This document shows positions 1-64,000 of a DNA stretch of 64,000 nucleotides, one piece after another. The notes below the pieces were generated by a model. The model did no database searches. It was not told the origin of the DNA and saw only the letters and a list, made by a program, of their open reading frames with translations. Numbering within the stretch: the first letter of the stretch is position 1; each line of letters starts with the position of its first letter. The translations under genes and the position numbers were made by a program. The stretch is from Bacteroidota bacterium. GTDB lineage: Bacteria > Bacteroidota > Bacteroidia > Flavobacteriales > Weeksellaceae. The stretch covers positions 1-64,000 of the forward strand of contig JAFDZI010000002.1 in assembly GCA_018266955.1 (NCBI GenBank), given 5' to 3'.

Positions 1-80
1 CACACTTTTTTAGTACAGTATCAATTTAGAGAACGATTTTATGCTAAAATATAAGCAAATAGCTAGTTTATATTTTATAA

Positions 81-120
81 AAAAATCCCCACATAATCAA
101 TGATGTTGGGGATTTTTATT
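81..120 (-). terminator. Rho-independent terminator of uvrA
   Basis: A 10-bp stem (81-90 AAAAATCCCC with 108-117 GGGGATTTTT) is extended inward by ACAT/ATGT. It lies 20 bp past the uvrA stop codon. T tracts on both sides allow it to work in both directions. Confidence 0.8.
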
Positions 121-139
121 TGAAAAAATGAACCGCTTT

Positions 140-2926
140 TTATCCCAATTTCTCTTTGATGAATTTGGCAGTCCTGGAAATTTTATTTTCTGAAACTTCC
201 TCTGGGGTACCTACACAAACTATTTCGCCACCATGTTTTCCAGCATCCGGGCCGATATCAATAATCCAATCGGCAGATTTTATAATGTCCGGTTGGTGTT
301 CAATGACAATTACCGAGTGACCTAGATTAATAAGGGCTTGTAGGGATTTCATCAGTTTATTGATGTCGTGAAAATGCAATCCCGTAGAAGGTTCGTCAAA
401 AACAAAAAGAGTTTTGTCTGTGGTAACGCCTTTTACTAGGAAAGAAGCCAGCTTTACCCTTTGGGCTTCGCCACCGGAAAGGGTAGAAGAGCTTTGTCCC
501 AACTGTAAATAGCCCAAACCAACATCGTGCAAGGGTTGTAGTTTGTGTACAATTTTTTCTTCCCTGTTGTGATGGAAAAACTCAATAGCCTCATCCACAG
601 TCATGTGTAGGATATCCGATATGTTTTTACCATCAACTTTTATTTCTAAAATTTCATTTTTAAATCGTTTGCCCTTGCATACTTCGCATTCCAATTCTAT
701 ATCTGCCATAAATTGCATGGACACCGTAATCACCCCATCGCCTTTGCATTCGTCGCACCTTCCTCCATCTACATTAAAGGAAAAATGCTTGGGCTTTAAC
801 CCAAGTACTTTGGCCGATTTTTGTTTGGAAAACAAATCCCGAATATCATCATACGCTTTTAGATAAGTTACCGGATTGGATCGGGACGATTTTCCGATGG
901 GATTTTGGTCTATCAGTTCTATATTTTTGATGCGGCTTTTGGGGAACTCCACACTTTCGTAATTTCCTTTTTTTCCGCCCATTCCCAATTGTATTTGGAC
1001 TTCATTCACCAATATCTCCTTCATTAGCGTAGATTTTCCCGACCCTGAAACTCCTGTGATGACCACTAAATTTTCCAAAGGAATATCCACCGAAATGTTT
1101 TTCAAATTATTTTGTCTAGCCCCTTTTATTTGGATAAATTCTTTCGCTTTTCTTCGGGTTTTGGGTACTTCTATGCACAATTTAGCATTCAAATAATCCG
1201 AAGTAAGGGTATTGGCTTTTTTTAAATCCTTAAAATCGCCTGAAAAGACCAATTCGCCACCCAAGTTTCCAGCCTCCGGGCCTATGTCGATAATATAATC
1301 AGCAGCGCGCATTACATCCTCATCATGTTCTACCACAATTACCGTATTGCCCAGGTCTCTTAGGTTTTTCAGTACTTGTATTAAGTTTTCTGTATCCTTG
1401 GAGTGCAATCCTATGGAAGGTTCATCTAAAATATAGATAGAACCCACCAATGAAGAACCCAAGCTGGTGGCGAGGTTTATTCTTTGACTTTCGCCTCCGG
1501 AAAGGGTATTGGAAGTTCGGTTCAAAGTCAAATACCCCAGTCCTACTTGGATCAGAAATTCTAAACGAGTGGTAATTTCGTACAATAATCTTTTGGCTAT
1601 TTCTGCTTCGTGTTTGCTTAGTTTTAAATTTTTGATGATAGGTAATAGTTCATCTAAAGGCAAATCTACCCAAGATTGAATATTATGTCCATTTATTTTT
1701 ACATAACTCGTTTCTACTCTAAGTCGGTTTCCATCGCAATCGGGGCATTCGGTTTTTCCTCTATACCGGGAGAGCATTACTCTGTACTGGATTTTGTATA
1801 AATTTTCTTCCAACATTTGAAAGAAATGCTGGATGCAAGGAAAGTCTTTTTTACCATTTCCTTTCCACAGAAGGTTTTTTTGGTCTTTGTTCAGATCAAA
1901 ATAAGGCTTATGGATAGGGAAGTCTTTGGCTTTTTTTATAAATTCTTTTTTCCATTCTGCCATAGTTTCTCCCTTCCAGCAAGCAACAGCATCTTCAAAC
2001 AAGGATAGATTTTTGTTGGGAACCACAAGGTCTTCGTCTATTCCAATAATTTTCCCGTAACCCTCACAAGTAGGACAGGCACCGTAAGGATTGTTGAAGC
2101 TAAAGAAATGATTGTTCGGCTCCAGAAATTCTATTCCATCTTGCTCAAATTTATTAGAGAAAACAGTTACTTTACCAGAATCTGCATCCTTTAACGAGCA
2201 TTCACCATGACCTTCGTAAAAAGCCATTTGTACTGAATCTGCCAATCTTTGTAGGAAGCTTTCGTCTGCTTCGTAGGTAAACCTGTCGATGATGAGGTGT
2301 ATTTCCATACCTTCCTCTGGAACAAAACCAAAACTCTCTAAGTCTTCGATGGTGGCAATATTATTGTTGATTTCCAATCGGGTAAATCCCGAAAGTTTAA
2401 GTGTTTTTAGTTGATGTAAAAATTCTGCAACATTGTATGGTAAAGGACTTCTGAGTAAAAAACTCTGTTTCGCTCTTTTTTGTATGAAGTCTATAACATC
2501 CGTTACGCTGTCTTTTTTAACTTCTTCACCAGAAATGGGTGAAAAAGTCCTTCCGATTCTGGCAAATAAGAGTTTCAGATAGTCGTAAATTTCGGTAGAT
2601 GTACCTACAGTAGAACGAGGGTTGGAAGAAATAACCTTTTGTTGTATCGCTATAGAAGGTGCCAATCCTTTGATGTCGTCCACTTTAGGTTTTTCCAATT
2701 TACCTAAAAATTGCCTGGCGTAAGAACTCAAGCTTTCTACATATCTTCTTTGTCCTTCGGCATAGATAGTATCAAAAGCTAAGGAGGATTTTCCAGATCC
2801 TGAGACACCAGTAATCACAATGAACTTATTTTTAGGGATAAGTACATCGATGTGTTTCAGATTGTTGAGGTGTGCGTTTTTTACAAAAATTTCTTTTTTT
2901 ATATCGATGATTGCTTCTGGATTCAT
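140..2926 (-). CDS. uvrA: UvrA, excinuclease ABC subunit A
   Basis: Damage-recognition ATPase of nucleotide excision repair; it works as a dimer with UvrB to find bulky DNA lesions in the cytoplasm. The 928-residue length is normal for the family. The first Walker A (GVSGSGKSS) is at residues 40-48 and is followed by the family motif [19 protein letters not shown] zinc-binding CPTC/CPDC pair lies in the N-terminal half and a CDEC...CEVC zinc finger in the C-terminal half. Both ABC signatures are present (LSGGESQRI and LSGGEAQRV), each followed by a DEPS Walker B. The gene is monocistronic, with a TATATTTG -7 box just upstream and a terminator downstream. The start ATG at 2926 fits family N-termini. 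Confidence 0.98.
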
Positions 2927-2943
2927 GCGGAAAATTTAACCCA

Positions 2944-2951
2944 CAAATATA
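2944..2951 (-). promoter_or_regulatory. -7 box of the uvrA promoter
   Basis: Read on the minus strand this is TATATTTG, a perfect match to the Bacteroidota -7 consensus TAnnTTTG, 18 bp before the uvrA start codon. I see no clear -33 element. Confidence 0.6.
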
Positions 2952-2984
2952 ATTAATTTTTGGCTTTATTTTTTTAGATTTTTA

Positions 2985-3015
2985 TTTGTTGAATTCAATA
3001 AATTACCTATTTTTG
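2985..3015 (+). promoter_or_regulatory. Promoter upstream of menB (TTTG-N19-TATTTTTG)
   Basis: A textbook flavobacterial promoter: -33 TTTG at 2985-2988, a 19-nt spacer, and -7 TATTTTTG at 3008-3015. Transcription would start near 3020, giving a leader of about 160 nt before menB that contains a short open reading frame and a hairpin. Confidence 0.7.
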
Positions 3016-3047
3016 TACATGAAAATAACTAATAAATGTAACAAATC

Positions 3048-3098
3048 ATGATTAAATTATTCAAAGATTTAGTTACACATTTGATGAAGAAAAGATAA
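3048..3098 (+). CDS. Possible 16-residue leader peptide
   Basis: ATG-initiated reading frame of 16 codons with a basic end (Met-Lys-Lys-Arg-stop). It lies just after a strong promoter and just before a terminator-like hairpin. I do not recognise the peptide. It could be a translated leader that governs readthrough into menB, or a chance ORF in a small RNA. Confidence 0.3.
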
Positions 3099-3111
3099 AC
3101 GATCACCCATT

Positions 3112-3145
3112 AAGAACTCAAGAAATTGGGTTCTTATTTTATTTA
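3112..3145 (+). terminator. Terminator/attenuator hairpin before menB
   Basis: An 8-bp stem, AAGAACTC (3112-3119) with GGGTTCTT (3128-3135, one G-T pair), is followed by TATTTTATTT. It sits between the promoter at 2985-3015 and menB, so it either ends a small transcript or attenuates menB expression. Confidence 0.55.
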
Positions 3146-3183
3146 AATTAATAAATAGTACAATAACATTATATCAAATCATT

Positions 3184-4017
3184 ATGAATTGGAAAACCGC
3201 TAAAGAATACGAGGATATTACTTACAAGAAATGCAATGGTGTTGCTAGAATAGCCATCAACAGACCCGAGGTGAGAAATGCTTTCAGACCTAAAACAACC
3301 TCAGAATTATATGATGCCTTTTACGATGCATACGAAGATGCTTCCATTGGTGTAGTGCTACTTACTGGCGAGGGGCCTAGTCCTAAAGATGGTGGTCATG
3401 CTTTTTGTAGTGGTGGCGATCAAAAAGCCCGTGGACACCAAGGTTATGTAGGCGAGGATGGCCGACACCGACTGAATATTTTGGAAGTACAAAGACTCAT
3501 TCGCTTTATGCCCAAAGTAGTTATTGCGGTTGTCAACGGTTGGGCTGTAGGTGGCGGACACTCTTTACATGTGGTATGCGATCTTACTTTGGCCAGTGAA
3601 GAGCATGCTATTTTTAAACAAACCGATGCCGATGTTACCAGTTTCGATGGTGGATATGGATCAGCATATCTCGCAAAAATGGTTGGACAGAAAAAAGCCA
3701 GAGAAATTTTCTTTTTGGGTAGAAATTATTCCGCAAAAGAAGCCGAAGATATGGGAATGGTGAATGCCGTTATTCCTCATGCTAAACTAGAAGATACAGC
3801 GTACGAATGGGCAAAAGAAATATTGGCCAAATCTCCTACTTCTATCCGTATGCTGAAATTTGCCATGAACCTAACCGACGATGGTATGGTGGGACAACAA
3901 GTTTTTGCGGGTGAAGCTACCAGATTAGCTTATATGACCGATGAGGCCAAGGAAGGTAGAAATGCTTTCTTGGAAAAAAGAAAGCCTGATTTTGGCGATG
4001 ACCAGTGGATTTCTTAA
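3184..4017 (+). CDS. menB: MenB, 1,4-dihydroxy-2-naphthoyl-CoA synthase
   Basis: Crotonase-fold enzyme that closes the second ring of menaquinone by Dieckmann-type cyclisation of o-succinylbenzoyl-CoA. The length of 277 residues is typical. CSGGDQ at 75-80 and GWAVGGG at 119-125 form the oxyanion-hole and CoA-binding elements. TSFDGGYGS at 152-160 carries the MenB-specific aspartate that separates it from ordinary enoyl-CoA hydratases, and the C-terminal RKPDF tail is also typical. It opens a cluster that contains menA about 2 kb downstream, so both are probably needed for respiratory quinone synthesis. Confidence 0.97.
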
Positions 4018-4035
4018 TCATTAATCAGTTTATTA

Positions 4036-4593
4036 ATGAAAATAAATTTTGAAAACGATCAGATAGAAATTGAAGGAATACCGGACTATGAATCGGTTTC
4101 ACTTCAGTCTGTATCTCCCAAATATCTGAAAGTACTCTTATTCAATACCGGGGTTTTCTCGGTATTTTTATTATCTCTTTTTCTCGGTGTTTTTTTGTAT
4201 TGGAATAAGGAATTAGCTCCGTATGCTCTGCTATGGTTTGGAATTGCTTTGTTGCTGGTTATTCTTGTATTTATATATTTTTTACTTGAATTCAAGTACA
4301 GAAAATTTGCACTTCGTCAGCATGATATTATATACCAGCATGGTTTGTTGGCTCAAACAATCATTTTTGTACCCTTGAATAAAATTCAACATATAGAAAT
4401 TGATGAAAGTTGGCTTTCTCGATATTTAGGATTGGCCTCTATTAGCTTGTACACAGGTAGTTCGGGAAACGAAGTGACGATTACTGGACTGCCCAAAGAG
4501 GAAGCTCAAAAAATATATTCGTATATTTTTATTCATACCCAAATAGAAAGTAATTTGCCAGAAGCTCCATTAAATACGAATGCCAATGAATGA
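4036..4593 (+). CDS. PH domain-containing membrane protein (YdbS-like)
   Basis: A 185-residue protein with two adjacent transmembrane helices (about 31-56 and 62-86) followed by a bacterial PH-like domain (bPH2). The segment with PLNKIQHIEI and the LYTGSSG region is characteristic of YdbS proteins. It overlaps the next gene by 14 bp, and that gene encodes the usual larger partner (YdbT-like), so they are co-translated. In Bacillus the YdbS/YdbT pair is linked to envelope stress and antimicrobial resistance; its role here is unknown. Confidence 0.85.
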   Translation: MKINFENDQIEIEGIPDYESVSLQSVSPKYLKVLLFNTGVFSVFLLSLFLGVFLYWNKELAPYALLWFGIALLLVILVFIYFLLEFKYRKFALRQHDIIYQHGLLAQTIIFVPLNKIQHIEIDESWLSRYLGLASISLYTGSSGNEVTITGLPKEEAQKIYSYIFIHTQIESNLPEAPLNTNANE

Positions 4594-6115
4594 TGAACTT
4601 CCTATAGATTTTTCACAACCCAGAAGGCAGTCCAAAATAGGAATTGTACTGTTGGCAGCGATGGAAATTGGGCAGATTTGGAAACAACTTCTTCCGATAG
4701 TAGCTATTGCGTTGTTTAAAAAGAAAGACAATTTATTGTATATTTTTCTTGGTTTTTTAATCATCGTTTTGGTCTTTACCATACGGGCAATTTTACATTA
4801 CAAAAACTTTAGCTTTTGGGTAGCTCATCTTACGAAAGATTTTTACATTCAAAAAGGAATTGTTCATAAGAAAACAATCATCATCAAAAAAGAAAATATT
4901 CAGGAAGTAAATATTCATCAGCCTTTTTTACATAAAATTTTAGGCATCTACCAATTGGAAATCGATAGCCCAGGGAAAGAAGGCAATGAAGCCAAAGTAC
5001 AAGCAATTTCGTGGCAAGATGCGGTCATGTTGAAAGCGTATTTACTAGACAAACCCATGGATTCTTCAACCCAAGTTGAAAAAATAAAGCCAACAAGTGC
5101 CCCACAAGATTCCTTTGTAATTAGCCCATGGACATTATTGAAATATGGGTTAACTGCCAATTATCTAAGGAATTTCCTAGCTATTTTTGTGTTTGGAGGT
5201 TATTTAATTAACAAGTTTTCGGAATATAAAGAAATTTTGGATGTTGATTCTTATTTAAAAATGGGAGAAAAACAAGTCTCAGCAATGGAAATTAACTTGC
5301 AAATGATACTCCTATTATTCATCGTTTTAGTATTTGTTTTTACCTTAGGATTGGTATTCAATATTGTGAAATCATTCATTTTGTTTTTTAATTTTAAATT
5401 AGAAAGAAAAGAACAGTATCTCAACATTCAGCATGGTTTGTTTTCCACTAAGACTTATCTTTTGGCCAAATCAAAAATTCAAATGCTTACCGAAGTTCAA
5501 AACTATATTCAAAAAAAATGGAATATAAGTCACTTTGAAATCCAACAAATAGAAAAAGAAACAGATCGTAAAACGAATAAAATTCAAATTCCGATAGATG
5601 ATGATCAAAAGAGGCAATGGCTTATGCAATTTGTGTTTTCGGCAAAACCTGAATTTGCCTTCAATAGTAGAGCGTTAAAAAGGAAGTTATGGCTTCAGCA
5701 CTTTAAATTCATAGTCATCCCAATTATTATGTTTATTTTTGCCTCATCATTTTGGGAATTAAACATACTAGGGTTGTTGGCTTATTGCCTTTTGGTAGAG
5801 CTGTACATCATTATTCGTTACAACAACAATCGATTGATGCTCAATGAAAAATGGATGGCAACACAATCGGGATTTTGGGATATTAAAACCAAAACAATTG
5901 ATTTAGACAAAATACAAACCATGGCTGTAAAACAATATTTTTGGCAAAAAAAATCAAAAATTGCCTCCATTAAAGTATATACTGCTGGTGGAAACTTGTA
6001 TTTTTCCTCAGTGCAAGCATCTACTGTCCAGAAAATGATAAATTATTGTTTATATAAAATAGAAAATACCGAAAATTTAAATAATGAAGATGAAAGACTG
6101 GCTTCAAGCTGCTAG
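4580..6115 (+). CDS. PH domain-containing protein (YdbT-like)
   Basis: A 511-residue inner-membrane protein with repeated units of paired transmembrane helices plus bPH2 domains. The first unit has helices in about residues 30-70, the second about 195-275 and the third about 375-405. Each is followed by a soluble PH-like segment containing a KxxIQ motif (ENIQEVNIHQ, KIQMLTEVQN, KIQTMAVKQ). The ATG start overlaps the end of the YdbS-like gene, and its own end overlaps the menA start, implying one operon. The function is unknown, probably envelope-related. Confidence 0.85.
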   Translation: MPMNDELPIDFSQPRRQSKIGIVLLAAMEIGQIWKQLLPIVAIALFKKKDNLLYIFLGFLIIVLVFTIRAILHYKNFSFWVAHLTKDFYIQKGIVHKKTIIIKKENIQEVNIHQPFLHKILGIYQLEIDSPGKEGNEAKVQAISWQDAVMLKAYLLDKPMDSSTQVEKIKPTSAPQDSFVISPWTLLKYGLTANYLRNFLAIFVFGGYLINKFSEYKEILDVDSYLKMGEKQVSAMEINLQMILLLFIVLVFVFTLGLVFNIVKSFILFFNFKLERKEQYLNIQHGLFSTKTYLLAKSKIQMLTEVQNYIQKKWNISHFEIQQIEKETDRKTNKIQIPIDDDQKRQWLMQFVFSAKPEFAFNSRALKRKLWLQHFKFIVIPIIMFIFASSFWELNILGLLAYCLLVELYIIIRYNNNRLMLNEKWMATQSGFWDIKTKTIDLDKIQTMAVKQYFWQKKSKIASIKVYTAGGNLYFSSVQASTVQKMINYCLYKIENTENLNNEDERLASSC

Positions 6116-7022
6116 ATTAAGAACATTACCTTTGTCGCTGAGTGGGATTATCATGGGTTCCTTTATTGCACGATGGCGATTGGTGAACCAAGGCGAAAAT
6201 TGGGATATTTCCATTTTTATTTTGGCTTTATTGGTCACTTTATTGTATCAAATTCTCTCCAACTTCGCCAATGACTATGGCGATGGAATAAAAGGTACAG
6301 ACCAACACCGTGCTTCAGAAGCAGAATCCAGAGCTGTGGCTTCTGGGAGAATAAGTGCTGAACAAATGAAAAAAGCCGTCATTCTTTTATCAATTCTTTC
6401 ATTATTGGCTACGGTAATACTGCTTTCGAGGGCTTTTTTCCCTGATTTTATTCAAGAATTTTGGATATTCATAGGTTTAGGAATAGCTTGTATTCTTGCG
6501 GCAATAGGTTATACCGTTGGTAAAAAACCTTATGGTTATTTAGGATTAGGAGATCTTATGGTTTTTTTATTTTTCGGTTGGGTTTCCGTGGGAGGGAGCT
6601 ACTTTTTGTTCACCAAATCTTGGTCTTGGGATATTCTAATGCCAGCCACAGCCATAGGAATGATGAGCGCCGCAGTACTTAACCTCAATAATATGAGAGA
6701 TTTAGAAAGTGACCGACTTAGTGGGAAAAAAACATTGGCTTTGCGTTTAGGCTTCAGAAATGCAATGATTTATGAAGTAATTTTACTCATACTTCCATTA
6801 ATTATTATTTTGACTTTCTTGGGCTACAATGGTTTTTTGGAAGCCGGTAAAGTATATCCATTTATCGTTATGATTTTGATTTTCCCATTAACAGGGCTTA
6901 GAAGAAAAATAATGAAGGTAAACGAACCCAAAGAACTGGATCCCTTCTTGAAGCAAGTTGGTATAATGACTTTGGTTATGGCATTATTATTGGCCGCTGG
7001 ACTTAATTTGTTCAATGGATAG
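6084..7022 (+). CDS. menA: MenA, 1,4-dihydroxy-2-naphthoate polyprenyltransferase
   Basis: Integral-membrane UbiA-family prenyltransferase that joins dihydroxynaphthoate to a polyprenyl diphosphate, making demethylmenaquinone. It has 312 residues and about eight to nine hydrophobic helices. The first Mg-diphosphate motif NFANDYGDGIKGTD is at 60-73 and the second (NNMRDLESDRLSGKKTL) is in the C-terminal half. The gene overlaps the YdbT-like gene by 32 bp. A second ATG two codons later is an equally possible start. Together with menB it identifies this as a menaquinone cluster. Confidence 0.95.
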   Translation: MKMKDWLQAARLRTLPLSLSGIIMGSFIARWRLVNQGENWDISIFILALLVTLLYQILSNFANDYGDGIKGTDQHRASEAESRAVASGRISAEQMKKAVILLSILSLLATVILLSRAFFPDFIQEFWIFIGLGIACILAAIGYTVGKKPYGYLGLGDLMVFLFFGWVSVGGSYFLFTKSWSWDILMPATAIGMMSAAVLNLNNMRDLESDRLSGKKTLALRLGFRNAMIYEVILLILPLIIILTFLGYNGFLEAGKVYPFIVMILIFPLTGLRRKIMKVNEPKELDPFLKQVGIMTLVMALLLAAGLNLFNG

Positions 7023-7124
7023 AGGAAGTTTGAAAATATTATGTTAAATTTGCTCTGTTAATGGAGTTTTTTAATATTAATGAAACTTCTGTTTTTACTT
7101 TAAATTATTAATTTTTTTTCGCTT

Positions 7125-7805
7125 ATGAAGATAAAATTCTTGGGTCAGAATTGTTTTTTATTTCAATACAATGGAGTAACGATTCTTTCAGATCCTTTTT
7201 ATAATTACCAAAAAAGTCTTTCTCAATTTGATATTCGGGCTCAAAAAATTGATTATTTACTCATAACTCATGCCCATGGAGATCATATTGCAGATGTAGA
7301 AGAAGTACTAAAAGCCCATCCCGAAGTACAAATGATAGCCCAGCCGGAAATTTGTGGTTATTATAAACACCCGAATTGTATTGATATAAATTTTGGAGGA
7401 TCAGCCAAAATAGACGACTTAAAAATAACTATGGTGCCAGCTTCGCATACCAGTTCTTTTCCAGATGGTACTTATGGAGGCGAACCTTGTGGTTATATTT
7501 TTCGATTTATTGATAAAAATTTATACTTCTCAGGAGATACAGGAGTAACAACAGAAATGGCTTTATTACCACAGCTGTACGGACAAATTGATTTAGCAAT
7601 TTTACCCATAGGTGGTCATTATACCATGTGTCCTAGAAAAGCCAGTTTTGCAGCTGCCGACTTACTGAATACCACTAAAGTTATCGGTTGCCACTTCGAT
7701 ACTTTTCCACCGATAAGTATAGATCATGAACAAGCTAAATTGTTTTTTGAAGATAAAAATGTAGAACTTTTTTTACCAAATTTAGGCGAAGAGTTCGAGT
7801 TTTAA
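7125..7805 (+). CDS. MBL-fold metal-dependent hydrolase (UPF0173/YtkL-like)
   Basis: A 226-residue metallo-beta-lactamase-fold protein of the UPF0173 type. The metal-binding motif THAHGDH is at 48-54, a further His is in VPASHTS, and the SGDTGV aspartate is near residue 139. The C-terminal GCHFDTFPP motif is typical of the family. The substrate is unknown. It is 100 bp after menA with a TAAATTTG box between (7045-7052), so it may have its own promoter. Confidence 0.9.
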   Translation: MKIKFLGQNCFLFQYNGVTILSDPFYNYQKSLSQFDIRAQKIDYLLITHAHGDHIADVEEVLKAHPEVQMIAQPEICGYYKHPNCIDINFGGSAKIDDLKITMVPASHTSSFPDGTYGGEPCGYIFRFIDKNLYFSGDTGVTTEMALLPQLYGQIDLAILPIGGHYTMCPRKASFAAADLLNTTKVIGCHFDTFPPISIDHEQAKLFFEDKNVELFLPNLGEEFEF

Positions 7806-7830
7806 TACAATCAAACAAAAAATTTTCAAT

Positions 7831-8640
7831 ATGGATTTAAGAGGAGAAATATGGAAAGAATATCCAATATTAAAAGAAAATAGTAGAAACTTAAGACTCT
7901 TTTTTTCCAATTTGGGAAGAGCAAAATCAGTCAATCATAACTGTCCCGAAGGAAGGTTATTAAAAGGGTCAATGCGAGAAGGCTATCCCATCATCAGTAC
8001 TAAAATTTTCAAAACAAGATCCAAAGCAGTACAAGGGAAAATAGATGAATTTAATCTTTCGGTTGATTTGATGAACCAAGAAATAAAAGATATAAAAAGA
8101 ATAAAAGACATTCCCGAAGCTATTGTTAACTCAAGAATCGCAAATTTGAGAGAAAAACGAGATGCTTTAATTCAAAAAAGAAAAAAATACATCATAAAAA
8201 CCGATAAAGCACGCACTATTTATTTTCATCTTTTAGTGCATAGAGCAGTTGCAGAATTGTTTTTGGAGAAAGGTAAAAATGACGAAATAGTAATTCATAA
8301 AGATTTTGTGAAAACCAACAATCATGTGTCGAATTTGGAGTGGAAAACCAAAGAAGAAGCCTTGGATCGGTACAAAGAAAATCCCTATTACACGAATGGC
8401 GAATATAAAAAACAACTCAATAAACCTAGAAAGAGAAAAATAACCGCCAATAAATTAGAAGAAAACCAAGTTTTGTACATAAAAGAAAAACTATCCCAAG
8501 GAAAAACCCTAAAAGAATTGGCTAAGAAATTTGGTGTTTCGGATATGCAAATTTATCGTATAAAAACCGGAGAATGCTGGAAGCATGTAAAAACGGTAAA
8601 AGAACTAACAGAATTAAATAAAAAATGGCAAGCTACCTAA
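7831..8640 (+). CDS. NUMOD4/HNH endonuclease-like protein with C-terminal HTH
   Basis: A 269-residue protein. The central section VHRAVAELFLE...HKDFVKTNNHVSNLEW matches the HNH module of NUMOD4-type nucleases (His, then H-x-D, then NN..NLEW). A basic linker follows, then a helix-turn-helix (LKELAKKFGVSDMQIYRIK) near residues 225-245, similar to NUMOD1 DNA-binding repeats. Residues 60-130 form a charged helical stretch not typical of phage HNH enzymes. It is free-standing, not inside an intron, and convergent with the SRP RNA gene. Whether it cuts DNA is unknown; it could be a domesticated homing-type nuclease. Confidence 0.65.
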   Translation: MDLRGEIWKEYPILKENSRNLRLFFSNLGRAKSVNHNCPEGRLLKGSMREGYPIISTKIFKTRSKAVQGKIDEFNLSVDLMNQEIKDIKRIKDIPEAIVNSRIANLREKRDALIQKRKKYIIKTDKARTIYFHLLVHRAVAELFLEKGKNDEIVIHKDFVKTNNHVSNLEWKTKEEALDRYKENPYYTNGEYKKQLNKPRKRKITANKLEENQVLYIKEKLSQGKTLKELAKKFGVSDMQIYRIKTGECWKHVKTVKELTELNKKWQAT

Positions 8641-8642
8641 AT

Positions 8643-8723
8643 CACACCGCTACAACCGATTACCTTTGCTGCGTTCCCACCCTGGAGGATTCTCAGGAGC
8701 TGGTTGTTTAGGACTTGCCGGTG
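8643..8723 (-). ncRNA. ffs: Signal recognition particle RNA (small type)
   Basis: On the minus strand the core CAGGGTGGGAACGCAGCAAA is the conserved SRP RNA domain IV with its asymmetric loop. The outer ends pair (CACCG with CGGTG, plus-strand 8645-8649 and 8719-8723), closing a single hairpin of about 80-100 nt. A TATATTTG -7 box lies immediately upstream on the minus strand. It is the RNA partner of Ffh in co-translational targeting to the membrane. Confidence 0.9.
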
Positions 8724-8731
8724 CAAATATA
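8724..8731 (-). promoter_or_regulatory. -7 box of the SRP RNA promoter
   Basis: A perfect TATATTTG on the minus strand directly abuts the 5' end of the SRP RNA. Confidence 0.65.
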
Positions 8732-8822
8732 GGAAAAATATTCAATCCTAAAAATTGATTTTAAAAATAAATAATATAAAACCCCCTTTCTATAAAGGAA
8801 AATAGAAAAATTTGTAATAATT

Positions 8823-9413
8823 ATGACGACAAAAAGCCCTGTAAATCTTGGACTTATCCTTTTCGCACTTACGATGGTAATTTTTTTTACCGTGTATTAT
8901 TTTTTTGGTGGAAACCAGTTTTATGATGTCACCCTCAAGGTGAATTCTTTTGTTTTACCCCTCCTTTATTGTGTGGTTGCCTTTATCTCGGTACGGAGTT
9001 TTTGGAAAAAAAATGCAGTTGTTCGCTTCAAAGACGCCTTCAAAAGAGCGTTTGTACCCATGTTTGTTGGAGGATTTCTATCGATGTTCAGTATTTTTGC
9101 CTTCCTCAATTTTGCCGATGTGGAAGCCAAAAACATGCTGAATTTTCAATATGTAGAAAGACAAAAAGCCGAATTGGATAAGGAATATAAAGACGCGCTC
9201 CATTTTGTAAAAGACGATGCCGAAAGAAAAGATTTGGATAAAAAATACCAAGATCGATTAAAAGGATTTTCACCAGAATTAACCGCAAAAAAAGATATGC
9301 TTTCTTTTAATTATTTTGCAGGATATTTCGCTGCAATTCTAATTTTTTATGTTATTTTGTCATTCTTTTTCGGATCTTTCTTTAGATCGAGAAACCCAGA
9401 AACTCAATTGTAA
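8823..9413 (+). CDS. DUF4199 domain-containing membrane protein
   Basis: A 196-residue inner-membrane protein of a family common in Bacteroidota. There are about four transmembrane helices: two near the N-terminus, one around residues 70-90, and one at 160-185. A charged segment (about 100-155) lies between the third and fourth. The function is unknown. It directly precedes a glycosyltransferase gene (24-bp gap); this pair recurs in flavobacteria, which suggests an envelope role. Confidence 0.85.
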   Translation: MTTKSPVNLGLILFALTMVIFFTVYYFFGGNQFYDVTLKVNSFVLPLLYCVVAFISVRSFWKKNAVVRFKDAFKRAFVPMFVGGFLSMFSIFAFLNFADVEAKNMLNFQYVERQKAELDKEYKDALHFVKDDAERKDLDKKYQDRLKGFSPELTAKKDMLSFNYFAGYFAAILIFYVILSFFFGSFFRSRNPETQL

Positions 9414-9437
9414 TTTAGATCATTTAAACCAATCAGC

Positions 9438-10403
9438 TTGAATAATATTATACATCTTTCGGTTGTCGTACCCTTACTAAACGAGGAAGAGAGCATCAAC
9501 GAATTGTATTCCAGGATAGATGCAGTTTGCAAAAAAGAAGCATTAAACTACGAAATATGGTTTGTAGATGATGGAAGTACCGATAATTCGTGGTCCATCA
9601 TCGAAATGCTAAAATCCCAAAATCCTATGGTTCATGGGATTAAATTCTCCAGAAATTATGGTAAATCTCAAGCCTTGCATGCCGCTTTCGAAAAAACAAA
9701 AGGCGAAGTTGTCATCACCATGGATGCCGATCTACAAGACTTTCCCGAAGAAATACCCGATTTGTATGCCATGGTAACCCAAGAAGGCTATGATTTGGTT
9801 TCGGGTTGGAAGAAAAAAAGATTTGATAATGTAATGACCAAAAATCTTCCGTCTAAAGTCTTTAATGCGGCGGCTAGAAAACTTTCTGGAGTAGAGCTTA
9901 ACGATTTTAATTGCGGGCTCAAAGCTTATAAAAAACAAGTAGTGAAATCCGTGGACATCTACGGCGATTTGCACCGCTGGATTCCCGTTTTGGCCGCCAA
10001 TGCTGGGTTCAAAAAAATTACCGAAAAACCTGTACAACACCAAGCCCGACCGTACGGAACTTCCAAGTTTGGAGCCGAACGATTTATCCGTGGATTTTTA
10101 GATTTAATAACCCTTTGGTTTATCTCCAAATTTGGTGGCAGACCCATGCATTTCTTCGGTGCTGCAGGAACCTTAATGTTTATTTTCGGATTTTTATCCG
10201 CCCTTGGATTGGGGATGAATAAGTTAATCGATGTGTATGTTCATCATATTTATGGGAATTTAATTGCGGAAAATCCATGGTTTTTTATCGCACTTACCCT
10301 TATGATATTGGGAACATTGCTTTTTGTGGCTGGATTTCTTGGTGAATTGATTATTAGAACCAACCGAGGTCATAAAAATTACCACATCGAAGAGGTTATC
10401 TAA
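9438..10403 (+). CDS. Family 2 glycosyltransferase (GtrB/DPM1-like)
   Basis: A 321-residue enzyme that probably moves a sugar onto a polyprenyl-phosphate carrier. The GT-A signatures are VVVPLLNEEES, DDGSTDN (44-50) and DADLQD (96-101). Two C-terminal membrane helices (about 228-258 and 270-300) are typical of GtrB-like transferases. The only reasonable start is TTG at 9438: the next in-frame ATG would remove the nucleotide-binding strand. It likely shares an operon with the DUF4199 gene upstream. Confidence 0.9.
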   Translation: MNNIIHLSVVVPLLNEEESINELYSRIDAVCKKEALNYEIWFVDDGSTDNSWSIIEMLKSQNPMVHGIKFSRNYGKSQALHAAFEKTKGEVVITMDADLQDFPEEIPDLYAMVTQEGYDLVSGWKKKRFDNVMTKNLPSKVFNAAARKLSGVELNDFNCGLKAYKKQVVKSVDIYGDLHRWIPVLAANAGFKKITEKPVQHQARPYGTSKFGAERFIRGFLDLITLWFISKFGGRPMHFFGAAGTLMFIFGFLSALGLGMNKLIDVYVHHIYGNLIAENPWFFIALTLMILGTLLFVAGFLGELIIRTNRGHKNYHIEEVI

Positions 10404-10420
10404 TTTTTAAATTTTAATTA

Positions 10421-11131
10421 ATGAAATTCAGTAATATAGCATTCGTTGCTTTAGGGTTATTCTTACTAAATTCTTGTGGAAAAATTCAACCTAAAGGTGA
10501 TATAAAAACCCAATCTTTTCCTGTCAAAGATTTTTCACAAGTACAATTAGAAGGAAAATTTCGTGTGTTTTATGTGAAAGCCGATAGCAATGCTGTGGAA
10601 GTAGAAACTTATCCCAATCTGATTGATAATCTGAATATTAAATCGGATCAGAAAAATTTAACAATTTCTGAAAAATCCCCCGTAACAGGAGTCGATTTTT
10701 ATACGATTACCCTATATTCTAAAAAAGATTTGCAATCTGTTTCGCTTTCAGATAGTGTAGAATTTAATGGTTCAACGGAAATAAAAACCGATGAATTTAC
10801 CCTGAATTTAGATAAAACAGCCAAATTTATTGGTGCTTTACGATCCAAGAAATCGAATATTGCCATGTCCGGACATGCACTGGCCAACATCAAAGGATAT
10901 ACACAAAAAGCCTATTTTAAACTGAAAGATTCCGCCAGTATTATCGCACCTTTTTGGGAGTTGAATACTCTGGATTTACAAGCGACCAACGGGAGTTATG
11001 CAGAAGCTAATGTCGTGGATACGCTGAAAGGGAAAATATCCAATACTTCGTCTGTACTGTATTATCAAAACCCAGTCATGAAATTAAATTCCGAAAAAAC
11101 AACAAAGGTGAGTCATAAACTTGCACCTTAA
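10421..11131 (+). CDS. GIN-domain (DUF2807) putative auto-transporter adhesin lipoprotein
   Basis: A 236-residue lipoprotein with a signal peptide ending in the lipobox LLNSC (Cys19). The rest is a beta-rich head GIN domain, beginning with the SFPVKDFSQVQLEGKF pattern typical of DUF2807. It is probably anchored in an outer-envelope leaflet; the role is unknown. It lies 17 bp after the glycosyltransferase, so it may be the last gene of that operon. Confidence 0.85.
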   Translation: MKFSNIAFVALGLFLLNSCGKIQPKGDIKTQSFPVKDFSQVQLEGKFRVFYVKADSNAVEVETYPNLIDNLNIKSDQKNLTISEKSPVTGVDFYTITLYSKKDLQSVSLSDSVEFNGSTEIKTDEFTLNLDKTAKFIGALRSKKSNIAMSGHALANIKGYTQKAYFKLKDSASIIAPFWELNTLDLQATNGSYAEANVVDTLKGKISNTSSVLYYQNPVMKLNSEKTTKVSHKLAP

Positions 11132-11151
11132 AAAACATTGATTTATTTTTG
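11121..11151 (+). promoter_or_regulatory. Promoter of the phosphohexomutase gene
   Basis: A TTG at 11121-11123, a 20-nt spacer and TATTTTTG at 11144-11151 fit the Bacteroidota promoter consensus, about 35 bp before the ATG. Confidence 0.55.
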
Positions 11152-11186
11152 ATATTCTTAAAATTTAAAATCACAGAAATTCGAAA

Positions 11187-12905
11187 ATGAAGACAACACA
11201 AGAGAAAGCACAACTTTGGCTTAGTGATATATTTGATGCAGAAACGCAACAACAAGTAAAAGAATTATTAAACAGCCAATCGCCTGAACTGGAGGATGCT
11301 TTTTACAAAGATTTAGAGTTTGGCACTGGTGGTATGCGAGGTATAATGGGAGTAGGAACCAACCGACTCAATAAATATACGCTGGGCCAAGCGACACAAG
11401 GATTGGCCAATTATCTTTTACAACAATTCCCGGGTGAAACCATTAAGGTAGCCATTGCCTATGATGTACGAAGAAATTCCAAAGAATTTGGAAAATTATG
11501 TGCCGATGTGCTTACTGCCAACGGAATTCATGTATTGTTGTTTCAAAACCACAGACCTACACCTGAATTGTCTTTTACCGTTCGTGATAAAAAATGCAAT
11601 GCAGGAATTGTTTTAACCGCTTCTCACAATCCACCGGAATACAACGGGTACAAAGTCTATTGGAATGATGGTGCACAAGTGGTTCCTCCACACGACGAAA
11701 ATATTATTAAAGAGGTATATGCTACGCCTTACGACCAAATAAAATTTAACGGAAACGACAGTTTAATTGAATGGATTGATGAAAAACAAGACGATGTCTA
11801 TATCGATGCTTGTATGGAAAATTCTCTGTACCAAAACATAGGTAGAGACAATGTAAACATCGTTTTTACCTCCATTCATGGCACAACCTATACTACAATT
11901 CCTAAAGCTTTAGAAAAAGCAGGCTTTAAAAAAGTGGATTTCGTGACCGAGCAAATGGTGCCGAGTGGTAATTTCCCAACCGTTGAATCGCCCAATCCCG
12001 AAGAACCTGCTGCCTTAGAAATGGCAATGGATTTAGCGGATAAGTTAAATGCCGATATCGTGATTGGTACCGATCCCGATGGCGATCGATTGGGAATTGC
12101 CGTAAGAAATTTGGAAGGAGAAATGCAATTGCTCAATGGCAACCAAACCAATACCATTCTTACCTATTATATTTTGGAACAATGGCAAAAACAAGGGAAA
12201 ATTTCTGGAAATGAATTCATAGGTTCTACCATCGTAACCTCGGATATTTTCTTTGATATAGCCAAAAAATTTGGCATCGAATGCAAAGCAGGACTCACGG
12301 GTTTTAAGTGGATTGGTAAAATGATTCGAGAAGCGGAAGGAACACAAAAATTTGTCTGTGGAGGCGAAGAAAGTTTTGGTTTTATGACCGGCGATTTCGT
12401 TCGAGACAAAGATTCTTGTGGATCCATTCTGTTAGCGGCAGAAATAGCCGCAGTTTGCAAAGCCAAAGGTAGTTCTATGTTTCAATACATGATTGAGATT
12501 TATAAAGATTTGGGAATGTACTACGAAGGTTTGGTGAATGTCGTACGAAAAGGAAGAACAGGAGCTGAAGAAATTGAAAAAATGATGAAAGATTTCCGAG
12601 AAAATCCTCCTTTGGAAATGGCAGGTTCAAAAATTGACATCATTAAGGATTTTAAAGAGCAAACTTTACTGAAAGTTGCTCATCAAGAAAAATTGATAAT
12701 GGACGAGATTCCAAAATCCAATGTATTAATCTACTACACGGAAGATGGTACCAAAGTTTGTATTCGTCCTTCGGGTACCGAACCCAAAATAAAATTTTAT
12801 GTTTCAGTGAAAGATACAGTAACATCCGAGCGGGATTTTACACATAAAATCTTCGTATTGAACCAAAAAATTGAAAAAATTAAAGAAGATCTTTCTTTAA
12901 ACTAA
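11187..12905 (+). CDS. Phospho-sugar mutase (phosphoglucomutase/phosphomannomutase)
   Basis: A 572-residue alpha-D-phosphohexomutase of the long PgcA-like type. It has the phosphoserine loop TASHNPP (144-150), the Mg-binding loop DPDGDR (296-301), the sugar-binding loop GGEES (392-396) and the phosphate-binding loop RPSGTEP (527-533). It interconverts hexose 1- and 6-phosphates for glycogen, exopolysaccharide or nucleotide-sugar synthesis; sequence alone does not settle glucose versus mannose specificity. It has its own promoter and is followed after 28 bp by the aminotransferase gene. Confidence 0.95.
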   Translation: MKTTQEKAQLWLSDIFDAETQQQVKELLNSQSPELEDAFYKDLEFGTGGMRGIMGVGTNRLNKYTLGQATQGLANYLLQQFPGETIKVAIAYDVRRNSKEFGKLCADVLTANGIHVLLFQNHRPTPELSFTVRDKKCNAGIVLTASHNPPEYNGYKVYWNDGAQVVPPHDENIIKEVYATPYDQIKFNGNDSLIEWIDEKQDDVYIDACMENSLYQNIGRDNVNIVFTSIHGTTYTTIPKALEKAGFKKVDFVTEQMVPSGNFPTVESPNPEEPAALEMAMDLADKLNADIVIGTDPDGDRLGIAVRNLEGEMQLLNGNQTNTILTYYILEQWQKQGKISGNEFIGSTIVTSDIFFDIAKKFGIECKAGLTGFKWIGKMIREAEGTQKFVCGGEESFGFMTGDFVRDKDSCGSILLAAEIAAVCKAKGSSMFQYMIEIYKDLGMYYEGLVNVVRKGRTGAEEIEKMMKDFRENPPLEMAGSKIDIIKDFKEQTLLKVAHQEKLIMDEIPKSNVLIYYTEDGTKVCIRPSGTEPKIKFYVSVKDTVTSERDFTHKIFVLNQKIEKIKEDLSLN

Positions 12906-12933
12906 ACTGAATTAATCAATAAAAATAATAAAA

Positions 12934-14187
12934 GTGAAAGTTTCTAAACTGGCGGCCCACTTGGTAGGCTCCGAAATAGTAAAAATCGGGAATGAAGTAA
13001 ATGACATGAAGGCCAAAGGAGCTCAAATTGCCAATTTAACCATTGGTGATTTAGACTCCAATATTTATCCTATTCCAGCTTTGTTGAAAGAGGAAATTGA
13101 AAAGGCTTATCAAAATAATTTAACCAATTACCCACCTGCCAATGGTTTGGGAACGCTCAGAAATGCGGTTTCCGAAGATTTAAAATACCGTTGGAATTTG
13201 GATTATTCACCCAATGATATTTTGGTAACTGCAGGATCCAGACCATTAATTTACGCTACTTATAAAGTAATTGTAGATCCGGGAGACAAAGTGATATTCC
13301 CAATTCCTTCTTGGAATAACAACCATTATTGCTATTTGACGGGAGCAAATGGGGTGGAAGTAGCAACAACACCAGAAAATAATTTCTTACCTACCGCCGA
13401 TGATATTCGCCCACATGTAGAAGGGGCGGTGCTTTTGGCATTGTGTTCCCCTCTGAACCCAACAGGAACCATGTTTACCAAAGATCAATTAACGGAAATT
13501 TGCCAGTTAATTTTGGACGAAAACAGCAAAAGAAGCGAAGACGAAAAACCTTTGTACCTGATGTACGACCAAATTTACAGCAATCTCACCTTTGATGCCG
13601 ATCATTATGATCCTGTGTCTTTGTTCCCTGAAATGAGAAATTACACCATTTATATCGAAGGAATCTCCAAATGTTTGGCTGCCACAGGAGTAAGGGTAGG
13701 TTGGGCTTTTGGACCTACCGAAATCATCGATAGAATGAAGGCTTTGAATACGCATATTGGTGCTTGGGCTCCGAAACCAGAACAAGAGGCTACCGCTAAA
13801 TTTTATGCCGATCCTAAAAATATAGACCATTTCGTTTTCGATTATAAAAATAAATTGAAAACCAGCCTAGAAGCATTACACAACGGAATACAGTCGCTGA
13901 AAACAAAAGGACTTTCCGTGGACAGCATCCAACCTATGGGTGCATTGTACCTTACCATTCAATTGGATTTTATTGGTAAAATGAAACCCGATGGTACCAA
14001 GATTGAAACTTCTTCGGATTTGGTATTTTATCTGATTAATGAAGGAGGAATTGCCTTAGTTCCTTTCTCCTCTTTTGGTGATACCAAAACACAACCATGG
14101 TTCCGTGCTTCGGTAGGTGGATTGTCTTTGGATGAAATAAATGCTTGTATTCCCGTGTTGGAACAAGCGTTATTGAATTTAAAATAA
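12934..14187 (+). CDS. Pyridoxal phosphate-dependent aminotransferase (class I/II)
   Basis: A 417-residue fold-type I aminotransferase. The PLP-binding lysine is K246 in the motif [16 protein letters not shown]. Other family elements are [13 protein letters not shown] and the C-terminal RASVGG. It starts with GTG, and no ATG fits the conserved N-terminus ([18 protein letters not shown]). The substrate cannot be told from sequence; aspartate aminotransferase-like use is plausible. A terminator follows. Confidence 0.92.
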
Positions 14188-14197
14188 ATTTCACAAA

Positions 14198-14228
14198 GAG
14201 TGGACTTTTAATAGTCCATTCTTTTTAT
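14198..14228 (+). terminator. Terminator after the aminotransferase gene
   Basis: A 9-bp stem, GAGTGGACT (14198-14206) with AGTCCATTC (14213-14221), is followed by TTTTTATTT. Confidence 0.75.
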
Positions 14229-14252
14229 TTTATCATTTTTAAATTATTGATA

Positions 14253-14981
14253 ATGAAAATTATAGCTGTAATTCCTGCCAGATATAACGCCAGTAGATTT
14301 CCTGGTAAATTAATGCAAGATTTGGGTGGGAAAACTGTCATTGCCACCACTTACCAAAATGTATTAGAAACAGGGCTTTTCCATGAAGTTTTTGTGGCAA
14401 CCGATTCCGAAATTATTTTTGATGAAATTAAAAATATCCAAGGAAATGTCATCATGACGGGAGAACACGAAACCGGAAGTGATAGAATTGCAGAAGCAGT
14501 ACAAAACATTGATTGTGATATCGTTGTAAATGTTCAAGGCGATGAACCTTTTCTAAAAATTGGCCCTTTACAACAACTGATTTCCGTTTTTGATTCTGAT
14601 ACAAAAAAAGAAATTTCTTTGGCCTCACTTAAAATAAAATTGACAGAAAAGGAAGATATTGAAAATCCCAATCAGGTAAAAGTGATTTGTGATTTACAAG
14701 ATTTTGCCATGTATTTTTCGAGGTCAGTAATCCCATACCACAGGGAAAAATCCTTGGTAGCCGACTATTACAAGCACATAGGAGTTTATGCTTTTAGAAA
14801 GGAAGCCTTGCTGCAATTTGCCCTTTTGGAAATGACACCTTTAGAAAAATTGGAAAAGATAGAATGCCTAAGATACCTGGAAAATGGGATGAAAATAAAG
14901 ATGATAGAAACCGATTTTGTAGGGGTGGGAATAGATGTTCCTGAGGATTTAGAAAAAGCCAGAAAACTACTTAATCCCTAA
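14253..14981 (+). CDS. kdsB: KdsB, 3-deoxy-manno-octulosonate cytidylyltransferase
   Basis: It activates Kdo as CMP-Kdo for lipopolysaccharide inner-core synthesis. The length is 242 residues. N-terminal [15 protein letters not shown] (7-21) is the CTP-binding loop, ATD follows at 50-52, and NVQGDEPF (93-100) is the signature motif. The ATG at 14253 is chosen because it places the nucleotide-binding strand at the N-terminus. Upstream in-frame codons run through the terminator of the preceding gene and cannot be part of the protein. Confidence 0.96.
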
Positions 14982-14997
14982 TTGGGAGAAACAAAAT

Positions 14998-15041
14998 AAA
15001 AAAAAAGTCTGTAATTCAATTTTCGATCACAAACTTTTTTT
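14998..15041. terminator. Bidirectional terminator between kdsB and the T9SS protein
   Basis: An A-rich stem (AAAAAAAGT, one mismatch, TGT) pairs with ACA-A-ACTTTTTTT across a loop of about 16 nt. Poly-A and poly-T arms let it serve both convergent genes. Confidence 0.65.
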
Positions 15042-15108
15042 ATGAAAAGGTATTTAACTGATTGACTTAATGTTAAGTGAATTGTAATCCTACAAAATTA
15101 TTTGACAA

Positions 15109-16371
15109 TTATTGCTTTATTAGTTTTGATTGTAAAAGAGGTTCACCTTGTTTGTTTTTGAAACGAATAATATAAATTCCTTTTGATAAATGTTGGATAT
15201 TGATGTAGTTTTCCTTAGGCTGACCATTTTGTATCAATCTACTTCCGGCATCGTATATTTCATAGTAAGATACATTTTTTCCATTTTTAATTTCAATGAT
15301 GTCTTGTGCTGGATTTGGAAAAAAACTTAAATTTTCAGCTTTTATTTCTTGGGTTGAAAGCTGGGAGACTGTTATGTTTTTGGATTCGTAAGTTTCTGTA
15401 CCACATTTACTTACTTTTAAATTTACAGTATATACTCCATCGGCTGTATAGCTATGAATAGGATTTTTTTGATTGGAAGTTTGTCCGTCTCCAAAACTCC
15501 ATAAGTAAGTGGCACCAGGATAATTGTATTCGGCGTTAAATTGTACTGTAAGTGGATTGCTGGTACTAACAACAGAGGTAAATTGTGAATGTACATCGTA
15601 TTTTCCAACATTCCAAGTGGACATAGCATCGTACACCACAGCTTTAGTAGCCCAACGGATTTGTTGGGCAGTTGTTGCATTTAGTGTTGAATTAAAAGTA
15701 ATATTCTCCGGATTGTCACGGAAAAGTACGGTATAAAATGCACAAGCGGCAGCGTAGGAACCCTCTAAGGATGGATGACTTTCGTCGCTGGAATAAAGTT
15801 CAATCGCAGGATAATTATTTCTGATGTAGCGCCAAACCGCACCAACTGGAGATACGATGGCTTGGTTTTGTTGTGCCATCATTTCATACCTTGTTTTAAT
15901 AGCATTGTCCATTCCAACATAAGTACAAACGGTAGGCAAAGTAGGGCAGTTGGAAGCATCACCATTTTTTCTTCCCCATGTCATATAAAAGACTGTTTCT
16001 GCACAAGGGTTGTACTTGTTGATTAAAGAATCTAATTTTTTTGCATAAGGAAACATGTTGGTATTCACATAGTTGTCTGGGAAAGAGGGAATCTGACTTT
16101 GTTCTTGCAATACGACATAATCCCAATTTCCTTGGGCTATTTTGGCGGGTGAAGTTCCGTTGGTAAAATGCCCTTGCAAGGTGTGTCCACCAGGGGTATT
16201 GCTATCATAAGTAATGTTTTTCCCAGCAGAAATGGCAACATTCTTTAACAATAATGGCAAATTGTTTACTTCTGTATAAGAATTTCCTAAAAATAATATG
16301 TTTTTAGTATTTTGTGCAGAAATGTAAATGCTTAAAATACTGAAAACCAACAATGTAAATTTTTGTTTCAT
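15109..16371 (-). CDS. T9SS-exported SGNH/GDSL hydrolase with PKD domain
   Basis: A 420-residue secreted protein. A signal peptide covers residues 1-20. The SGNH-type region begins with LGNSYTE (28-34) and carries the catalytic Asp/His pair in DESHP near residue 198. A PKD domain (LWSFGDGQTS ... YTVNLKV) spans about 285-335. The last 80 residues are a type A type IX secretion sorting tail (FFPNPAQD, LSKGIYIIRF, SKLIKQ end). It would cross the outer membrane by T9SS and be released or attached to the surface. The substrate is unknown, perhaps ester groups on polysaccharide. Confidence 0.88.
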   Translation of the reverse strand: MKQKFTLLVFSILSIYISAQNTKNILFLGNSYTEVNNLPLLLKNVAISAGKNITYDSNTPGGHTLQGHFTNGTSPAKIAQGNWDYVVLQEQSQIPSFPDNYVNTNMFPYAKKLDSLINKYNPCAETVFYMTWGRKNGDASNCPTLPTVCTYVGMDNAIKTRYEMMAQQNQAIVSPVGAVWRYIRNNYPAIELYSSDESHPSLEGSYAAACAFYTVLFRDNPENITFNSTLNATTAQQIRWATKAVVYDAMSTWNVGKYDVHSQFTSVVSTSNPLTVQFNAEYNYPGATYLWSFGDGQTSNQKNPIHSYTADGVYTVNLKVSKCGTETYESKNITVSQLSTQEIKAENLSFFPNPAQDIIEIKNGKNVSYYEIYDAGSRLIQNGQPKENYINIQHLSKGIYIIRFKNKQGEPLLQSKLIKQ

Positions 16372-16442
16372 ATAAATAATTTTATTGAGAAATATAAATA
16401 AAAAATAAGAATCATCAGTTAAGAAAAATAAAATTATTTCAT

Positions 16443-16450
16443 TAAATTTG
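16443..16450 (+). promoter_or_regulatory. Possible -7 box for the LolA-like gene
   Basis: TAAATTTG matches TAnnTTTG and sits 26 bp before the ATG at 16476. No convincing -33 element is visible. Confidence 0.4.
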
Positions 16451-16475
16451 AAATCTAGTTATACGAAATTTACTC

Positions 16476-17147
16476 ATGAAGAATAGAATATTATTATTTG
16501 CTTTTATCCTTATCTGTACCCCTTTTTTCAAAGCGCAAACTGCCAAAGAAATCATTGATAAAAATATAGAATTGTCTGGAGGTTTAACCAATTGGAAATT
16601 ACTGAATTCCGTACAGTTACAAGGCAAAGTAATCTTAGGCATAAAAGACGAGTATCCTATTAAAATCTATCAATCTAGACCCAATTTAACCAAGACCAGT
16701 ATATTTATTAATAAAAAAGAAATTCCTACTTCTGGCTATGATGGCAAACATGGTTATGGAATGAATTACGCCACACAGAAACTAGAAGTGTACAAAGACT
16801 ACCAACCGGAAAGTTTCGATAATGATTTTATTGACTGGGAAAGCAAAGGATTTGATGCACATTTATTAGGAAAAGAAAAAGTAGGCAATGTGGAATGTTA
16901 TAAAATTGAGTTGACCAAAAATGTAAATAAAACCCTTTATTTTTTTGATACTCAAAATTACAGATTGATAAAGGAAGTTAAAAAAGATGAAACCTTGCAA
17001 TATGCAGATTATAAGAAAGTTGGAAATCTTTATTTTCCTTTTAAAATAGAAAGTTTCAGTCCCAAAAAAGATGAAGATTTCGTCATGATATTTTCTCAGA
17101 TTGAAATTAATAAAGTTTTGCCAATCGGTTCGTTTAAGTTTAACTAA
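16476..17147 (+). CDS. LolA-like outer membrane lipoprotein-sorting protein homolog
   Basis: A 223-residue periplasmic protein with a signal peptide (about 1-20, ending KAQ). The half-barrel pattern is like LolA/DUF4292-type proteins: the N-terminal TAKEIIDKNIELSGG helix is followed by many beta strands (LQLQGKV, YRLIKEVK, YADYKKVGNLYFPFKIE). Proteins of this kind bind lipids or lipoprotein acyl chains; whether this one is the true LolA carrier is uncertain. The next gene starts 9 bp after its stop. Confidence 0.65.
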   Translation: MKNRILLFAFILICTPFFKAQTAKEIIDKNIELSGGLTNWKLLNSVQLQGKVILGIKDEYPIKIYQSRPNLTKTSIFINKKEIPTSGYDGKHGYGMNYATQKLEVYKDYQPESFDNDFIDWESKGFDAHLLGKEKVGNVECYKIELTKNVNKTLYFFDTQNYRLIKEVKKDETLQYADYKKVGNLYFPFKIESFSPKKDEDFVMIFSQIEINKVLPIGSFKFN

Positions 17148-17156
17148 AAAAGAAAA

Positions 17157-17510
17157 ATGATGAAACTGATTCTTAGAATACTGATTACAGCTCTTGTTGC
17201 TTTTGGACTCACCAAATTTTTGAATGGTGTTCATTTTTCCGATTTCAAAACAGCGATTATTTTTGCAATTGTTTTGTCGGTACTCAACTTTTTTGTAAAA
17301 CCAATTTTTAAAATAATAGGATTCCCAATTACCATCATTACGCTTGGTTTTTTCTCATTGGTCATCAATACCATAATCACATTAATGGCAGATTATTTTG
17401 TAGATGGAATGACAATAGATGGATTTTGGTGGGCGTTCTTTTTCAGTATAGGTCTTTCCTTTTTCTCTTCTATTCTTAATTCTATTTTTGTTTCAAAAGA
17501 CGAAGAATAA
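17157..17510 (+). CDS. Phage holin family IV-like small membrane protein
   Basis: A 117-residue protein that is almost entirely hydrophobic, with about four transmembrane helices. The pattern NFFVKPIFKIIGFPITIITLG is typical of the 4-TMS phage holin superfamily IV (PF04020), widespread as chromosomal genes in Bacteroidota and actinobacteria. There are no phage genes nearby, so a housekeeping membrane role is more likely than lysis. Probably co-transcribed with the LolA-like gene. Confidence 0.85.
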   Translation: MMKLILRILITALVAFGLTKFLNGVHFSDFKTAIIFAIVLSVLNFFVKPIFKIIGFPITIITLGFFSLVINTIITLMADYFVDGMTIDGFWWAFFFSIGLSFFSSILNSIFVSKDEE

Positions 17511-17682
17511 GTTTTGAAGTCGTATAAATATTCGAGGAAATTTATTTTATCCATCTAACAATTTCATGAATCAATTTTGTTACCCTTTGGATTTATCCCA
17601 ATAAATCTTGAAATTCAAAGTAAAAAACAATTTCAGATGAAATAGTTAATTTTTATAGCAAAAATTTTAAATTGATTCTAAA

Positions 17683-18195
17683 TTAAGGCTCAAAGCTTTC
17701 AAATTTTCCATTATCGTACAATATGACGATTTTCTTTATTTTAACCTCTTGATTTTCAGTTTTTTGGATTTCTATTGGGATTTCTTTATTCGCTAATGGC
17801 TGAGAATCGAATATTTCTGGCTTCATTTCCTTTTGTACAGGAATATCCGACTCCTGCGGACTTATTGTTTTTATCGTATCTTCAGATTCGGTACTGCCGT
17901 AAATTTCGTCGCCAATTAAGGCAAACAAATCGGGGAGGGAAGTGCTGGCAGTTTTGGTTTCTTCTTTCGGAAGATCTTTTGGTTCGATCATTTCTCCTTC
18001 ATTTTTTATAAGCCAATCCCATTGCAATTCGGGGAATCGATCTTTTACCTTTATTAAAAAATCTAAAGAGGGTTTATTTCTTCCGGAAGTAATGTGAGAA
18101 ATAGACGATCGTTGTACATCAATCTCATCAGCAAATTCTGAAGGGCTTAGTTTAGAATACGCTATTATTTTAGAAATTCGATCGTTTAGATTCAT
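17683..18195 (-). CDS. XRE-family transcriptional regulator
   Basis: A 170-residue DNA-binding protein. The helix-turn-helix is in residues 15-45 (SEFADEIDVQRSSISHITSGRNKPS). The acidic middle is low in conservation, and the end IVILYDNGKFESFEP is a recurrent C-terminus of Bacteroidota XRE proteins. A perfect 9-bp inverted repeat lies 9 bp before the start codon and overlaps the -7 box, which points to autorepression. Target genes are unknown. Confidence 0.88.
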   Translation of the reverse strand: MNLNDRISKIIAYSKLSPSEFADEIDVQRSSISHITSGRNKPSLDFLIKVKDRFPELQWDWLIKNEGEMIEPKDLPKEETKTASTSLPDLFALIGDEIYGSTESEDTIKTISPQESDIPVQKEMKPEIFDSQPLANKEIPIEIQKTENQEVKIKKIVILYDNGKFESFEP

Positions 18196-18203
18196 GATTT
18201 AAC

Positions 18204-18228
18204 TTTGTAATTTACAATTACAAATGTA
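18204..18228 (-). promoter_or_regulatory. Promoter and palindromic operator of the XRE gene
   Basis: TTTGTAATT (18204-18212), a 3-nt centre TAC, and AATTACAAA (18216-18224) form a perfect palindrome. The minus-strand -7 box TACATTTG (plus-strand 18221-18228) overlaps its right arm, so a repressor bound here would block transcription. A second TACATTTG, on the plus strand at 18266-18273, faces the other way. Confidence 0.55.
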
Positions 18229-18725
18229 ATAAATAAAACAGAAACTACTAATCACAATAGTAAATTACATTTGTATTTCATAGTTTATATATGTAAACAG
18301 TTAATAAGTGTCATAAAATCAAGTAGTTATATTCTATTTTGTGGATAACTTCGTATTAACTAGACAAAGTTTATGATAAATTCCACTTTTTCCACATTTT
18401 ATTTCATCATACATAGGTAAATGTGAATAACTGTCTAAGCTATCTGTGGATAAGTACTGAAATCTTTGAAATACAGAATGTTGTATTTAATTTAGCATAG
18501 AATTATCGGTTGTGAACTATTTTGTAAATCATTATTAATGAAAAAAGTTGTTTACCAATTACCATTAATCAATCAATAAATTCAAAAGCAAATAACAATG
18601 ATAGTTACTGTAATTTGCCTTAATCGTCTATCCACAGATCTATTCAATTTATCACAAACATAATAGGAGTAGTTCTCATATCAAAGTAATAATTTGAGGC
18701 ATATTGTTCGCCATTTCGTGTGAAA

Positions 18726-18760
18726 AAAAAGCTGTATCTAGTCCTAAGATACAGCTTTTT
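18726..18760. terminator. Bidirectional terminator of the TerC gene
   Basis: A 14-bp perfect stem, AAAAAGCTGTATCT (18726-18739) with its complement at 18747-18760, has a 7-nt loop and T runs on both strands. Confidence 0.85.
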
Positions 18761-18782
18761 GAATATTAATAAATATCTATAT

Positions 18783-19880
18783 TTAATGCCTTGGGAAGTT
18801 CTTTTTCTCGTCCGTTTTGGGGTGTAATTTCCTGGCTTTGGGGATTCTTTCAGGGAATACCAAAGAGGTTATGATACTAACCGCTAAGATGAGGACAATA
18901 ATTATTAACGAATGGCTGGTGGTAAAACCTAAATCATCCAAATAATGATGGGCAAGCATTTTTACCCCAATAAATACCAATAAAACTGCTAATCCTATTT
19001 TTAAATACCGAAGCTTATCGATAACATTGGCCAATAAAAAGAACATAGATCTAAGCCCCATAATGGCAAATATGTTGGAGAAAAATACAATATACGGATC
19101 GTGAGTAACTGAGAAAATCGCTGGTATAGAATCTACTGCAAAAATTAAATCGGTAAACTCTACTATAATAAGGACTAATAAAAGTGGCGTCATTTTCTTT
19201 ATCCCGTTCATCGTTACAAAGAATTTTTCGCCCACAAAATGCGGATGTATTTTGAAATATTTATTGCAAATTTTAACAATAGGATGGTGCTGAATATCAA
19301 TCTCTTCATGTTTGTTTCGTTCTAAATACATTTTTACTCCGGTGTACACCAAAAAAGCACCAAATACATAAAGTATCCAACCGAATTGGGCGATAAGTGC
19401 GGCACCAACAAATATGAAAATAAAACGCATAACGATAGCTCCCAAAATTCCCCAGAACAATACCGGTTGATAATTGCTTTTATCCACTTTAAATGATGTG
19501 AAAATAAGCATGATGACAAATATATTATCTACAGATAAAGCATATTCTACAACATAACCTGTTAAAAACTCCATTCCAAGATTGGCATTGTATTTCGCCA
19601 GATTAGCCTCAAGACTATCGCCAACAATTTTAATGGGGTGGTGGTTCTTGTTGATTACTGTTTGTAGTTTTTCCAGGCTATCGATATTATGTATCAGATG
19701 ACCGAATTGAGTAATCGCATAATAAAAGGATAAAGAAATAGCCACCATTACAAAGCTCATAATGCCTGCTTGTTTTAGGGTGACTTCTTGATTTTTTTTA
19801 TGGAGTAGCCCCAAATCTAGGGCAAGTATTAGTCCTATAAATAAGACAAAAGAAATAAGAAAAATAATCTCGTTGGACAT
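18783..19880 (-). CDS. TerC family integral membrane protein
   Basis: A 365-residue inner-membrane protein with about nine transmembrane helices. TerC/Alx signatures with buried acidic residues are present: EYALSVDNIFV, an LFWGILGA stretch, and EFTDLIFAVDSIPAI. Family members are linked to tellurite resistance and to manganese or other metal ion export. The start at 19880 gives the usual N-terminus with a first helix; an upstream in-frame extension of 33 residues is not typical. It is monocistronic with a strong terminator. Confidence 0.92.
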   Translation of the reverse strand: MSNEIIFLISFVLFIGLILALDLGLLHKKNQEVTLKQAGIMSFVMVAISLSFYYAITQFGHLIHNIDSLEKLQTVINKNHHPIKIVGDSLEANLAKYNANLGMEFLTGYVVEYALSVDNIFVIMLIFTSFKVDKSNYQPVLFWGILGAIVMRFIFIFVGAALIAQFGWILYVFGAFLVYTGVKMYLERNKHEEIDIQHHPIVKICNKYFKIHPHFVGEKFFVTMNGIKKMTPLLLVLIIVEFTDLIFAVDSIPAIFSVTHDPYIVFFSNIFAIMGLRSMFFLLANVIDKLRYLKIGLAVLLVFIGVKMLAHHYLDDLGFTTSHSLIIIVLILAVSIITSLVFPERIPKARKLHPKTDEKKNFPRH

Positions 19881-20216
19881 GTATGTAAAATTTCCGCCAA
19901 ATATAATGATTTCAGTGTTAAAACTAGCGCGATTTAACAAATGTAAATAGCAAATTTTAATATAAATTATGTTTAACAAAACTGTTTAATAATTATTTCA
20001 ATAAATGATGAAAAACGAAATATTTTCACCTAAAGTAATCTTAATAAATTACTTTATATAAATTAAATAACTATATGAAATAGAGTAAATTGTAAAATTA
20101 AATTAAAAATAATTCAATCCACAAAAGTATCAACAGACAAAATGTCAATTCACATTGTTTAATGATTTTACAAAAGTGAATTAATGTTTTTGCTTTATCG
20201 AATGCTATTTTTAAAG

Positions 20217-20224
20217 TATATTTG
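20217..20224 (+). promoter_or_regulatory. -7 box of the M14 peptidase gene
   Basis: TATATTTG here places the transcription start near 20230, just before the ATG at 20240. This rules out a TTG start at 20222, which lies inside the box. A TTTTTG at 20187-20192 could be the -33 element, with a slightly long 24-nt spacer. The rest of the 19881-20216 gap is AT-rich with nothing else recognisable. Confidence 0.55.
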
Positions 20225-20239
20225 AGAAATGTAAATTTT

Positions 20240-21352
20240 ATGATATCAGATTTTCCTTTCATTTATACCGCTAATCCAAATTTTCCTAATCGTTATATTT
20301 CGCCTCATGTGTTGGAAAAATTCATACAAACGAATCTCAACGATTACAGTACAATCATTGGATATTCTACTTTTGGAAAACCTATTTATAAAACACGCTT
20401 TGGAAATGGTACCATTAAAGTCTTGGCTTGGTCTCAAATGCATGGTAATGAATCTAATGCTACTCATGCCATGCTGGATTTATGGGAATCGTTAAAAACA
20501 AACCCTGATTTAGCCAACGATTTTTGGTCTGCAATTCAATTGGATTTTATTTTTATGCTCAATCCCGATGGTTCTGAAGCTTGGACTAGAAGAAATGGTT
20601 TGAATATTGATTTGAATCGAGATTATCACATGCGTTCGAGTAAAGAATTTCCTTTGCTTCAATCCATTGCAGAAAATGGTCATTATGACTATGCTTTCAA
20701 TTTACACGAACAAAGAACGCTCTTCTCTACAGATGGCATTCATCCTGCTACCCTATCCTTCTTAGCGCCTGCAGAAAATGTAGAACGGGAGGTTACGGAA
20801 ACCAGAAAAAAGGCCATGGCGGTGATTGCTGCTATACATACAGCTCTATATACGGAGATACCTCACAATATGGCAAGGTATAATGATGAGTTTTACCCGA
20901 ATTCTACTGGAGATAATTTTACCAAAATGGGTTTACCAACGATTTTGTATGAAGGCGGGCATTTTCCTGAAGATTATCTAAGAAGAAATACCAGAAAGTA
21001 CTATACGATTGCCTTATTTGAAGGACTAAAAGCAATAGCAAATTTGAATGGTAAAACCAGTCGCTGGGAAAACTATTTCGATTTACCCGAAAATAAAGAA
21101 GATCACTTCGATATCATTTATAGAAATGTGACTTTGCCTTCAAACGATACACGAACCATTGATATCGCGATACAATATAAAGAACAAATCCTGCCTGGGT
21201 ATGAAGAAATTACTTTTCAACCTATCGTGGTAGAAGTAGGAGATTGTGGTAAAAAGAAAGGGTGGAAAGAAGTGGACTGTGTTGGAAAAAAATACTTGTC
21301 AAAGGAGTTATTTCCTAAAATAGATGAAGTTCAGAATTTCGAAATAATTTAA
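20240..21352 (+). CDS. M14 family zinc carboxypeptidase
   Basis: A 370-residue metallopeptidase. Zinc ligands are H68 and E71 in MHGNES and H155 in NLHEQ. The substrate-binding motif NIDLNRD (123-129) carries the Asn-Arg pair. A GGHFPEDY segment near residue 245 is in the place of the catalytic glutamate region. No signal peptide is visible, so it acts in the cytoplasm. Homologs are often annotated as DUF2817 or M14 peptidases of unknown substrate. The start is set by the -7 box. Confidence 0.85.
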   Translation: MISDFPFIYTANPNFPNRYISPHVLEKFIQTNLNDYSTIIGYSTFGKPIYKTRFGNGTIKVLAWSQMHGNESNATHAMLDLWESLKTNPDLANDFWSAIQLDFIFMLNPDGSEAWTRRNGLNIDLNRDYHMRSSKEFPLLQSIAENGHYDYAFNLHEQRTLFSTDGIHPATLSFLAPAENVEREVTETRKKAMAVIAAIHTALYTEIPHNMARYNDEFYPNSTGDNFTKMGLPTILYEGGHFPEDYLRRNTRKYYTIALFEGLKAIANLNGKTSRWENYFDLPENKEDHFDIIYRNVTLPSNDTRTIDIAIQYKEQILPGYEEITFQPIVVEVGDCGKKKGWKEVDCVGKKYLSKELFPKIDEVQNFEII

Positions 21353-21448
21353 TTTCATTCTAAAATACACAACTAAAGTTAACAAATTTTTCATGTTAAT
21401 TATCAGAAAATCAGTATAATGTGATTTTATGTGTTTAGAAATGTTTTC

Positions 21449-21479
21449 AAAAAAGACAAATTTGTCTTTTTTATATTTG
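21449..21479 (+). promoter_or_regulatory. Perfect 24-bp palindrome plus -7 box before nrdJ
   Basis: A palindrome with half-sites AAAAAAGACAAA (21449-21460) and TTTGTCTTTTTT (21461-21472) abuts the -7 box TATATTTG (21472-21479). It may be an operator controlling the reductase, or a weak terminator of the peptidase gene. It does not resemble the NrdR box or a cobalamin riboswitch, and no riboswitch fits in the 163-bp gap. Confidence 0.45.
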
Positions 21480-21515
21480 AAATTTATATACCTTTAGACC
21501 ATAAAAATTATAGGT

Positions 21516-24071
21516 ATGGAAATTTCATCAGAACTAAGAAAATCAAAAACTTACTCCATGCAAGAAGCCATTGAGGCAAGTTTGCAGTACTTTAAAGGAG
21601 ACGATTTGGCAGCAAAAGTATGGGTAACCAAATATGCACTGAAAGATTCTCAAGGAAATATTTATGAAAAATCTCCGGAGGATATGCACCATAGGATTGC
21701 ATCGGAAATTGCAAGAATAGAGCAAAAATACCCAAATCCTCTTTCTGAAAATGAAATTTTTGATTTAATTAAAGATTTTAAGTTCATCATTCCACAAGGA
21801 AGTCCCATGACGGGGATAGGAAATCATTTTCAGATTGCTTCTTTATCCAACTGTTTTGTGATTGGCAATGGTTCGGATAGCGATTCCTACGGAAGTATTA
21901 TGAAAATAGATGAAGAGCAGGTACAACTTATGAAAAGAAGAGGAGGTGTGGGCCATGATCTTTCTTTTATTCGCCCCAAAGGCTCTCCTGTAAAAAATTC
22001 AGCACTTACTTCAACCGGTTTGGTCCCATTCATGGAGCGCTATTCCAATTCTACACGAGAAGTGGCACAAGATGGACGAAGAGGCGCACTGATGTTGTCG
22101 GTTTCTATTAACCATCCAGATGCGGAAGATTTTATTGATGCCAAATTAGAACAAGGCAAAGTAACTGGAGCCAATGTTTCTGTCAGAATAGATGACGAAT
22201 TTATGCAAGCGGTAAAAAATAAAACAGATTACCAACAAAAATACCCTATCTATAGTCATTCACCACAATTTACTAAAACGGTACAAGCAGATTTGATTTG
22301 GAGAAAAATTGTACACAATGCATGGAAATCTGCAGAACCGGGAATTTTATTTTGGGACACTATTATTCGAGAATCTTTACCCGATTGTTATTCGGATATA
22401 GGATTCGAAACGGTTTCTACTAACCCTTGCGGAGAAATACCACTTTGCCCTTATGATTCTTGCCGACTCATTGCATTAAATCTTTATTCTTATGTGCATC
22501 AACCATTTACGCCAAAAGCTCGTTTCGATTTTGAATTATTCACAAAACATGCCGCTATTGCACAGAGAATGATGGATGATATCATCGACCTAGAAATAGA
22601 AAAAATAGATGCGATAATAGGAAAAATTAAATCCGATCCTGAAAGTGAAGAGGTAAAGCACACAGAACGGCATCTTTGGGAAAAAATTAAAAAGAAAACC
22701 CTTCAAGGAAGAAGAACAGGAGTGGGCATCACTGCTGAAGGAGATATGTTGGCAGCGATGGGTGTACAATATGGAAGCGATAAAGCAACACAATTTTCGG
22801 TTCAGGTGCACAAAAATTTGGCATTGGCTTGTTATCGTTCATCCGTAGAAATGGCCAAGGAAAGAGGAGCTTTTGAAATTTTCGATGCCCAGAGAGAAGC
22901 AAATAATCCTTTTATGAAGCGCATCAAAGAAGCTGATGCCCAGCTTTATAATGAAATGGTACTCTATGGCAGAAGAAATATAGCCTTACTGACCATTGCT
23001 CCTACAGGTAGCACCAGCCTTATGTCACAAACAACTTCAGGAATAGAGCCTGTTTTCTTGCCTGTATATAAAAGAAGAAGAAAAGTAAATCCAAACGATA
23101 AAGAGGTTCGTGTGGATTTTGTTGATGAAGTGGGCGACTCATGGGAGGAGTACATCGTTTTCCACCATCACTTCAAAACTTGGATGAAGGTAAATGGCTT
23201 GGATACTGAAAAAAATTATACCAACGAAGAAATCCAAGGTCTTATTGCTCAATCACCATACTACAAAGCGACCTCTAATGACATCGATTGGCTAAGTAAG
23301 GTACAAATGCAAGGTGAAATTCAACAATGGGTTGATCATTCTATTTCCGTAACCATCAACATTCCAAACGAAGCCACCGAAGAATTGGTCAATCAACTCT
23401 ATATAAAAGCTTGGGAATCGGGTTGCAAAGGAGTTACGGTGTACAGAGATGGTTCTAGAGCTGGAGTATTGGTCGCTACGGATAATAATAAAGAAGAAAA
23501 AGCAGAAGAGAAATCATCGGAATTCCCAACCAAAAGACCTCAGATTTTGGAAGCCGATGTGGTTCGTTTTCAAAATAATAAAGAAAAATGGGTAGCTTTT
23601 GTAGGGTTAATCGATGGCAAGCCTTACGAAATTTTTACTGGTTTGGCAGATGATGATGAAGGTATATTGCTCCCTCGATGGGTAAATGATGGTTTGATTA
23701 TTAAAAATAAGGACGAAGAGGGAAATTCTAGATATGATTTTCAATTCAAAAATATAAAAGGCTATAAAACCACCATCGAAGGACTTTCGCATAAATTTAA
23801 TCCTGAATTTTGGAACTATGCCAAACTGATTTCTGGCACCCTAAGACATGGCATGTCCATAGAAAAAGTAGTGGACTTAGTCAACCAAATGGAATTGGAT
23901 TCTGAATCCATCAACACATGGAAAGCAGGTGTAGCTAGGGCTTTAAAAAGATACATACCCGATGGCACCGAAGCCAATGGACAGCATTGTTCCAATTGCG
24001 GTTCCAACCAGGTAATTTACCAAGAAGGTTGCTTAATTTGTAAAAACTGTGGCAATTCTAAATGTGGATAA
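21516..24071 (+). CDS. nrdJ: Class II (adenosylcobalamin-dependent) ribonucleotide reductase
   Basis: An 851-residue enzyme that makes deoxyribonucleotides without oxygen, using vitamin B12. The catalytic finger loop NPCGEIPL carries N303, C305 and E307. The partner cysteine is in SLSNCFVIGNG in the N-terminal third, and RRGGVGHDLSFIRPKG and TAPTGSTSLMSQTTSGIEP are family motifs. A six-cysteine zinc ribbon (CSNCG...CLICKNCG..KC) forms the C-terminus, as in long NrdJ proteins, and may hold the redox cysteines. It is monocistronic, with a palindrome at its promoter and a strong terminator. Confidence 0.95.
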   Translation: MEISSELRKSKTYSMQEAIEASLQYFKGDDLAAKVWVTKYALKDSQGNIYEKSPEDMHHRIASEIARIEQKYPNPLSENEIFDLIKDFKFIIPQGSPMTGIGNHFQIASLSNCFVIGNGSDSDSYGSIMKIDEEQVQLMKRRGGVGHDLSFIRPKGSPVKNSALTSTGLVPFMERYSNSTREVAQDGRRGALMLSVSINHPDAEDFIDAKLEQGKVTGANVSVRIDDEFMQAVKNKTDYQQKYPIYSHSPQFTKTVQADLIWRKIVHNAWKSAEPGILFWDTIIRESLPDCYSDIGFETVSTNPCGEIPLCPYDSCRLIALNLYSYVHQPFTPKARFDFELFTKHAAIAQRMMDDIIDLEIEKIDAIIGKIKSDPESEEVKHTERHLWEKIKKKTLQGRRTGVGITAEGDMLAAMGVQYGSDKATQFSVQVHKNLALACYRSSVEMAKERGAFEIFDAQREANNPFMKRIKEADAQLYNEMVLYGRRNIALLTIAPTGSTSLMSQTTSGIEPVFLPVYKRRRKVNPNDKEVRVDFVDEVGDSWEEYIVFHHHFKTWMKVNGLDTEKNYTNEEIQGLIAQSPYYKATSNDIDWLSKVQMQGEIQQWVDHSISVTINIPNEATEELVNQLYIKAWESGCKGVTVYRDGSRAGVLVATDNNKEEKAEEKSSEFPTKRPQILEADVVRFQNNKEKWVAFVGLIDGKPYEIFTGLADDDEGILLPRWVNDGLIIKNKDEEGNSRYDFQFKNIKGYKTTIEGLSHKFNPEFWNYAKLISGTLRHGMSIEKVVDLVNQMELDSESINTWKAGVARALKRYIPDGTEANGQHCSNCGSNQVIYQEGCLICKNCGNSKCG

Positions 24072-24084
24072 AAAATAAAGATTT

Positions 24085-24128
24085 AAAAAAACAAAGACTG
24101 ATGTATTTCGGTCTTTGTTTTTTTTTTT
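24085..24128 (+). terminator. Terminator of nrdJ
   Basis: A 14-bp stem, AAAAAAACAAAGAC (24085-24098) with GTCTTTGTTTTTTT (24111-24124), is followed by more T. Confidence 0.85.
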
Positions 24129-24286
24129 GATGAAGAATGATTCTATTCCAACTCTTTTTCCAACTTATGGGTGTTTATCACCAGTTTAAATTGATACGAT
24201 GATTATTAATTAGTTACAAAACCTTGGTTTAGAGTTAATTAATGTTTAAATGTAACACAAAGTTTTAAAAAATTAACCATCCAAAA

Positions 24287-25144
24287 CTATTCTTCACACT
24301 GAGGATACAAAATTCTAAAAGCATTAAAAACAGCCGGAAGTGTAATTGTAGCATGGTTTTCGTTCGGTAAATAATCAAAATATACTTTGATTGTTTTGCT
24401 ATTACTTTGTTTTATTTTGTCATAAAGTAAATTAGCATCTATTTCCATCACATGATGATCCAACCCAGGAGTTAAACCTTCCTTGCCCACTCCTATGTAA
24501 ATTGAAATTGGATGGGTATATTTTTCTGATAAAATTTCCGGATTTCCTTTAAGCAAAAAACCATCATTCCACCAAAGACTTGGACTTACTATAATATATT
24601 TATCAAAAAGATACGGCTTTGTAAATAAAATTTCTGTAGCCAACAATCCACCTAAAGACTGGCCAATAATGGTTTTCTGAAGATTTGTATGGTATTTCTT
24701 ATCGATATAAGGCTGAAGTTCTTTTTCTATAAATTGAATAAATTTCTCGGATTTCCCACCCGTTGGGGAATGTTTTTTATCATTTTCAAATTGTGTGGGA
24801 CCCGTAAAATCTCTTCGCCTATCAACATTAGCAATACCTACGACAATTGACTTAGGCACACGATTTACCCATGAAAAATTATTGTATTGTACGATCCCGA
24901 TAATAGGAATGAAATCTTCGTTTAAAGAACCATCCAATACATAAATTACAGGGTATTTTATATTATCATCTTCTTTATATCCCTCTGGTAAATAGATGTT
25001 AACATTTCTATTTTCATTGAGTATCGTTGAAAAAAAATGATCTGTTTTGCCAATAACCAATGGTTGGCTACTTTCAACTTTCGTTTGTGCAAACACAATT
25101 ACTGTAAAAAATGAATAAATTAAGGGTAATATTTTCTTTTTCAT
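24287..25144 (-). CDS. Secreted alpha/beta hydrolase (esterase D/Fes-like)
   Basis: A 285-residue esterase-type hydrolase with a signal peptide (about 1-20, ending VFAQ). It belongs to the IroE/esterase family of periplasmic hydrolases. The nucleophile is in GQSLGG near residue 158, and ENHATI near the end holds the catalytic His. PVIYVLDGS, FTGPTQF and SPSLWW are family patterns. The start at 25144 gives the signal peptide; nine extra upstream codons are unlikely to be used. Possible substrates are siderophore or acyl esters. Confidence 0.82.
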   Translation of the reverse strand: MKKKILPLIYSFFTVIVFAQTKVESSQPLVIGKTDHFFSTILNENRNVNIYLPEGYKEDDNIKYPVIYVLDGSLNEDFIPIIGIVQYNNFSWVNRVPKSIVVGIANVDRRRDFTGPTQFENDKKHSPTGGKSEKFIQFIEKELQPYIDKKYHTNLQKTIIGQSLGGLLATEILFTKPYLFDKYIIVSPSLWWNDGFLLKGNPEILSEKYTHPISIYIGVGKEGLTPGLDHHVMEIDANLLYDKIKQSNSKTIKVYFDYLPNENHATITLPAVFNAFRILYPQCEE

Positions 25145-25217
25145 TGAATTTTTATTGATATTGTGAAGCAAAATAACAAAATTTATTACATTTTATCGAA
25201 TTTTTTAGTTGTTTGAT

Positions 25218-26501
25218 TTAAGATTGATTAATTAATTTCATTAAAGTTTTTTTATAAGGAAAGAAATCCACTTCTAAAGTATGGCGGGAAGAATCGCCAA
25301 AACGATCTTTCATTTTCTTTCTGTTCTTCATAAACCAAGATTGCATATCTTGCTCATCGGGTACAGAAGCTTCTTTGTTGATGATTTTCCCTATCCATTT
25401 CGCTTGCAATTCTGCCAATGGCATTACAGCTCCCAAAGGTTGGATCAGTCCTACAAAATACAAACCTCGATGCCTAGGATGTACTACAAATTCATACAAA
25501 GACAATTCATTATTTTCTGCATGGATGAAATTTTTATCAAAAAATGGAAACGAAACTGAATAGCCCGTTGCATAAATGATATGATCAAATTCTTGAGTAC
25601 TTTGGTCGGTAAATAACACATTTTTCCCATTCAATTTGGAAATATTGGGTTTAATTTTAATTTTTCCATGTCCAATTTTATTCAGTAATTCCTGAGAAAT
25701 TGTGGGATGTTCTTTTAAAATTTCCCTTTTGGGTGTGGGCAATCCATAATTTTTCTGATTTCCTACATTCAGCCAAAGTGCAAGCTTTAGAATGGAAATT
25801 TGAACTCCTAAAGGAGCATAAGCTAGGGGAGGTTTGGACAAATGATCCGTCGGGATTCCGAAAAGATATTTAGGCAAAATATGAGCTCCACTTCTGGTGC
25901 TTATGGTTACAGATTCTGCCACGGTTGTTAATTCGCAAGCGATATCTACTGCCGAATTTCCTATGCCTACAATTAGTACTTTTTTATTTTCAAATCCTTC
26001 GTAGGTTTTATAATCATGAGCATGGGTGATTTCACCTGAAAACTCACCCTCAAATTGTGGATATTTCGGTTGCCAATGGTGGCCATTTGCTACAATAACA
26101 TCAGAATACTCTTGTGGCTCTTTTCCTTGTACATATACCATAAAGCGATGGTTGTCCAGCTTTTCAACTTTTTCAACCAGCGAATTAAATTGAATGTGCT
26201 CTCTTATTTGAAAATGATCGACATAATTTTCGAAATATTCATAAATATATCGGTGACTGGGATAATCTGGATATTCTTTAGGCATAGGAAAATCGGAATA
26301 TTCCATTAATTGTTTGGAAGTATTGATGTGCAACGATCGGTAAGAAGAAGACATTCCATTGTCGTTCATATAAAGCCAATTTCCACCGATTTTAGACCCT
26401 GCTTCATAACAATCAAAAGCGATCCCTGCGGATTTCATGGCTTTGGCTGTGGTAATTCCGGAGGCTCCGGCTCCTATAATGCATACTTTAGGACTGTTCA
26501 T
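25218..26501 (-). CDS. Flavin-containing monooxygenase
   Basis: A 427-residue FAD/NADPH enzyme. The FAD Rossmann motif GAGASG is at 10-15. The FMO fingerprint F-x-G-x3-H-x3-Y is present in FSGEITHAHDY, followed by the NADPH motif GIGNSAVD near residue 178. ATGY occurs in the C-terminal half. It oxygenates a nucleophilic N or S atom or a ketone in a small substrate that cannot be named. It is divergent from the SDR gene (146-bp gap), which might act in the same pathway. Confidence 0.88.
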   Translation of the reverse strand: MNSPKVCIIGAGASGITTAKAMKSAGIAFDCYEAGSKIGGNWLYMNDNGMSSSYRSLHINTSKQLMEYSDFPMPKEYPDYPSHRYIYEYFENYVDHFQIREHIQFNSLVEKVEKLDNHRFMVYVQGKEPQEYSDVIVANGHHWQPKYPQFEGEFSGEITHAHDYKTYEGFENKKVLIVGIGNSAVDIACELTTVAESVTISTRSGAHILPKYLFGIPTDHLSKPPLAYAPLGVQISILKLALWLNVGNQKNYGLPTPKREILKEHPTISQELLNKIGHGKIKIKPNISKLNGKNVLFTDQSTQEFDHIIYATGYSVSFPFFDKNFIHAENNELSLYEFVVHPRHRGLYFVGLIQPLGAVMPLAELQAKWIGKIINKEASVPDEQDMQSWFMKNRKKMKDRFGDSSRHTLEVDFFPYKKTLMKLINQS

Positions 26502-26526
26502 ATTGTTTTTTTAGCGATTGATTTCT

Positions 26527-26534
26527 CAAAAGTA
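26527..26534 (-). promoter_or_regulatory. Possible -7 box of the monooxygenase gene
   Basis: TACTTTTG on the minus strand matches TAnnTTTG, 25 bp upstream of the start codon. The nearest -33-like TTTG has too short a spacer (14 nt). Confidence 0.4.
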
Positions 26535-26647
26535 AAAAATAAATGAATCAAATAATTCTAATTTATTATTCATTACATTTAATTTTTACGCTGTATTAGT
26601 GTTTATTTTTATTTAAAATTGATATTTTTATGAAAATATATTAAATT

Positions 26648-27457
26648 ATGATATTGGAAAACAAAACCATTATAATCACTGGTGCTGCCAATGGTATAGG
26701 GAAAAATGTTGCTGAATTATTGTACGCCAAAGGTTGCAATATTATTGTGTGCGATATTCTACAAGAGCAATTACAACATGTATATGCTTCATTTTCCGAT
26801 AAAAAAATACTCATCTATGCCTTTGATATCCGAAAGCCCGACCTATGGGAGAAAATGATGAACCATGCCATGGCAAAATTTAGTAGAATTGATGCTTTGC
26901 TCAACATTGCCGGCGTTATTGAACCTGGATATATTTACCAAACACCTATTGAACATGTTGACCGCCAGATAGACATAAACCTTAAAGGAAGTATCTATGG
27001 ATGTCAATATGTTTCTAAAATCATGGTAAAACAACAATCTGGGCATATCATCAACATTTCTTCTATGGCAGGTTTGGCTCCCATTCCTGGATTGGATATT
27101 TATTCGGCAACCAAATTTGGTATTCGAGGGTTTACCTTGGCAATCGCTCAGGAGTTGGATGCTTTTGGCATAAAAGTAAGTCTTGTGTGTCCTGATGCCG
27201 TAAAAACCCAAATGCTGGATTACCAAAAAGACAAAAAAGAAGCTGCCATGACTTTTTCGGCTGGAAGATTTCTCAGTGCCGAAGAAGTAAGCATAGCCAT
27301 TGTAAGTTTGTTGGAAAAACCTAAGGCAGAAGTTTGGTTGCCTCATTCCCGTGGAATTTTGGCTAGTTTGAGTGGATTGTTTCCTGGCATCACTTCTTTT
27401 CTAAAGAAAAAACTGATTGCTAAAGGACTTGCTCAGCAAAAAAACTATGCCCAATAG
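26648..27457 (+). CDS. Short-chain dehydrogenase/reductase
   Basis: A 269-residue NAD(P)-dependent oxidoreductase. The cofactor motif TGAANGIG is at 11-18, NIAGV in the middle, a catalytic Ser in NISSMAG, and the YxxxK pair Y152/K156 in YSATK. The C-terminal 25 residues are hydrophobic and basic, so membrane association is possible. Divergent from the flavin monooxygenase. The substrate is unknown. Confidence 0.9.
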   Translation: MILENKTIIITGAANGIGKNVAELLYAKGCNIIVCDILQEQLQHVYASFSDKKILIYAFDIRKPDLWEKMMNHAMAKFSRIDALLNIAGVIEPGYIYQTPIEHVDRQIDINLKGSIYGCQYVSKIMVKQQSGHIINISSMAGLAPIPGLDIYSATKFGIRGFTLAIAQELDAFGIKVSLVCPDAVKTQMLDYQKDKKEAAMTFSAGRFLSAEEVSIAIVSLLEKPKAEVWLPHSRGILASLSGLFPGITSFLKKKLIAKGLAQQKNYAQ

Positions 27458-27591
27458 AAGAATTACTTCTTAAAAAATTGGTGAAAATAGAAAAATAAAT
27501 TAATCCAAAAAAGGAGTTCATGCTGTTATTTATCAAGTCTGAGAATGATATTTAACAGTTGATGTGATATAGGATGTTTTTGTCTTTTATT

Positions 27592-27599
27592 TATTTTTG
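27592..27599 (+). promoter_or_regulatory. Possible -7 box of the porin gene
   Basis: TATTTTTG matches the -7 consensus 62 bp before the porin ATG. No well-spaced -33 element is visible. Confidence 0.35.
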
Positions 27600-27660
27600 T
27601 TCTGGTCAAATTATGATGATGTAATGGTACATCTTTTATGAATAATCAAAACAAATAATT

Positions 27661-28935
27661 ATGCTAAAAGCAAAACACTTTTTATTCGCTTTACCTTTGT
27701 TGGCCTTTTCTTATGGGGCACAAGCGCAGACTTTAGACAGTCTTAAAATGGATCTTAATTTAAAAACCAAAGGGCAAGTTCTCAATGGTTATACCCAACT
27801 GATTGATGAAGGGCTTAATCCAGAAACCAATGTGTTGTCCAGAGCCAGATTGGGGATGAATGCTTATTTTAACCAATTAGAAACGAGAATTGCTTTTCAA
27901 GATACAGGAATCTGGGGAAATAGAACCAGCATTAATAAAAATGGAAATGTAGATGTCTTTGAAGCTTGGACCAAATACAACTTTTCTCCTAATATTTATG
28001 TGAAAGTAGGTAGGCAAGTCCTGTCTTATGACAATGAAAGATTGATAGGGGAAACCGATTGGGCAATGGCTGGACGAAGCTTTGATGCAGTAAAATTAGG
28101 ATTTACCTTAGGCAAAGATTCTCAGTTGGAAACAGTGGTTACTTACAACAACGATGGCAAGAAAAAGTATTCGCCAGATGGTAAAATCATCTATGATATT
28201 CTGGATGGTGCCGAAAATACCAAGAGTATGCAGTTGGTACACTTCAAAACAAAATTTGATAATACAAATTTCTCGGCTATTGCCCTGAATAATGTGGTGC
28301 AAATGAAAAACGGAACGCATCATCTTATGACTACTGTGGGGATTAATGCAAAACACATCATCAGTTCAGACTTTAATATTTCTGGATTTGCATATTATCA
28401 GTTTGGTAAAAATACAACCGACCAAAAGAAAAGTGCTTTTGATATAAGTTTGGATTTTAATTTACAGGCAACTCCTTTTTGGGTAACTACTTTGGGTGGC
28501 GAAATTCTTTCCGGAACCAGCTATACCGAAAGTGTAGATAAAAATACTTCGTTTAGTCCCCTCTATGGTACCAATCATAAATTTAATGGGTATATGGATT
28601 ATTTCTATTCTGGGAACCATTTTAATGGTTTTGGTTTGAACGATTTTTACCTTAAAAACAATTTCGATTTCAAAAAGTATGGTAAATTAGGACTTAACTT
28701 ACATTATTTTATGACTCAAGCCAATTGGTCCGCCACGGAAAACAACAATTTAGGAACCGAGGTAGATTTGGTGTATTCCAAATATTTTGCAAAGTCTTTC
28801 TTGTTTAATGTTGGATATTCTCAAATGTTTGCCACAGATAATATGAAAACCATTAAAATGGTTCCCAACGCAAAAAGTTATCAAAGTTTTGCTTGGATAG
28901 GCCTTAGTTTTACCCCTCAGTTTAAGTTAAAATAA
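27661..28935 (+). CDS. Alginate export-like outer membrane porin
   Basis: A 424-residue beta-barrel protein with a clear signal peptide (1-22, AQAQ). It has the features of the alginate_exp family: an early RARLGMNAYFNQ strand, VGRQVLSYDNERLIG and WAMAGRSFDAVKLGF. Alternating hydrophobic strands continue to the terminal LSFTPQFKLK. It is probably a channel for anionic sugars or other solutes. The neighbours do not include alginate genes, so the substrate is open. Confidence 0.8.
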   Translation: MLKAKHFLFALPLLAFSYGAQAQTLDSLKMDLNLKTKGQVLNGYTQLIDEGLNPETNVLSRARLGMNAYFNQLETRIAFQDTGIWGNRTSINKNGNVDVFEAWTKYNFSPNIYVKVGRQVLSYDNERLIGETDWAMAGRSFDAVKLGFTLGKDSQLETVVTYNNDGKKKYSPDGKIIYDILDGAENTKSMQLVHFKTKFDNTNFSAIALNNVVQMKNGTHHLMTTVGINAKHIISSDFNISGFAYYQFGKNTTDQKKSAFDISLDFNLQATPFWVTTLGGEILSGTSYTESVDKNTSFSPLYGTNHKFNGYMDYFYSGNHFNGFGLNDFYLKNNFDFKKYGKLGLNLHYFMTQANWSATENNNLGTEVDLVYSKYFAKSFLFNVGYSQMFATDNMKTIKMVPNAKSYQSFAWIGLSFTPQFKLK

Positions 28936-28955
28936 TAAACAAAACTATATTTACT

Positions 28956-28989
28956 AAACCTCTGTAAGTTTTTTTATAGAGGTTTTTTT
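28956..28989 (+). terminator. Terminator after the porin gene
   Basis: An AACCTCT/AGAGGTT stem is followed by seven T, between the convergent porin and HD-domain genes. Confidence 0.75.
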
Positions 28990-29016
28990 ATAAAAATTAT
29001 CAGAAGTTAAAAAAAC

Positions 29017-29610
29017 TTAATCTTTAATCAATAATCCTAAGTCCAGACTTTTTTTCAATAGAATATCGAATGCTTCCCCCATGGCATCAGATGCCCTTTT
29101 GATGGCGTTTTCCAGCATTCCTCTCACTTGTCGTTCTTTCACATCGGCTTCTGTCCAGCTTTTTGCTGATGTGTGGGTGTTTAGGATAAAAGGCATAATC
29201 CGGTCTATGGCACAAGCAAAAACAGCATCAGGTGTTTTTTCATCTTCAAATTCCAACCAGAGTTGATAAAAATCTGATCGAAGAGGTTCGTGTAAAATTC
29301 CAAATATTTTTTTTGCAGCCTCTTTTTCTCTTTCAAATTTTCCGTTCATCAGTTCTTCATCAAATAGAAAAGTATCTCCCGCATGAATTTCAACAAGATC
29401 GTGGATAGACAACATACGGATTACCCTCAATAAATCGATATTTGCCTTGTCTTTGGCATAAGGGAATAAGATTTGTGCTAAAATTATAATCTGCCAGCTG
29501 TGTTCGGCTGTGTTTTCCCTTCGGCTATCATCCGCATTGTAGTTTCTACGGTTCACATTTTTCAGTGCATCTACAGCCAATATAAATTCTATTTCTTTTT
29601 CTAATATCAT
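29017..29610 (-). CDS. HD domain phosphohydrolase (HDDC2/YfbR-like)
   Basis: A 197-residue metal-dependent phosphohydrolase, probably a 5'-nucleotidase. Metal ligands are H37 (AEHSW) and the HD pair H70-D71 (IHDLVEIHAGD), plus D in CAIDR. Its minus-strand promoter has a TAAATTTG -7 box at plus-strand 29627-29634. It is the last core gene before the ICE, which has inserted upstream of it without breaking it. Confidence 0.88.
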   Translation of the reverse strand: MILEKEIEFILAVDALKNVNRRNYNADDSRRENTAEHSWQIIILAQILFPYAKDKANIDLLRVIRMLSIHDLVEIHAGDTFLFDEELMNGKFEREKEAAKKIFGILHEPLRSDFYQLWLEFEDEKTPDAVFACAIDRIMPFILNTHTSAKSWTEADVKERQVRGMLENAIKRASDAMGEAFDILLKKSLDLGLLIKD

Positions 29611-29626
29611 TTTTAAAAATTTACTA

Positions 29627-29634
29627 CAAATTTA
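29627..29634 (-). promoter_or_regulatory. -7 box of the HD-domain gene
   Basis: TAAATTTG on the minus strand, 17 bp before the start codon. A TTTG 23 bp further upstream overlaps the first ICE-proximal AGACAAA repeat, so ICE insertion may have replaced the native -33 region. Confidence 0.45.
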
Positions 29635-29649
29635 CAAAATAATCTGCAC

Positions 29650-29795
29650 TATGCAGACAAACCCTGACAAAAACAGGACAACGTCAACATATTGATGATT
29701 TTGTAAGGTACGAATTTAGACAAAAAAAGCCATAAATATGCCATAAAGAGACAAAGTTGCCGCTCTAAATCATACCCCCTTTTTATGCAGACAAA
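29650..29795. repeat. AGACAAA repeats before the integrase (possible arm-type sites)
   Basis: TATGCAGACAAA occurs twice in direct orientation (29650-29661 and 29784-29795). The shorter AGACAAA occurs at 29655, 29718, 29749 and 29789. The spacing and place just upstream of the integrase gene fit arm-type binding sites of a tyrosine recombinase at attL. No other gene is seen in the 29611-29908 gap. Confidence 0.45.
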
Positions 29796-29908
29796 AGGAG
29801 GTCATAAAAAAGGCTGAAATGGCTGTGTTTGACTGATAACTGACTGATATTGTCCACCCTGCAAACCGCTCATTTTTAGAGGTTGAATTTAATTTTACAA
29901 CAATAAAA

Positions 29909-31147
29909 ATGAAGCGTATGAGAAGTACATTTAAAGTCCTTTTCTTTCTGAAAAGAGACAAACAAAAAAAAGATGGCAGCGTGCCTGTATATTGCAGGAT
30001 TACCATTGATGGAAAGGAAGCCCGTTTCGGAATGAAGAAAAACATTGACCCGAAACTTTGGAACGTCAAAGAAGGAAAAGCAACAGGAAAAAGTGCCGAA
30101 TCTTCTGAAATTAATGCACTGCTTGAAAAAACAAAAGCCGGAATTCATAAAATTTACAGAGATGTTCAGGAACGGGAAAATTCAGTTTCTGCCGAAAAAG
30201 TAAAGAATATTTTTCTCGGAATAGACAGCAAACAATATATGTTGCTCAAAGCATTTGATGAGCAAATTGAAGAAAAATTCAATCTGATAGGCAAAAAAAT
30301 TGTTAAAGGGACTTACAATCATTATTACTATTTGCGAATCCGATTGGCGGAATTTATTTTGGAAAAATACAACCTTTCGGATATTCCGCTTCGGGAAATC
30401 AATTATCAATTTATCCGTGATTTTGAAATGTATATGCTGACGGTTCGTGGGAACAAACAAAGTACCATTGCACAGAATTTAATTTTACTGAAACTGGTTC
30501 TGGAGTTAGCTTATAAAAATGAATGGATTTACCGCAATCCGTTTTTCAATTATAAAATAGAAGATGAAAAATCTGAACGAGGCTATCTCACACAAAGAGA
30601 AGTCGAAATTTTGATGAATTGGAAGCTGGACAAAAAACTGGAACGGACGAGAGATGTTTTCATTTTCTGCTGTTTTACGGGTTTATCCTATATTGATGTC
30701 TTTAAATTGACCAATGAGCAAATCCAATTATCCATTGACGGACAACAATGGATTATGGGAAAAAGAGAGAAAACCGATATGGATTATTTTATCCCGATGA
30801 TGGAAATTCCGAAGAAAATTCTGGAAAAATATAACGGACAAACCTTCAAAAACGGAAAATTACTTCCTGTAAAAACGAGTTTAACAGTCAATCGCCATTT
30901 AAAAGAAATTGCAAAAACCTGTGGCATTGAGAAACATTTGACATTCCATTTATCACGTCATACTTTTGCTACTTTAACGATGTCAAAAGGCGTTTCATTG
31001 GAAAGTGTGAGCAAAATGTTAGGTCATAAAAACATACAAACCACCCAAATTTACGCTAAAATGACTACCGAAAAAGTGGGCAGAGATATGGCAATTTTTG
31101 CAGAAAGTATGAGGGAAACGGAGAAGAAGTTTGTGGTGAATTTTTGA
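29909..31147 (+). CDS. Tyrosine recombinase / ICE integrase (IntDOT-like)
   Basis: A 412-residue recombinase with an N-terminal arm-binding domain (about 1-95), a SAM-like core-binding domain (105-205) and a catalytic domain. Catalytic residues seen are H347 and R350 (HLSRH), H373 (LGHKN) and the nucleophile Y382. The first catalytic arginine of the family is replaced by serine, S260 in TGLSYIDV. The same change is known for IntDOT of CTnDOT, which places this enzyme in the Bacteroidota ICE group. It should insert and excise the element. Its gene reads inward and ends in a strong terminator. Confidence 0.92.
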   Translation: MKRMRSTFKVLFFLKRDKQKKDGSVPVYCRITIDGKEARFGMKKNIDPKLWNVKEGKATGKSAESSEINALLEKTKAGIHKIYRDVQERENSVSAEKVKNIFLGIDSKQYMLLKAFDEQIEEKFNLIGKKIVKGTYNHYYYLRIRLAEFILEKYNLSDIPLREINYQFIRDFEMYMLTVRGNKQSTIAQNLILLKLVLELAYKNEWIYRNPFFNYKIEDEKSERGYLTQREVEILMNWKLDKKLERTRDVFIFCCFTGLSYIDVFKLTNEQIQLSIDGQQWIMGKREKTDMDYFIPMMEIPKKILEKYNGQTFKNGKLLPVKTSLTVNRHLKEIAKTCGIEKHLTFHLSRHTFATLTMSKGVSLESVSKMLGHKNIQTTQIYAKMTTEKVGRDMAIFAESMRETEKKFVVNF

Positions 31148-31170
31148 GAATGTCATATCAAATTAAATAA

Positions 31171-31206
31171 AAGAAGATTGCTTAGGGTAGCAATCTTCTT
31201 TGTTTA
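31171..31206. terminator. Bidirectional terminator between integrase and defence-like cassette
   Basis: A perfect 12-bp stem (AAGAAGATTGCT 31171-31182, complement 31189-31200) with a 6-nt loop. T-rich tracts on both strands suit the convergent genes. Confidence 0.85.
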
Positions 31207-31243
31207 TAGTGCCTTGTAATCTCATTTCTTAGAGAAAAAATCT

Positions 31244-32086
31244 TTAGATGCCCTTAAATATCCCCCATATAATTCCTATTATAGTAAAAACACCCACAAT
31301 TAAAGCAATTATTACATTTGCTTTAGTCCATATGGATTCCTTTTCATTTTTTCCTGATTCAATTGATTGGTCTTTAACCATAGAGTTTTCATTAATAATA
31401 AGATTCCCCTTGTTATTTATTATTTGTTTCCCTTTTGCCATTTCTTGTTTTGCATATATTCCGTGTTCTTTGAGATAATTTAGAAAATTATCTTTTCTCT
31501 CATCAAACCACTTTACAAATTCAGGAATATTACTTTCATCAAAATCCGGAACAATTTGTAAATCCCCATCCTCAATGGCTAAATCTCCATTTTTAATTTG
31601 TAAATCAAATTTTTGAGTTTCTTTGAACCATTGCTTAAAATATTTTCTTATCTCCGGCTTTTCTATGTTCAATAGCTTTTCAGAAGTAATGACATCAAAG
31701 AAAAAATCAGCTTGGCTTACTCTTTTTTCAAGTTTATTATCTAAATATTCATCCCATATCTTTTCATCATAAATTTCAGGATGCATTTCTTTGAAATCTT
31801 CAGCTAAAATGAAGGTCAACACATCATTATTCTCAAACAATTCCTTTCCCTTATCTGCAATTGTATATTTAGGATTACTTTTTCCATTATCATCATAATT
31901 CCAGTCCGCTATTTTGACAAGATTATATTTTCGAACAAATTCAGTAATGCTATTGTATTCGAGCTGATTACTTTCAATAAATGGTAATGTTTTATTTAGT
32001 ACTTCAGATAAAACAATAGGAGATTCACTTTTATTGAGTGATTCCAATAATAAATTAACATACTTGGCTTTTTCAAAACTTTCCAT
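31244..32086 (-). CDS. Unknown C-terminally membrane-anchored protein, partner of TrlF-like ATPase
   Basis: A 280-residue protein I do not recognise. Residues 1-90 look like a winged-helix fold (helical start, then KYTIADKGKELFE). The middle is acidic and helical with a repeat-like stretch, NGDLAIEDGDLQI. A single transmembrane helix at about 252-275 ends the protein, so most of it faces the cytoplasm. The gene begins 9 bp after the TrlF-like gene and must be co-expressed with it. It could be a membrane-acting effector or a tether for the ATPase. Confidence 0.7.
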   Translation of the reverse strand: MESFEKAKYVNLLLESLNKSESPIVLSEVLNKTLPFIESNQLEYNSITEFVRKYNLVKIADWNYDDNGKSNPKYTIADKGKELFENNDVLTFILAEDFKEMHPEIYDEKIWDEYLDNKLEKRVSQADFFFDVITSEKLLNIEKPEIRKYFKQWFKETQKFDLQIKNGDLAIEDGDLQIVPDFDESNIPEFVKWFDERKDNFLNYLKEHGIYAKQEMAKGKQIINNKGNLIINENSMVKDQSIESGKNEKESIWTKANVIIALIVGVFTIIGIIWGIFKGI

Positions 32087-32095
32087 AGAATCTAA

Positions 32096-35062
32096 TTAAT
32101 GAAATCTATATTTCTTTTCTCTCATTATAAATGCATCTTTTCCTCCTTCAACAATATCAGCAATATGTTGTCTGATTCCCATAGATTTTAATAAATCGGT
32201 TTCATCTGGAAGTTTATCGAATGAGTTTTCAATTGAACCATTAATGTAGTCGAATTTGAATAGGCTAGAAGTCTTATCGTCATTTTGTCCTTTTTGATTG
32301 GCAACAATAACGTTCTCTGCATCTGCGTTTACAACAATATTTGCATTGTGAGTCACGACTATTATTTGTCTTTCAAGCTTTTTATTTCTTAAGTAATTTA
32401 CCAAATCTGCCGTAATAGACCTATTATCAAGGTTATCTTCAGGTTGATCAATTAATATCGGAGCCTTAGACTTACTTAGACCTATAATCAACATCAAAAT
32501 AACAAAACTAGCTTTTCCGGTTGACATTTCCCCCAGTTTATCATTCTTATAAGTAATTTCCCAATAATCAAAAAAATAATCATCCATTAGAATTTTGATG
32601 GTGTTAGGAATAGAAGTTCTGCTATTCAAAACATATTCTCCACTGATGATATTTTCAAATAATATTTTAATCTGCTGAAATATATCTGTAAAAGTCGCTT
32701 CATCTGTAGATTTCTTACTTTCTTCAAGAATGTTGTATTGTCGATAAGAAGCACTTCTGCCATCACTTACATCTAAAAGTACTTTTCTTAACTTGTTATA
32801 ATGAAATTGTGCTTTACCTAAAATTCTTAATCCGTCCTTTTCCAGTTCAATAGTTCTATTCTTCAGGGCATCTATTATGGCAATATATTCCTGATAACTG
32901 TTTTCATAAATTTTGAAGATTTCTTCTTTCGAATCATTTAGTTGTTTCTTTTTATCCTGTATTTTTTTACTTAGGTTTTCAATATCCAACAAAGCTTTTT
33001 TATCACTTGAAATAGACTGATTCAAAGCTTCAATAGCTTTTTTTATTTGGTCATCTTTTAAAAATGGTTGAATAGCATCTCTTAATTTTTTCCCTTCATC
33101 ACTTATTACTGTTAAAACTTCTTGAAACTTGCTTTTTTCTTCCTTAAAAACTCTTTTCCCTTCTTCATTAGTTTCTACTTCTAATGATTTTTCAATTTTT
33201 ACTACTTCCTCAAGTAAAGAATCAATTGGGGTATAAATACTTTGATAATAGTCTTTAATCTCTTGAAGTTGTAAATTTTCAACTAATGAATTTTTCTTCT
33301 GTTTCAGATTCTTAAGAACCTGTGCCAAATCTTGATTGAAATTTTCGACCGCAGAAAAATCTTCTCTGAATTTTTGTAATTGACCTTTATTCTCTTCTTG
33401 TTTAGATTGTAAAGCCTTATATTCTTCTACTTGTTTAGGAGTTAATCCGCTGCTTTTATTAAGTTCTTCAAGCTTTTCTGTATTAGTTTCAATATTTTTC
33501 TCTAAAACAGACTTATTAGATTTCGTTTTTAGTTCCTCCTCTAAGTTTTGTATTTCTTTCTGAGCTTCAAAATATGAATCAATTTGACTATTTCTGAGCT
33601 TATCATTTTGCGTTACTTTATTTAAAAAGGATTGATATAGTTCTTTGGATTCATCATCTTCTATAATAAGATCTCTGACAATTTTATTTAAAGATTTACC
33701 TTTTTTATTCAATTCCGGTTCCGCTAACTTTACTAAGTAATTCTGCGGAATATACTTTATTTGCGGTAAAATTGAATTTTCATCAGCATTGCGATTCAGT
33801 CTTTGACTAAAACCTCCTTTTGTTGTAATCTCAAAATCGAAACCATCTTCAATTTCATTTAAATCATATTTATATGAACCGTTTTCATTTTTCAAAACAG
33901 TTTCATCTGCTGATAATGTTTTAGCGATTGAAAATAACAAAATTGATTTTCCTGAAGATTTCCCGCCAATAATAACATTCAAATTTGGGTTTAAATAAAT
34001 AGGAGCTGTTGAAAATACATTATTGGGTGATATGAATTTCACTTTTTCAATTAGCAACTTTTCTTCTTTAAAATCAGGTTTATCCTCCTGAATTTTGACA
34101 CGCTGTTCAGGTTCAAAACAAATTTGGCGTAATCCCTCGAAATTTAAGTCTCCTTTAATCCAAGTGAACTTTAAAAATAAGTCATCTTCTTTATGAGCGT
34201 CACAACCAATTATGCAAGGTTTTAACGAACCTCTATTCAATAAAACTTCTTCAACTTCGGTTTTATAAACGTCATCATTATATCCATCTGTACCTTCTGA
34301 TTTTTTCCCAACAAAATACTTTATATCTTTCGGATTTGCAGAAAAAATAGCATCGGAAATAAAGTAGATTGATTTTCTCAAACCATCCAAGCTTCCCTTT
34401 TCATTTTCAAATAAATCATAATGTTTTTGTGTACCAGATGCTCCATCATTGTTAGAATTGCTGACCACCAATAATGTGTTATCTTGAAACTTCTTATTTG
34501 TTGAGATTAATTCTTTTAAGGATTTTAAATCTATAACAAAATTTTCAATGCCTTTATCGTATTGTTTTTTCTCATCCGTAATAGTAGAATCCAATGATTT
34601 TCCATAGCTACTAATACCATAACGATTCATCTTGATTTTATCCTGATTTTCTATGTGAGAAAAAAAATCATTTTCCAAATCAGCAACATATCCCGGATTA
34701 AAAATACAATGAATATTTATTAATCTTCCTCTATCAGTTGATGGTAACATACGAAGTTCCACATTGGGAAATATGAATATATTTTTGATGAACTCAATTT
34801 CATTTGGCGTGAATAGTGGATTACTTTCGGTATCTATCTTCAACTCAATATTTTCTCTGTAATCAATTGCATCCTTATATCTATCTATTGAAAAATAATC
34901 AGTTATCCCAATCGCAGATATTTGATTTTCATAGGCTTTTTTATAGAAAATATGAAAAAAATCTTCCATCGTAGAAGAAGAAAATTGGTCGTTTTTATTG
35001 GTTCCCTTGGTATGAATATGGAAATTCCATTTGTTCCATTCTGATCCGATGTTATGTTTCAT
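32096..35062 (-). CDS. TrlF-type PHP domain/SMC-like ATPase
   Basis: A 988-residue protein. Residues 1-320 are a PHP-type phosphoesterase-like domain (HIHT at 15-18, GITDYFS, IGCDAHKEDD). The ATPase follows: Walker A GGKSSGKS near 366-373, a long coiled coil (about 460-790), signature MSTGKAS, Walker B PILIDQPEDNLDN and the switch VVTHNANI. This layout matches TrlF-family AAA-like ATPases carried on mobile elements and suspected of defence. The start at 35062 puts the usual GSEWNKWNFHIHT at the N-terminus; 16 upstream codons were rejected. It is cargo of the ICE, coupled to the membrane-anchored gene downstream. Confidence 0.82.
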   Translation of the reverse strand: MKHNIGSEWNKWNFHIHTKGTNKNDQFSSSTMEDFFHIFYKKAYENQISAIGITDYFSIDRYKDAIDYRENIELKIDTESNPLFTPNEIEFIKNIFIFPNVELRMLPSTDRGRLINIHCIFNPGYVADLENDFFSHIENQDKIKMNRYGISSYGKSLDSTITDEKKQYDKGIENFVIDLKSLKELISTNKKFQDNTLLVVSNSNNDGASGTQKHYDLFENEKGSLDGLRKSIYFISDAIFSANPKDIKYFVGKKSEGTDGYNDDVYKTEVEEVLLNRGSLKPCIIGCDAHKEDDLFLKFTWIKGDLNFEGLRQICFEPEQRVKIQEDKPDFKEEKLLIEKVKFISPNNVFSTAPIYLNPNLNVIIGGKSSGKSILLFSIAKTLSADETVLKNENGSYKYDLNEIEDGFDFEITTKGGFSQRLNRNADENSILPQIKYIPQNYLVKLAEPELNKKGKSLNKIVRDLIIEDDESKELYQSFLNKVTQNDKLRNSQIDSYFEAQKEIQNLEEELKTKSNKSVLEKNIETNTEKLEELNKSSGLTPKQVEEYKALQSKQEENKGQLQKFREDFSAVENFNQDLAQVLKNLKQKKNSLVENLQLQEIKDYYQSIYTPIDSLLEEVVKIEKSLEVETNEEGKRVFKEEKSKFQEVLTVISDEGKKLRDAIQPFLKDDQIKKAIEALNQSISSDKKALLDIENLSKKIQDKKKQLNDSKEEIFKIYENSYQEYIAIIDALKNRTIELEKDGLRILGKAQFHYNKLRKVLLDVSDGRSASYRQYNILEESKKSTDEATFTDIFQQIKILFENIISGEYVLNSRTSIPNTIKILMDDYFFDYWEITYKNDKLGEMSTGKASFVILMLIIGLSKSKAPILIDQPEDNLDNRSITADLVNYLRNKKLERQIIVVTHNANIVVNADAENVIVANQKGQNDDKTSSLFKFDYINGSIENSFDKLPDETDLLKSMGIRQHIADIVEGGKDAFIMREKKYRFH

Positions 35063-35130
35063 TGTTATAGTGTGCTTTTGTAGAAAATAAAACTTTATAA
35101 AATTAAGCATTTTTTGTAAGTCAGACTATA

Positions 35131-35500
35131 AAAGTTCAATCACTTACCTATAAAAAATAACGCAAGGTTCAACCACTTACCCATAAAAAATAATGTAAGG
35201 TTAAGCCACCAACCTATAAAAAATAATACAAAGTTCAACCACTGACCTATTAAAAATAATGCAGAGTTAATCCGCTAACCTGTAAAATATAATGCAGGGT
35301 TCAAACATCAACCTATAAAAAATAATGTAGAGTTCAAACACTTAAAAAAAATAACGCAAGGTTCAAGCACTAACCTATTAAAAATAATACACGGTTCAAC
35401 CACTTACCTATAAAAAATAATGTAAGGTCAGACCACCAACCTATTAAAAATAATGCGAGCTTAATCCACTAATCTATTAAAAATAATGCAGGGTATTAAT
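35131..35500. repeat. Array of eleven 33-bp degenerate tandem repeats
   Basis: Eleven units follow head to tail, each 33 nt except the seventh (29 nt). A typical unit is AAGGTTCAACCACTTACCTA then TAAAAAATAATGC. Many units keep a short palindrome GGTTnAACC and an A/T block. Both strands have stops in the array, and there are no unique spacers, so it is neither a coding repeat nor CRISPR. It lies between the TrlF-like gene and the transfer block. Confidence 0.9.
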
Positions 35501-35895
35501 TTCACGCTCTAAAAATAAGATTTACAAAAATAAACATTGATAATCAGCAACTTATTAAAATCAAGATAACTCTGTTATACATTTCCCAGACCTCTAAAAA
35601 AATCAAAACTTTCATTTAGCAAGATGTGTCTTTGTTCCCACAAATTTTTTGCAAAATTTTGGCTTCAAAGACTATCTTGCCTTTTTTGCAAAAAGGAAAA
35701 AAACGGCGGAACTTGTTTTTTTTGTTTTATGGAAAATTGGGTTTAGGAATCCAAACTCGTCCAAAATAATCTTTTTTAATCTTTCGGGAGTCCAAAGTAA
35801 TCCAAACTCGTCTTATTTAGTCCAACGCCGATGAACACAATTGTTTCGTTAGAATTTCTGTTTCAATTTTGCAGCAGAAATTTTAATCAAAAACA
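35501..35895. other. Gene-free region before the mob genes, possible oriT
   Basis: A 14-bp direct repeat, AATCCAAACTCGTC (35748-35761 and 35799-35812), flanks a related AGTCCAAAG. A 7-bp inverted repeat, CCTTTTT/AAAAAGG, lies at 35680-35696. No convincing gene is present. Its place upstream of the mobilisation genes would suit an origin of transfer, but no nick site is recognisable. Confidence 0.35.
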
Positions 35896-36708
35896 ATGAA
35901 AAAATTATTTTACTTTTTGGTCGTGCTTGTAAATATGCAATTTCAGGCACAGGTCGGAATCAACACCACTAATCCAAAAACCACATTGGAAGTCGTTGGA
36001 AAACCCGATGTTCTCAATCACTTTGACGGCATTATTCCGCCCAAAATTACAGGCGACCAACTTGCCAAAAAAAATTATACAACATCTCAAAAAGGAGCAA
36101 TCATTTACGTTACCCAACCTGCAACAAAACTTCTGGGGCAAGTCATTCACGTTGTTGAGGAAGGTTTTTATTCTTTCAACGGAACCTATTGGATTCAGAT
36201 TCTCAATGAACCTCGTTATTACGACGCACTCATCACTTTGGACGAAACACTTCCCCAAAACACCATCGTGGAACAAACATCTTGGAATTACCAACTTCCT
36301 TACCCAACAAATCCTCGACAATACACCCATTCTTACAAATTATACCGATTAGGAACAGCCGGACTTGGAATTTCAGGACAGGTTGATGCCCGAAGAATCG
36401 GAACTATGGGTTATTTAGATGTCAGCATTAAAAGTTCCGCAACCATTTCTTCAAATTATGTTGCATTAGATCTCAGTAAACCATTGCGAGATTTAGGTTT
36501 TATGTCAAGCGGAAGTACAGGTTCAATCATCAATATTTTGGTCAGCGGAAGTCCAACCGGCTATGTTTTGGGAACAGAGCAAGGCATAATTTCCTTAACC
36601 AATGTCGATTTCAAGTTGCTGCTTTGGAAAAATCAAATTGAAAAATTCAGCGGTACCATCAAAGGAATGATCACTTTTCCAATTAATTATCTGAATGTAA
36701 TCGAGTGA
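35896..36708 (+). CDS. Secreted protein of unknown function at the head of the mob operon
   Basis: A 270-residue protein with a signal peptide (about 1-19). The mature start VGINTTNPKTTLEVVGKP, followed by a PPKITGDQL segment, is a pattern frequent in flavobacterial surface proteins. The rest is beta-rich with no recognised domain and no lipobox or T9SS tail. Its stop overlaps the GTG start of the mobilisation gene, so it belongs to the transfer operon. It may be an adhesin or pilus-associated protein. Confidence 0.7.
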   Translation: MKKLFYFLVVLVNMQFQAQVGINTTNPKTTLEVVGKPDVLNHFDGIIPPKITGDQLAKKNYTTSQKGAIIYVTQPATKLLGQVIHVVEEGFYSFNGTYWIQILNEPRYYDALITLDETLPQNTIVEQTSWNYQLPYPTNPRQYTHSYKLYRLGTAGLGISGQVDARRIGTMGYLDVSIKSSATISSNYVALDLSKPLRDLGFMSSGSTGSIINILVSGSPTGYVLGTEQGIISLTNVDFKLLLWKNQIEKFSGTIKGMITFPINYLNVIE

Positions 36709-37079
36709 TAGAAAACAAAAATTTGGAAAAGAAAGATTATGTAAAAATCAGGATTTCCACCACCCGAAAAGAAAATTGGAAAAAGCTCTGTTCGGAAAAA
36801 AATATCTCTTTGACGAGTTTAATCACCGATTCTGTCGAGGGCAGAATGCAGGACGACGAAAGGAGAAAAGTATTAGCGTTCATTGAAAAACAAGACAACA
36901 TTTTCATAAAAATCGAAACCAATATCAATCAGTTGGCGAAAATGGTAAACGGTCAGAAATTCATCAGCAAAACCGAATTTGACGAGTTTCAAAACCAACT
37001 GAAAACCATCACAAAACTGAAAGAAAAGCAAAACGAAATTTTTGTAAAAGTTTTTTCCTTAATCGCTGATGATAGTTAA
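36705..37079 (+). CDS. Mobilisation accessory protein (MobA/MobC-like, ribbon-helix-helix)
   Basis: A 124-residue basic protein. The N-terminus (YVKIRISTTRKENWKKLCSE, then SLTSLITDSV) looks like a ribbon-helix-helix DNA-binding fold, followed by a coiled coil. Such proteins bind oriT and help the relaxase. The GTG start overlaps the upstream stop, and its end overlaps the relaxase start by 11 bp, showing translational coupling. Confidence 0.75.
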   Translation: MIENKNLEKKDYVKIRISTTRKENWKKLCSEKNISLTSLITDSVEGRMQDDERRKVLAFIEKQDNIFIKIETNINQLAKMVNGQKFISKTEFDEFQNQLKTITKLKEKQNEIFVKVFSLIADDS

Positions 37080-38529
37080 AATTTTAGGTTCGGCAAGTTC
37101 GGAATTTCACGGTGTTCAGTACAACGACAAGAAAGTAGAAAAAGGAACAGGCGAACTGATGCTGATGAAAAATTTTCCGTCTTTCATTAACGAAAACAGC
37201 AGTCAGCAGGAAGTTCGGGATTATTTTAAATCTGTTTCAAAAAACGAAAAAGTAAAGAAACCGCAGTTTCACGCTGTGATTTCGACCAAATTTCGGGAAC
37301 ATTCCAAAGAAGAACTCGCAAAAATTGCAGAAGATTTTATGCAGGAAATGAAATACGGAAGCCAGCCATTCATCGTGGTTTTTCACAATGATACCGAAAA
37401 TAATCACGTCCATATTGTTTCGACAAGAGTAGATAAAAAATCGGGCAAAAAAATCAACGACAGTTATGAAAAACTGAAAGCCCAAAAAGCATTGAGCAAT
37501 GTTTTGGAAAAAAGGTTCGGCATTGATAACGAAAAACGCATTGACGAACTTTTACAATACAAATTTGGTTCGCTGAAACAGTTGGAAACTCTGCTCACAA
37601 GAAATGGTTACAAGCTAAGCGAAAACACAAATGATGAAAGAGCATTAACCATTTTAAAAAACGGAGTGTTTCAGCGGACATTTTTTGAAAATCAAATGGT
37701 TTTTGAAAACCGGAAAAACGAAAACAGGGCAAAACAACTCAAAGCCATTTTGGGCAAATACAAAAATCTCTGTTCCAATAAGGTTTTCAAAGTGGAAGAC
37801 CTAAGGCATTTGGAAAAAATGTTTCCCGAAGAAAAGCACAAAAACGATTGGAAACCCAAAATTGAATTTGAAAGCGAACTTCAAAAAAAGTTGAGAGATA
37901 TTTTCGGAATTGATATGGTTTTTCATCACAAAGACGGACAAAAACCCTTTGGTTACACAATAATTGACCACAAAACACAAAGTGTTTTCAAAGGAAGTGA
38001 AATTATGAAAATGAATGAATTGTTTGAGTTTACGAATGAAAAAATGGACAAAAGACTTTTTGAAAGTTTGAAGGATTTTAATATTTCAGATGAAACTTCA
38101 AAACAAGCATTAATACAGCATTTAAAGCGAAAAAATCCAGAAAATGTAATCAAAGATTTTATGCTTTTTGAGAATAAAAAGTTGAAGGACAAAGAAACTT
38201 TTAATTCCATAAAAAATGATGTGAAAGAATATCTGAAAACCCAAAATAAAAATGATGTCGAACTGATAAAATCCGAAGACGGAAAATATTACGCCATTCA
38301 TTCAAAACTGCATTATGTAGGCGAATTGGAAGCGTTAATCGGAGAAAAAGAATATCAATTTTTTTTGAATCCATCTTCAACAAAATCATCAGAAAATGAA
38401 AATAAAACACTTTCAAAAGAACTTAAAAAAAGCATCAACGACTTGATTTTCGAGTTCAGCAAATCATCAGGTTCGGGTAAAGATCCTTCCGAAAACGAAT
38501 TTAAAAAGAGAAGAAAAAGAAAAAAATGA
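37069..38529 (+). CDS. Relaxase (mobilisation nuclease)
   Basis: A 486-residue relaxase that should nick oriT and lead the single strand into the recipient. The N-terminal relaxase domain has H68 (FHAVIST), and the three-His metal motif in HNDTENNHVHIV has H106, H113 and H115. A tyrosine at 18 (GVQYND) is a candidate nucleophile. The C-terminal half is charged and less conserved and probably contacts the coupling protein. It overlaps genes on both sides. Confidence 0.9.
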   Translation: MIVKILGSASSEFHGVQYNDKKVEKGTGELMLMKNFPSFINENSSQQEVRDYFKSVSKNEKVKKPQFHAVISTKFREHSKEELAKIAEDFMQEMKYGSQPFIVVFHNDTENNHVHIVSTRVDKKSGKKINDSYEKLKAQKALSNVLEKRFGIDNEKRIDELLQYKFGSLKQLETLLTRNGYKLSENTNDERALTILKNGVFQRTFFENQMVFENRKNENRAKQLKAILGKYKNLCSNKVFKVEDLRHLEKMFPEEKHKNDWKPKIEFESELQKKLRDIFGIDMVFHHKDGQKPFGYTIIDHKTQSVFKGSEIMKMNELFEFTNEKMDKRLFESLKDFNISDETSKQALIQHLKRKNPENVIKDFMLFENKKLKDKETFNSIKNDVKEYLKTQNKNDVELIKSEDGKYYAIHSKLHYVGELEALIGEKEYQFFLNPSSTKSSENENKTLSKELKKSINDLIFEFSKSSGSGKDPSENEFKKRRKRKK

Positions 38530-39179
38530 TTATCACATTTGCCACCCAAAAAGGAGGAGCCGGAAAAACCACTCTTGCCATCGCATTCGCCAATTATTTG
38601 ACGGAAATTTCATCAAGAAAAATCAAGGTTTTTGATTTTGATTTTCAGAAGTCATTTTACAACAAATGGAAAGAAGATGAAGAATCGGAATTGCCGAAAA
38701 TCTACGATGTAGAAGTCATTGGCGAAGATGATGAAGACCAACCTTTTGCTGATTTGGAGAACATTATCGACCTAAAAGAAAGCGAAGAAATTTATCTCTT
38801 TGATTTAGCCGGAACGCTCGACCAAAAATACAGCGATATACTGATTTACAGCGATTTTATCATCATTCCGTTTGAATATTCCGATGTTTCTGTAAAATCT
38901 ACTTTGGTTTTTAAAAATCTGCTCGGTTTGTTGGAAAGTCAGTCAGAACGGATTTTTATCCGCTCTAAATACGACAAAAGTTACAAATACCGCAATCAGC
39001 CGGAAATGGACAAAGAACTCTCAAAATACGGTTTGTTGCTGGAAAATCCCGTGTTCAAAAGAAATATTTTGCAAAGCATCGACACCCGAAAACTGAATTA
39101 CGAACAAAAAAATGCCGTGAAAAAGCCATTTAATGAAATCATAGAATTTATCGAGAAAGAATTAAAAATTACGGTTTGA
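38526..39179 (+). CDS. ParA-family ATPase (TraA-like)
   Basis: A 217-residue P-loop ATPase. The deviant Walker A KGGAGKTT is at 9-16, with FDFDFQKS and LFDLAG motifs later. In Bacteroidota conjugative elements a ParA homolog named TraA heads the tra operon. It could place the relaxosome or the transfer machinery, or help keep the excised circle. It overlaps the relaxase stop by 4 bp. Confidence 0.88.
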   Translation: MIITFATQKGGAGKTTLAIAFANYLTEISSRKIKVFDFDFQKSFYNKWKEDEESELPKIYDVEVIGEDDEDQPFADLENIIDLKESEEIYLFDLAGTLDQKYSDILIYSDFIIIPFEYSDVSVKSTLVFKNLLGLLESQSERIFIRSKYDKSYKYRNQPEMDKELSKYGLLLENPVFKRNILQSIDTRKLNYEQKNAVKKPFNEIIEFIEKELKITV

Positions 39180-39208
39180 GTCAAGAACCGACAACCAACA
39201 ACCCAATT

Positions 39209-39778
39209 ATGATAAAATACTCACTCCTCCTTTTAGCCGCTTATTTTCTGTATTACGCCGGAAATATCGTTTATGACCTTTTTCTGAAAAAAGAAAAAAT
39301 TTCGGAAGTTGATATGACGGAAGAATTTTCCCTCGTAGATATTTCAAAATCGGACAATCAGCGATCTGTTCAAGTCGGAATTGAAGATGTGGAAAAGATC
39401 AAAACGCCAAAATCTTATCTGAAAAAAGAAATTAATCCTACCCAAAATCCAAGCTCATTTGAAGAAAACCCAAGTTTAGACGAATTAAGAAGAAGATTTG
39501 AAGCAGAACAGGACATTGATGAACTATTTCCGACTCAAAACAATTCTGAAACAGAATCCGAAAAAGCACTAGAGAAAGAAGAGGAAAAAGATCCCGAAAA
39601 TCCGTATGACAAAGAAAATTTATCCAATCAAAACATCAATAAAAATGACGTAAACTCCAAAAGAAAAGCCATCGACAAAAAAGAAAATCAATGGAAAGAC
39701 TTTTTGAATTTGGCAGAAACCAGCGTGAAAATGGTTGCAAATCTCGAAGGTCACAAAGTTTACCATTCCCTTATGTAA
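39209..39778 (+). CDS. Single-pass membrane protein of the tra operon, unknown function
   Basis: A 189-residue protein with one N-terminal transmembrane helix (about 3-22) and then a long charged, probably disordered region. That region ends in a more ordered stretch (QWKDFLNLAETSVKMVANLEGHKVY). A TTG at 39176 overlapping the ParA stop is an alternative start and would add 11 residues. It occupies the traB-D position between TraA and TraE. No homolog is recognised. Confidence 0.6.
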   Translation: MIKYSLLLLAAYFLYYAGNIVYDLFLKKEKISEVDMTEEFSLVDISKSDNQRSVQVGIEDVEKIKTPKSYLKKEINPTQNPSSFEENPSLDELRRRFEAEQDIDELFPTQNNSETESEKALEKEEEKDPENPYDKENLSNQNINKNDVNSKRKAIDKKENQWKDFLNLAETSVKMVANLEGHKVYHSLM

Positions 39779-39830
39779 ACTGTTGAACAAGATTTACTTA
39801 CCAAAATATTAACCTAAATTATTTTTTACA

Positions 39831-40148
39831 ATGAAATTAAAAACACGAATGATGACAAAGAGAAATCTCTTAACAATGGCAATTTTGCTACTTGCCGCAA
39901 CTCCAGCATTTGCACAAGGTGGAGCAACCGCAATCTCGAATGCAGCCCAAGACATTAAAGATTATTGGGATCCGATAAAACTTATTCTAAAAGCAGTCGG
40001 TGGATTGGTCGGATTTATCGGCGGATTGAGGGTTTACAACAAATGGACGAACGGCGATCAAGATGTCAACAAAGAAATCCTCGGTTACGGAGGAGCGATG
40101 ATTTTCCTAATCGTAGTGCCTGAATTTGTAACAGCATTCTTTGCCTAA
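39831..40148 (+). CDS. Conjugative transposon protein TraE (DUF4134)
   Basis: A 105-residue protein with a signal sequence (cleavage after FAQ) and two further hydrophobic helices around residues 50-68 and 82-102. The GGATAISNAAQDIKDYW start of the mature chain matches DUF4134, the VirB2-like pilin-type subunit of Bacteroidota conjugation systems. A second ATG pair at codons 7-8 could be the true start. Confidence 0.88.
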   Translation: MKLKTRMMTKRNLLTMAILLLAATPAFAQGGATAISNAAQDIKDYWDPIKLILKAVGGLVGFIGGLRVYNKWTNGDQDVNKEILGYGGAMIFLIVVPEFVTAFFA

Positions 40149-40149
40149 A

Positions 40150-40464
40150 ATGGGATTTTATCTTTACAAGGGGCTTAAAAAACCCCTTGTTTTCTTCGGA
40201 TTGAAAGGCAAATACATCATTTACGCAGTCGCTGTCATCGGTGCAGGAATTATTTCCGCACTCGTTTTATCCAAATTCGGATTGCTAGGTTCATTATTCG
40301 GACTTGCCGTAACAGCCGGAGGTGTTTATCTCATTTTCAAAAGACAAGACAAACACGGACTCTACGACAAAACCAAAAATTTCAATCAGATATTCATTTT
40401 CCCCAAAAGATTAAGCAATAAAACACTATTTAAAAATGGCATTAATAAAAAAAAAAGCATTTGA
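40150..40464 (+). CDS. Conjugative transposon protein TraF (DUF4133)
   Basis: A 104-residue VirB3-like inner-membrane protein with two helices (about 20-60). The N-terminal YLYKGLKKPLVFFGLKGKYI motif is typical of DUF4133. The ATG at 40150 sits one base after the TraE stop. The gene ends 29 bp inside traG. Confidence 0.88.
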   Translation: MGFYLYKGLKKPLVFFGLKGKYIIYAVAVIGAGIISALVLSKFGLLGSLFGLAVTAGGVYLIFKRQDKHGLYDKTKNFNQIFIFPKRLSNKTLFKNGINKKKSI

Positions 40465-43400
40465 TATACCCTTCATCGGCTACGATTATGGCAAAGATTA
40501 TAATTGGGATTTTGATGTTCTTTTCGGACAATACGGCAATCCCATTATCGGAATCAGAATTAAAAATATTGTCGAACAATATTCCGCAGACCCCGATAAT
40601 TACCTGAATTTTCATACGGTTTTAAACCAAGTTGTTTCCATTATCGGAGAAGGAAGAATTGTTCAAAAACTTGATCTATTTTCAAAAAAGAAATATTCAG
40701 CAGAACCTTCCAATCAGTTTTTACAACAAAAATATTCTGAACATTTTGACGGCAGATTGTTTAAAACCATTGAAACCATTTTTCTTTTCACAGATATTAT
40801 TGATGACAAACTGAAAAAGAAAACTAAGCCGTACCAATTCTCTGAAAAAAGCTATAAAGAACTTCGGGACAAATGCCAAAAAGTTTTTATGCTTTTGAAA
40901 CAAAGTGATTGCGAACCACAGTTTTTATTTGAAAAAGATTTTGAATACTACATTTCCGGAGCATTGTCGATGCAGTTTTCCGAAAAACCTGTTTTTGATA
41001 ATATCAAAAGTACCAACGAGTATCTGCAAATTGGAAACCGATTCGTTAAAAATATTTCTTATGTTGATGTCGAAAACATTGATTTACCCTCTGAAATAGA
41101 ACCTTTTTCCGTTTTAGGCGGTAACGGAGCAGCATCAGAAACAGCCGTTGATAATTTCACTTTCATTAATGAGCTGGAAGATTACGAAACGATTATTTAT
41201 AATCAAGTCATTACGATTCCGCTTCAAGCTCCACAACAACGGGAACTCGACAAGAAAAAGAAAAAACACGAAGGAGCAGCCAATAATTCTCCGTCCAATG
41301 CCATTATAGCCGAAGAAATCCAAACGCTTTTACACAATATTGCCATTGATGGACAGTTGGTTGTCAATGCTCATTTTTCCCTGATATTTTCAGCAAACAC
41401 GCTGGAAAAAATGGAAAATATCCAGTCGATGATCGAAAACAAATTGTTTACGAAAGGAATCATCGTTTCCAAAAATGCTTACAACCAGTTAGAACTCTTT
41501 CGGTCGGCACTTCCGGGTAATGCCACGGAACTCAGGGAATACGATTTATTTATGACGACAAGCGAAGCTGCCTTGTGTTTTTTTTTTAAAGAAAGTTACC
41601 CCGTAAACGAAATATCTAATTTTTATCTAAGATTTACCGACAGACAAGGCGTTCCGCTCAGAATTGACCCGGCAGATTTACCAATGAAAACAGGAAGAAT
41701 TAATAACAGAAATAAGTTTGTTCTCGGACCTTCGGGTTCGGGAAAATCCTTCCTGATGAACAATATCATCGAGCAGTATCTGACTTACAATTACGATGTA
41801 GTCATCGTTGATACCGGAGATTCTTATTCGGGAACCTGCAAATACAAAGGTGGAAGATACATTCAATACACCGAAGAAAAACCCATTACGATGAATCCTT
41901 TTTTGATGAACAAAAAGGAGTTCAATATCGAAAAAATCGAGTTTTTGACCAACCTCATTTTTTTGATTTGGCAAGGTCCCGATGCAACAATGTCGGCAGC
42001 GCAGAAATCCATTTTGGATAATGTACTGATGTCTTATTATCATCAGTTTTTCAATAACGGAAAACAATGGTACGAGCATAAAAGCACGGAAGATTTGATT
42101 CTTTATTTGGGAAAATACAACATTCACGAAGAAGATATTTTCCGGTCAGCGACCGGAGGCAATTTTGAAAAAAATTATTATAATATTCTAGGGATTCCTT
42201 TCGATGCCAATTCCGAAGAAATCAAAGAAGCCGGAAGAAAGTTGTTGAAATTTTATCACCCTGACAAAAACGTGAATAATCCCGATTATGACAGCGAAAA
42301 ATTTTATCAAGTCTACGAAGCGTATGAAACTTTGAACGATGAACAGCGAAGAAAAATTTACAACGAAACCCAGCTGATTCTGATTAAATCCAATGAAATC
42401 ATCAAAAGACCGGAAACCGCAGAAGATTGGAATGAATCATTCAGAAAAGCCATTATCAAAAAAATCAAGGAACTCGAAGAAAAATTAGAAGCCAAAGAAT
42501 TGTCTTTTAACGGATTCTATGACTATTGCGATAAATTTTTACCGCTTTATCTGAACAATAAAAAACACGCAATTAATGAAAGGGAATTTAATCTGAGAAC
42601 TTTTTTATTTGTGTTGAAAGACTTTTACAAAGGCGGAAGATACGGAACAACTTTGAATAATAAAGGAGACGAGAGTCTCTTTGATGAACCTTTCATCGTC
42701 TTTGAAATCGACAACGTAAAAGACAATCCGAAACTCTTTCCGATTGTAACACTGATTATTATGGACACGTTTATCCAAAAAATGCGACTGAGAAAAGACC
42801 GCAGAAAAGCCCTGATTATCGAGGAAGCGTGGAAGGCAATTGCCAGTAAATTAATGGGTGGTTACATTTTGTATCTCTACAAAACCGTTAGAAAATTTTG
42901 GGGAGAAGCCGTTGTTGTAACACAGGAACTCGACGATATTATCGGAAATGCCGTCGTAAAAGATTCCATTATCAACAATTCCGATACGTTTATTTTGCTT
43001 GACCAAACCAAATTCAAAGATAATTTCGACCGAATTGCGGCTTTGCTTTCACTCAATAAAGTCGAACAAAACAAGATTTTTACGATTAACAATCTCAACA
43101 ATAAATTCGGTAGAAGTCGTTTCAAAGAATTTTATCTGAAACGAGGTTCCAAGGGAGAAGTTTACGGCAACGAAGTTTCTTTGGAGCAATATCTGACTTA
43201 CACCACCGAAAAACCCGAAAAATCTGCTGTTGAATATTATGTCCAAAAATACGGCAGTTACGATGAAGCACTTATAAAAATTGTCTCCGATTTAAAAATT
43301 TTCGGCGACAGTCTGGAAAATTTGGTGGCACTCGTCAATCTCTACCAAAATCCTTTGGACAAAAAAATAGATTCCTACTACAAAGTGATGAAAAATAAAC

Positions 43401-43507
43401 ACAAAGGACAAAATGTGTTCAAAATCATTTCACAGGAATTAGAAAAGAGGAATATCAGTTTTTCGGAATTAATCAATAAAAACCCAAAAGAATATGAAAA
43501 GGTTTAG
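40436..43507 (+). CDS. traG: TraG-family VirB4-like conjugation ATPase with an inserted J-domain
   Basis: A 1023-residue energy-providing ATPase of the mating-pair apparatus. Walker A GPSGSGKS is at 431-438 and Walker B ALIIEE at 792-797; EEAWKAIASK, VTQELDDI and DTFILLDQ follow as in TraG. Between the Walker motifs, residues 580-644 form a J-domain: NYYNILGIPFDANSEEIKEA, then HPD at 608-610, then F-Q-VYEAYETLNDEQRRKIY. Usual TraG proteins are about 830 residues, so the extra length is explained by this insertion and the helices after it. A run of ten A (40447-40456) lies at codons 4-7. The gene overlaps both neighbours. Confidence 0.92.
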   Translation: MALIKKKAFDIPFIGYDYGKDYNWDFDVLFGQYGNPIIGIRIKNIVEQYSADPDNYLNFHTVLNQVVSIIGEGRIVQKLDLFSKKKYSAEPSNQFLQQKYSEHFDGRLFKTIETIFLFTDIIDDKLKKKTKPYQFSEKSYKELRDKCQKVFMLLKQSDCEPQFLFEKDFEYYISGALSMQFSEKPVFDNIKSTNEYLQIGNRFVKNISYVDVENIDLPSEIEPFSVLGGNGAASETAVDNFTFINELEDYETIIYNQVITIPLQAPQQRELDKKKKKHEGAANNSPSNAIIAEEIQTLLHNIAIDGQLVVNAHFSLIFSANTLEKMENIQSMIENKLFTKGIIVSKNAYNQLELFRSALPGNATELREYDLFMTTSEAALCFFFKESYPVNEISNFYLRFTDRQGVPLRIDPADLPMKTGRINNRNKFVLGPSGSGKSFLMNNIIEQYLTYNYDVVIVDTGDSYSGTCKYKGGRYIQYTEEKPITMNPFLMNKKEFNIEKIEFLTNLIFLIWQGPDATMSAAQKSILDNVLMSYYHQFFNNGKQWYEHKSTEDLILYLGKYNIHEEDIFRSATGGNFEKNYYNILGIPFDANSEEIKEAGRKLLKFYHPDKNVNNPDYDSEKFYQVYEAYETLNDEQRRKIYNETQLILIKSNEIIKRPETAEDWNESFRKAIIKKIKELEEKLEAKELSFNGFYDYCDKFLPLYLNNKKHAINEREFNLRTFLFVLKDFYKGGRYGTTLNNKGDESLFDEPFIVFEIDNVKDNPKLFPIVTLIIMDTFIQKMRLRKDRRKALIIEEAWKAIASKLMGGYILYLYKTVRKFWGEAVVVTQELDDIIGNAVVKDSIINNSDTFILLDQTKFKDNFDRIAALLSLNKVEQNKIFTINNLNNKFGRSRFKEFYLKRGSKGEVYGNEVSLEQYLTYTTEKPEKSAVEYYVQKYGSYDEALIKIVSDLKIFGDSLENLVALVNLYQNPLDKKIDSYYKVMKNKHKGQNVFKIISQELEKRNISFSELINKNPKEYEKV

Positions 43508-44147
43508 CCTATTATTTTTAGGATTCGGGAGTTTGGGCTTCGCTCAAAATACCTACATCGACCCAACTGTAACAGCAACAATGATTCTCTATTCGGAAAA
43601 TTTGAAAGCCAAACAAAATGATGTGATTGATGAAACTTCCAATCTGAAAAACGCCCAAACGTGGGTCGGAACACAGATGGTTGCGGCCAATGACATTCAG
43701 AATAAAATTTTGAAAGGCTTAAAAGAAGTTTCCGGAACATTACAAAATGGGATTCAGGTAAAGCAAATTTATTCGGAACTCAATAAATGTTACAATTATT
43801 CATCACAGGTCGTTCAGTTGGCTTCCCAACATCCTCAATACGCCATTTTTGGAGTAAAAGCATCACAAAAAACGTATGAGCAAAGTCTGAAAATCGTTAC
43901 CGATGTTTCCGATATTCTCGCTTCCGGCGAACTGAATTTGGCTACAGCAGGTGACCGATACAAAATTTTACACAATATTTCCGGCAATGTAAAATCGCTG
44001 AAGCTATGGCTTTTAGCCATCAAACTGCGATTGGAAAAAGCCAACCGCTTAGGATTTTGGAACTCCATCAATCCGTTTGCCGGTTACATCAACACTGATA
44101 AAGCCATTGTGGAAGACATAATGAACCGATATAACCGAAATTTTTAA
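43494..44147 (+). CDS. Secreted conjugal transfer protein (TraI-position), paralog 1
   Basis: A 217-residue mostly helical protein with a signal peptide (1-17, GFAQ). It contains SQHPQYAIFG and the tail TDKAIVEDIMNRY, both shared with the gene at 44871. It starts inside the last codons of traG. In Bacteroidota ICEs this place is held by TraI-like plasmid transfer proteins of unknown function in the periplasm. Confidence 0.7.
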   Translation: MKRFSLLFLGFGSLGFAQNTYIDPTVTATMILYSENLKAKQNDVIDETSNLKNAQTWVGTQMVAANDIQNKILKGLKEVSGTLQNGIQVKQIYSELNKCYNYSSQVVQLASQHPQYAIFGVKASQKTYEQSLKIVTDVSDILASGELNLATAGDRYKILHNISGNVKSLKLWLLAIKLRLEKANRLGFWNSINPFAGYINTDKAIVEDIMNRYNRNF

Positions 44148-44157
44148 ATCCTTTAAA

Positions 44158-44868
44158 ATGAATATTCAACGACTTTATGAAACTAAAAATAAGGTGTTCT
44201 TATGCCTTTTTCTTACGGTAACATATGCGGTATTAATTTCTTCAAGTGGTGGTTCCACGCCGGCTTGGCAAAAGGAAAACGTATCCTTTCCGATGATGAA
44301 TATTCAAATTAATGCGGCATTGAAAGAACACGACAGACAAAAGGAAATGCGGCAAAAACAAACCCTTAACGCAACCGTAGAAACCGCCAACCAAACCCAA
44401 TGGAAAGATTTTAAAGACAAAGTAACGAAAGTGCAGGACAGACTCCGGATTGTTTCATTTACAATTCAGGCAATACCAACGGGGATTGCGATGAACAGGG
44501 AGATTACTAAAATTACAAACAACCAAACCGCAATTATCAACGAAATCAGTTCCGCACCACCTTCCATTATTTCGGTTTTACCTTCGCAAGTGCAGTTTAT
44601 AGATGATTTACAAATGGTTACACGCTTAATCACGGGAATTATCCTCTCTTACGGAGCAATAAACCAAATGGAAAAATCAGAACGGAAAATTTTACTGGAT
44701 TATGCTTTGGGAGAAGTCAAAACATTGAGCAGAAACTCAACCTATATGCTTTTAAAAATCAGAGATATTAAAGCCAAAGTTCTACGGAACAAAAGGGCAT
44801 TTCATTATTATGTCACTCGGGACAAGCAGGTTGTTGAGAACATTATGAAAAACATTAAATCCTTTTAA
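44158..44868 (+). CDS. Membrane-anchored conjugal transfer protein, paralog 2
   Basis: A 236-residue protein with an N-terminal hydrophobic helix (about 12-30), an SSGGS linker and a long helical domain. A second hydrophobic stretch (LITGIILSYGAI) is near residue 160. It ends with RDKQVVENIMKNI, matching the tails of the neighbouring genes. The function is unknown; co-transcribed with the transfer genes at 10-bp and 2-bp gaps. Confidence 0.65.
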   Translation: MNIQRLYETKNKVFLCLFLTVTYAVLISSSGGSTPAWQKENVSFPMMNIQINAALKEHDRQKEMRQKQTLNATVETANQTQWKDFKDKVTKVQDRLRIVSFTIQAIPTGIAMNREITKITNNQTAIINEISSAPPSIISVLPSQVQFIDDLQMVTRLITGIILSYGAINQMEKSERKILLDYALGEVKTLSRNSTYMLLKIRDIKAKVLRNKRAFHYYVTRDKQVVENIMKNIKSF

Positions 44869-44870
44869 AA

Positions 44871-45536
44871 ATGAGAAATATTTTGATTTTTGGAATGTTT
44901 ACATTTTTTGGAATTTCGGTTAGCAGCCAACAGATTGTGATTAATGACAAACTGTTAACACAGCTTACCAAAGACCACGCTGTGAGAATAGCGAGTGAAC
45001 AATCTTTTCTCAATTCTTACAAAAAGCAAAAAGAATTATACGATGATATTAAGCAAAAAACGGCTCAAGTTATTGCCATTCAAGAGTATATCTACCAAAA
45101 TTTAAAAAATGTCAATTCTGCTTTAACACAAAGTAAAAAACTGATTTATCTCTATCAATATTTGGAGAAAATTGCAGAAAACTCCAATAAAATGCTGGAT
45201 TTATCGGCACAACACCCGGAATATGCTGTTTTGGTTTCAAAATATTATGTAGAAATCGGCAAACAGCTTTTGAAACTCCAACAGGAAGTAACGCAGGATA
45301 TTTTGAATGAAAACAAAGATTTTCTAATGGATGCTTCGGATAGAGAAATGCTAATAGAAAAGGTTTTCACGAGAGTTAGAAACATCAACGGAAATATTCT
45401 CTATATCATTTTGCGATTAGAAAATGCCAAAAAAATTCCATACCTGTATCAAATTCCGATACTGAGAAATTACGTCAATATCGACAGAGCCATTGTCGGC
45501 GATATTATCACAAAATACAAATACATTTATAATTAA
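44871..45536 (+). CDS. Secreted conjugal transfer protein, paralog 3
   Basis: A 221-residue helical protein with a signal peptide (about 1-20). SAQHPEYAVL and IDRAIVGDIITKY correspond to motifs of the protein at 43494, so the two are diverged duplicates with the same layout. Periplasmic location and a role in the transfer channel are inferred from context. Confidence 0.68.
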   Translation: MRNILIFGMFTFFGISVSSQQIVINDKLLTQLTKDHAVRIASEQSFLNSYKKQKELYDDIKQKTAQVIAIQEYIYQNLKNVNSALTQSKKLIYLYQYLEKIAENSNKMLDLSAQHPEYAVLVSKYYVEIGKQLLKLQQEVTQDILNENKDFLMDASDREMLIEKVFTRVRNINGNILYIILRLENAKKIPYLYQIPILRNYVNIDRAIVGDIITKYKYIYN

Positions 45537-45551
45537 AAGCGTTGAAATATA

Positions 45552-46382
45552 ATGATGAAAAATCTATTCAAAAAAGGAAAATATCTCCTCTTATTATTGA
45601 TGACAACCAATATTTTCGGACAAACGGTAAAAAGACTCAACGACCCTTCCATCGTTGCCCAACATAAAAGAATGACCTTTGAAAGTTGGGGTGATTGGCG
45701 ACCTTATCCCAAATATTTTTTGGGCATTCAAACTAATTTAGCTTACGCTACAGTTTGGGGTTGGCTTGCTCCTTCAAGAAATAGAGATTATAAGGCAGGT
45801 GAAGATATTCGTCCATTAAAACCAACAGGAGAACAAAACTTAAGACTTGCCCAATTGAAATTACAGGAACAGGAAGCCGAAAAAATCAAAGCTACTTCCG
45901 ACACCATTTACAAAAGAAGCGTTCAGGATTTTGCCCATTGGACTTCCGCAACCGTTGATGCAGACCCGCTTTGGTTGTTGTATTACAAAAGAATGCTCAA
46001 ACCGATTACAGAGTTTCCAGACAATCCGCAAAATTTTATCGAATGGCGATTAAAAGACCAGCAAACTTATGAAACCCTCAATACGACAGGAACTTTAAAA
46101 CGATTGCAGGAAGAACTGGATTTAATCAAAGAAAAATATTCGATGTCGAGAAGTATGGATATGCCGAGAGGGAAACGATTTATAATGTATCACGAAACCC
46201 TTATCAAATGGCGAAGATTTGTACAAGAACTGAGAAAATACAACAACAAAACCACATTGCTTTTGGATTATAAAATCATTCTGAAAAACCATTTATCGAC
46301 GACTTTACCACAGGGCTTTACCCCACAAACGGACAAGCAAATCGTAGAAAATATGATGCAACACTATAAAAACCAATATTAA
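45552..46382 (+). CDS. Secreted conjugal transfer-associated protein, paralog 4 tail
   Basis: A 276-residue protein with a signal peptide (about 1-24). It contains a Trp/Tyr-rich region (ESWGDWRPYPKYF, then ATVWGWLAP) and a charged coiled segment. The body differs from the three preceding proteins, but the end TDKQIVENMMQHY has the same motif. No known family is recognised. It is followed 4 bp later by traJ. Confidence 0.62.
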   Translation: MMKNLFKKGKYLLLLLMTTNIFGQTVKRLNDPSIVAQHKRMTFESWGDWRPYPKYFLGIQTNLAYATVWGWLAPSRNRDYKAGEDIRPLKPTGEQNLRLAQLKLQEQEAEKIKATSDTIYKRSVQDFAHWTSATVDADPLWLLYYKRMLKPITEFPDNPQNFIEWRLKDQQTYETLNTTGTLKRLQEELDLIKEKYSMSRSMDMPRGKRFIMYHETLIKWRRFVQELRKYNNKTTLLLDYKIILKNHLSTTLPQGFTPQTDKQIVENMMQHYKNQY

Positions 46383-46386
46383 TAAA

Positions 46387-47634
46387 ATGAATAAAAATCT
46401 TACCTTATTTCTTAGTCTTTCGGCGATGCTTTTACCGACTTTGGGTTTTGCACAAACCGATGGCGATTACAGCAATCTGCTTCAGTTTTTAAAAGGCGAC
46501 GGTGCTTTTGAAAAATGGTTTATGGAAGTTTTCACCAAATTAGACACGAGCGTTCAAGACAGTGCAGCCGGCTCCGCTTTGGTGGGAAGAGCAATTGGCG
46601 GTTTGGGAGCGTTGATGTATCTCGGATATATGGGTTGGCAAATGATTGCCGGCGACCGGGAATGGGAAATTACTCCGATGCTCAAACCAATTCTGATTGG
46701 ATTCACCCTCGTTTATTGGTCGGGATTTACCAATCTCATTCAAGCACCTTTTGAAGCGATTGCCGAGCCGGGAATTTCCATTTTTTCCGATATAGAATCC
46801 GAAGTCAATGATCTGCGGGTTCAAAGATTTAAAAAGCAACAGCAATTATTAGATGCTGTCATCAAGCTGAAAGCCGATGAAGATGCCAAACAAGACGTAA
46901 TCAACAATACCGGAAAAGATGCCGATGATTCTTGGTTTGATATCAGTGAAGGATTAGACAAACTCATTCAGCCGATTAAAGAATGGCAAATCAGAATGGA
47001 ATTTCAGTTGCAAAAACTCGTTGCCGAAATTATCGAATTTGTCTGCCTTTCCATTCTCAGAATTTGTGTGTATCTGATTTTCTTCATTCAAAAAATTTGG
47101 GCATATATTCTGATTATTTTGGGACCAATTGCAGTCGGAATGGCACTCATTCCAGGGTTTGAAAACTCCTTATACAGCTGGGTTTCCAAATTCATCAATA
47201 TCAATCTTTACACGTTTGTCGCTTACACCATTATCAATATCGGTCAGCAACTTATCGCATCGGGCTATACAATGGAAATCGAGCGATACGACACGCTTTT
47301 GACGAACGGAACGATTACCAATTTAGATGCTCTGATGGTTTATGTGAGCAATTCAGGAATGATTTACAACCAGCTTTTTACCTGTGTTGCCTACATCGTA
47401 ACAGGCATCGGAGTTCTGATGACACCGACCATTGCCGACACCATCGTTACCGCAGGGGGAGCTGGAGCAATGACCAAAATGAAAAGTGCTGCTGCTAAAA
47501 TGGCGGGAAGTGCAAAAACCGCAGTCTTAACCGCTAAAACAGGCGGAGCTTCTGTAGTTGTAGCTGCCACAAAATCCGCAGCTGCAGGTTCAGCTTCTGG
47601 CAGAGTAAGTAGTGCAATGAAAAACGGAAAATAA
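46387..47634 (+). CDS. traJ: Conjugative transposon protein TraJ (VirB6-like)
   Basis: A 415-residue polytopic inner-membrane channel component. A signal-like first helix (1-22) is followed by hydrophobic segments at about 68-90, 98-115, 220-262, 275-300 and 335-355. The Ala/Lys-rich tail (from about 365) is typical for TraJ. GRAIGGLGALMYLGYMGWQMI and WAYILIILGPIAVGMALIPGFE are family patterns. Confidence 0.9.
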   Translation: MNKNLTLFLSLSAMLLPTLGFAQTDGDYSNLLQFLKGDGAFEKWFMEVFTKLDTSVQDSAAGSALVGRAIGGLGALMYLGYMGWQMIAGDREWEITPMLKPILIGFTLVYWSGFTNLIQAPFEAIAEPGISIFSDIESEVNDLRVQRFKKQQQLLDAVIKLKADEDAKQDVINNTGKDADDSWFDISEGLDKLIQPIKEWQIRMEFQLQKLVAEIIEFVCLSILRICVYLIFFIQKIWAYILIILGPIAVGMALIPGFENSLYSWVSKFININLYTFVAYTIINIGQQLIASGYTMEIERYDTLLTNGTITNLDALMVYVSNSGMIYNQLFTCVAYIVTGIGVLMTPTIADTIVTAGGAGAMTKMKSAAAKMAGSAKTAVLTAKTGGASVVVAATKSAAAGSASGRVSSAMKNGK

Positions 47635-47664
47635 ATCAACCATCATTTATCAATTATAAAAATT

Positions 47665-48279
47665 ATGCTTATCAAAAACATAGAGCAAAAAATTAAAATC
47701 AATAAAGCAGTTTCACTCGGATCGATTGGTTTTGCTGTAATCATCGTCGTTGCAGGATTTTTCTTTGCTTATAAAATGATCCGGGATTCCAGAAAATCCA
47801 TTTACATTTTGGACAATGGCGTTCCGGTTTTAGCCAAACAAACCGATGAACTTTTGAACCGACCTGTCGAATATAAAGCCCAAATTGAATTGTTTCACCG
47901 ATTGTTTTTCACCCTCGCTCCCGATGATGCTTACATCAAGGAAAATATCCAAAAATCCTTGTATCTCATTGACGACAGCGGAAAAAAAGAATACACCAAC
48001 CTCAAAGAAAAAGGATTTTACAACCAGATTGTCGCTTCCAGCTCGATGGTCAGTATTCATTCGGATTCGATAAAATTGGATATGGAACAAAAGAAATTTC
48101 AGTTTTTCGGAAAACAAATGATTACCAGAAAATCGTCGGTCATTACCCGAAAACTCATCACCGAAGGTTTCTTTGACGATATCATCCGAAGTCCGAACAA
48201 TCCGCACGGTGTCCTACTTAAAAGTTGGCGAATCCTTGACAATGAAGAAATCTCCAATCAAACCAAAAATTCTTACTAA
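47665..48279 (+). CDS. traK: Conjugative transposon protein TraK (VirB8-like)
   Basis: A 204-residue bitopic protein with one membrane helix (about 18-40) and a periplasmic domain. N-terminal IEQKIKINKAVSLGSIGF and HRLFFTLAPDDAYI match TraK, the VirB8 counterpart of Bacteroidota systems. The stop abuts the next ATG. Confidence 0.9.
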   Translation: MLIKNIEQKIKINKAVSLGSIGFAVIIVVAGFFFAYKMIRDSRKSIYILDNGVPVLAKQTDELLNRPVEYKAQIELFHRLFFTLAPDDAYIKENIQKSLYLIDDSGKKEYTNLKEKGFYNQIVASSSMVSIHSDSIKLDMEQKKFQFFGKQMITRKSSVITRKLITEGFFDDIIRSPNNPHGVLLKSWRILDNEEISNQTKNSY

Positions 48280-48660
48280 ATGAGCAATCTTTTAAATAAA
48301 CTCATCGAACAAAAATGGATGAGATGGGCAGTAAACAACCCTAAAAAATTCTACATCTATGCGATGGTATTTCTATCATTATCCTTTATTGGCTCACTGA
48401 TACAAGGGGTTTTCTTTCCTTCGGATACGACTTTTAAAATAAAACCACCTGCTCTTTATACCAAAAGTTCAACAACAGAAATTGGTTTTAAAAACAATGA
48501 AAAAGAAATGGAAAAAATTGTGAACGAACTCAAAATTTTAAAAACCAAAAGAGACCAAAAAGCATTACTGAAAACGGACAGTTTGAGGATAGAATACCTG
48601 TATAACCAATACCAACAACTAAAAAATGTCGGAGGCAATTTACCTAAAAATCAAAAATAA
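48280..48660 (+). CDS. Small single-pass membrane protein between TraK and TraM
   Basis: A 126-residue protein with one helix (about 24-44) and a charged helical C-terminal domain. It sits exactly between TraK and TraM, the TraL position, with no intergenic bases on either side. The sequence is not clearly assigned to a family. Confidence 0.65.
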   Translation: MSNLLNKLIEQKWMRWAVNNPKKFYIYAMVFLSLSFIGSLIQGVFFPSDTTFKIKPPALYTKSSTTEIGFKNNEKEMEKIVNELKILKTKRDQKALLKTDSLRIEYLYNQYQQLKNVGGNLPKNQK

Positions 48661-49854
48661 ATGAAAAAACTTAATTTCAAACAAAAAAAATATGTGCTGC
48701 CGCTTTTGGCTTTGCCTTTTTTGCTTCTTTTCGTCTATGTCGGAGCACAGTTTGCAAAAGAGGAAAAACCGAAAGAAAAACCAAAAGAACTTTCGCTTTC
48801 CTTAGGCGAAACGAAGGATTCCATTATGACGAAAAATGATGCTTATGATGCACTTTTTCAAAAAGATGACAACCGGACAATGCTTGGCGGATTGGATAAA
48901 GAGCAGGATTCTTTGATGAGTTATGAAGACCAATTATCATTGGTTCAAAAAAGAAAAATCGATTCTTTGAAAGATGTAAGAAGTCGTCAAAACGGTTATC
49001 AGGCAAAAGGAAATCCGTCGTCATATTACAATCCGAAAAGGCAAAACGACGACAAAGATTATAAGCGTTCAGAAGATATTATCCGAATGTTAAACGATAA
49101 ATCTTATGGAAAACCTGAAAATAATTACGCTGATACACCGAGAGAAAAGGCACAAAACGGGCAACAAGACCCTGTAAAACTTCTGAAACAGCAAATGCTG
49201 GTAATGGATTCTTTGGAAAAAGCAAAAGACCCTGAATATCAAAGCAAACTCGCTGCTGAACAACGATTGAAAGCCAACAAAGAAAAAATGGAAGCATTTC
49301 TCAATTCTACTTTCAATGTCAGCAAATCGGGGATTAATAGTGGTTTCAATGCTTTTTACAAAGAGAAAGAAAACAATTTTATCAAAGCCGTGATTGACGA
49401 AAATAACAAAGGTTTTCTGGGAAGCAGAATCCGCTTTCGATTGCTCGAAGATATTTTCGTGGGCAACAAAAAAATTGAAAAAGGTTCAATTCTTTACGGA
49501 CAAATCTCAGGTTTTTCGATGCAAAGAGTGGATTTGACGATTGTTTCGGTATTTACAAAAGGTGAAATTTTTCCTGTCAATCTTTCCATTTACGATTTAG
49601 ACGGAATGAAAGGTTTGTACGTTCCGCAAAGTATTTTCCGGGAAATGATGCGTGAAATGGGACAAAATTCCATTCAGGGAACGCAGATGGATATGCGTGG
49701 AGAAGGATTTTTTACCAGTTTGGGAACTAAATTATTCACTTCCACATCAAAATCCATCGCCAATCTCATAAAAACCAACAAAGCCAAACTGAAATACAAT
49801 TCCTACGTCTTTTTAATCGACGAAAAACAATTGAAAGAATCCAAAAACAAATAA
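48661..49854 (+). CDS. traM: Conjugative transposon protein TraM (VirB10-like)
   Basis: A 397-residue protein. It has a membrane anchor (13-31), a long charged disordered region (40-215) that could span the periplasm, and a C-terminal beta domain. The C-terminal pattern GSRIRFRLLEDI, KGSILYGQISGF and GLYVPQS is typical of TraM/VirB10 core proteins linking both membranes. Confidence 0.9.
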   Translation: MKKLNFKQKKYVLPLLALPFLLLFVYVGAQFAKEEKPKEKPKELSLSLGETKDSIMTKNDAYDALFQKDDNRTMLGGLDKEQDSLMSYEDQLSLVQKRKIDSLKDVRSRQNGYQAKGNPSSYYNPKRQNDDKDYKRSEDIIRMLNDKSYGKPENNYADTPREKAQNGQQDPVKLLKQQMLVMDSLEKAKDPEYQSKLAAEQRLKANKEKMEAFLNSTFNVSKSGINSGFNAFYKEKENNFIKAVIDENNKGFLGSRIRFRLLEDIFVGNKKIEKGSILYGQISGFSMQRVDLTIVSVFTKGEIFPVNLSIYDLDGMKGLYVPQSIFREMMREMGQNSIQGTQMDMRGEGFFTSLGTKLFTSTSKSIANLIKTNKAKLKYNSYVFLIDEKQLKESKNK

Positions 49855-49868
49855 AAAATTTCAAAAAA

Positions 49869-50735
49869 ATGAAGACAATATTATATTCAATTTTACTTGT
49901 AACTGCACAATTTTTTAATGCTCAAACTGCCACCAAAGAACAAATCGTTTCCGATTTACCCGAACTCGATATTACTGAAGGAATTAATCTGCATATAATT
50001 TCTCCCGAACCGATTCAGTATGTGGATTTGTCCAGCCAGAAACTAACCGGAGATTTGCCGACAACCAACATCGCAAGAATTAAAATCACCGATATCGAAA
50101 CCGACCAAAGCGGGAAACCGAAAAATCCTGTTCGTTATTCCGTTGGCGAAAATATCGGAATTATTACCGTTGTCGGGCAATCGTTCATCGCTCAATACAA
50201 AGCTGTTTACAGAAATTCTGAAAACTTGAATACGATTACCAACATTCATATTCAAGCCGAAAATATGCAACCCATTGAGTTCAATAAAATAATTTTTTCA
50301 AATCTTGAACTCAGAAAATTTGCGATGGATATTATACGAAAAAAGACGGATAAAAACCCGATTAGAGAGGAAAAAGATTTTAAACTGGGTGTTCAACTGA
50401 ACAATGTTTACGTTTTGAGCGACTATATTTTTTTGGATATGACTTTTAAAAATAATTCCAATTTGAGTTATGATATTGAAGATTTAAAATTTTCCATTGA
50501 AGACAAAAAAATCTACAAAGCCACTAACAATCAAAGCATCGAACTAACGCCAGTTTTCCAATTGAATCCAAATAAACAATTTAGAAAGAATTTCAGAAAT
50601 ATTTATGTCTTCAAAAAATTTACTTACCCAAATTCCAAAGTAATGATGATTCGATTAATCGAAGAACAACTCTCTGGAAGAACCATCGAAATGAAAGTGA
50701 ATTACTCGGAAATTTTAAAAGCGGATACTTTTTAA
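49869..50735 (+). CDS. traN: Conjugative transposon protein TraN (VirB9-like, DUF4138)
   Basis: A 288-residue secreted beta-rich protein with a signal peptide (1-18). NLHIISPEPIQYVDLS, FIAQYKAVY and an LSYDIEDLKFSIEDKK segment match the TraN family, which forms the outer core ring of the channel with TraM. Confidence 0.88.
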   Translation: MKTILYSILLVTAQFFNAQTATKEQIVSDLPELDITEGINLHIISPEPIQYVDLSSQKLTGDLPTTNIARIKITDIETDQSGKPKNPVRYSVGENIGIITVVGQSFIAQYKAVYRNSENLNTITNIHIQAENMQPIEFNKIIFSNLELRKFAMDIIRKKTDKNPIREEKDFKLGVQLNNVYVLSDYIFLDMTFKNNSNLSYDIEDLKFSIEDKKIYKATNNQSIELTPVFQLNPNKQFRKNFRNIYVFKKFTYPNSKVMMIRLIEEQLSGRTIEMKVNYSEILKADTF

Positions 50736-50774
50736 GCCGAAGTTCGGCAAATTAATTATTAACCTAAAAACAGT

Positions 50775-50797
50775 TTTCCCCTTTGGGGGAAAGGGGG
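50775..50797 (+). promoter_or_regulatory. GC-rich hairpin just before the coupling-protein start
   Basis: TTTCCCC (50775-50781) pairs with GGGGAAA (50786-50792) around a 4-nt loop, and GGGGG follows, 3 bases before the ATG at 50801. Such a hairpin stands out in this AT-rich DNA and could lower translation of the coupling protein or end part of the upstream transcript. Confidence 0.35.
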
Positions 50798-50800
50798 CTT

Positions 50801-52789
50801 ATGCAAGAACAACAACACCAAATAAAAATTTACGGTTTTCTGCAAAAGGCGGTTTATGCCGTTGTGGCATTGGATTGTGCTTCGCTGTTTTATCTCAATG
50901 CCGATGTTCCGGTGCTTTCCAATTTGCTGAAAAATTTCACAAAGATGAAATTCATTTACCCACCAATCAACGCCAAATTTGCAACAGTAATTTTAATTGG
51001 GTTGGTTGCCATTGGAACAAGAGCGAAGAAAAAAAGAGAACTCAATATCGCTACGGAAATCGTGCTTCCAATGGTTTTTGGATTGCTGATGATTTTTTCT
51101 TCTTTGATTTGGCAAAGCGAAGCCGGAAACTCACAACTTCCCAAAATATTTCCGGGAATGAATTTGTATCAGCTGATTTATGCAGTTCTTTCCTTTCTGG
51201 GAGCAGTTATTTTGCAGATGGGAGCCGATTCCATTTCAAAACTGATGCAACAAAAAATGGGAAAAGACCGATGGAATATCGAAGAAGAAAGTTTTGACCA
51301 AAATAAAGAACTCATCAATACTGATACGAGCATTAATATTCCGTATTTGTTCCGTTACAATGGCAAAAACAACAAGGGTTGGATAAATATTAATCCGTTT
51401 CGTGGAACAATGGTCATCGGAACTCCGGGTTCAGGTAAATCTTTTGGTGTGATTAATCCAGCCATTCGTCAAATGATTGCAAAAGGTTTCTGTTTGTGCA
51501 TTTATGATTTTAAATTTCCCGATTTGGCACAGATTGCGTACTACCATTATTTGCTCAAAAAAAGCAAAGATTCCGATTACAATTACAGTTTTCACGTCAT
51601 TAATTTGAATGAAGTTGAAAAATCAAAAAGGGTCAATCCGTTTCATAAAAAATATGTGCAAACTTTGGCTGAAGCACAGGAAATGGCGGAAGCAATGGTT
51701 TCGTCTTTGCAAAAAGGAGGAGCAAGTGCAGGAGGCGGTTCCGACCAGTTTTTTACGCAATCAGCGATTAACTTTCTTTCGTCCTGTATTTATTTTTTTG
51801 CTACTCACGAAAACGGAAAATATTCGGATTTACCTCATATTTTGTCGTTTATGAACCGAAGTTATAAAGAAATTTTCGACACCCTTTTCGACCACGAAGA
51901 ACTGTTTTCTTTGCTTTCTCCGTTCAAATCGGCTTATGACAACAAAGCATTTGATCAATTGGAAGGACAGATTGGAACTTTGAAAATTTTCCTTTCCCGA
52001 TTGGCAACCAAAGAAAGTTTTTGGGTGTTTTCGGGCGATGAAGTGGAACTGAAAATGACCGACAGAGAAAATCCTTCGATTATCATTCTTGCTTCCGACC
52101 CGGGAACGCAGGACATCAATTCCGCTTTGTATTCTGCTGTTCTGAATCGAACTTTGAGATTGGTCAATTCCAAAAAAAATCTTCCCGGAGGAATTATTGC
52201 CGATGAGTTTCCCACGATTTATATTCATAAAATCGACAATGTTGTAGCAACTGCGAGAAGTAACAAAGTAGCAGTTTTATTGGGATTGCAGGAACTTCCA
52301 CAGCTTCGTCAGTTTTACAAAAAAGAAGTTGCCGATACCATTTCAGCCATTGTCGGAAATATACTTTCGGGTTCTGCAAGAGATAAAAACACACTCGATT
52401 GGCTCGAAAAAATGTTCGGAAAAATCAAGCAAAAAAGTTACTCCCAATCCATTTCTCAACAGGGAACAACGACGAGTATCAACGAAAAAATGGATTTTAT
52501 GATTCCTGCCGGAAAAATTGCGGCTCTCAAAACCGGAGAAATGGTCGGAATGATTGCTCAAGGTGAAGAAAATGACACCGATGAATACAAGACTTCCGCA
52601 GTAAATGGAAAAATCAATTTGGATATGAAAGCCATCAAAACAGAAGAAGAAAATTATGTGAAAATGCCGTCTTATTATTCATTTGTGGACAAAGCCGGAA
52701 ACAACCGAAAAGACGATGTTTTAATGACCAATTTCCGAAAAATAAACAAAGAAGTGGAATTAATTGTAAACGAACTTGTAAAAGTATAA
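50801..52789 (+). CDS. Type IV coupling protein (VirD4/MobC-like)
   Basis: A 662-residue inner-membrane ATPase that brings the relaxase-DNA complex to the channel. Four hydrophobic segments lie in the first 145 residues. Walker A GTPGSGKS is at 207-214, Walker B is in GGIIADEFPT, and LLGLQELPQLRQ follows. The ATG at 50801 is preferred over an upstream TTG at 50783 that lies within the hairpin. Confidence 0.92.
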   Translation: MQEQQHQIKIYGFLQKAVYAVVALDCASLFYLNADVPVLSNLLKNFTKMKFIYPPINAKFATVILIGLVAIGTRAKKKRELNIATEIVLPMVFGLLMIFSSLIWQSEAGNSQLPKIFPGMNLYQLIYAVLSFLGAVILQMGADSISKLMQQKMGKDRWNIEEESFDQNKELINTDTSINIPYLFRYNGKNNKGWININPFRGTMVIGTPGSGKSFGVINPAIRQMIAKGFCLCIYDFKFPDLAQIAYYHYLLKKSKDSDYNYSFHVINLNEVEKSKRVNPFHKKYVQTLAEAQEMAEAMVSSLQKGGASAGGGSDQFFTQSAINFLSSCIYFFATHENGKYSDLPHILSFMNRSYKEIFDTLFDHEELFSLLSPFKSAYDNKAFDQLEGQIGTLKIFLSRLATKESFWVFSGDEVELKMTDRENPSIIILASDPGTQDINSALYSAVLNRTLRLVNSKKNLPGGIIADEFPTIYIHKIDNVVATARSNKVAVLLGLQELPQLRQFYKKEVADTISAIVGNILSGSARDKNTLDWLEKMFGKIKQKSYSQSISQQGTTTSINEKMDFMIPAGKIAALKTGEMVGMIAQGEENDTDEYKTSAVNGKINLDMKAIKTEEENYVKMPSYYSFVDKAGNNRKDDVLMTNFRKINKEVELIVNELVKV

Positions 52790-52793
52790 ACCA

Positions 52794-53651
52794 ATGAAAA
52801 AGTATTATCAAAAAATACTGATTTTAGGGACTTTCCTTTTTGCATTTTTTGTTTTTGGACAGTTTAATACGCTCAAACCAATTGTTTCAAAAAACGAATC
52901 GAAAATTTCTTTAAGCACTGTAAACGAAGAAAAAATTAAAATTAATAAAAACGAAAATTCAAAAGAGAATTCTAAAAAAGAGAAAAAATTTTTGAAGAAA
53001 ATTTTTGGAATTACGCCTAAAAACGAAATCAAAAAAGATATGGATTCTCTAAAAAATTTGTTGAAAGAATACACCGATTTCAACAATGAAAAATGGAATT
53101 TACAAAACTCAAAAGATTCTTTGCTTTTAAATACTCAAGCAAAATTATTACAAAATAGAACTAATCAGAGTTCTTTACCAAAATATGAATTTATATCTGA
53201 ACCAAAAGAATTTTTTTCAAAAATTGTAATGCCGTTAAAAGGTGATTTATTCGTCACTTCTCCTTACGGATGCAGAACACATCCTATTTTCGGAACGAAA
53301 AAAATGCACAACGGAATTGATTTACGAGCACATTACGAAAATGTTTTTTCTATAATGGACGGAATTGTTACAGCTTCCGGTTGGGATACGAAAGGCGGTG
53401 GAAATTACATTAAAATCAATCATTTCGGGCGGTTTGAAACGGCTTATCTCCACCTTTCCGAAATTTATTACAAAGTCGGAGAACGTGTAAAAGCAGGATT
53501 CATCATCGCAAAATCCGGAAATACCGGAAATTCCACCGGTCCGCATTTGCATTTTTCCGTGAGAGAGTTTGGTCAGCTCATCAATCCGACCCATTTTTTA
53601 AACGATTTAATCAAAGCAAACAATTTAATAGCAACACATTATGCAAAATGA
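52794..53651 (+). CDS. M23 family peptidoglycan peptidase
   Basis: A 285-residue secreted endopeptidase that probably opens the cell wall for the transfer channel. An N-terminal signal/anchor (about 1-22) and a basic coiled linker are followed by the LytM domain from about residue 145. Zinc and catalytic motifs HNGIDL, TAYLHLSE and GPHLHFSV are present. It starts 4 bp after the coupling protein and overlaps the next gene by 11 bp. Confidence 0.9.
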   Translation: MKKYYQKILILGTFLFAFFVFGQFNTLKPIVSKNESKISLSTVNEEKIKINKNENSKENSKKEKKFLKKIFGITPKNEIKKDMDSLKNLLKEYTDFNNEKWNLQNSKDSLLLNTQAKLLQNRTNQSSLPKYEFISEPKEFFSKIVMPLKGDLFVTSPYGCRTHPIFGTKKMHNGIDLRAHYENVFSIMDGIVTASGWDTKGGGNYIKINHFGRFETAYLHLSEIYYKVGERVKAGFIIAKSGNTGNSTGPHLHFSVREFGQLINPTHFLNDLIKANNLIATHYAK

Positions 53652-54375
53652 ACAATTACCAACCGAAGATTTGAAAAAATTCGGAATCATTAATGAAGAT
53701 TTATCATTTTCAAAAAAACTCAATGAAAATGATATTCAAAAATTTCTGAATGGCTACACGATTGTCGCAGACAACGACAAAAACAGGGCGACTTTTCAGC
53801 TGACGGAAAACAACACCAAACTGAAAGTTATCTTTTTGGAAAGGGACAAAAATCTATCCGAAGTTTTGGAAAACAGTAAAAAAGAAATTCAATACAGCGT
53901 TTTAGAATTTGCGGAATTTGACGGATTAGATGAATGGGGTGTCCGTGAAGTAAAACCCGGCTTTTTCTTTGAACAGAAAGCATTCATCTACGACAAAGAA
54001 ACCGGAAAAACCGTAGAATTTGACTTCATAAAAAATGCAACCGAATTAACCGCAATCATTGCCAATAAAAAAGATGCAGTTGAGATAAACCGCTATAAAA
54101 GCGAATTACTAAAACTGAAAAACTTCTTAAATGACAAGATAGACCAGTATCCTGAAATCGCCAAAGAAATTTTCAAAGATTTGAATATTGTTTCGAAAGA
54201 AATTGACACGGTAAACAGCATTTCTCTCGATGAAAAACAACTATCAAAAGGCGAAAATTCCGAAATAGGACTGAATGTAAACGACAAAGATTTGTACGAA
54301 GATGCAAACCGAATGCGTGATGAACAGGAAGAACAGGAAGAGGAAATCGAAAAACCGAGAGGTTTTAGAAGATAG
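53641..54375 (+). CDS. ICE accessory protein, DUF4099-like N-terminus
   Basis: A 244-residue soluble acidic protein. The first 65 residues (LPTEDLKKFGI, then a small beta segment) resemble DUF4099 modules found in Bacteroidota element proteins; I am not certain. The C-terminal third is charged coil ending in a QEEQEEEIEKPRGFRR tail. No catalytic motif is seen. It precedes two similar small ICE genes and the large polyvalent protein. Confidence 0.5.
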   Translation: MQNEQLPTEDLKKFGIINEDLSFSKKLNENDIQKFLNGYTIVADNDKNRATFQLTENNTKLKVIFLERDKNLSEVLENSKKEIQYSVLEFAEFDGLDEWGVREVKPGFFFEQKAFIYDKETGKTVEFDFIKNATELTAIIANKKDAVEINRYKSELLKLKNFLNDKIDQYPEIAKEIFKDLNIVSKEIDTVNSISLDEKQLSKGENSEIGLNVNDKDLYEDANRMRDEQEEQEEEIEKPRGFRR

Positions 54376-54424
54376 CAAACGATTAAAAAGTGAAAAGTAA
54401 AAAATTAACAATTAAAATCCAAAA

Positions 54425-55180
54425 ATGATGGAAACAAAAAATGAATTCAACCAGACAGACTACCTGAAAAACCAAATGAAATACCTTGGTTTCGGCGAAA
54501 GTGAGCAACTTCACAAAGATTTAGAAAAAGGCATCAATTCCAAAAAACAGGAATTTGAAATCAAAACCACTTCCGACAAAACTCTGCCGGGAAACAAAGC
54601 GGAATTTACTTTGAAATTCAACAAAAGTGAAAACGGCGGCGTTTTTTTCAATTCTTACGATGCAAAATTAACCAAAGAAAACGGCGAAGAAATTTCCCAA
54701 AACTTCCGTGTTAATCGGGAAAATTCGTTTACTGCGAAGGAAGCCATTAATCTGATGGAAGGTCGAAGCGTAAAAATCGAATTTCACAACCCGAAAAGCG
54801 ACCAGCAGGAAACCGCTTTTGTGCAGTTTAATTTTGATGAACCTAAAACCGAAAAAGGAAATTATATGTTCCAAAATTTCTATCAAAATTACGGAGTAGA
54901 CACCGAAAAAATCATGGAAAAATCCAACCTTATTTTCGACAAACCCGAATACAAAGACAATGCGATTAAAAGTTTGGAAAAAGGAAATATCGTGAAAGTA
55001 AAATTTGATTTGGACGACAAAATTATGGAGGGAAAAGCCGTTCTGAATCCGCAATACAGAAACCTCAATTTGTACGACAACGATATGAACCGAATCAATA
55101 CCAATAAGCCTTTGCAGGGAATTGAAGATGAAGAAAAACACGAAAAAGCCAACGTGAAAGAGCAAAGCATCAAACGATAA
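54425..55180 (+). CDS. ICE accessory protein, unknown (DUF3945-like tail)
   Basis: A 251-residue soluble protein. It has an N-terminal helical segment (YLGFGESEQLHKDLE), a beta-rich middle, and a C-terminal part with KVKFDLDDKIMEGKAVLNPQ. That part loosely recalls the DUF3945 repeats of polyvalent proteins. No signal peptide and no catalytic residues are recognised. It may accompany DNA or protein transfer. Confidence 0.5.
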   Translation: MMETKNEFNQTDYLKNQMKYLGFGESEQLHKDLEKGINSKKQEFEIKTTSDKTLPGNKAEFTLKFNKSENGGVFFNSYDAKLTKENGEEISQNFRVNRENSFTAKEAINLMEGRSVKIEFHNPKSDQQETAFVQFNFDEPKTEKGNYMFQNFYQNYGVDTEKIMEKSNLIFDKPEYKDNAIKSLEKGNIVKVKFDLDDKIMEGKAVLNPQYRNLNLYDNDMNRINTNKPLQGIEDEEKHEKANVKEQSIKR

Positions 55181-55250
55181 AATTTTACTGACCCATAATC
55201 CGAAAGCGGTAAGTCAGCCAATGATTTGCCGCTTTTTAAAAACTAACAAA

Positions 55251-55931
55251 ATGAAGAAAATTTTTCTATTTCCATATCTTTTTTTGCTTTTCGCAAGCAT
55301 TTCCTGCCACAAAGAAATTCCATCTGAAAAAGGCGGAATCGACATCATTTCCAACATTTATTTTGGTGCATCGAAAGGTTTGAACCAGCTTCAAAGTTTT
55401 CATCTCTCAAAACTCAATTATTCCGGAGATTCCATTGTGGAATTGGTTCCCGATTTTACGTTTCCGGAAATCAACAAACAGACGTATTTCATCAAAGATT
55501 CGCTGTATTTTCCACTCGAAACGGAAAATAATACACCTCTTTTTTCGGAAATTTCCAAAAAGCAAAAACCAAATTTAATTTGGAACAAAAAAGGCGGAGC
55601 TATTTTTTCAAAAGAAGAAATCCCGAATTACCGAAACCGGAGAAACCTTTCTGACACGGTTTTGTTCAAGAAAAAATACAAGCGTTTTGAAATCAAATCG
55701 CCGTGGAATTACACGAGATTTTATGTTTATCCGACTGATACGATTTTGCCGTATTCACTCTACAAACACGTTGAAAAAGACTATCACGGAAGATTGGAAC
55801 GCATTGATTCCTACAACAAAGAAACCGATATTTTCGTAACGCTCCAACTCATTCCGAGGAAAAACTGGGACGATTCGGCAAAAGAAATTTTTGATTTCAA
55901 CCATTTTGTAAAAAACAGAAAAAGTGAGTAA
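55251..55931 (+). CDS. Putative lipoprotein of the ICE
   Basis: A 226-residue protein with a signal peptide and lipobox ending in FASISC (Cys19). The mature part is rich in aromatic and charged residues, with no known domain. The ATG at 55251 gives the signal peptide; ten earlier codons are not likely used. Its stop overlaps the GTG start of the 1705-residue protein, so both are translated together. Lipoproteins here may act in surface exclusion, but this is a guess. Confidence 0.6.
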   Translation: MKKIFLFPYLFLLFASISCHKEIPSEKGGIDIISNIYFGASKGLNQLQSFHLSKLNYSGDSIVELVPDFTFPEINKQTYFIKDSLYFPLETENNTPLFSEISKKQKPNLIWNKKGGAIFSKEEIPNYRNRRNLSDTVLFKKKYKRFEIKSPWNYTRFYVYPTDTILPYSLYKHVEKDYHGRLERIDSYNKETDIFVTLQLIPRKNWDDSAKEIFDFNHFVKNRKSE

Positions 55932-58900
55932 CCAAGCCGTTTTAAACCCTGTTTCTGATGATATTTCCGTTTTGGAAGGAAGTAAAAACGAACTCATTGT
56001 TTTTGGAAACAGAAACGATGTCCAATCTTTTTTGGAACTTCTGAAACTGAACAATCAAACCAACTCCCGGACTTTGATTGCCTTAAATTCAATTGAAAAT
56101 ACCAAGATATTTCTGAACAGATTTCGGAATTTTGACGGTAAAATTTTTCTTTGTCTGAACGGACATCGAAGCGGAAATTTCGTAACCGAAAAAATTCTTT
56201 CGGAGTTCAAAAATAAAAACATCAAAGACATTCGTTTGCTGTATGGAATTTCCGAAAACGGCAACCAAAATTTGAGAGAATATTTGCAAAATAAAATCAA
56301 TTTTCAAGAGAAAAACCCTAACTTAGTTGAACCAAAAAAATCAGAAAATGCAGACAGAACTGAACCCAACCGAATTTCCGAAACTCAGCACCTTGAATGG
56401 GAAACACCTGAACGAAACATTGGAGAACCTCGCCAAAACAGCCAATCCGAGCAAAACGGAAATCACCGAAGCGGACAAACTTTGGGCAGCAACGATGCTG
56501 GAAATGGACTTGCAGACACAATCGAACAGCATTTGGTCGGAAACAGAGGAAGATTATTTTCCGATGTAGAAAATCTTATTGAACAATACAAAGGTCAGAA
56601 ACTGACCAATAAGCAAGTTGCAGAAGTGGTTTCCGCAGCTTGTTTTGTTTCCGGCGACAACAAAATTTTACTCAAAGAAAATTTCAAAATTTCCGATGAT
56701 TTAAAGGAAATCTGCAACCAATATAAAAGTGGCGGAACTGCAAAAGAAGGTCGTGGAATCCTCGATGAATACTACACCGATTCAAAAATTGTAGAGGCGG
56801 TCCGCCATCTCATCAAAGATGAATTTAAAGGGAAAAATGAAATTTCAGTTTTAGAACCGAGTGTTGGAACAGGAAATTTTTTAGAAGCAATCAAAAATTT
56901 AGGAACAAAAACCAACATCACCGCTTTTGAAATCAACGAAACCACAGCGAAAATTGCAAAAATTCTTTATCCCGAAACCAACATTAATTTCCGTTCTTTT
57001 GAAACCAAATTTATTGATGAAAAAGGACTGAAAACCAATCCCGAAAATTATCAAAACCAATACGATTTAATCATCGGAAATCCGCCTTATGGCGACCATC
57101 GTGGACTTTACAAAGGTTTGGGCGAAGAACCGAAAATCTCGAAATACGAAGATTATTTCGTAAAACGTAGTTTAGATGTATTAAACGAGGGCGGAACTTT
57201 GGCAATGGTGCTTCCGTCGGGTTGGCTGAACCGCCAAAATAATCTGAAAAATGCCGAAATTACAAATGCTTTCAGACTTCCTGTCGGTGCTTTTTCGGGA
57301 ACGCAAATCGGAACGGATATTATTATCCTGAAGAAAAATTCACAGAAAATCTCGGAGGATATTTCCAATTATTTTGAAAATAATCCCGATAAAATTTTAG
57401 GCGAAACCAAAGAAAAAACCAATCGTTTCGGGTGTTTGGAAGAATATGTTCACGGAAATTTGGAAAATGCTTTGCTTAAAATTGAACAGTTTAAAAATCA
57501 AACTGAAACTGAAAAAGTTGAAAAAATCGAAAAAGTTGAAAAAATTGAAGAAACCGAGAAAACTGAAAAAATTGGAAATCTTTTTGAGGATTTATTTTTA
57601 GAAAATACGGAATCAAAAACCGAAAATAATTTTCAAAAAACACAAAATAATTTAGATGAAAATTTAACCGGAAATGAATCGGAAGATTTCATTAATGAAG
57701 AAAAAAAGGAGTTGGATTTTACTGAAATTCAAGAAAAAATCGAACAGGTTTTATCAAATCTTGATACTGTGAAATTCAAATCTCCGGCGGTTTTGAAAGA
57801 GATTGAAAAATACACCCAACTTCAATCTCAAATATTGGATGAACCCAAAAATTTTTCCCAAAATCAAATCGACGAAATCCGACAAAAAGCGGATAAAATT
57901 ATTCAATCTCAAAACGAAAAATCCACAGAATACAGGGTTCAAACAAAACCGAACATTCAGAAAAAAATTCTCAAATATCATTTTATAAAACCCGATGAAA
58001 TCGTTAATACTTCACTTCAAAACTGTTCGGAAATTTCCGAAAAACAGATTAAAGCATTTCGGGATACGGAATATGACGGAACGCTCAATAATTACGGTAA
58101 ACACTATGAATTTGCGAATTATATAGACGGAAAATGGGTTCACGATTTTTATTATACGGAAGGAAATATTTACAAAAAATTAGAGCAGTTAGAAATTGAT
58201 TTTATTGATAAAAATGCAGTTGGCGGAACTGAAAATCAGTATGAGAAACAGAAGGAGTTACTAGAAAATGTTTTACCAAAACCGAAAACTTTAGATGAAA
58301 TCATCATCAGTCCCAATCACGAATTTGTACATCAATTTGAAATCGGAATGATTGAAAAATCCCAATGGAATCCGGTAAAACGTGAAATGGAAACTTATTT
58401 GGTTCAAGGAACTTTGGCTGAAAAATTCAAAGATTTTGTCGGTACTTTATCGAGTGATGCTTTTGCAGGTTCTTCAGCTTGGGAAGTCCGAAGTTTTGTT
58501 GATAACGAATCGGTTACTGGAAGCGATAAAGAGCGAAATGCTTTGATCCGAGAGCGAAGAAAAGCAGCTGCAAATGACTTGTTTTACAAATTTTTGAGGG
58601 AAGAACTTTCCGAAGATTTAAGAGAAAAATTCGTGAAAGATTTTAACCGAAATTACAACAATATTCACGTTCCGGATTATTCAAAATTTCCGTTGTTCTC
58701 AAAAATTCATCTCAATTTCAAGGGAAATCCGTTGAATTTAACTGAAGTCCAAAAAGCCGGAATCGGGCGACAAACCACAAAAGGAGTTGGACTTTTGGCA
58801 CACGAAGTCGGTTTCGGGAAAACCTTGTCCGGAATTTTATCAATGCACGAAGCAATGGAGCGTGGAAATGCAAAAAGACCGTTGATTGCAGTTCCGAACG

Positions 58901-61041
58901 AAAGTATTCTCAAACAATGGGTAGAAACAATTTTTGAAACCATTCCGAATGCGAAAGTCAATGTTTTAGGAAATTTGGGGAAAGATTACGACCTCTCAAA
59001 ATTCGATAACAAAGATGGTGAAATTACTTTGGTAACATATGAAGGTTTTAATAACATTGGGTTTTCCGAAAATATTACCAAAAGTTTGGCTTCCAAATTC
59101 TCCTATATTTCTGAAAATGAATTAAGGAGCGTAAACACTATCAGCGAAAGGGATTTTCAAAAAGAATTGGAAAAAGAAAAGGAAATAGAGGGCAAAATGA
59201 AACGTGGAAAAATCTACGATTGGGAAGATTTCGGCTTCGACCATTTGACGTTTGATGAAGTTCACAACGTTAATCATATCGTTGGAAAAGTGCGGATTGA
59301 AGACAGAAGACACACATCGGATTTTAGAAGTCAAAACCAACAAACTTCGAAATTGGGCATTAATACTTGGATGGCGGCACAATATATTCAAGACCAAAAC
59401 AATGGCAGAAATGTAACGCTACTTTCCGCAACGCCTTTTACCAATAAGCCTTTGGAGTATTATTCGATTTTGTCGCTAATTGCCAATAATCGTTTGGAAG
59501 AATCGGGATATTTCAATGTGAATACATTTTTTGAAACCTTTATGGAAGCCGATAATGATATGGAAATCGATGCCAAAGGCGATGTAAAATTCAAAGCCAA
59601 CGTGCGGAGATTTAAGAATAATTCGCTGTTTCAGCAACTTTTATCGGAGTTTATCGACATTAAAGGCGAAGAAGATAATCCTGAGTTGGTAAGACCAAAT
59701 AAGATTAACAAAGAATACAAAATTGAGCAAAACGACCTTACAAAAGAACAATACGATTTATTAAATGAAAGTTTCAGCGAAACTGAAAAAGGTGCTATTC
59801 TTACCCATATTTTGAACGGACGGAAAATTGCAATTTCTCCATATTTATCACCTTATTATAAAGGCGAAAACCCGACTGCAAAAGAGTTTGTGGAAAATTC
59901 GCCGAAGTTGAAACAGACAATGGATTTAATTGCCCAAAACAAAAAGGATATTCCCAATTCCGGACAAATTATTTACTCCGAATTGGCGGTTGCAGAATTT
60001 CCGAAACTGAAAGAATATTTGATAGAAGAAGTCGGCTACAAACCCGAAGAAATCGGGATTATTACCGGAGCAACAAGCAAACCGAACCGCCTGAAAATTC
60101 AAGATGAATTTAATGACGGAAAAATAAAAATTGTGATTGGAAGTGAGGCGATTCAGGAGGGAATGAATTTGCAGGAAAATACGACTGATATTTATATGCT
60201 TTCGTTGCCGTATAATTTTACTTCGCTTCGACAAGTGGAAGGTCGAGCTTGGAGACAGGGCAATAAAAACGATAATGTGAGAATTAATTTTATGCTTACC
60301 AATGACAGTATTGATGTTTTTATGCTCCAGAAACTGCAATCCAAACAAGCAAGATATTTGGAAGCGATGAAAAAAGGTGCTGATGTTTTGGATATTTCGG
60401 ATATTTCTACGCAGGAACTGAAAACCGCCATCATTACCGACCCCGAAACTCGTGCAAACATCGAAATCGAGCTGATGAAAAAACGCATTGAAAGCGAGAA
60501 AAATAAATTTTTGGCAGATTCTGCTTTTGTGTTGAGAAAGTATGAAGATTTTATCAAAGTTCAGGAGGAAGTAACCAAAGCACAACACAATTACAACAGA
60601 ATTGAGGGCTATTCAAAAGAGGAAACCGAAAACGGAGAATATTGGAAAAATCAGTTGCCTTTTTATCAAAAATCCATTGATGCAGCAAAGGTTTTGGTTC
60701 AGGAAAAGATTGCAGAACTTTCCGAAAAAGGCGTAAATATTACCGAAATTGAACATCAGACGAAAGCAACCAATGATAGAATTGCCGAACTGGATTCAAA
60801 ATTAGAAGAATTGCCGGAAGTGAGAGCCGGATTGGTTTCACAATACAAAGAGGAAAAGGAAAAGCAACTTACGGACAATCTAAAAACGGATTATGTGAAA
60901 GAGCGGGAAGCCGAGAATGTTTCTATTTTTAAAGCAACAAATATTAAATTGTCCGAACCGACTTATGAAGCGAAAAGCAGTCAAAATCAGAGTGAAAATG
61001 AGGAAAGGGAAGAAAGTACTTCTTTTCAGAGAAGGAGATGA
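55924..61041 (+). CDS. Polyvalent protein: degenerate Toprim-like domain, N6 DNA methyltransferase, SF2 helicase
   Basis: A 1705-residue fusion. Residues 20-125 resemble a Toprim-like fold, but the DxD position reads LNGH (N79, H81). A Q/N-rich linker spans 130-215. The methyltransferase follows with LEPSVGTGNF (310-319) and NPPYG (386-390). A charged linker leads to an SNF2-like helicase: HEVGFGKT 960-967, DEVH 1111-1114, SATP 1168-1171, EGRAWRQG 1439-1446. Such giants on conjugative elements are thought to guard incoming DNA (DarB-like antirestriction). GTG start; the upstream stop overlaps. Confidence 0.85.
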   Translation: MSNQAVLNPVSDDISVLEGSKNELIVFGNRNDVQSFLELLKLNNQTNSRTLIALNSIENTKIFLNRFRNFDGKIFLCLNGHRSGNFVTEKILSEFKNKNIKDIRLLYGISENGNQNLREYLQNKINFQEKNPNLVEPKKSENADRTEPNRISETQHLEWETPERNIGEPRQNSQSEQNGNHRSGQTLGSNDAGNGLADTIEQHLVGNRGRLFSDVENLIEQYKGQKLTNKQVAEVVSAACFVSGDNKILLKENFKISDDLKEICNQYKSGGTAKEGRGILDEYYTDSKIVEAVRHLIKDEFKGKNEISVLEPSVGTGNFLEAIKNLGTKTNITAFEINETTAKIAKILYPETNINFRSFETKFIDEKGLKTNPENYQNQYDLIIGNPPYGDHRGLYKGLGEEPKISKYEDYFVKRSLDVLNEGGTLAMVLPSGWLNRQNNLKNAEITNAFRLPVGAFSGTQIGTDIIILKKNSQKISEDISNYFENNPDKILGETKEKTNRFGCLEEYVHGNLENALLKIEQFKNQTETEKVEKIEKVEKIEETEKTEKIGNLFEDLFLENTESKTENNFQKTQNNLDENLTGNESEDFINEEKKELDFTEIQEKIEQVLSNLDTVKFKSPAVLKEIEKYTQLQSQILDEPKNFSQNQIDEIRQKADKIIQSQNEKSTEYRVQTKPNIQKKILKYHFIKPDEIVNTSLQNCSEISEKQIKAFRDTEYDGTLNNYGKHYEFANYIDGKWVHDFYYTEGNIYKKLEQLEIDFIDKNAVGGTENQYEKQKELLENVLPKPKTLDEIIISPNHEFVHQFEIGMIEKSQWNPVKREMETYLVQGTLAEKFKDFVGTLSSDAFAGSSAWEVRSFVDNESVTGSDKERNALIRERRKAAANDLFYKFLREELSEDLREKFVKDFNRNYNNIHVPDYSKFPLFSKIHLNFKGNPLNLTEVQKAGIGRQTTKGVGLLAHEVGFGKTLSGILSMHEAMERGNAKRPLIAVPNESILKQWVETIFETIPNAKVNVLGNLGKDYDLSKFDNKDGEITLVTYEGFNNIGFSENITKSLASKFSYISENELRSVNTISERDFQKELEKEKEIEGKMKRGKIYDWEDFGFDHLTFDEVHNVNHIVGKVRIEDRRHTSDFRSQNQQTSKLGINTWMAAQYIQDQNNGRNVTLLSATPFTNKPLEYYSILSLIANNRLEESGYFNVNTFFETFMEADNDMEIDAKGDVKFKANVRRFKNNSLFQQLLSEFIDIKGEEDNPELVRPNKINKEYKIEQNDLTKEQYDLLNESFSETEKGAILTHILNGRKIAISPYLSPYYKGENPTAKEFVENSPKLKQTMDLIAQNKKDIPNSGQIIYSELAVAEFPKLKEYLIEEVGYKPEEIGIITGATSKPNRLKIQDEFNDGKIKIVIGSEAIQEGMNLQENTTDIYMLSLPYNFTSLRQVEGRAWRQGNKNDNVRINFMLTNDSIDVFMLQKLQSKQARYLEAMKKGADVLDISDISTQELKTAIITDPETRANIEIELMKKRIESEKNKFLADSAFVLRKYEDFIKVQEEVTKAQHNYNRIEGYSKEETENGEYWKNQLPFYQKSIDAAKVLVQEKIAELSEKGVNITEIEHQTKATNDRIAELDSKLEELPEVRAGLVSQYKEEKEKQLTDNLKTDYVKEREAENVSIFKATNIKLSEPTYEAKSSQNQSENEEREESTSFQRRR
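56348..56569 (+). CDS. Possible overprinted 73-residue protein inside the polyvalent gene
   Basis: ATG-initiated ORF in the +1 frame relative to the host gene, lying over its low-complexity linker. The product has balanced composition and regular helical patterning (FPKLSTLNGKHLNETLENLA, then TEADKLWAATMLEMDLQ), while the host frame there is Q/N/R-rich and featureless. GC is locally higher. This is what dual coding looks like, but nothing in the sequence proves translation. Confidence 0.4.
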   Translation: MQTELNPTEFPKLSTLNGKHLNETLENLAKTANPSKTEITEADKLWAATMLEMDLQTQSNSIWSETEEDYFPM

Positions 61042-61120
61042 TTTGAATGAGTGGTTTTGTGAAAATTTTTCGGGATTGGAATAATCCTTTTTGTCTAAAT
61101 TTTATAGTGGTTAAAACTCA

Positions 61121-61525
61121 TTAATCATCATAGAATCCAAATTTTTTCACAATTTTACCTTTAATGGTAGGAACTTCTCTAATTACCTGCCGAAAAAATT
61201 CCAATTGTTCCGGCAATAGTTGATAAACAACAGCTTCGGGACGGTTTTTCACAATTTCATCATACTCTTTTTTATCTCTGATTACCATTTTAGTACAGTC
61301 CAGATAAGAAGTATAATGCAGGAAAGGATAATCTACCGGATTCAGTTCAATATTATATTTAACTAAAACGGCATTGCGGTTTACATTGAAATTGATTTCG
61401 GAATTTACAAAAAAAGAAGCCAAAGATATTTCGTCTTCTGTAACTCCCAACACAAAAAAGTATTTCTTTTTTGGAGGATCTGTGTCTTCAACAAATAGGT
61501 AAAGGACATCGCCAACATTTACCAT
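61121..61525 (-). CDS. Putative toxin of a Panacea-type toxin-antitoxin pair
   Basis: A 134-residue protein. The N-terminal beta pattern (VGDVLYLFVED, then KKKYFFVLGV) recalls small SH3-like/PemK-like toxins, but no catalytic residues can be named. Its ATG overlaps the antitoxin stop in TGATG, giving antitoxin-first translational coupling. The toxin role is inferred from the neighbour, because Panacea antitoxins pair with many unrelated toxins. Confidence 0.55.
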   Translation of the reverse strand: MVNVGDVLYLFVEDTDPPKKKYFFVLGVTEDEISLASFFVNSEINFNVNRNAVLVKYNIELNPVDYPFLHYTSYLDCTKMVIRDKKEYDEIVKNRPEAVVYQLLPEQLEFFRQVIREVPTIKGKIVKKFGFYDD

Positions 61526-62061
61526 CAGTAAAATTTTGCGTTAGCCAACTCATTATGCTCTTTAATGTAATTGAGCATATTTCTATCTGCACCACCTGCT
61601 TTAGCAATTTTGAGAACGTCCATCGTATAATCCGCATTATCCCAAGCTAAATCGTGGGACTCGTTGGTAAGGAAACTAAATGAACGATTCAGATATTTTT
61701 TGAGAGAATTGTCTAAACATTCAATTTCCGATTGAGAAAATTCATCTTCATCATATTCAGCCAAAGCATTAATTTCTTTTTCGGAAAATTTTTCAAAATA
61801 ATTATTTACCACTTCTTCAGGAATAATTTCACTCGATCCTAAAACCGCCTTAATAATATCATAAATTGTGGACGGCACCGGTCCATACTTCATCGCAATA
61901 TAACTATCATCTGTAATTGATGTACCGTATTTTGCCAAATGTTCCCTGTCGGCAAAGTATAATATTTTTGAAATCTTATGAGTATCAAGTGGTTTACCTG
62001 CTTTATTAAGAATATATAAAACAGGTTGTATAAAAGATTGTATATTAAAATCTAAATTCAT
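61525..62061 (-). CDS. Panacea-domain antitoxin (DUF4065/SocA-like)
   Basis: A 178-residue helical protein. The N-terminal YILNKAGKPLDTHKISKILYFADREHL and the MKYGPVPSTIYDII motif are diagnostic of the Panacea/DUF4065 domain, which neutralises diverse toxins. It is first in a two-gene operon. Its promoter carries a palindrome between -33 and -7, in keeping with autoregulation. Confidence 0.88.
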   Translation of the reverse strand: MNLDFNIQSFIQPVLYILNKAGKPLDTHKISKILYFADREHLAKYGTSITDDSYIAMKYGPVPSTIYDIIKAVLGSSEIIPEEVVNNYFEKFSEKEINALAEYDEDEFSQSEIECLDNSLKKYLNRSFSFLTNESHDLAWDNADYTMDVLKIAKAGGADRNMLNYIKEHNELANAKFY

Positions 62062-62102
62062 TCTAAAACTCGTAACTCTTGTAAGTCGTTGGAAATATGA
62101 TA

Positions 62103-62134
62103 CAAATGTAATGAAAATCTGCTATATAGCACAA
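62103..62134 (-). promoter_or_regulatory. Promoter and operator of the toxin-antitoxin operon
   Basis: On the minus strand TTG (plus-strand 62132-62134) and TACATTTG (62103-62110) are separated by 21 nt. A perfect 12-bp palindrome, TGCTATATAGCA (62120-62131), fills part of the spacer, an ideal place for a repressor. Confidence 0.6.
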
Positions 62135-62303
62135 TGTGAAGTAAATTTTGATAAAATAATTATCTATGAAATTAATTATAAAACTTCAAAAAACCATTGA
62201 AGCAACTTATTTCCTTAAATGAATTTCCTTTCATTTTTCCATTGATAATGAACGCCCTCTGAATCACTTCCAACTGTGGTTTTGGTTTTTACGTTTGCAA
62301 ATG

Positions 62304-62486
62304 TAGGACAGCATTTTTCGCACAAAAAAATCTTTTTGGGTTTCTAAAAAATTCTCTCCACTTCGCTCCAACAATTTTTCCAGACACTCCTAAACTCTTC
62401 GAGCAAAAAGATTTCAAGCCCGATTCGGGATTTCTGTTTTTTCTAAACGGAACCGAACTGGGTTTTGTGTGAAAAATACTGTCCTA
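62304..62486. repeat. Long imperfect inverted repeat, structured intergenic region
   Basis: Arms of 24 bp (62304-62327 and 62463-62486, two mismatches) begin with TAGGACAG and its complement. Inside are a second pair, AAATCTTTTTG (62328-62338) with CAAAAAGATTT (62404-62414), and a small hairpin, CCCGA-T-TCGGG (62420-62430). No gene lies in 62135-62731. It could be an origin, a structured RNA or the remnant of a miniature transposon. A further 7-bp inverted repeat, CTTTTAC/GTAAAAG, is at 62601-62620. Confidence 0.6.
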
Positions 62487-62731
62487 TGGTCATCGGCAAA
62501 GAAAAAGCCGGAACCTCAGTTGTACGAATCAATTCAAAATGCAGACGTTCTTTGACATCAACGAAAAAAAAATCAAAAGAAAAAACAACAAAAAATTATG
62601 CTTTTACAATTTGGTAAAAGTAAAAAAAAAGCCGAGTGTCCTCGATACCAAATCAATTCACTCGCAAATTTCAATTATTAATACAATCAATCATTATTAT
62701 AAAAATCATTAACAAAATAAATCAAAACATT

Positions 62732-63142
62732 ATGAACACAATCGTAGGCAGAATTACCAAAAATGCAGAAATCAAAACATTGGCAAACAACCGACAAGTC
62801 GTGAATTTTTCAGTAGCCGTGAATGATTATTACAAAAATAAACAAGGCGAAAAAATCGAACAAACCACCTATTTCAACTGTGCGTATTGGATTAGTTCCA
62901 AAATAGCAGAATACCTTACCATAGGGACTTTGGTGGAATTATCGGGGAAAATTTCTTCGAGTGCGTGGATTGGAAAAGACGGAGAAATAAAATCGGGATT
63001 GAACTTAAACACTTCACGGATAAAATTTCACGGAAAGGGAAAATCCGACCAAACAACGAAAATCACAAACAATCCAACAACGGCAAAACCGCAGAAAAAT
63101 CAAGCGTTTGCGGACGATTTGGAGGATGATTTACCATTTTAA
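62732..63142 (+). CDS. ssb: Single-stranded DNA-binding protein of the ICE
   Basis: A 136-residue OB-fold protein that would coat single-stranded DNA after transfer. N-terminal MNTIVGRITKNAEIKTL, YFNCAYW and the acidic tail DDLEDDLPF are typical of SSB. The start at 62732 is chosen because it yields the canonical N-terminus; upstream in-frame codons are AT-rich spacer. Confidence 0.93.
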   Translation: MNTIVGRITKNAEIKTLANNRQVVNFSVAVNDYYKNKQGEKIEQTTYFNCAYWISSKIAEYLTIGTLVELSGKISSSAWIGKDGEIKSGLNLNTSRIKFHGKGKSDQTTKITNNPTTAKPQKNQAFADDLEDDLPF

Positions 63143-63153
63143 AATTCAAAATT

Positions 63154-63402
63154 ATGGAAACACAATTCAATTTTCAAATCAAAAACCGAAAAGACAAGCG
63201 AGATTGGGAACTCATCGAAGTTTCTTATCAAATCTATTGCGAAAGAAACACGGCAATCCGCTATGCAAAGCGACTTTCAAAAATTTTCCACTCGGAAATC
63301 CGAATGACACAAGGAGCAGAACCGCTGAAAACAAGCGGAACTTACATCTACGAACAAGCAGAACCTTTAAAAATCAAAAATTATGGCAAATTGGTGCAGT
63401 AA
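63154..63402 (+). CDS. Small ICE protein, unknown function
   Basis: An 82-residue basic protein (NFQIKNRKDKRDWELIEVSY, RNTAIRYAKRLSKIF). Alternating beta and helix suggest a compact fold. It starts 11 bp after ssb and overlaps the next gene by 20 bp, so it is part of the same operon. No family is recognised. Confidence 0.6.
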   Translation: METQFNFQIKNRKDKRDWELIEVSYQIYCERNTAIRYAKRLSKIFHSEIRMTQGAEPLKTSGTYIYEQAEPLKIKNYGKLVQ

Positions 63403-63898
63403 CACGGTCGTTTTCGGGGGAAATCCCGAAACGATTGAGCAGATAAAATGGTTGTTTCAAACAATGGCTGAAAAACAGAAAAAAGAGAGTTGCGGACAAC
63501 TTCCGGATTTTGTGAACCGAAACAACGGCGGATATTTTTTCTATATCCATTTGAATGACGAAGATACCGACACTTTCGAGTATCAAACGAAATGGTCGCC
63601 AAATATTGAAATCGTCCAAGAAATTGCGGAACACTACAAAGTAGATTTTGTGCAGGATTATGAGGAATTGGGGTGTTGCATTTTCGGCAAAGCAATCTTT
63701 GAAAACAGCGAACTGACCGACATTTATTTGGAAGATGAAGATTTTGACCAATACCAATACGATGAAGAAAAAGACCAATGGATTTTCGAGGGCAATATTT
63801 ACGGAAGTGATTACGAAATATTAGAAATTCTTTTGGAACGAAAAATCGAAAATCACTTTAACACTATTAAAAATCAACAAAATGAAATTATCAGATAA
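63383..63898 (+). CDS. YubB/DUF1281 ferredoxin-like domain protein
   Basis: A 171-residue acidic protein. The opening MANWCSNTVVFGG, followed by an acidic beta/alpha region, matches the api92/YubB family found on plasmids and phages. The function is unknown. Translationally coupled to the genes before and after it. Confidence 0.75.
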   Translation: MANWCSNTVVFGGNPETIEQIKWLFQTMAEKQKKESCGQLPDFVNRNNGGYFFYIHLNDEDTDTFEYQTKWSPNIEIVQEIAEHYKVDFVQDYEELGCCIFGKAIFENSELTDIYLEDEDFDQYQYDEEKDQWIFEGNIYGSDYEILEILLERKIENHFNTIKNQQNEIIR

Positions 63899-64000
63899 AC
63901 CAACAGAATATTTGCTCATAAAAGCAATGAACAACAGCGATTGGGACGAATGCGATTTTGCAATCATCCACATTACAGACGAATGGAAACAAACCCAAAG
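63882..64000 (+). CDS. Start of a further ICE gene (cut by window end)
   Basis: ATG at 63882, in a new frame, overlapping the previous stop by 17 bp. Thirty-nine codons are visible (MKLSDKPTEYLLIKAMNNSD, then WDECDFAIIHITDEW) with no stop before the window ends. Not recognised. Confidence 0.6.
   Translation, partial: MKLSDKPTEYLLIKAMNNSDWDECDFAIIHITDEWKQTQ

Follow-up and report, generated by a model that had tools for sequence, protein, structure and literature searches.

The nested reading frame and its relatives

Does a short ORF lying inside the linker of a large methylase-helicase gene encode a protein of its own, and, if so, how did two proteins come to share the same bases? The question was raised by positions 56348-56569 (+ strand) of the window, i.e., the whole 64,000-nucleotide stretch of Bacteroidota DNA analysed here, where an ATG start, 73 codons and a TAG stop form an ORF with an acidic predicted product (MQTELNPTEFPKLSTLNGKHLNETLENLAKTANPSKTEITEADKLWAATMLEMDLQTQSNSIWSETEEDYFPM; pI 4.3). 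It is enclosed entirely by the host ORF (55924-61041, + strand) and lies one base forward of the host frame (host+1 frame), as an earlier note on this DNA had described. Two further observations of that note were reproduced: the host-frame reading of the same bases is a low-complexity, Q/N/R-rich sequence, with S and E also abundant (NADRTEPNRISETQHLEWETPERNIGEPRQNSQSEQNGNHRSGQ...), and GC content rises locally (46.8% in the small ORF versus 32.6% and 36.7% in the host gene just upstream and downstream, respectively).

The host gene (1705 aa, GTG start) consists of a Toprim-like N-terminus, a linker, an Eco57I-type adenine methylase and an SNF2-like helicase. The methylase (aa 329-444; 56908-57255, +) and then the SNF2-like ATPase (SNF2/ResIII to Helicase_C matches, aa 951-1446; 58774-60261, +) are joined in a single polypeptide, with Eco57I, SNF2-rel_dom and Helicase_C all above the Pfam cut-offs; the Toprim-like part (55924-56312, +) was delimited by a weak Pfam match below the cut-off and by alignment of the upstream region. 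This part appears to be degenerate in the window, since it reads KIFLCLNGHRSG where L008, representing homologs fused to an N-terminal primase-like part, reads KIFLCLDGDNAG, so that the acidic Toprim motif is lost. The GTG start of the window-type host gene overlaps the end of the upstream gene. The neighbouring genes in the window, encoding a T4SS coupling protein, an M23 peptidase and SSB, are the setting of a conjugative element, and a related Chryseobacterium plasmid has a similar gene order, with traN, a coupling protein and a helicase-related protein. The single annotated record available for the locus (NZ_CP139138.1) lists only the helicase-related protein there and leaves the small gene out.

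When the host protein was fixed and synonymous codons were resampled, the shifted frame of the window stayed open in 9% of trials (P ~0.09, not significant); therefore, the openness of this single ORF is no evidence by itself and was rejected as such. What exceeds chance is the conservation of the shifted-frame protein among relatives. Clear homologs (E 1e-15 or better) were found in the window's own genome and in eight others among 59 genomes (the window's own and its relatives), and a homolog was present in 93 of the 320 family genomes. All 17 genomes with matches in the order-wide sample belonged to the family, and in the class-wide sample only the window's own genome matched. A named collection yielded 68 loci, from Chryseobacterium, Epilithonimonas, Kaistella, Cloacibacterium, Elizabethkingia, Empedobacter, Riemerella, Capnocytophaga and others. 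The plasmid search yielded one plasmid and IMG/VR two contigs with homologs, and no phage record was found in the phage search. Most homologs have 94-111 aa, with a mean identity of ~60%, and every embedded case examined lies in the host+1 frame at the same linker position. Three weak matches (G045, G046 and G051), located within long ORFs and 23-38% identical, were taken as chance.

Selection in the two frames and the start of translation

Selection was evaluated in 83 of the 94 distinct copies, namely, those in which a host spanning the ORF could be recognised and the start was standard. Differences at host codon positions 1, 2 and 3 amounted to 0.36, 0.24 and 0.16, respectively, in the overlap, versus 0.25, 0.19 and 0.45 in one flank and 0.18, 0.11 and 0.46 in the other. 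Thus, within the overlap, host third positions vary least and host first positions, which are the third positions of the small frame, vary most, and the pattern changes from that of the host to that of the shifted frame near the ends of the small ORF. According to our own re-implementation of the OLGenie counting described in PMC7531306, based on pairwise counts that are not phylogenetically independent and on bootstrapping over codons, dNN/dNS of the small frame in the overlap was 0.22 (0.17-0.30), well below 1 as expected under purifying selection, and dNN/dSN of the host frame was 1.41 (1.07-1.90). The flank controls gave 0.67-0.75 for the pseudo-frame and 0.11-0.17 for the host frame. We read the host value of 1.41 as a lack of detectable amino-acid constraint rather than as positive selection.

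A shifted ORF may look conserved merely as a by-product, or shadow, of a conserved host protein, and such a case occurs in these elements. A second nested ORF of ~66-73 aa, carried by related elements within their large upstream gene (L239, L240, L246-L255) and noticed because its tail resembles that of certain free-standing proteins discussed below, looks conserved, yet its host third positions are still the most variable, as under ordinary host constraint; it was rejected as a gene (L246-L255) and serves as a negative control. Because the control ORF keeps host third positions most variable, the codon-position test distinguishes a true overlap from a shadow. The linker ORF shows the reverse, with host third positions least variable and a host dNN/dSN of 1.41, which refutes a shadow and leaves that explanation with practically no probability. 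Constraint on DNA or RNA rather than on protein, for example by a transfer origin or an RNA structure, would explain why low variation extends ~12 codons upstream of the ATG, and such an element may lie close to the start. Inside the ORF, however, variation follows the three-base period of the small frame, synonymous sites of that frame vary freely (dNS 1.05), and the proteins retain 42-81% identity with the 111-aa copy, their indels being codon-sized, so a cis site as the cause of the whole signal is very improbable.

Both frames are open. When the small protein was kept constant, the chance expectation was 8.3 stops per copy in the host frame, whereas none was observed in the 83 loci, a set chosen for a spanning host, which bears on this absence; the interrupted copies L060, L107 and L111 fall outside it. 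Among 29 sequences less than 80% identical, treated as independent, the chance that all shifted frames would be open is ~1e-34. Stops in the +1 frame of close relatives, named by the earlier note as evidence against the gene, were not found, apart from L084, in which the host is intact and the small ORF has a disrupted 5' end without the ATG, and L111, a decayed element with both frames broken. Consequently, on the points considered in an OLGenie-type analysis, the small frame is under purifying selection and open across divergent relatives, and the host frame is also used, its flanking domains being conserved. Since the open host frame is retained with no amino-acid constraint, it serves as a tolerant inter-domain linker.

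The best overall explanation, that the small ORF is truly protein-coding and forms a same-strand overlap (overprinting) with the host gene, is one to which we assign a probability of about 0.88. The suggestion of two overlapping products is thereby strongly supported by comparison of some 90 genomes (~90) with the ORF in the same place and frame. To our knowledge, long same-strand overlapping genes are rarely documented in bacteria, and annotation pipelines tend to omit them. The comparative signal found here is strong and extends over many genera. It also runs against the usual expectation, in that constraint falls on the embedded protein and the host frame is a neutral linker. The small gene makes a clean test case for the origin of overlapping genes, and its products form a family of small proteins new to the mobile elements of Flavobacteriales.

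The ATG is preceded by a conserved A-rich leader (56318-56347, +) that carries A at -3 and, throughout the family, is predicted to have hardly any RNA structure. The start codon is ATG in 93 of the 94 distinct proteins; however, ATG survives 71% of synonymous resamplings that leave the host residues unchanged, and its conservation is therefore weak evidence when taken alone. Position -3 is A in 83% of cases, and the MFE of the start region is -2.1 kcal/mol versus -6.3 kcal/mol for other host 50-mers. These features fit the initiation rules of Flavobacterium johnsoniae, in which A at -3 is a positive signal, in a phylum without Shine-Dalgarno sequences (PMC6847099). Since the low variation reaches ~12 codons upstream, a further signal near the start is possible. 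A Bacteroidota-type internal promoter pattern was absent from all 83 upstream regions. Some ribosomes would initiate at the internal ATG of the host transcript by way of the A-rich, unstructured leader, while others would read through the same mRNA and translate these bases as linker.

The protein could also be real but made by +1 ribosomal frameshifting at an A-run, which would give the Toprim part an alternative tail, and at many loci an A-rich run does lie in the open stretch of ~7 codons before the ATG. An in-frame stop occurs no more than seven codons (<=7) upstream of the ATG in nearly all 83 loci (in the window, the TAG at 56324-56326, seven codons before the ATG), and at 11 of them it is only 0-1 codons away, which makes frameshifting into the small frame unlikely there. 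The near-universal ATG, the A at -3 and the weak structure suit initiation, so frameshifting is an improbable source of the protein.

Origin of the overlap, product and comparable systems

Median distances are 42 codons from the last Toprim-like motif to the start of the small gene and 17 codons from its end to the motif that opens the methylase module. The small gene thus fills the gap between two host domains, as would suit a cistron captured when its neighbours fused. In a more distant relative, a Treponema plasmid, the methylase-SNF2 gene begins near the methylase, with separate genes upstream. Among the 59 family genomes that have the host methylase, G285 is without the small ORF altogether and G309 has an additional host copy without it; both of these host copies are 5'-truncated remnants. 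The earlier note held that a lack of homologs outside the overlap would count against the gene; such homologs exist, namely, a diverged free-standing copy (L133/L290), in which stops interrupt what would be the host frame, and a 25-residue core recurring in free-standing small proteins (hhalign probability 97.5%).

These lines of evidence favour capture at fusion without proving it. The small gene would once have stood by itself as a cistron, with a Toprim/primase gene on one side and a methylase-helicase gene on the other, and the fusion of these two would have bridged it, leaving the middle gene intact in frame and function and read by the fusion as a neutral linker. We give this account about an even chance. 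The earlier suggestion of a separate gene captured by the fusion is compatible with the anatomy, but no unfused Toprim/small gene/methylase arrangement was found. If the account is true, bacterial overlapping genes can arise by capture at a fusion junction, and the embedded frame then predates the linker frame. The reverse order, with the fusion and its linker first and the small protein arising de novo inside the linker, is a serious though less probable competitor: nearly all homologs sit in the overlap, and the family is confined to Flavobacteriales in the samples searched. Against it stand the filling of the inter-domain gap, the Treponema gene order and the existence of the free-standing copy and core-motif proteins.

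Four free-standing proteins carry the core motif W..MLEMDLK.QSGAIW (L241 5939-6235, L242 3146-3352, L243 5018-5236 and L244 4466-4681), and three of them are encoded directly after a membrane-protein gene, presumably of the bacterial PH-domain type. A search for relatives of these free-standing proteins in plasmids or viral contigs confirmed none. In L245 (2035-2472), the same LEMDLEMQSGAIW motif is located at the C-terminus of a RelB-like antitoxin (weak Pfam match), which suggests a portable interaction motif.

The small proteins are acidic (mean pI 5.0), and structure models of low global confidence (pTM 0.46 and 0.35) predict them to be helical. Pfam, NCBIfam, PHROGs and PADLOC gave no full-length match common to members, apart from which single members or a few had weak matches, and a sequence search of PDB with the small protein gave none; a PDB fold search with a low-confidence model (pTM 0.46) returned nothing at E 0.001. 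Assignment of a function from the fold was dropped because of the low-confidence models and the missing PDB match, as was assignment to defence or toxin-antitoxin families, to which no match was consistent. The residues that never vary cluster around xANPxK...DKxWxAxMLEMDL, and they do not resemble an active site. Based on its position, its co-inheritance with the host and the shared mRNA, we propose that the small protein, acidic and helical, acts as an accessory (binding) protein in the DNA-protection, or methylase-helicase, module of the element. It shows no enzyme-like catalytic pattern and may work with this module in transfer or establishment of the element.

The host gene pairs an adenine methylase with a SWI2/SNF2 ATPase, like the DarB-like dyad of polyvalent proteins, which has been linked to protecting incoming DNA from restriction (PMC5512222); by analogy, the host gene may have the same role. 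In the parts of that work consulted, no overlapping gene is mentioned and the small protein is not among the named domains. The linkers of polyvalent proteins seem worth a systematic search for hidden genes.

A closely similar arrangement is that of comS within srfAB of Bacillus subtilis, where a small protein, the proven regulator ComS, is likewise encoded in a distinct frame wholly within a very large multidomain gene (PMC12915044). comS is expressed from the host operon, as the small gene would be. The small protein, whose role is a proposed one, and its host are unrelated to the proteins of that pair; here, the host frame is an amino-acid-neutral linker, and the small gene is carried by mobile elements. 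The overprinted orphan genes of E. coli O157:H7, namely, a recent orphan gene (PMC4683798) and antisense overlaps with expression data (PMC9927249), are also long, non-trivial overlaps overlooked by annotation, whereas the small gene is on the same strand as its host, occurs across many genera and is supported by selection at the sequence level.

The shortened copy in the window

The window's copy has only 73 aa because of a C-terminal deletion at approximately 56560-56575 (+), located by comparing L001 with L012 and L004; about 45 host codons were removed, in frame for the host, together with the C-terminal third of the small gene. A relative from Epilithonimonas bovis (L115/L138) has the short form too (75 aa). 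The two differ by four substitutions in about 219 aligned ORF bases plus a 6-base indel, versus 38/390 and 67/900 differences in the flanks. Three of the four substitutions are nonsynonymous, one of them changing a conserved Trp (W to L).

The window's copy is a truncated variant retaining the conserved core, and its lineage is constrained; the activity of the copy itself is doubtful. The earlier note is to be corrected in this respect, the 73-codon form that it described being a C-terminally truncated one. That the family is real and this copy a decaying, non-functional remnant has somewhat less than an even chance: the C-terminal third and the conserved Trp are lost, and the same genome holds a second copy of normal length (111 aa, G000:C8), whereas E. 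bovis has the short form too, and the two copies differ less in the overlap than in the flanks.

Length also varies in the other direction, the copies of Riemerella columbipharyngis and Capnocytophaga having longer C-termini (total about 120-165 aa). Six loci from these two and a related genome (L127, L128, L144, L147, L184 and L188) encode small proteins of about 125-165 aa with extra C-terminal helices, which still overlap the host.
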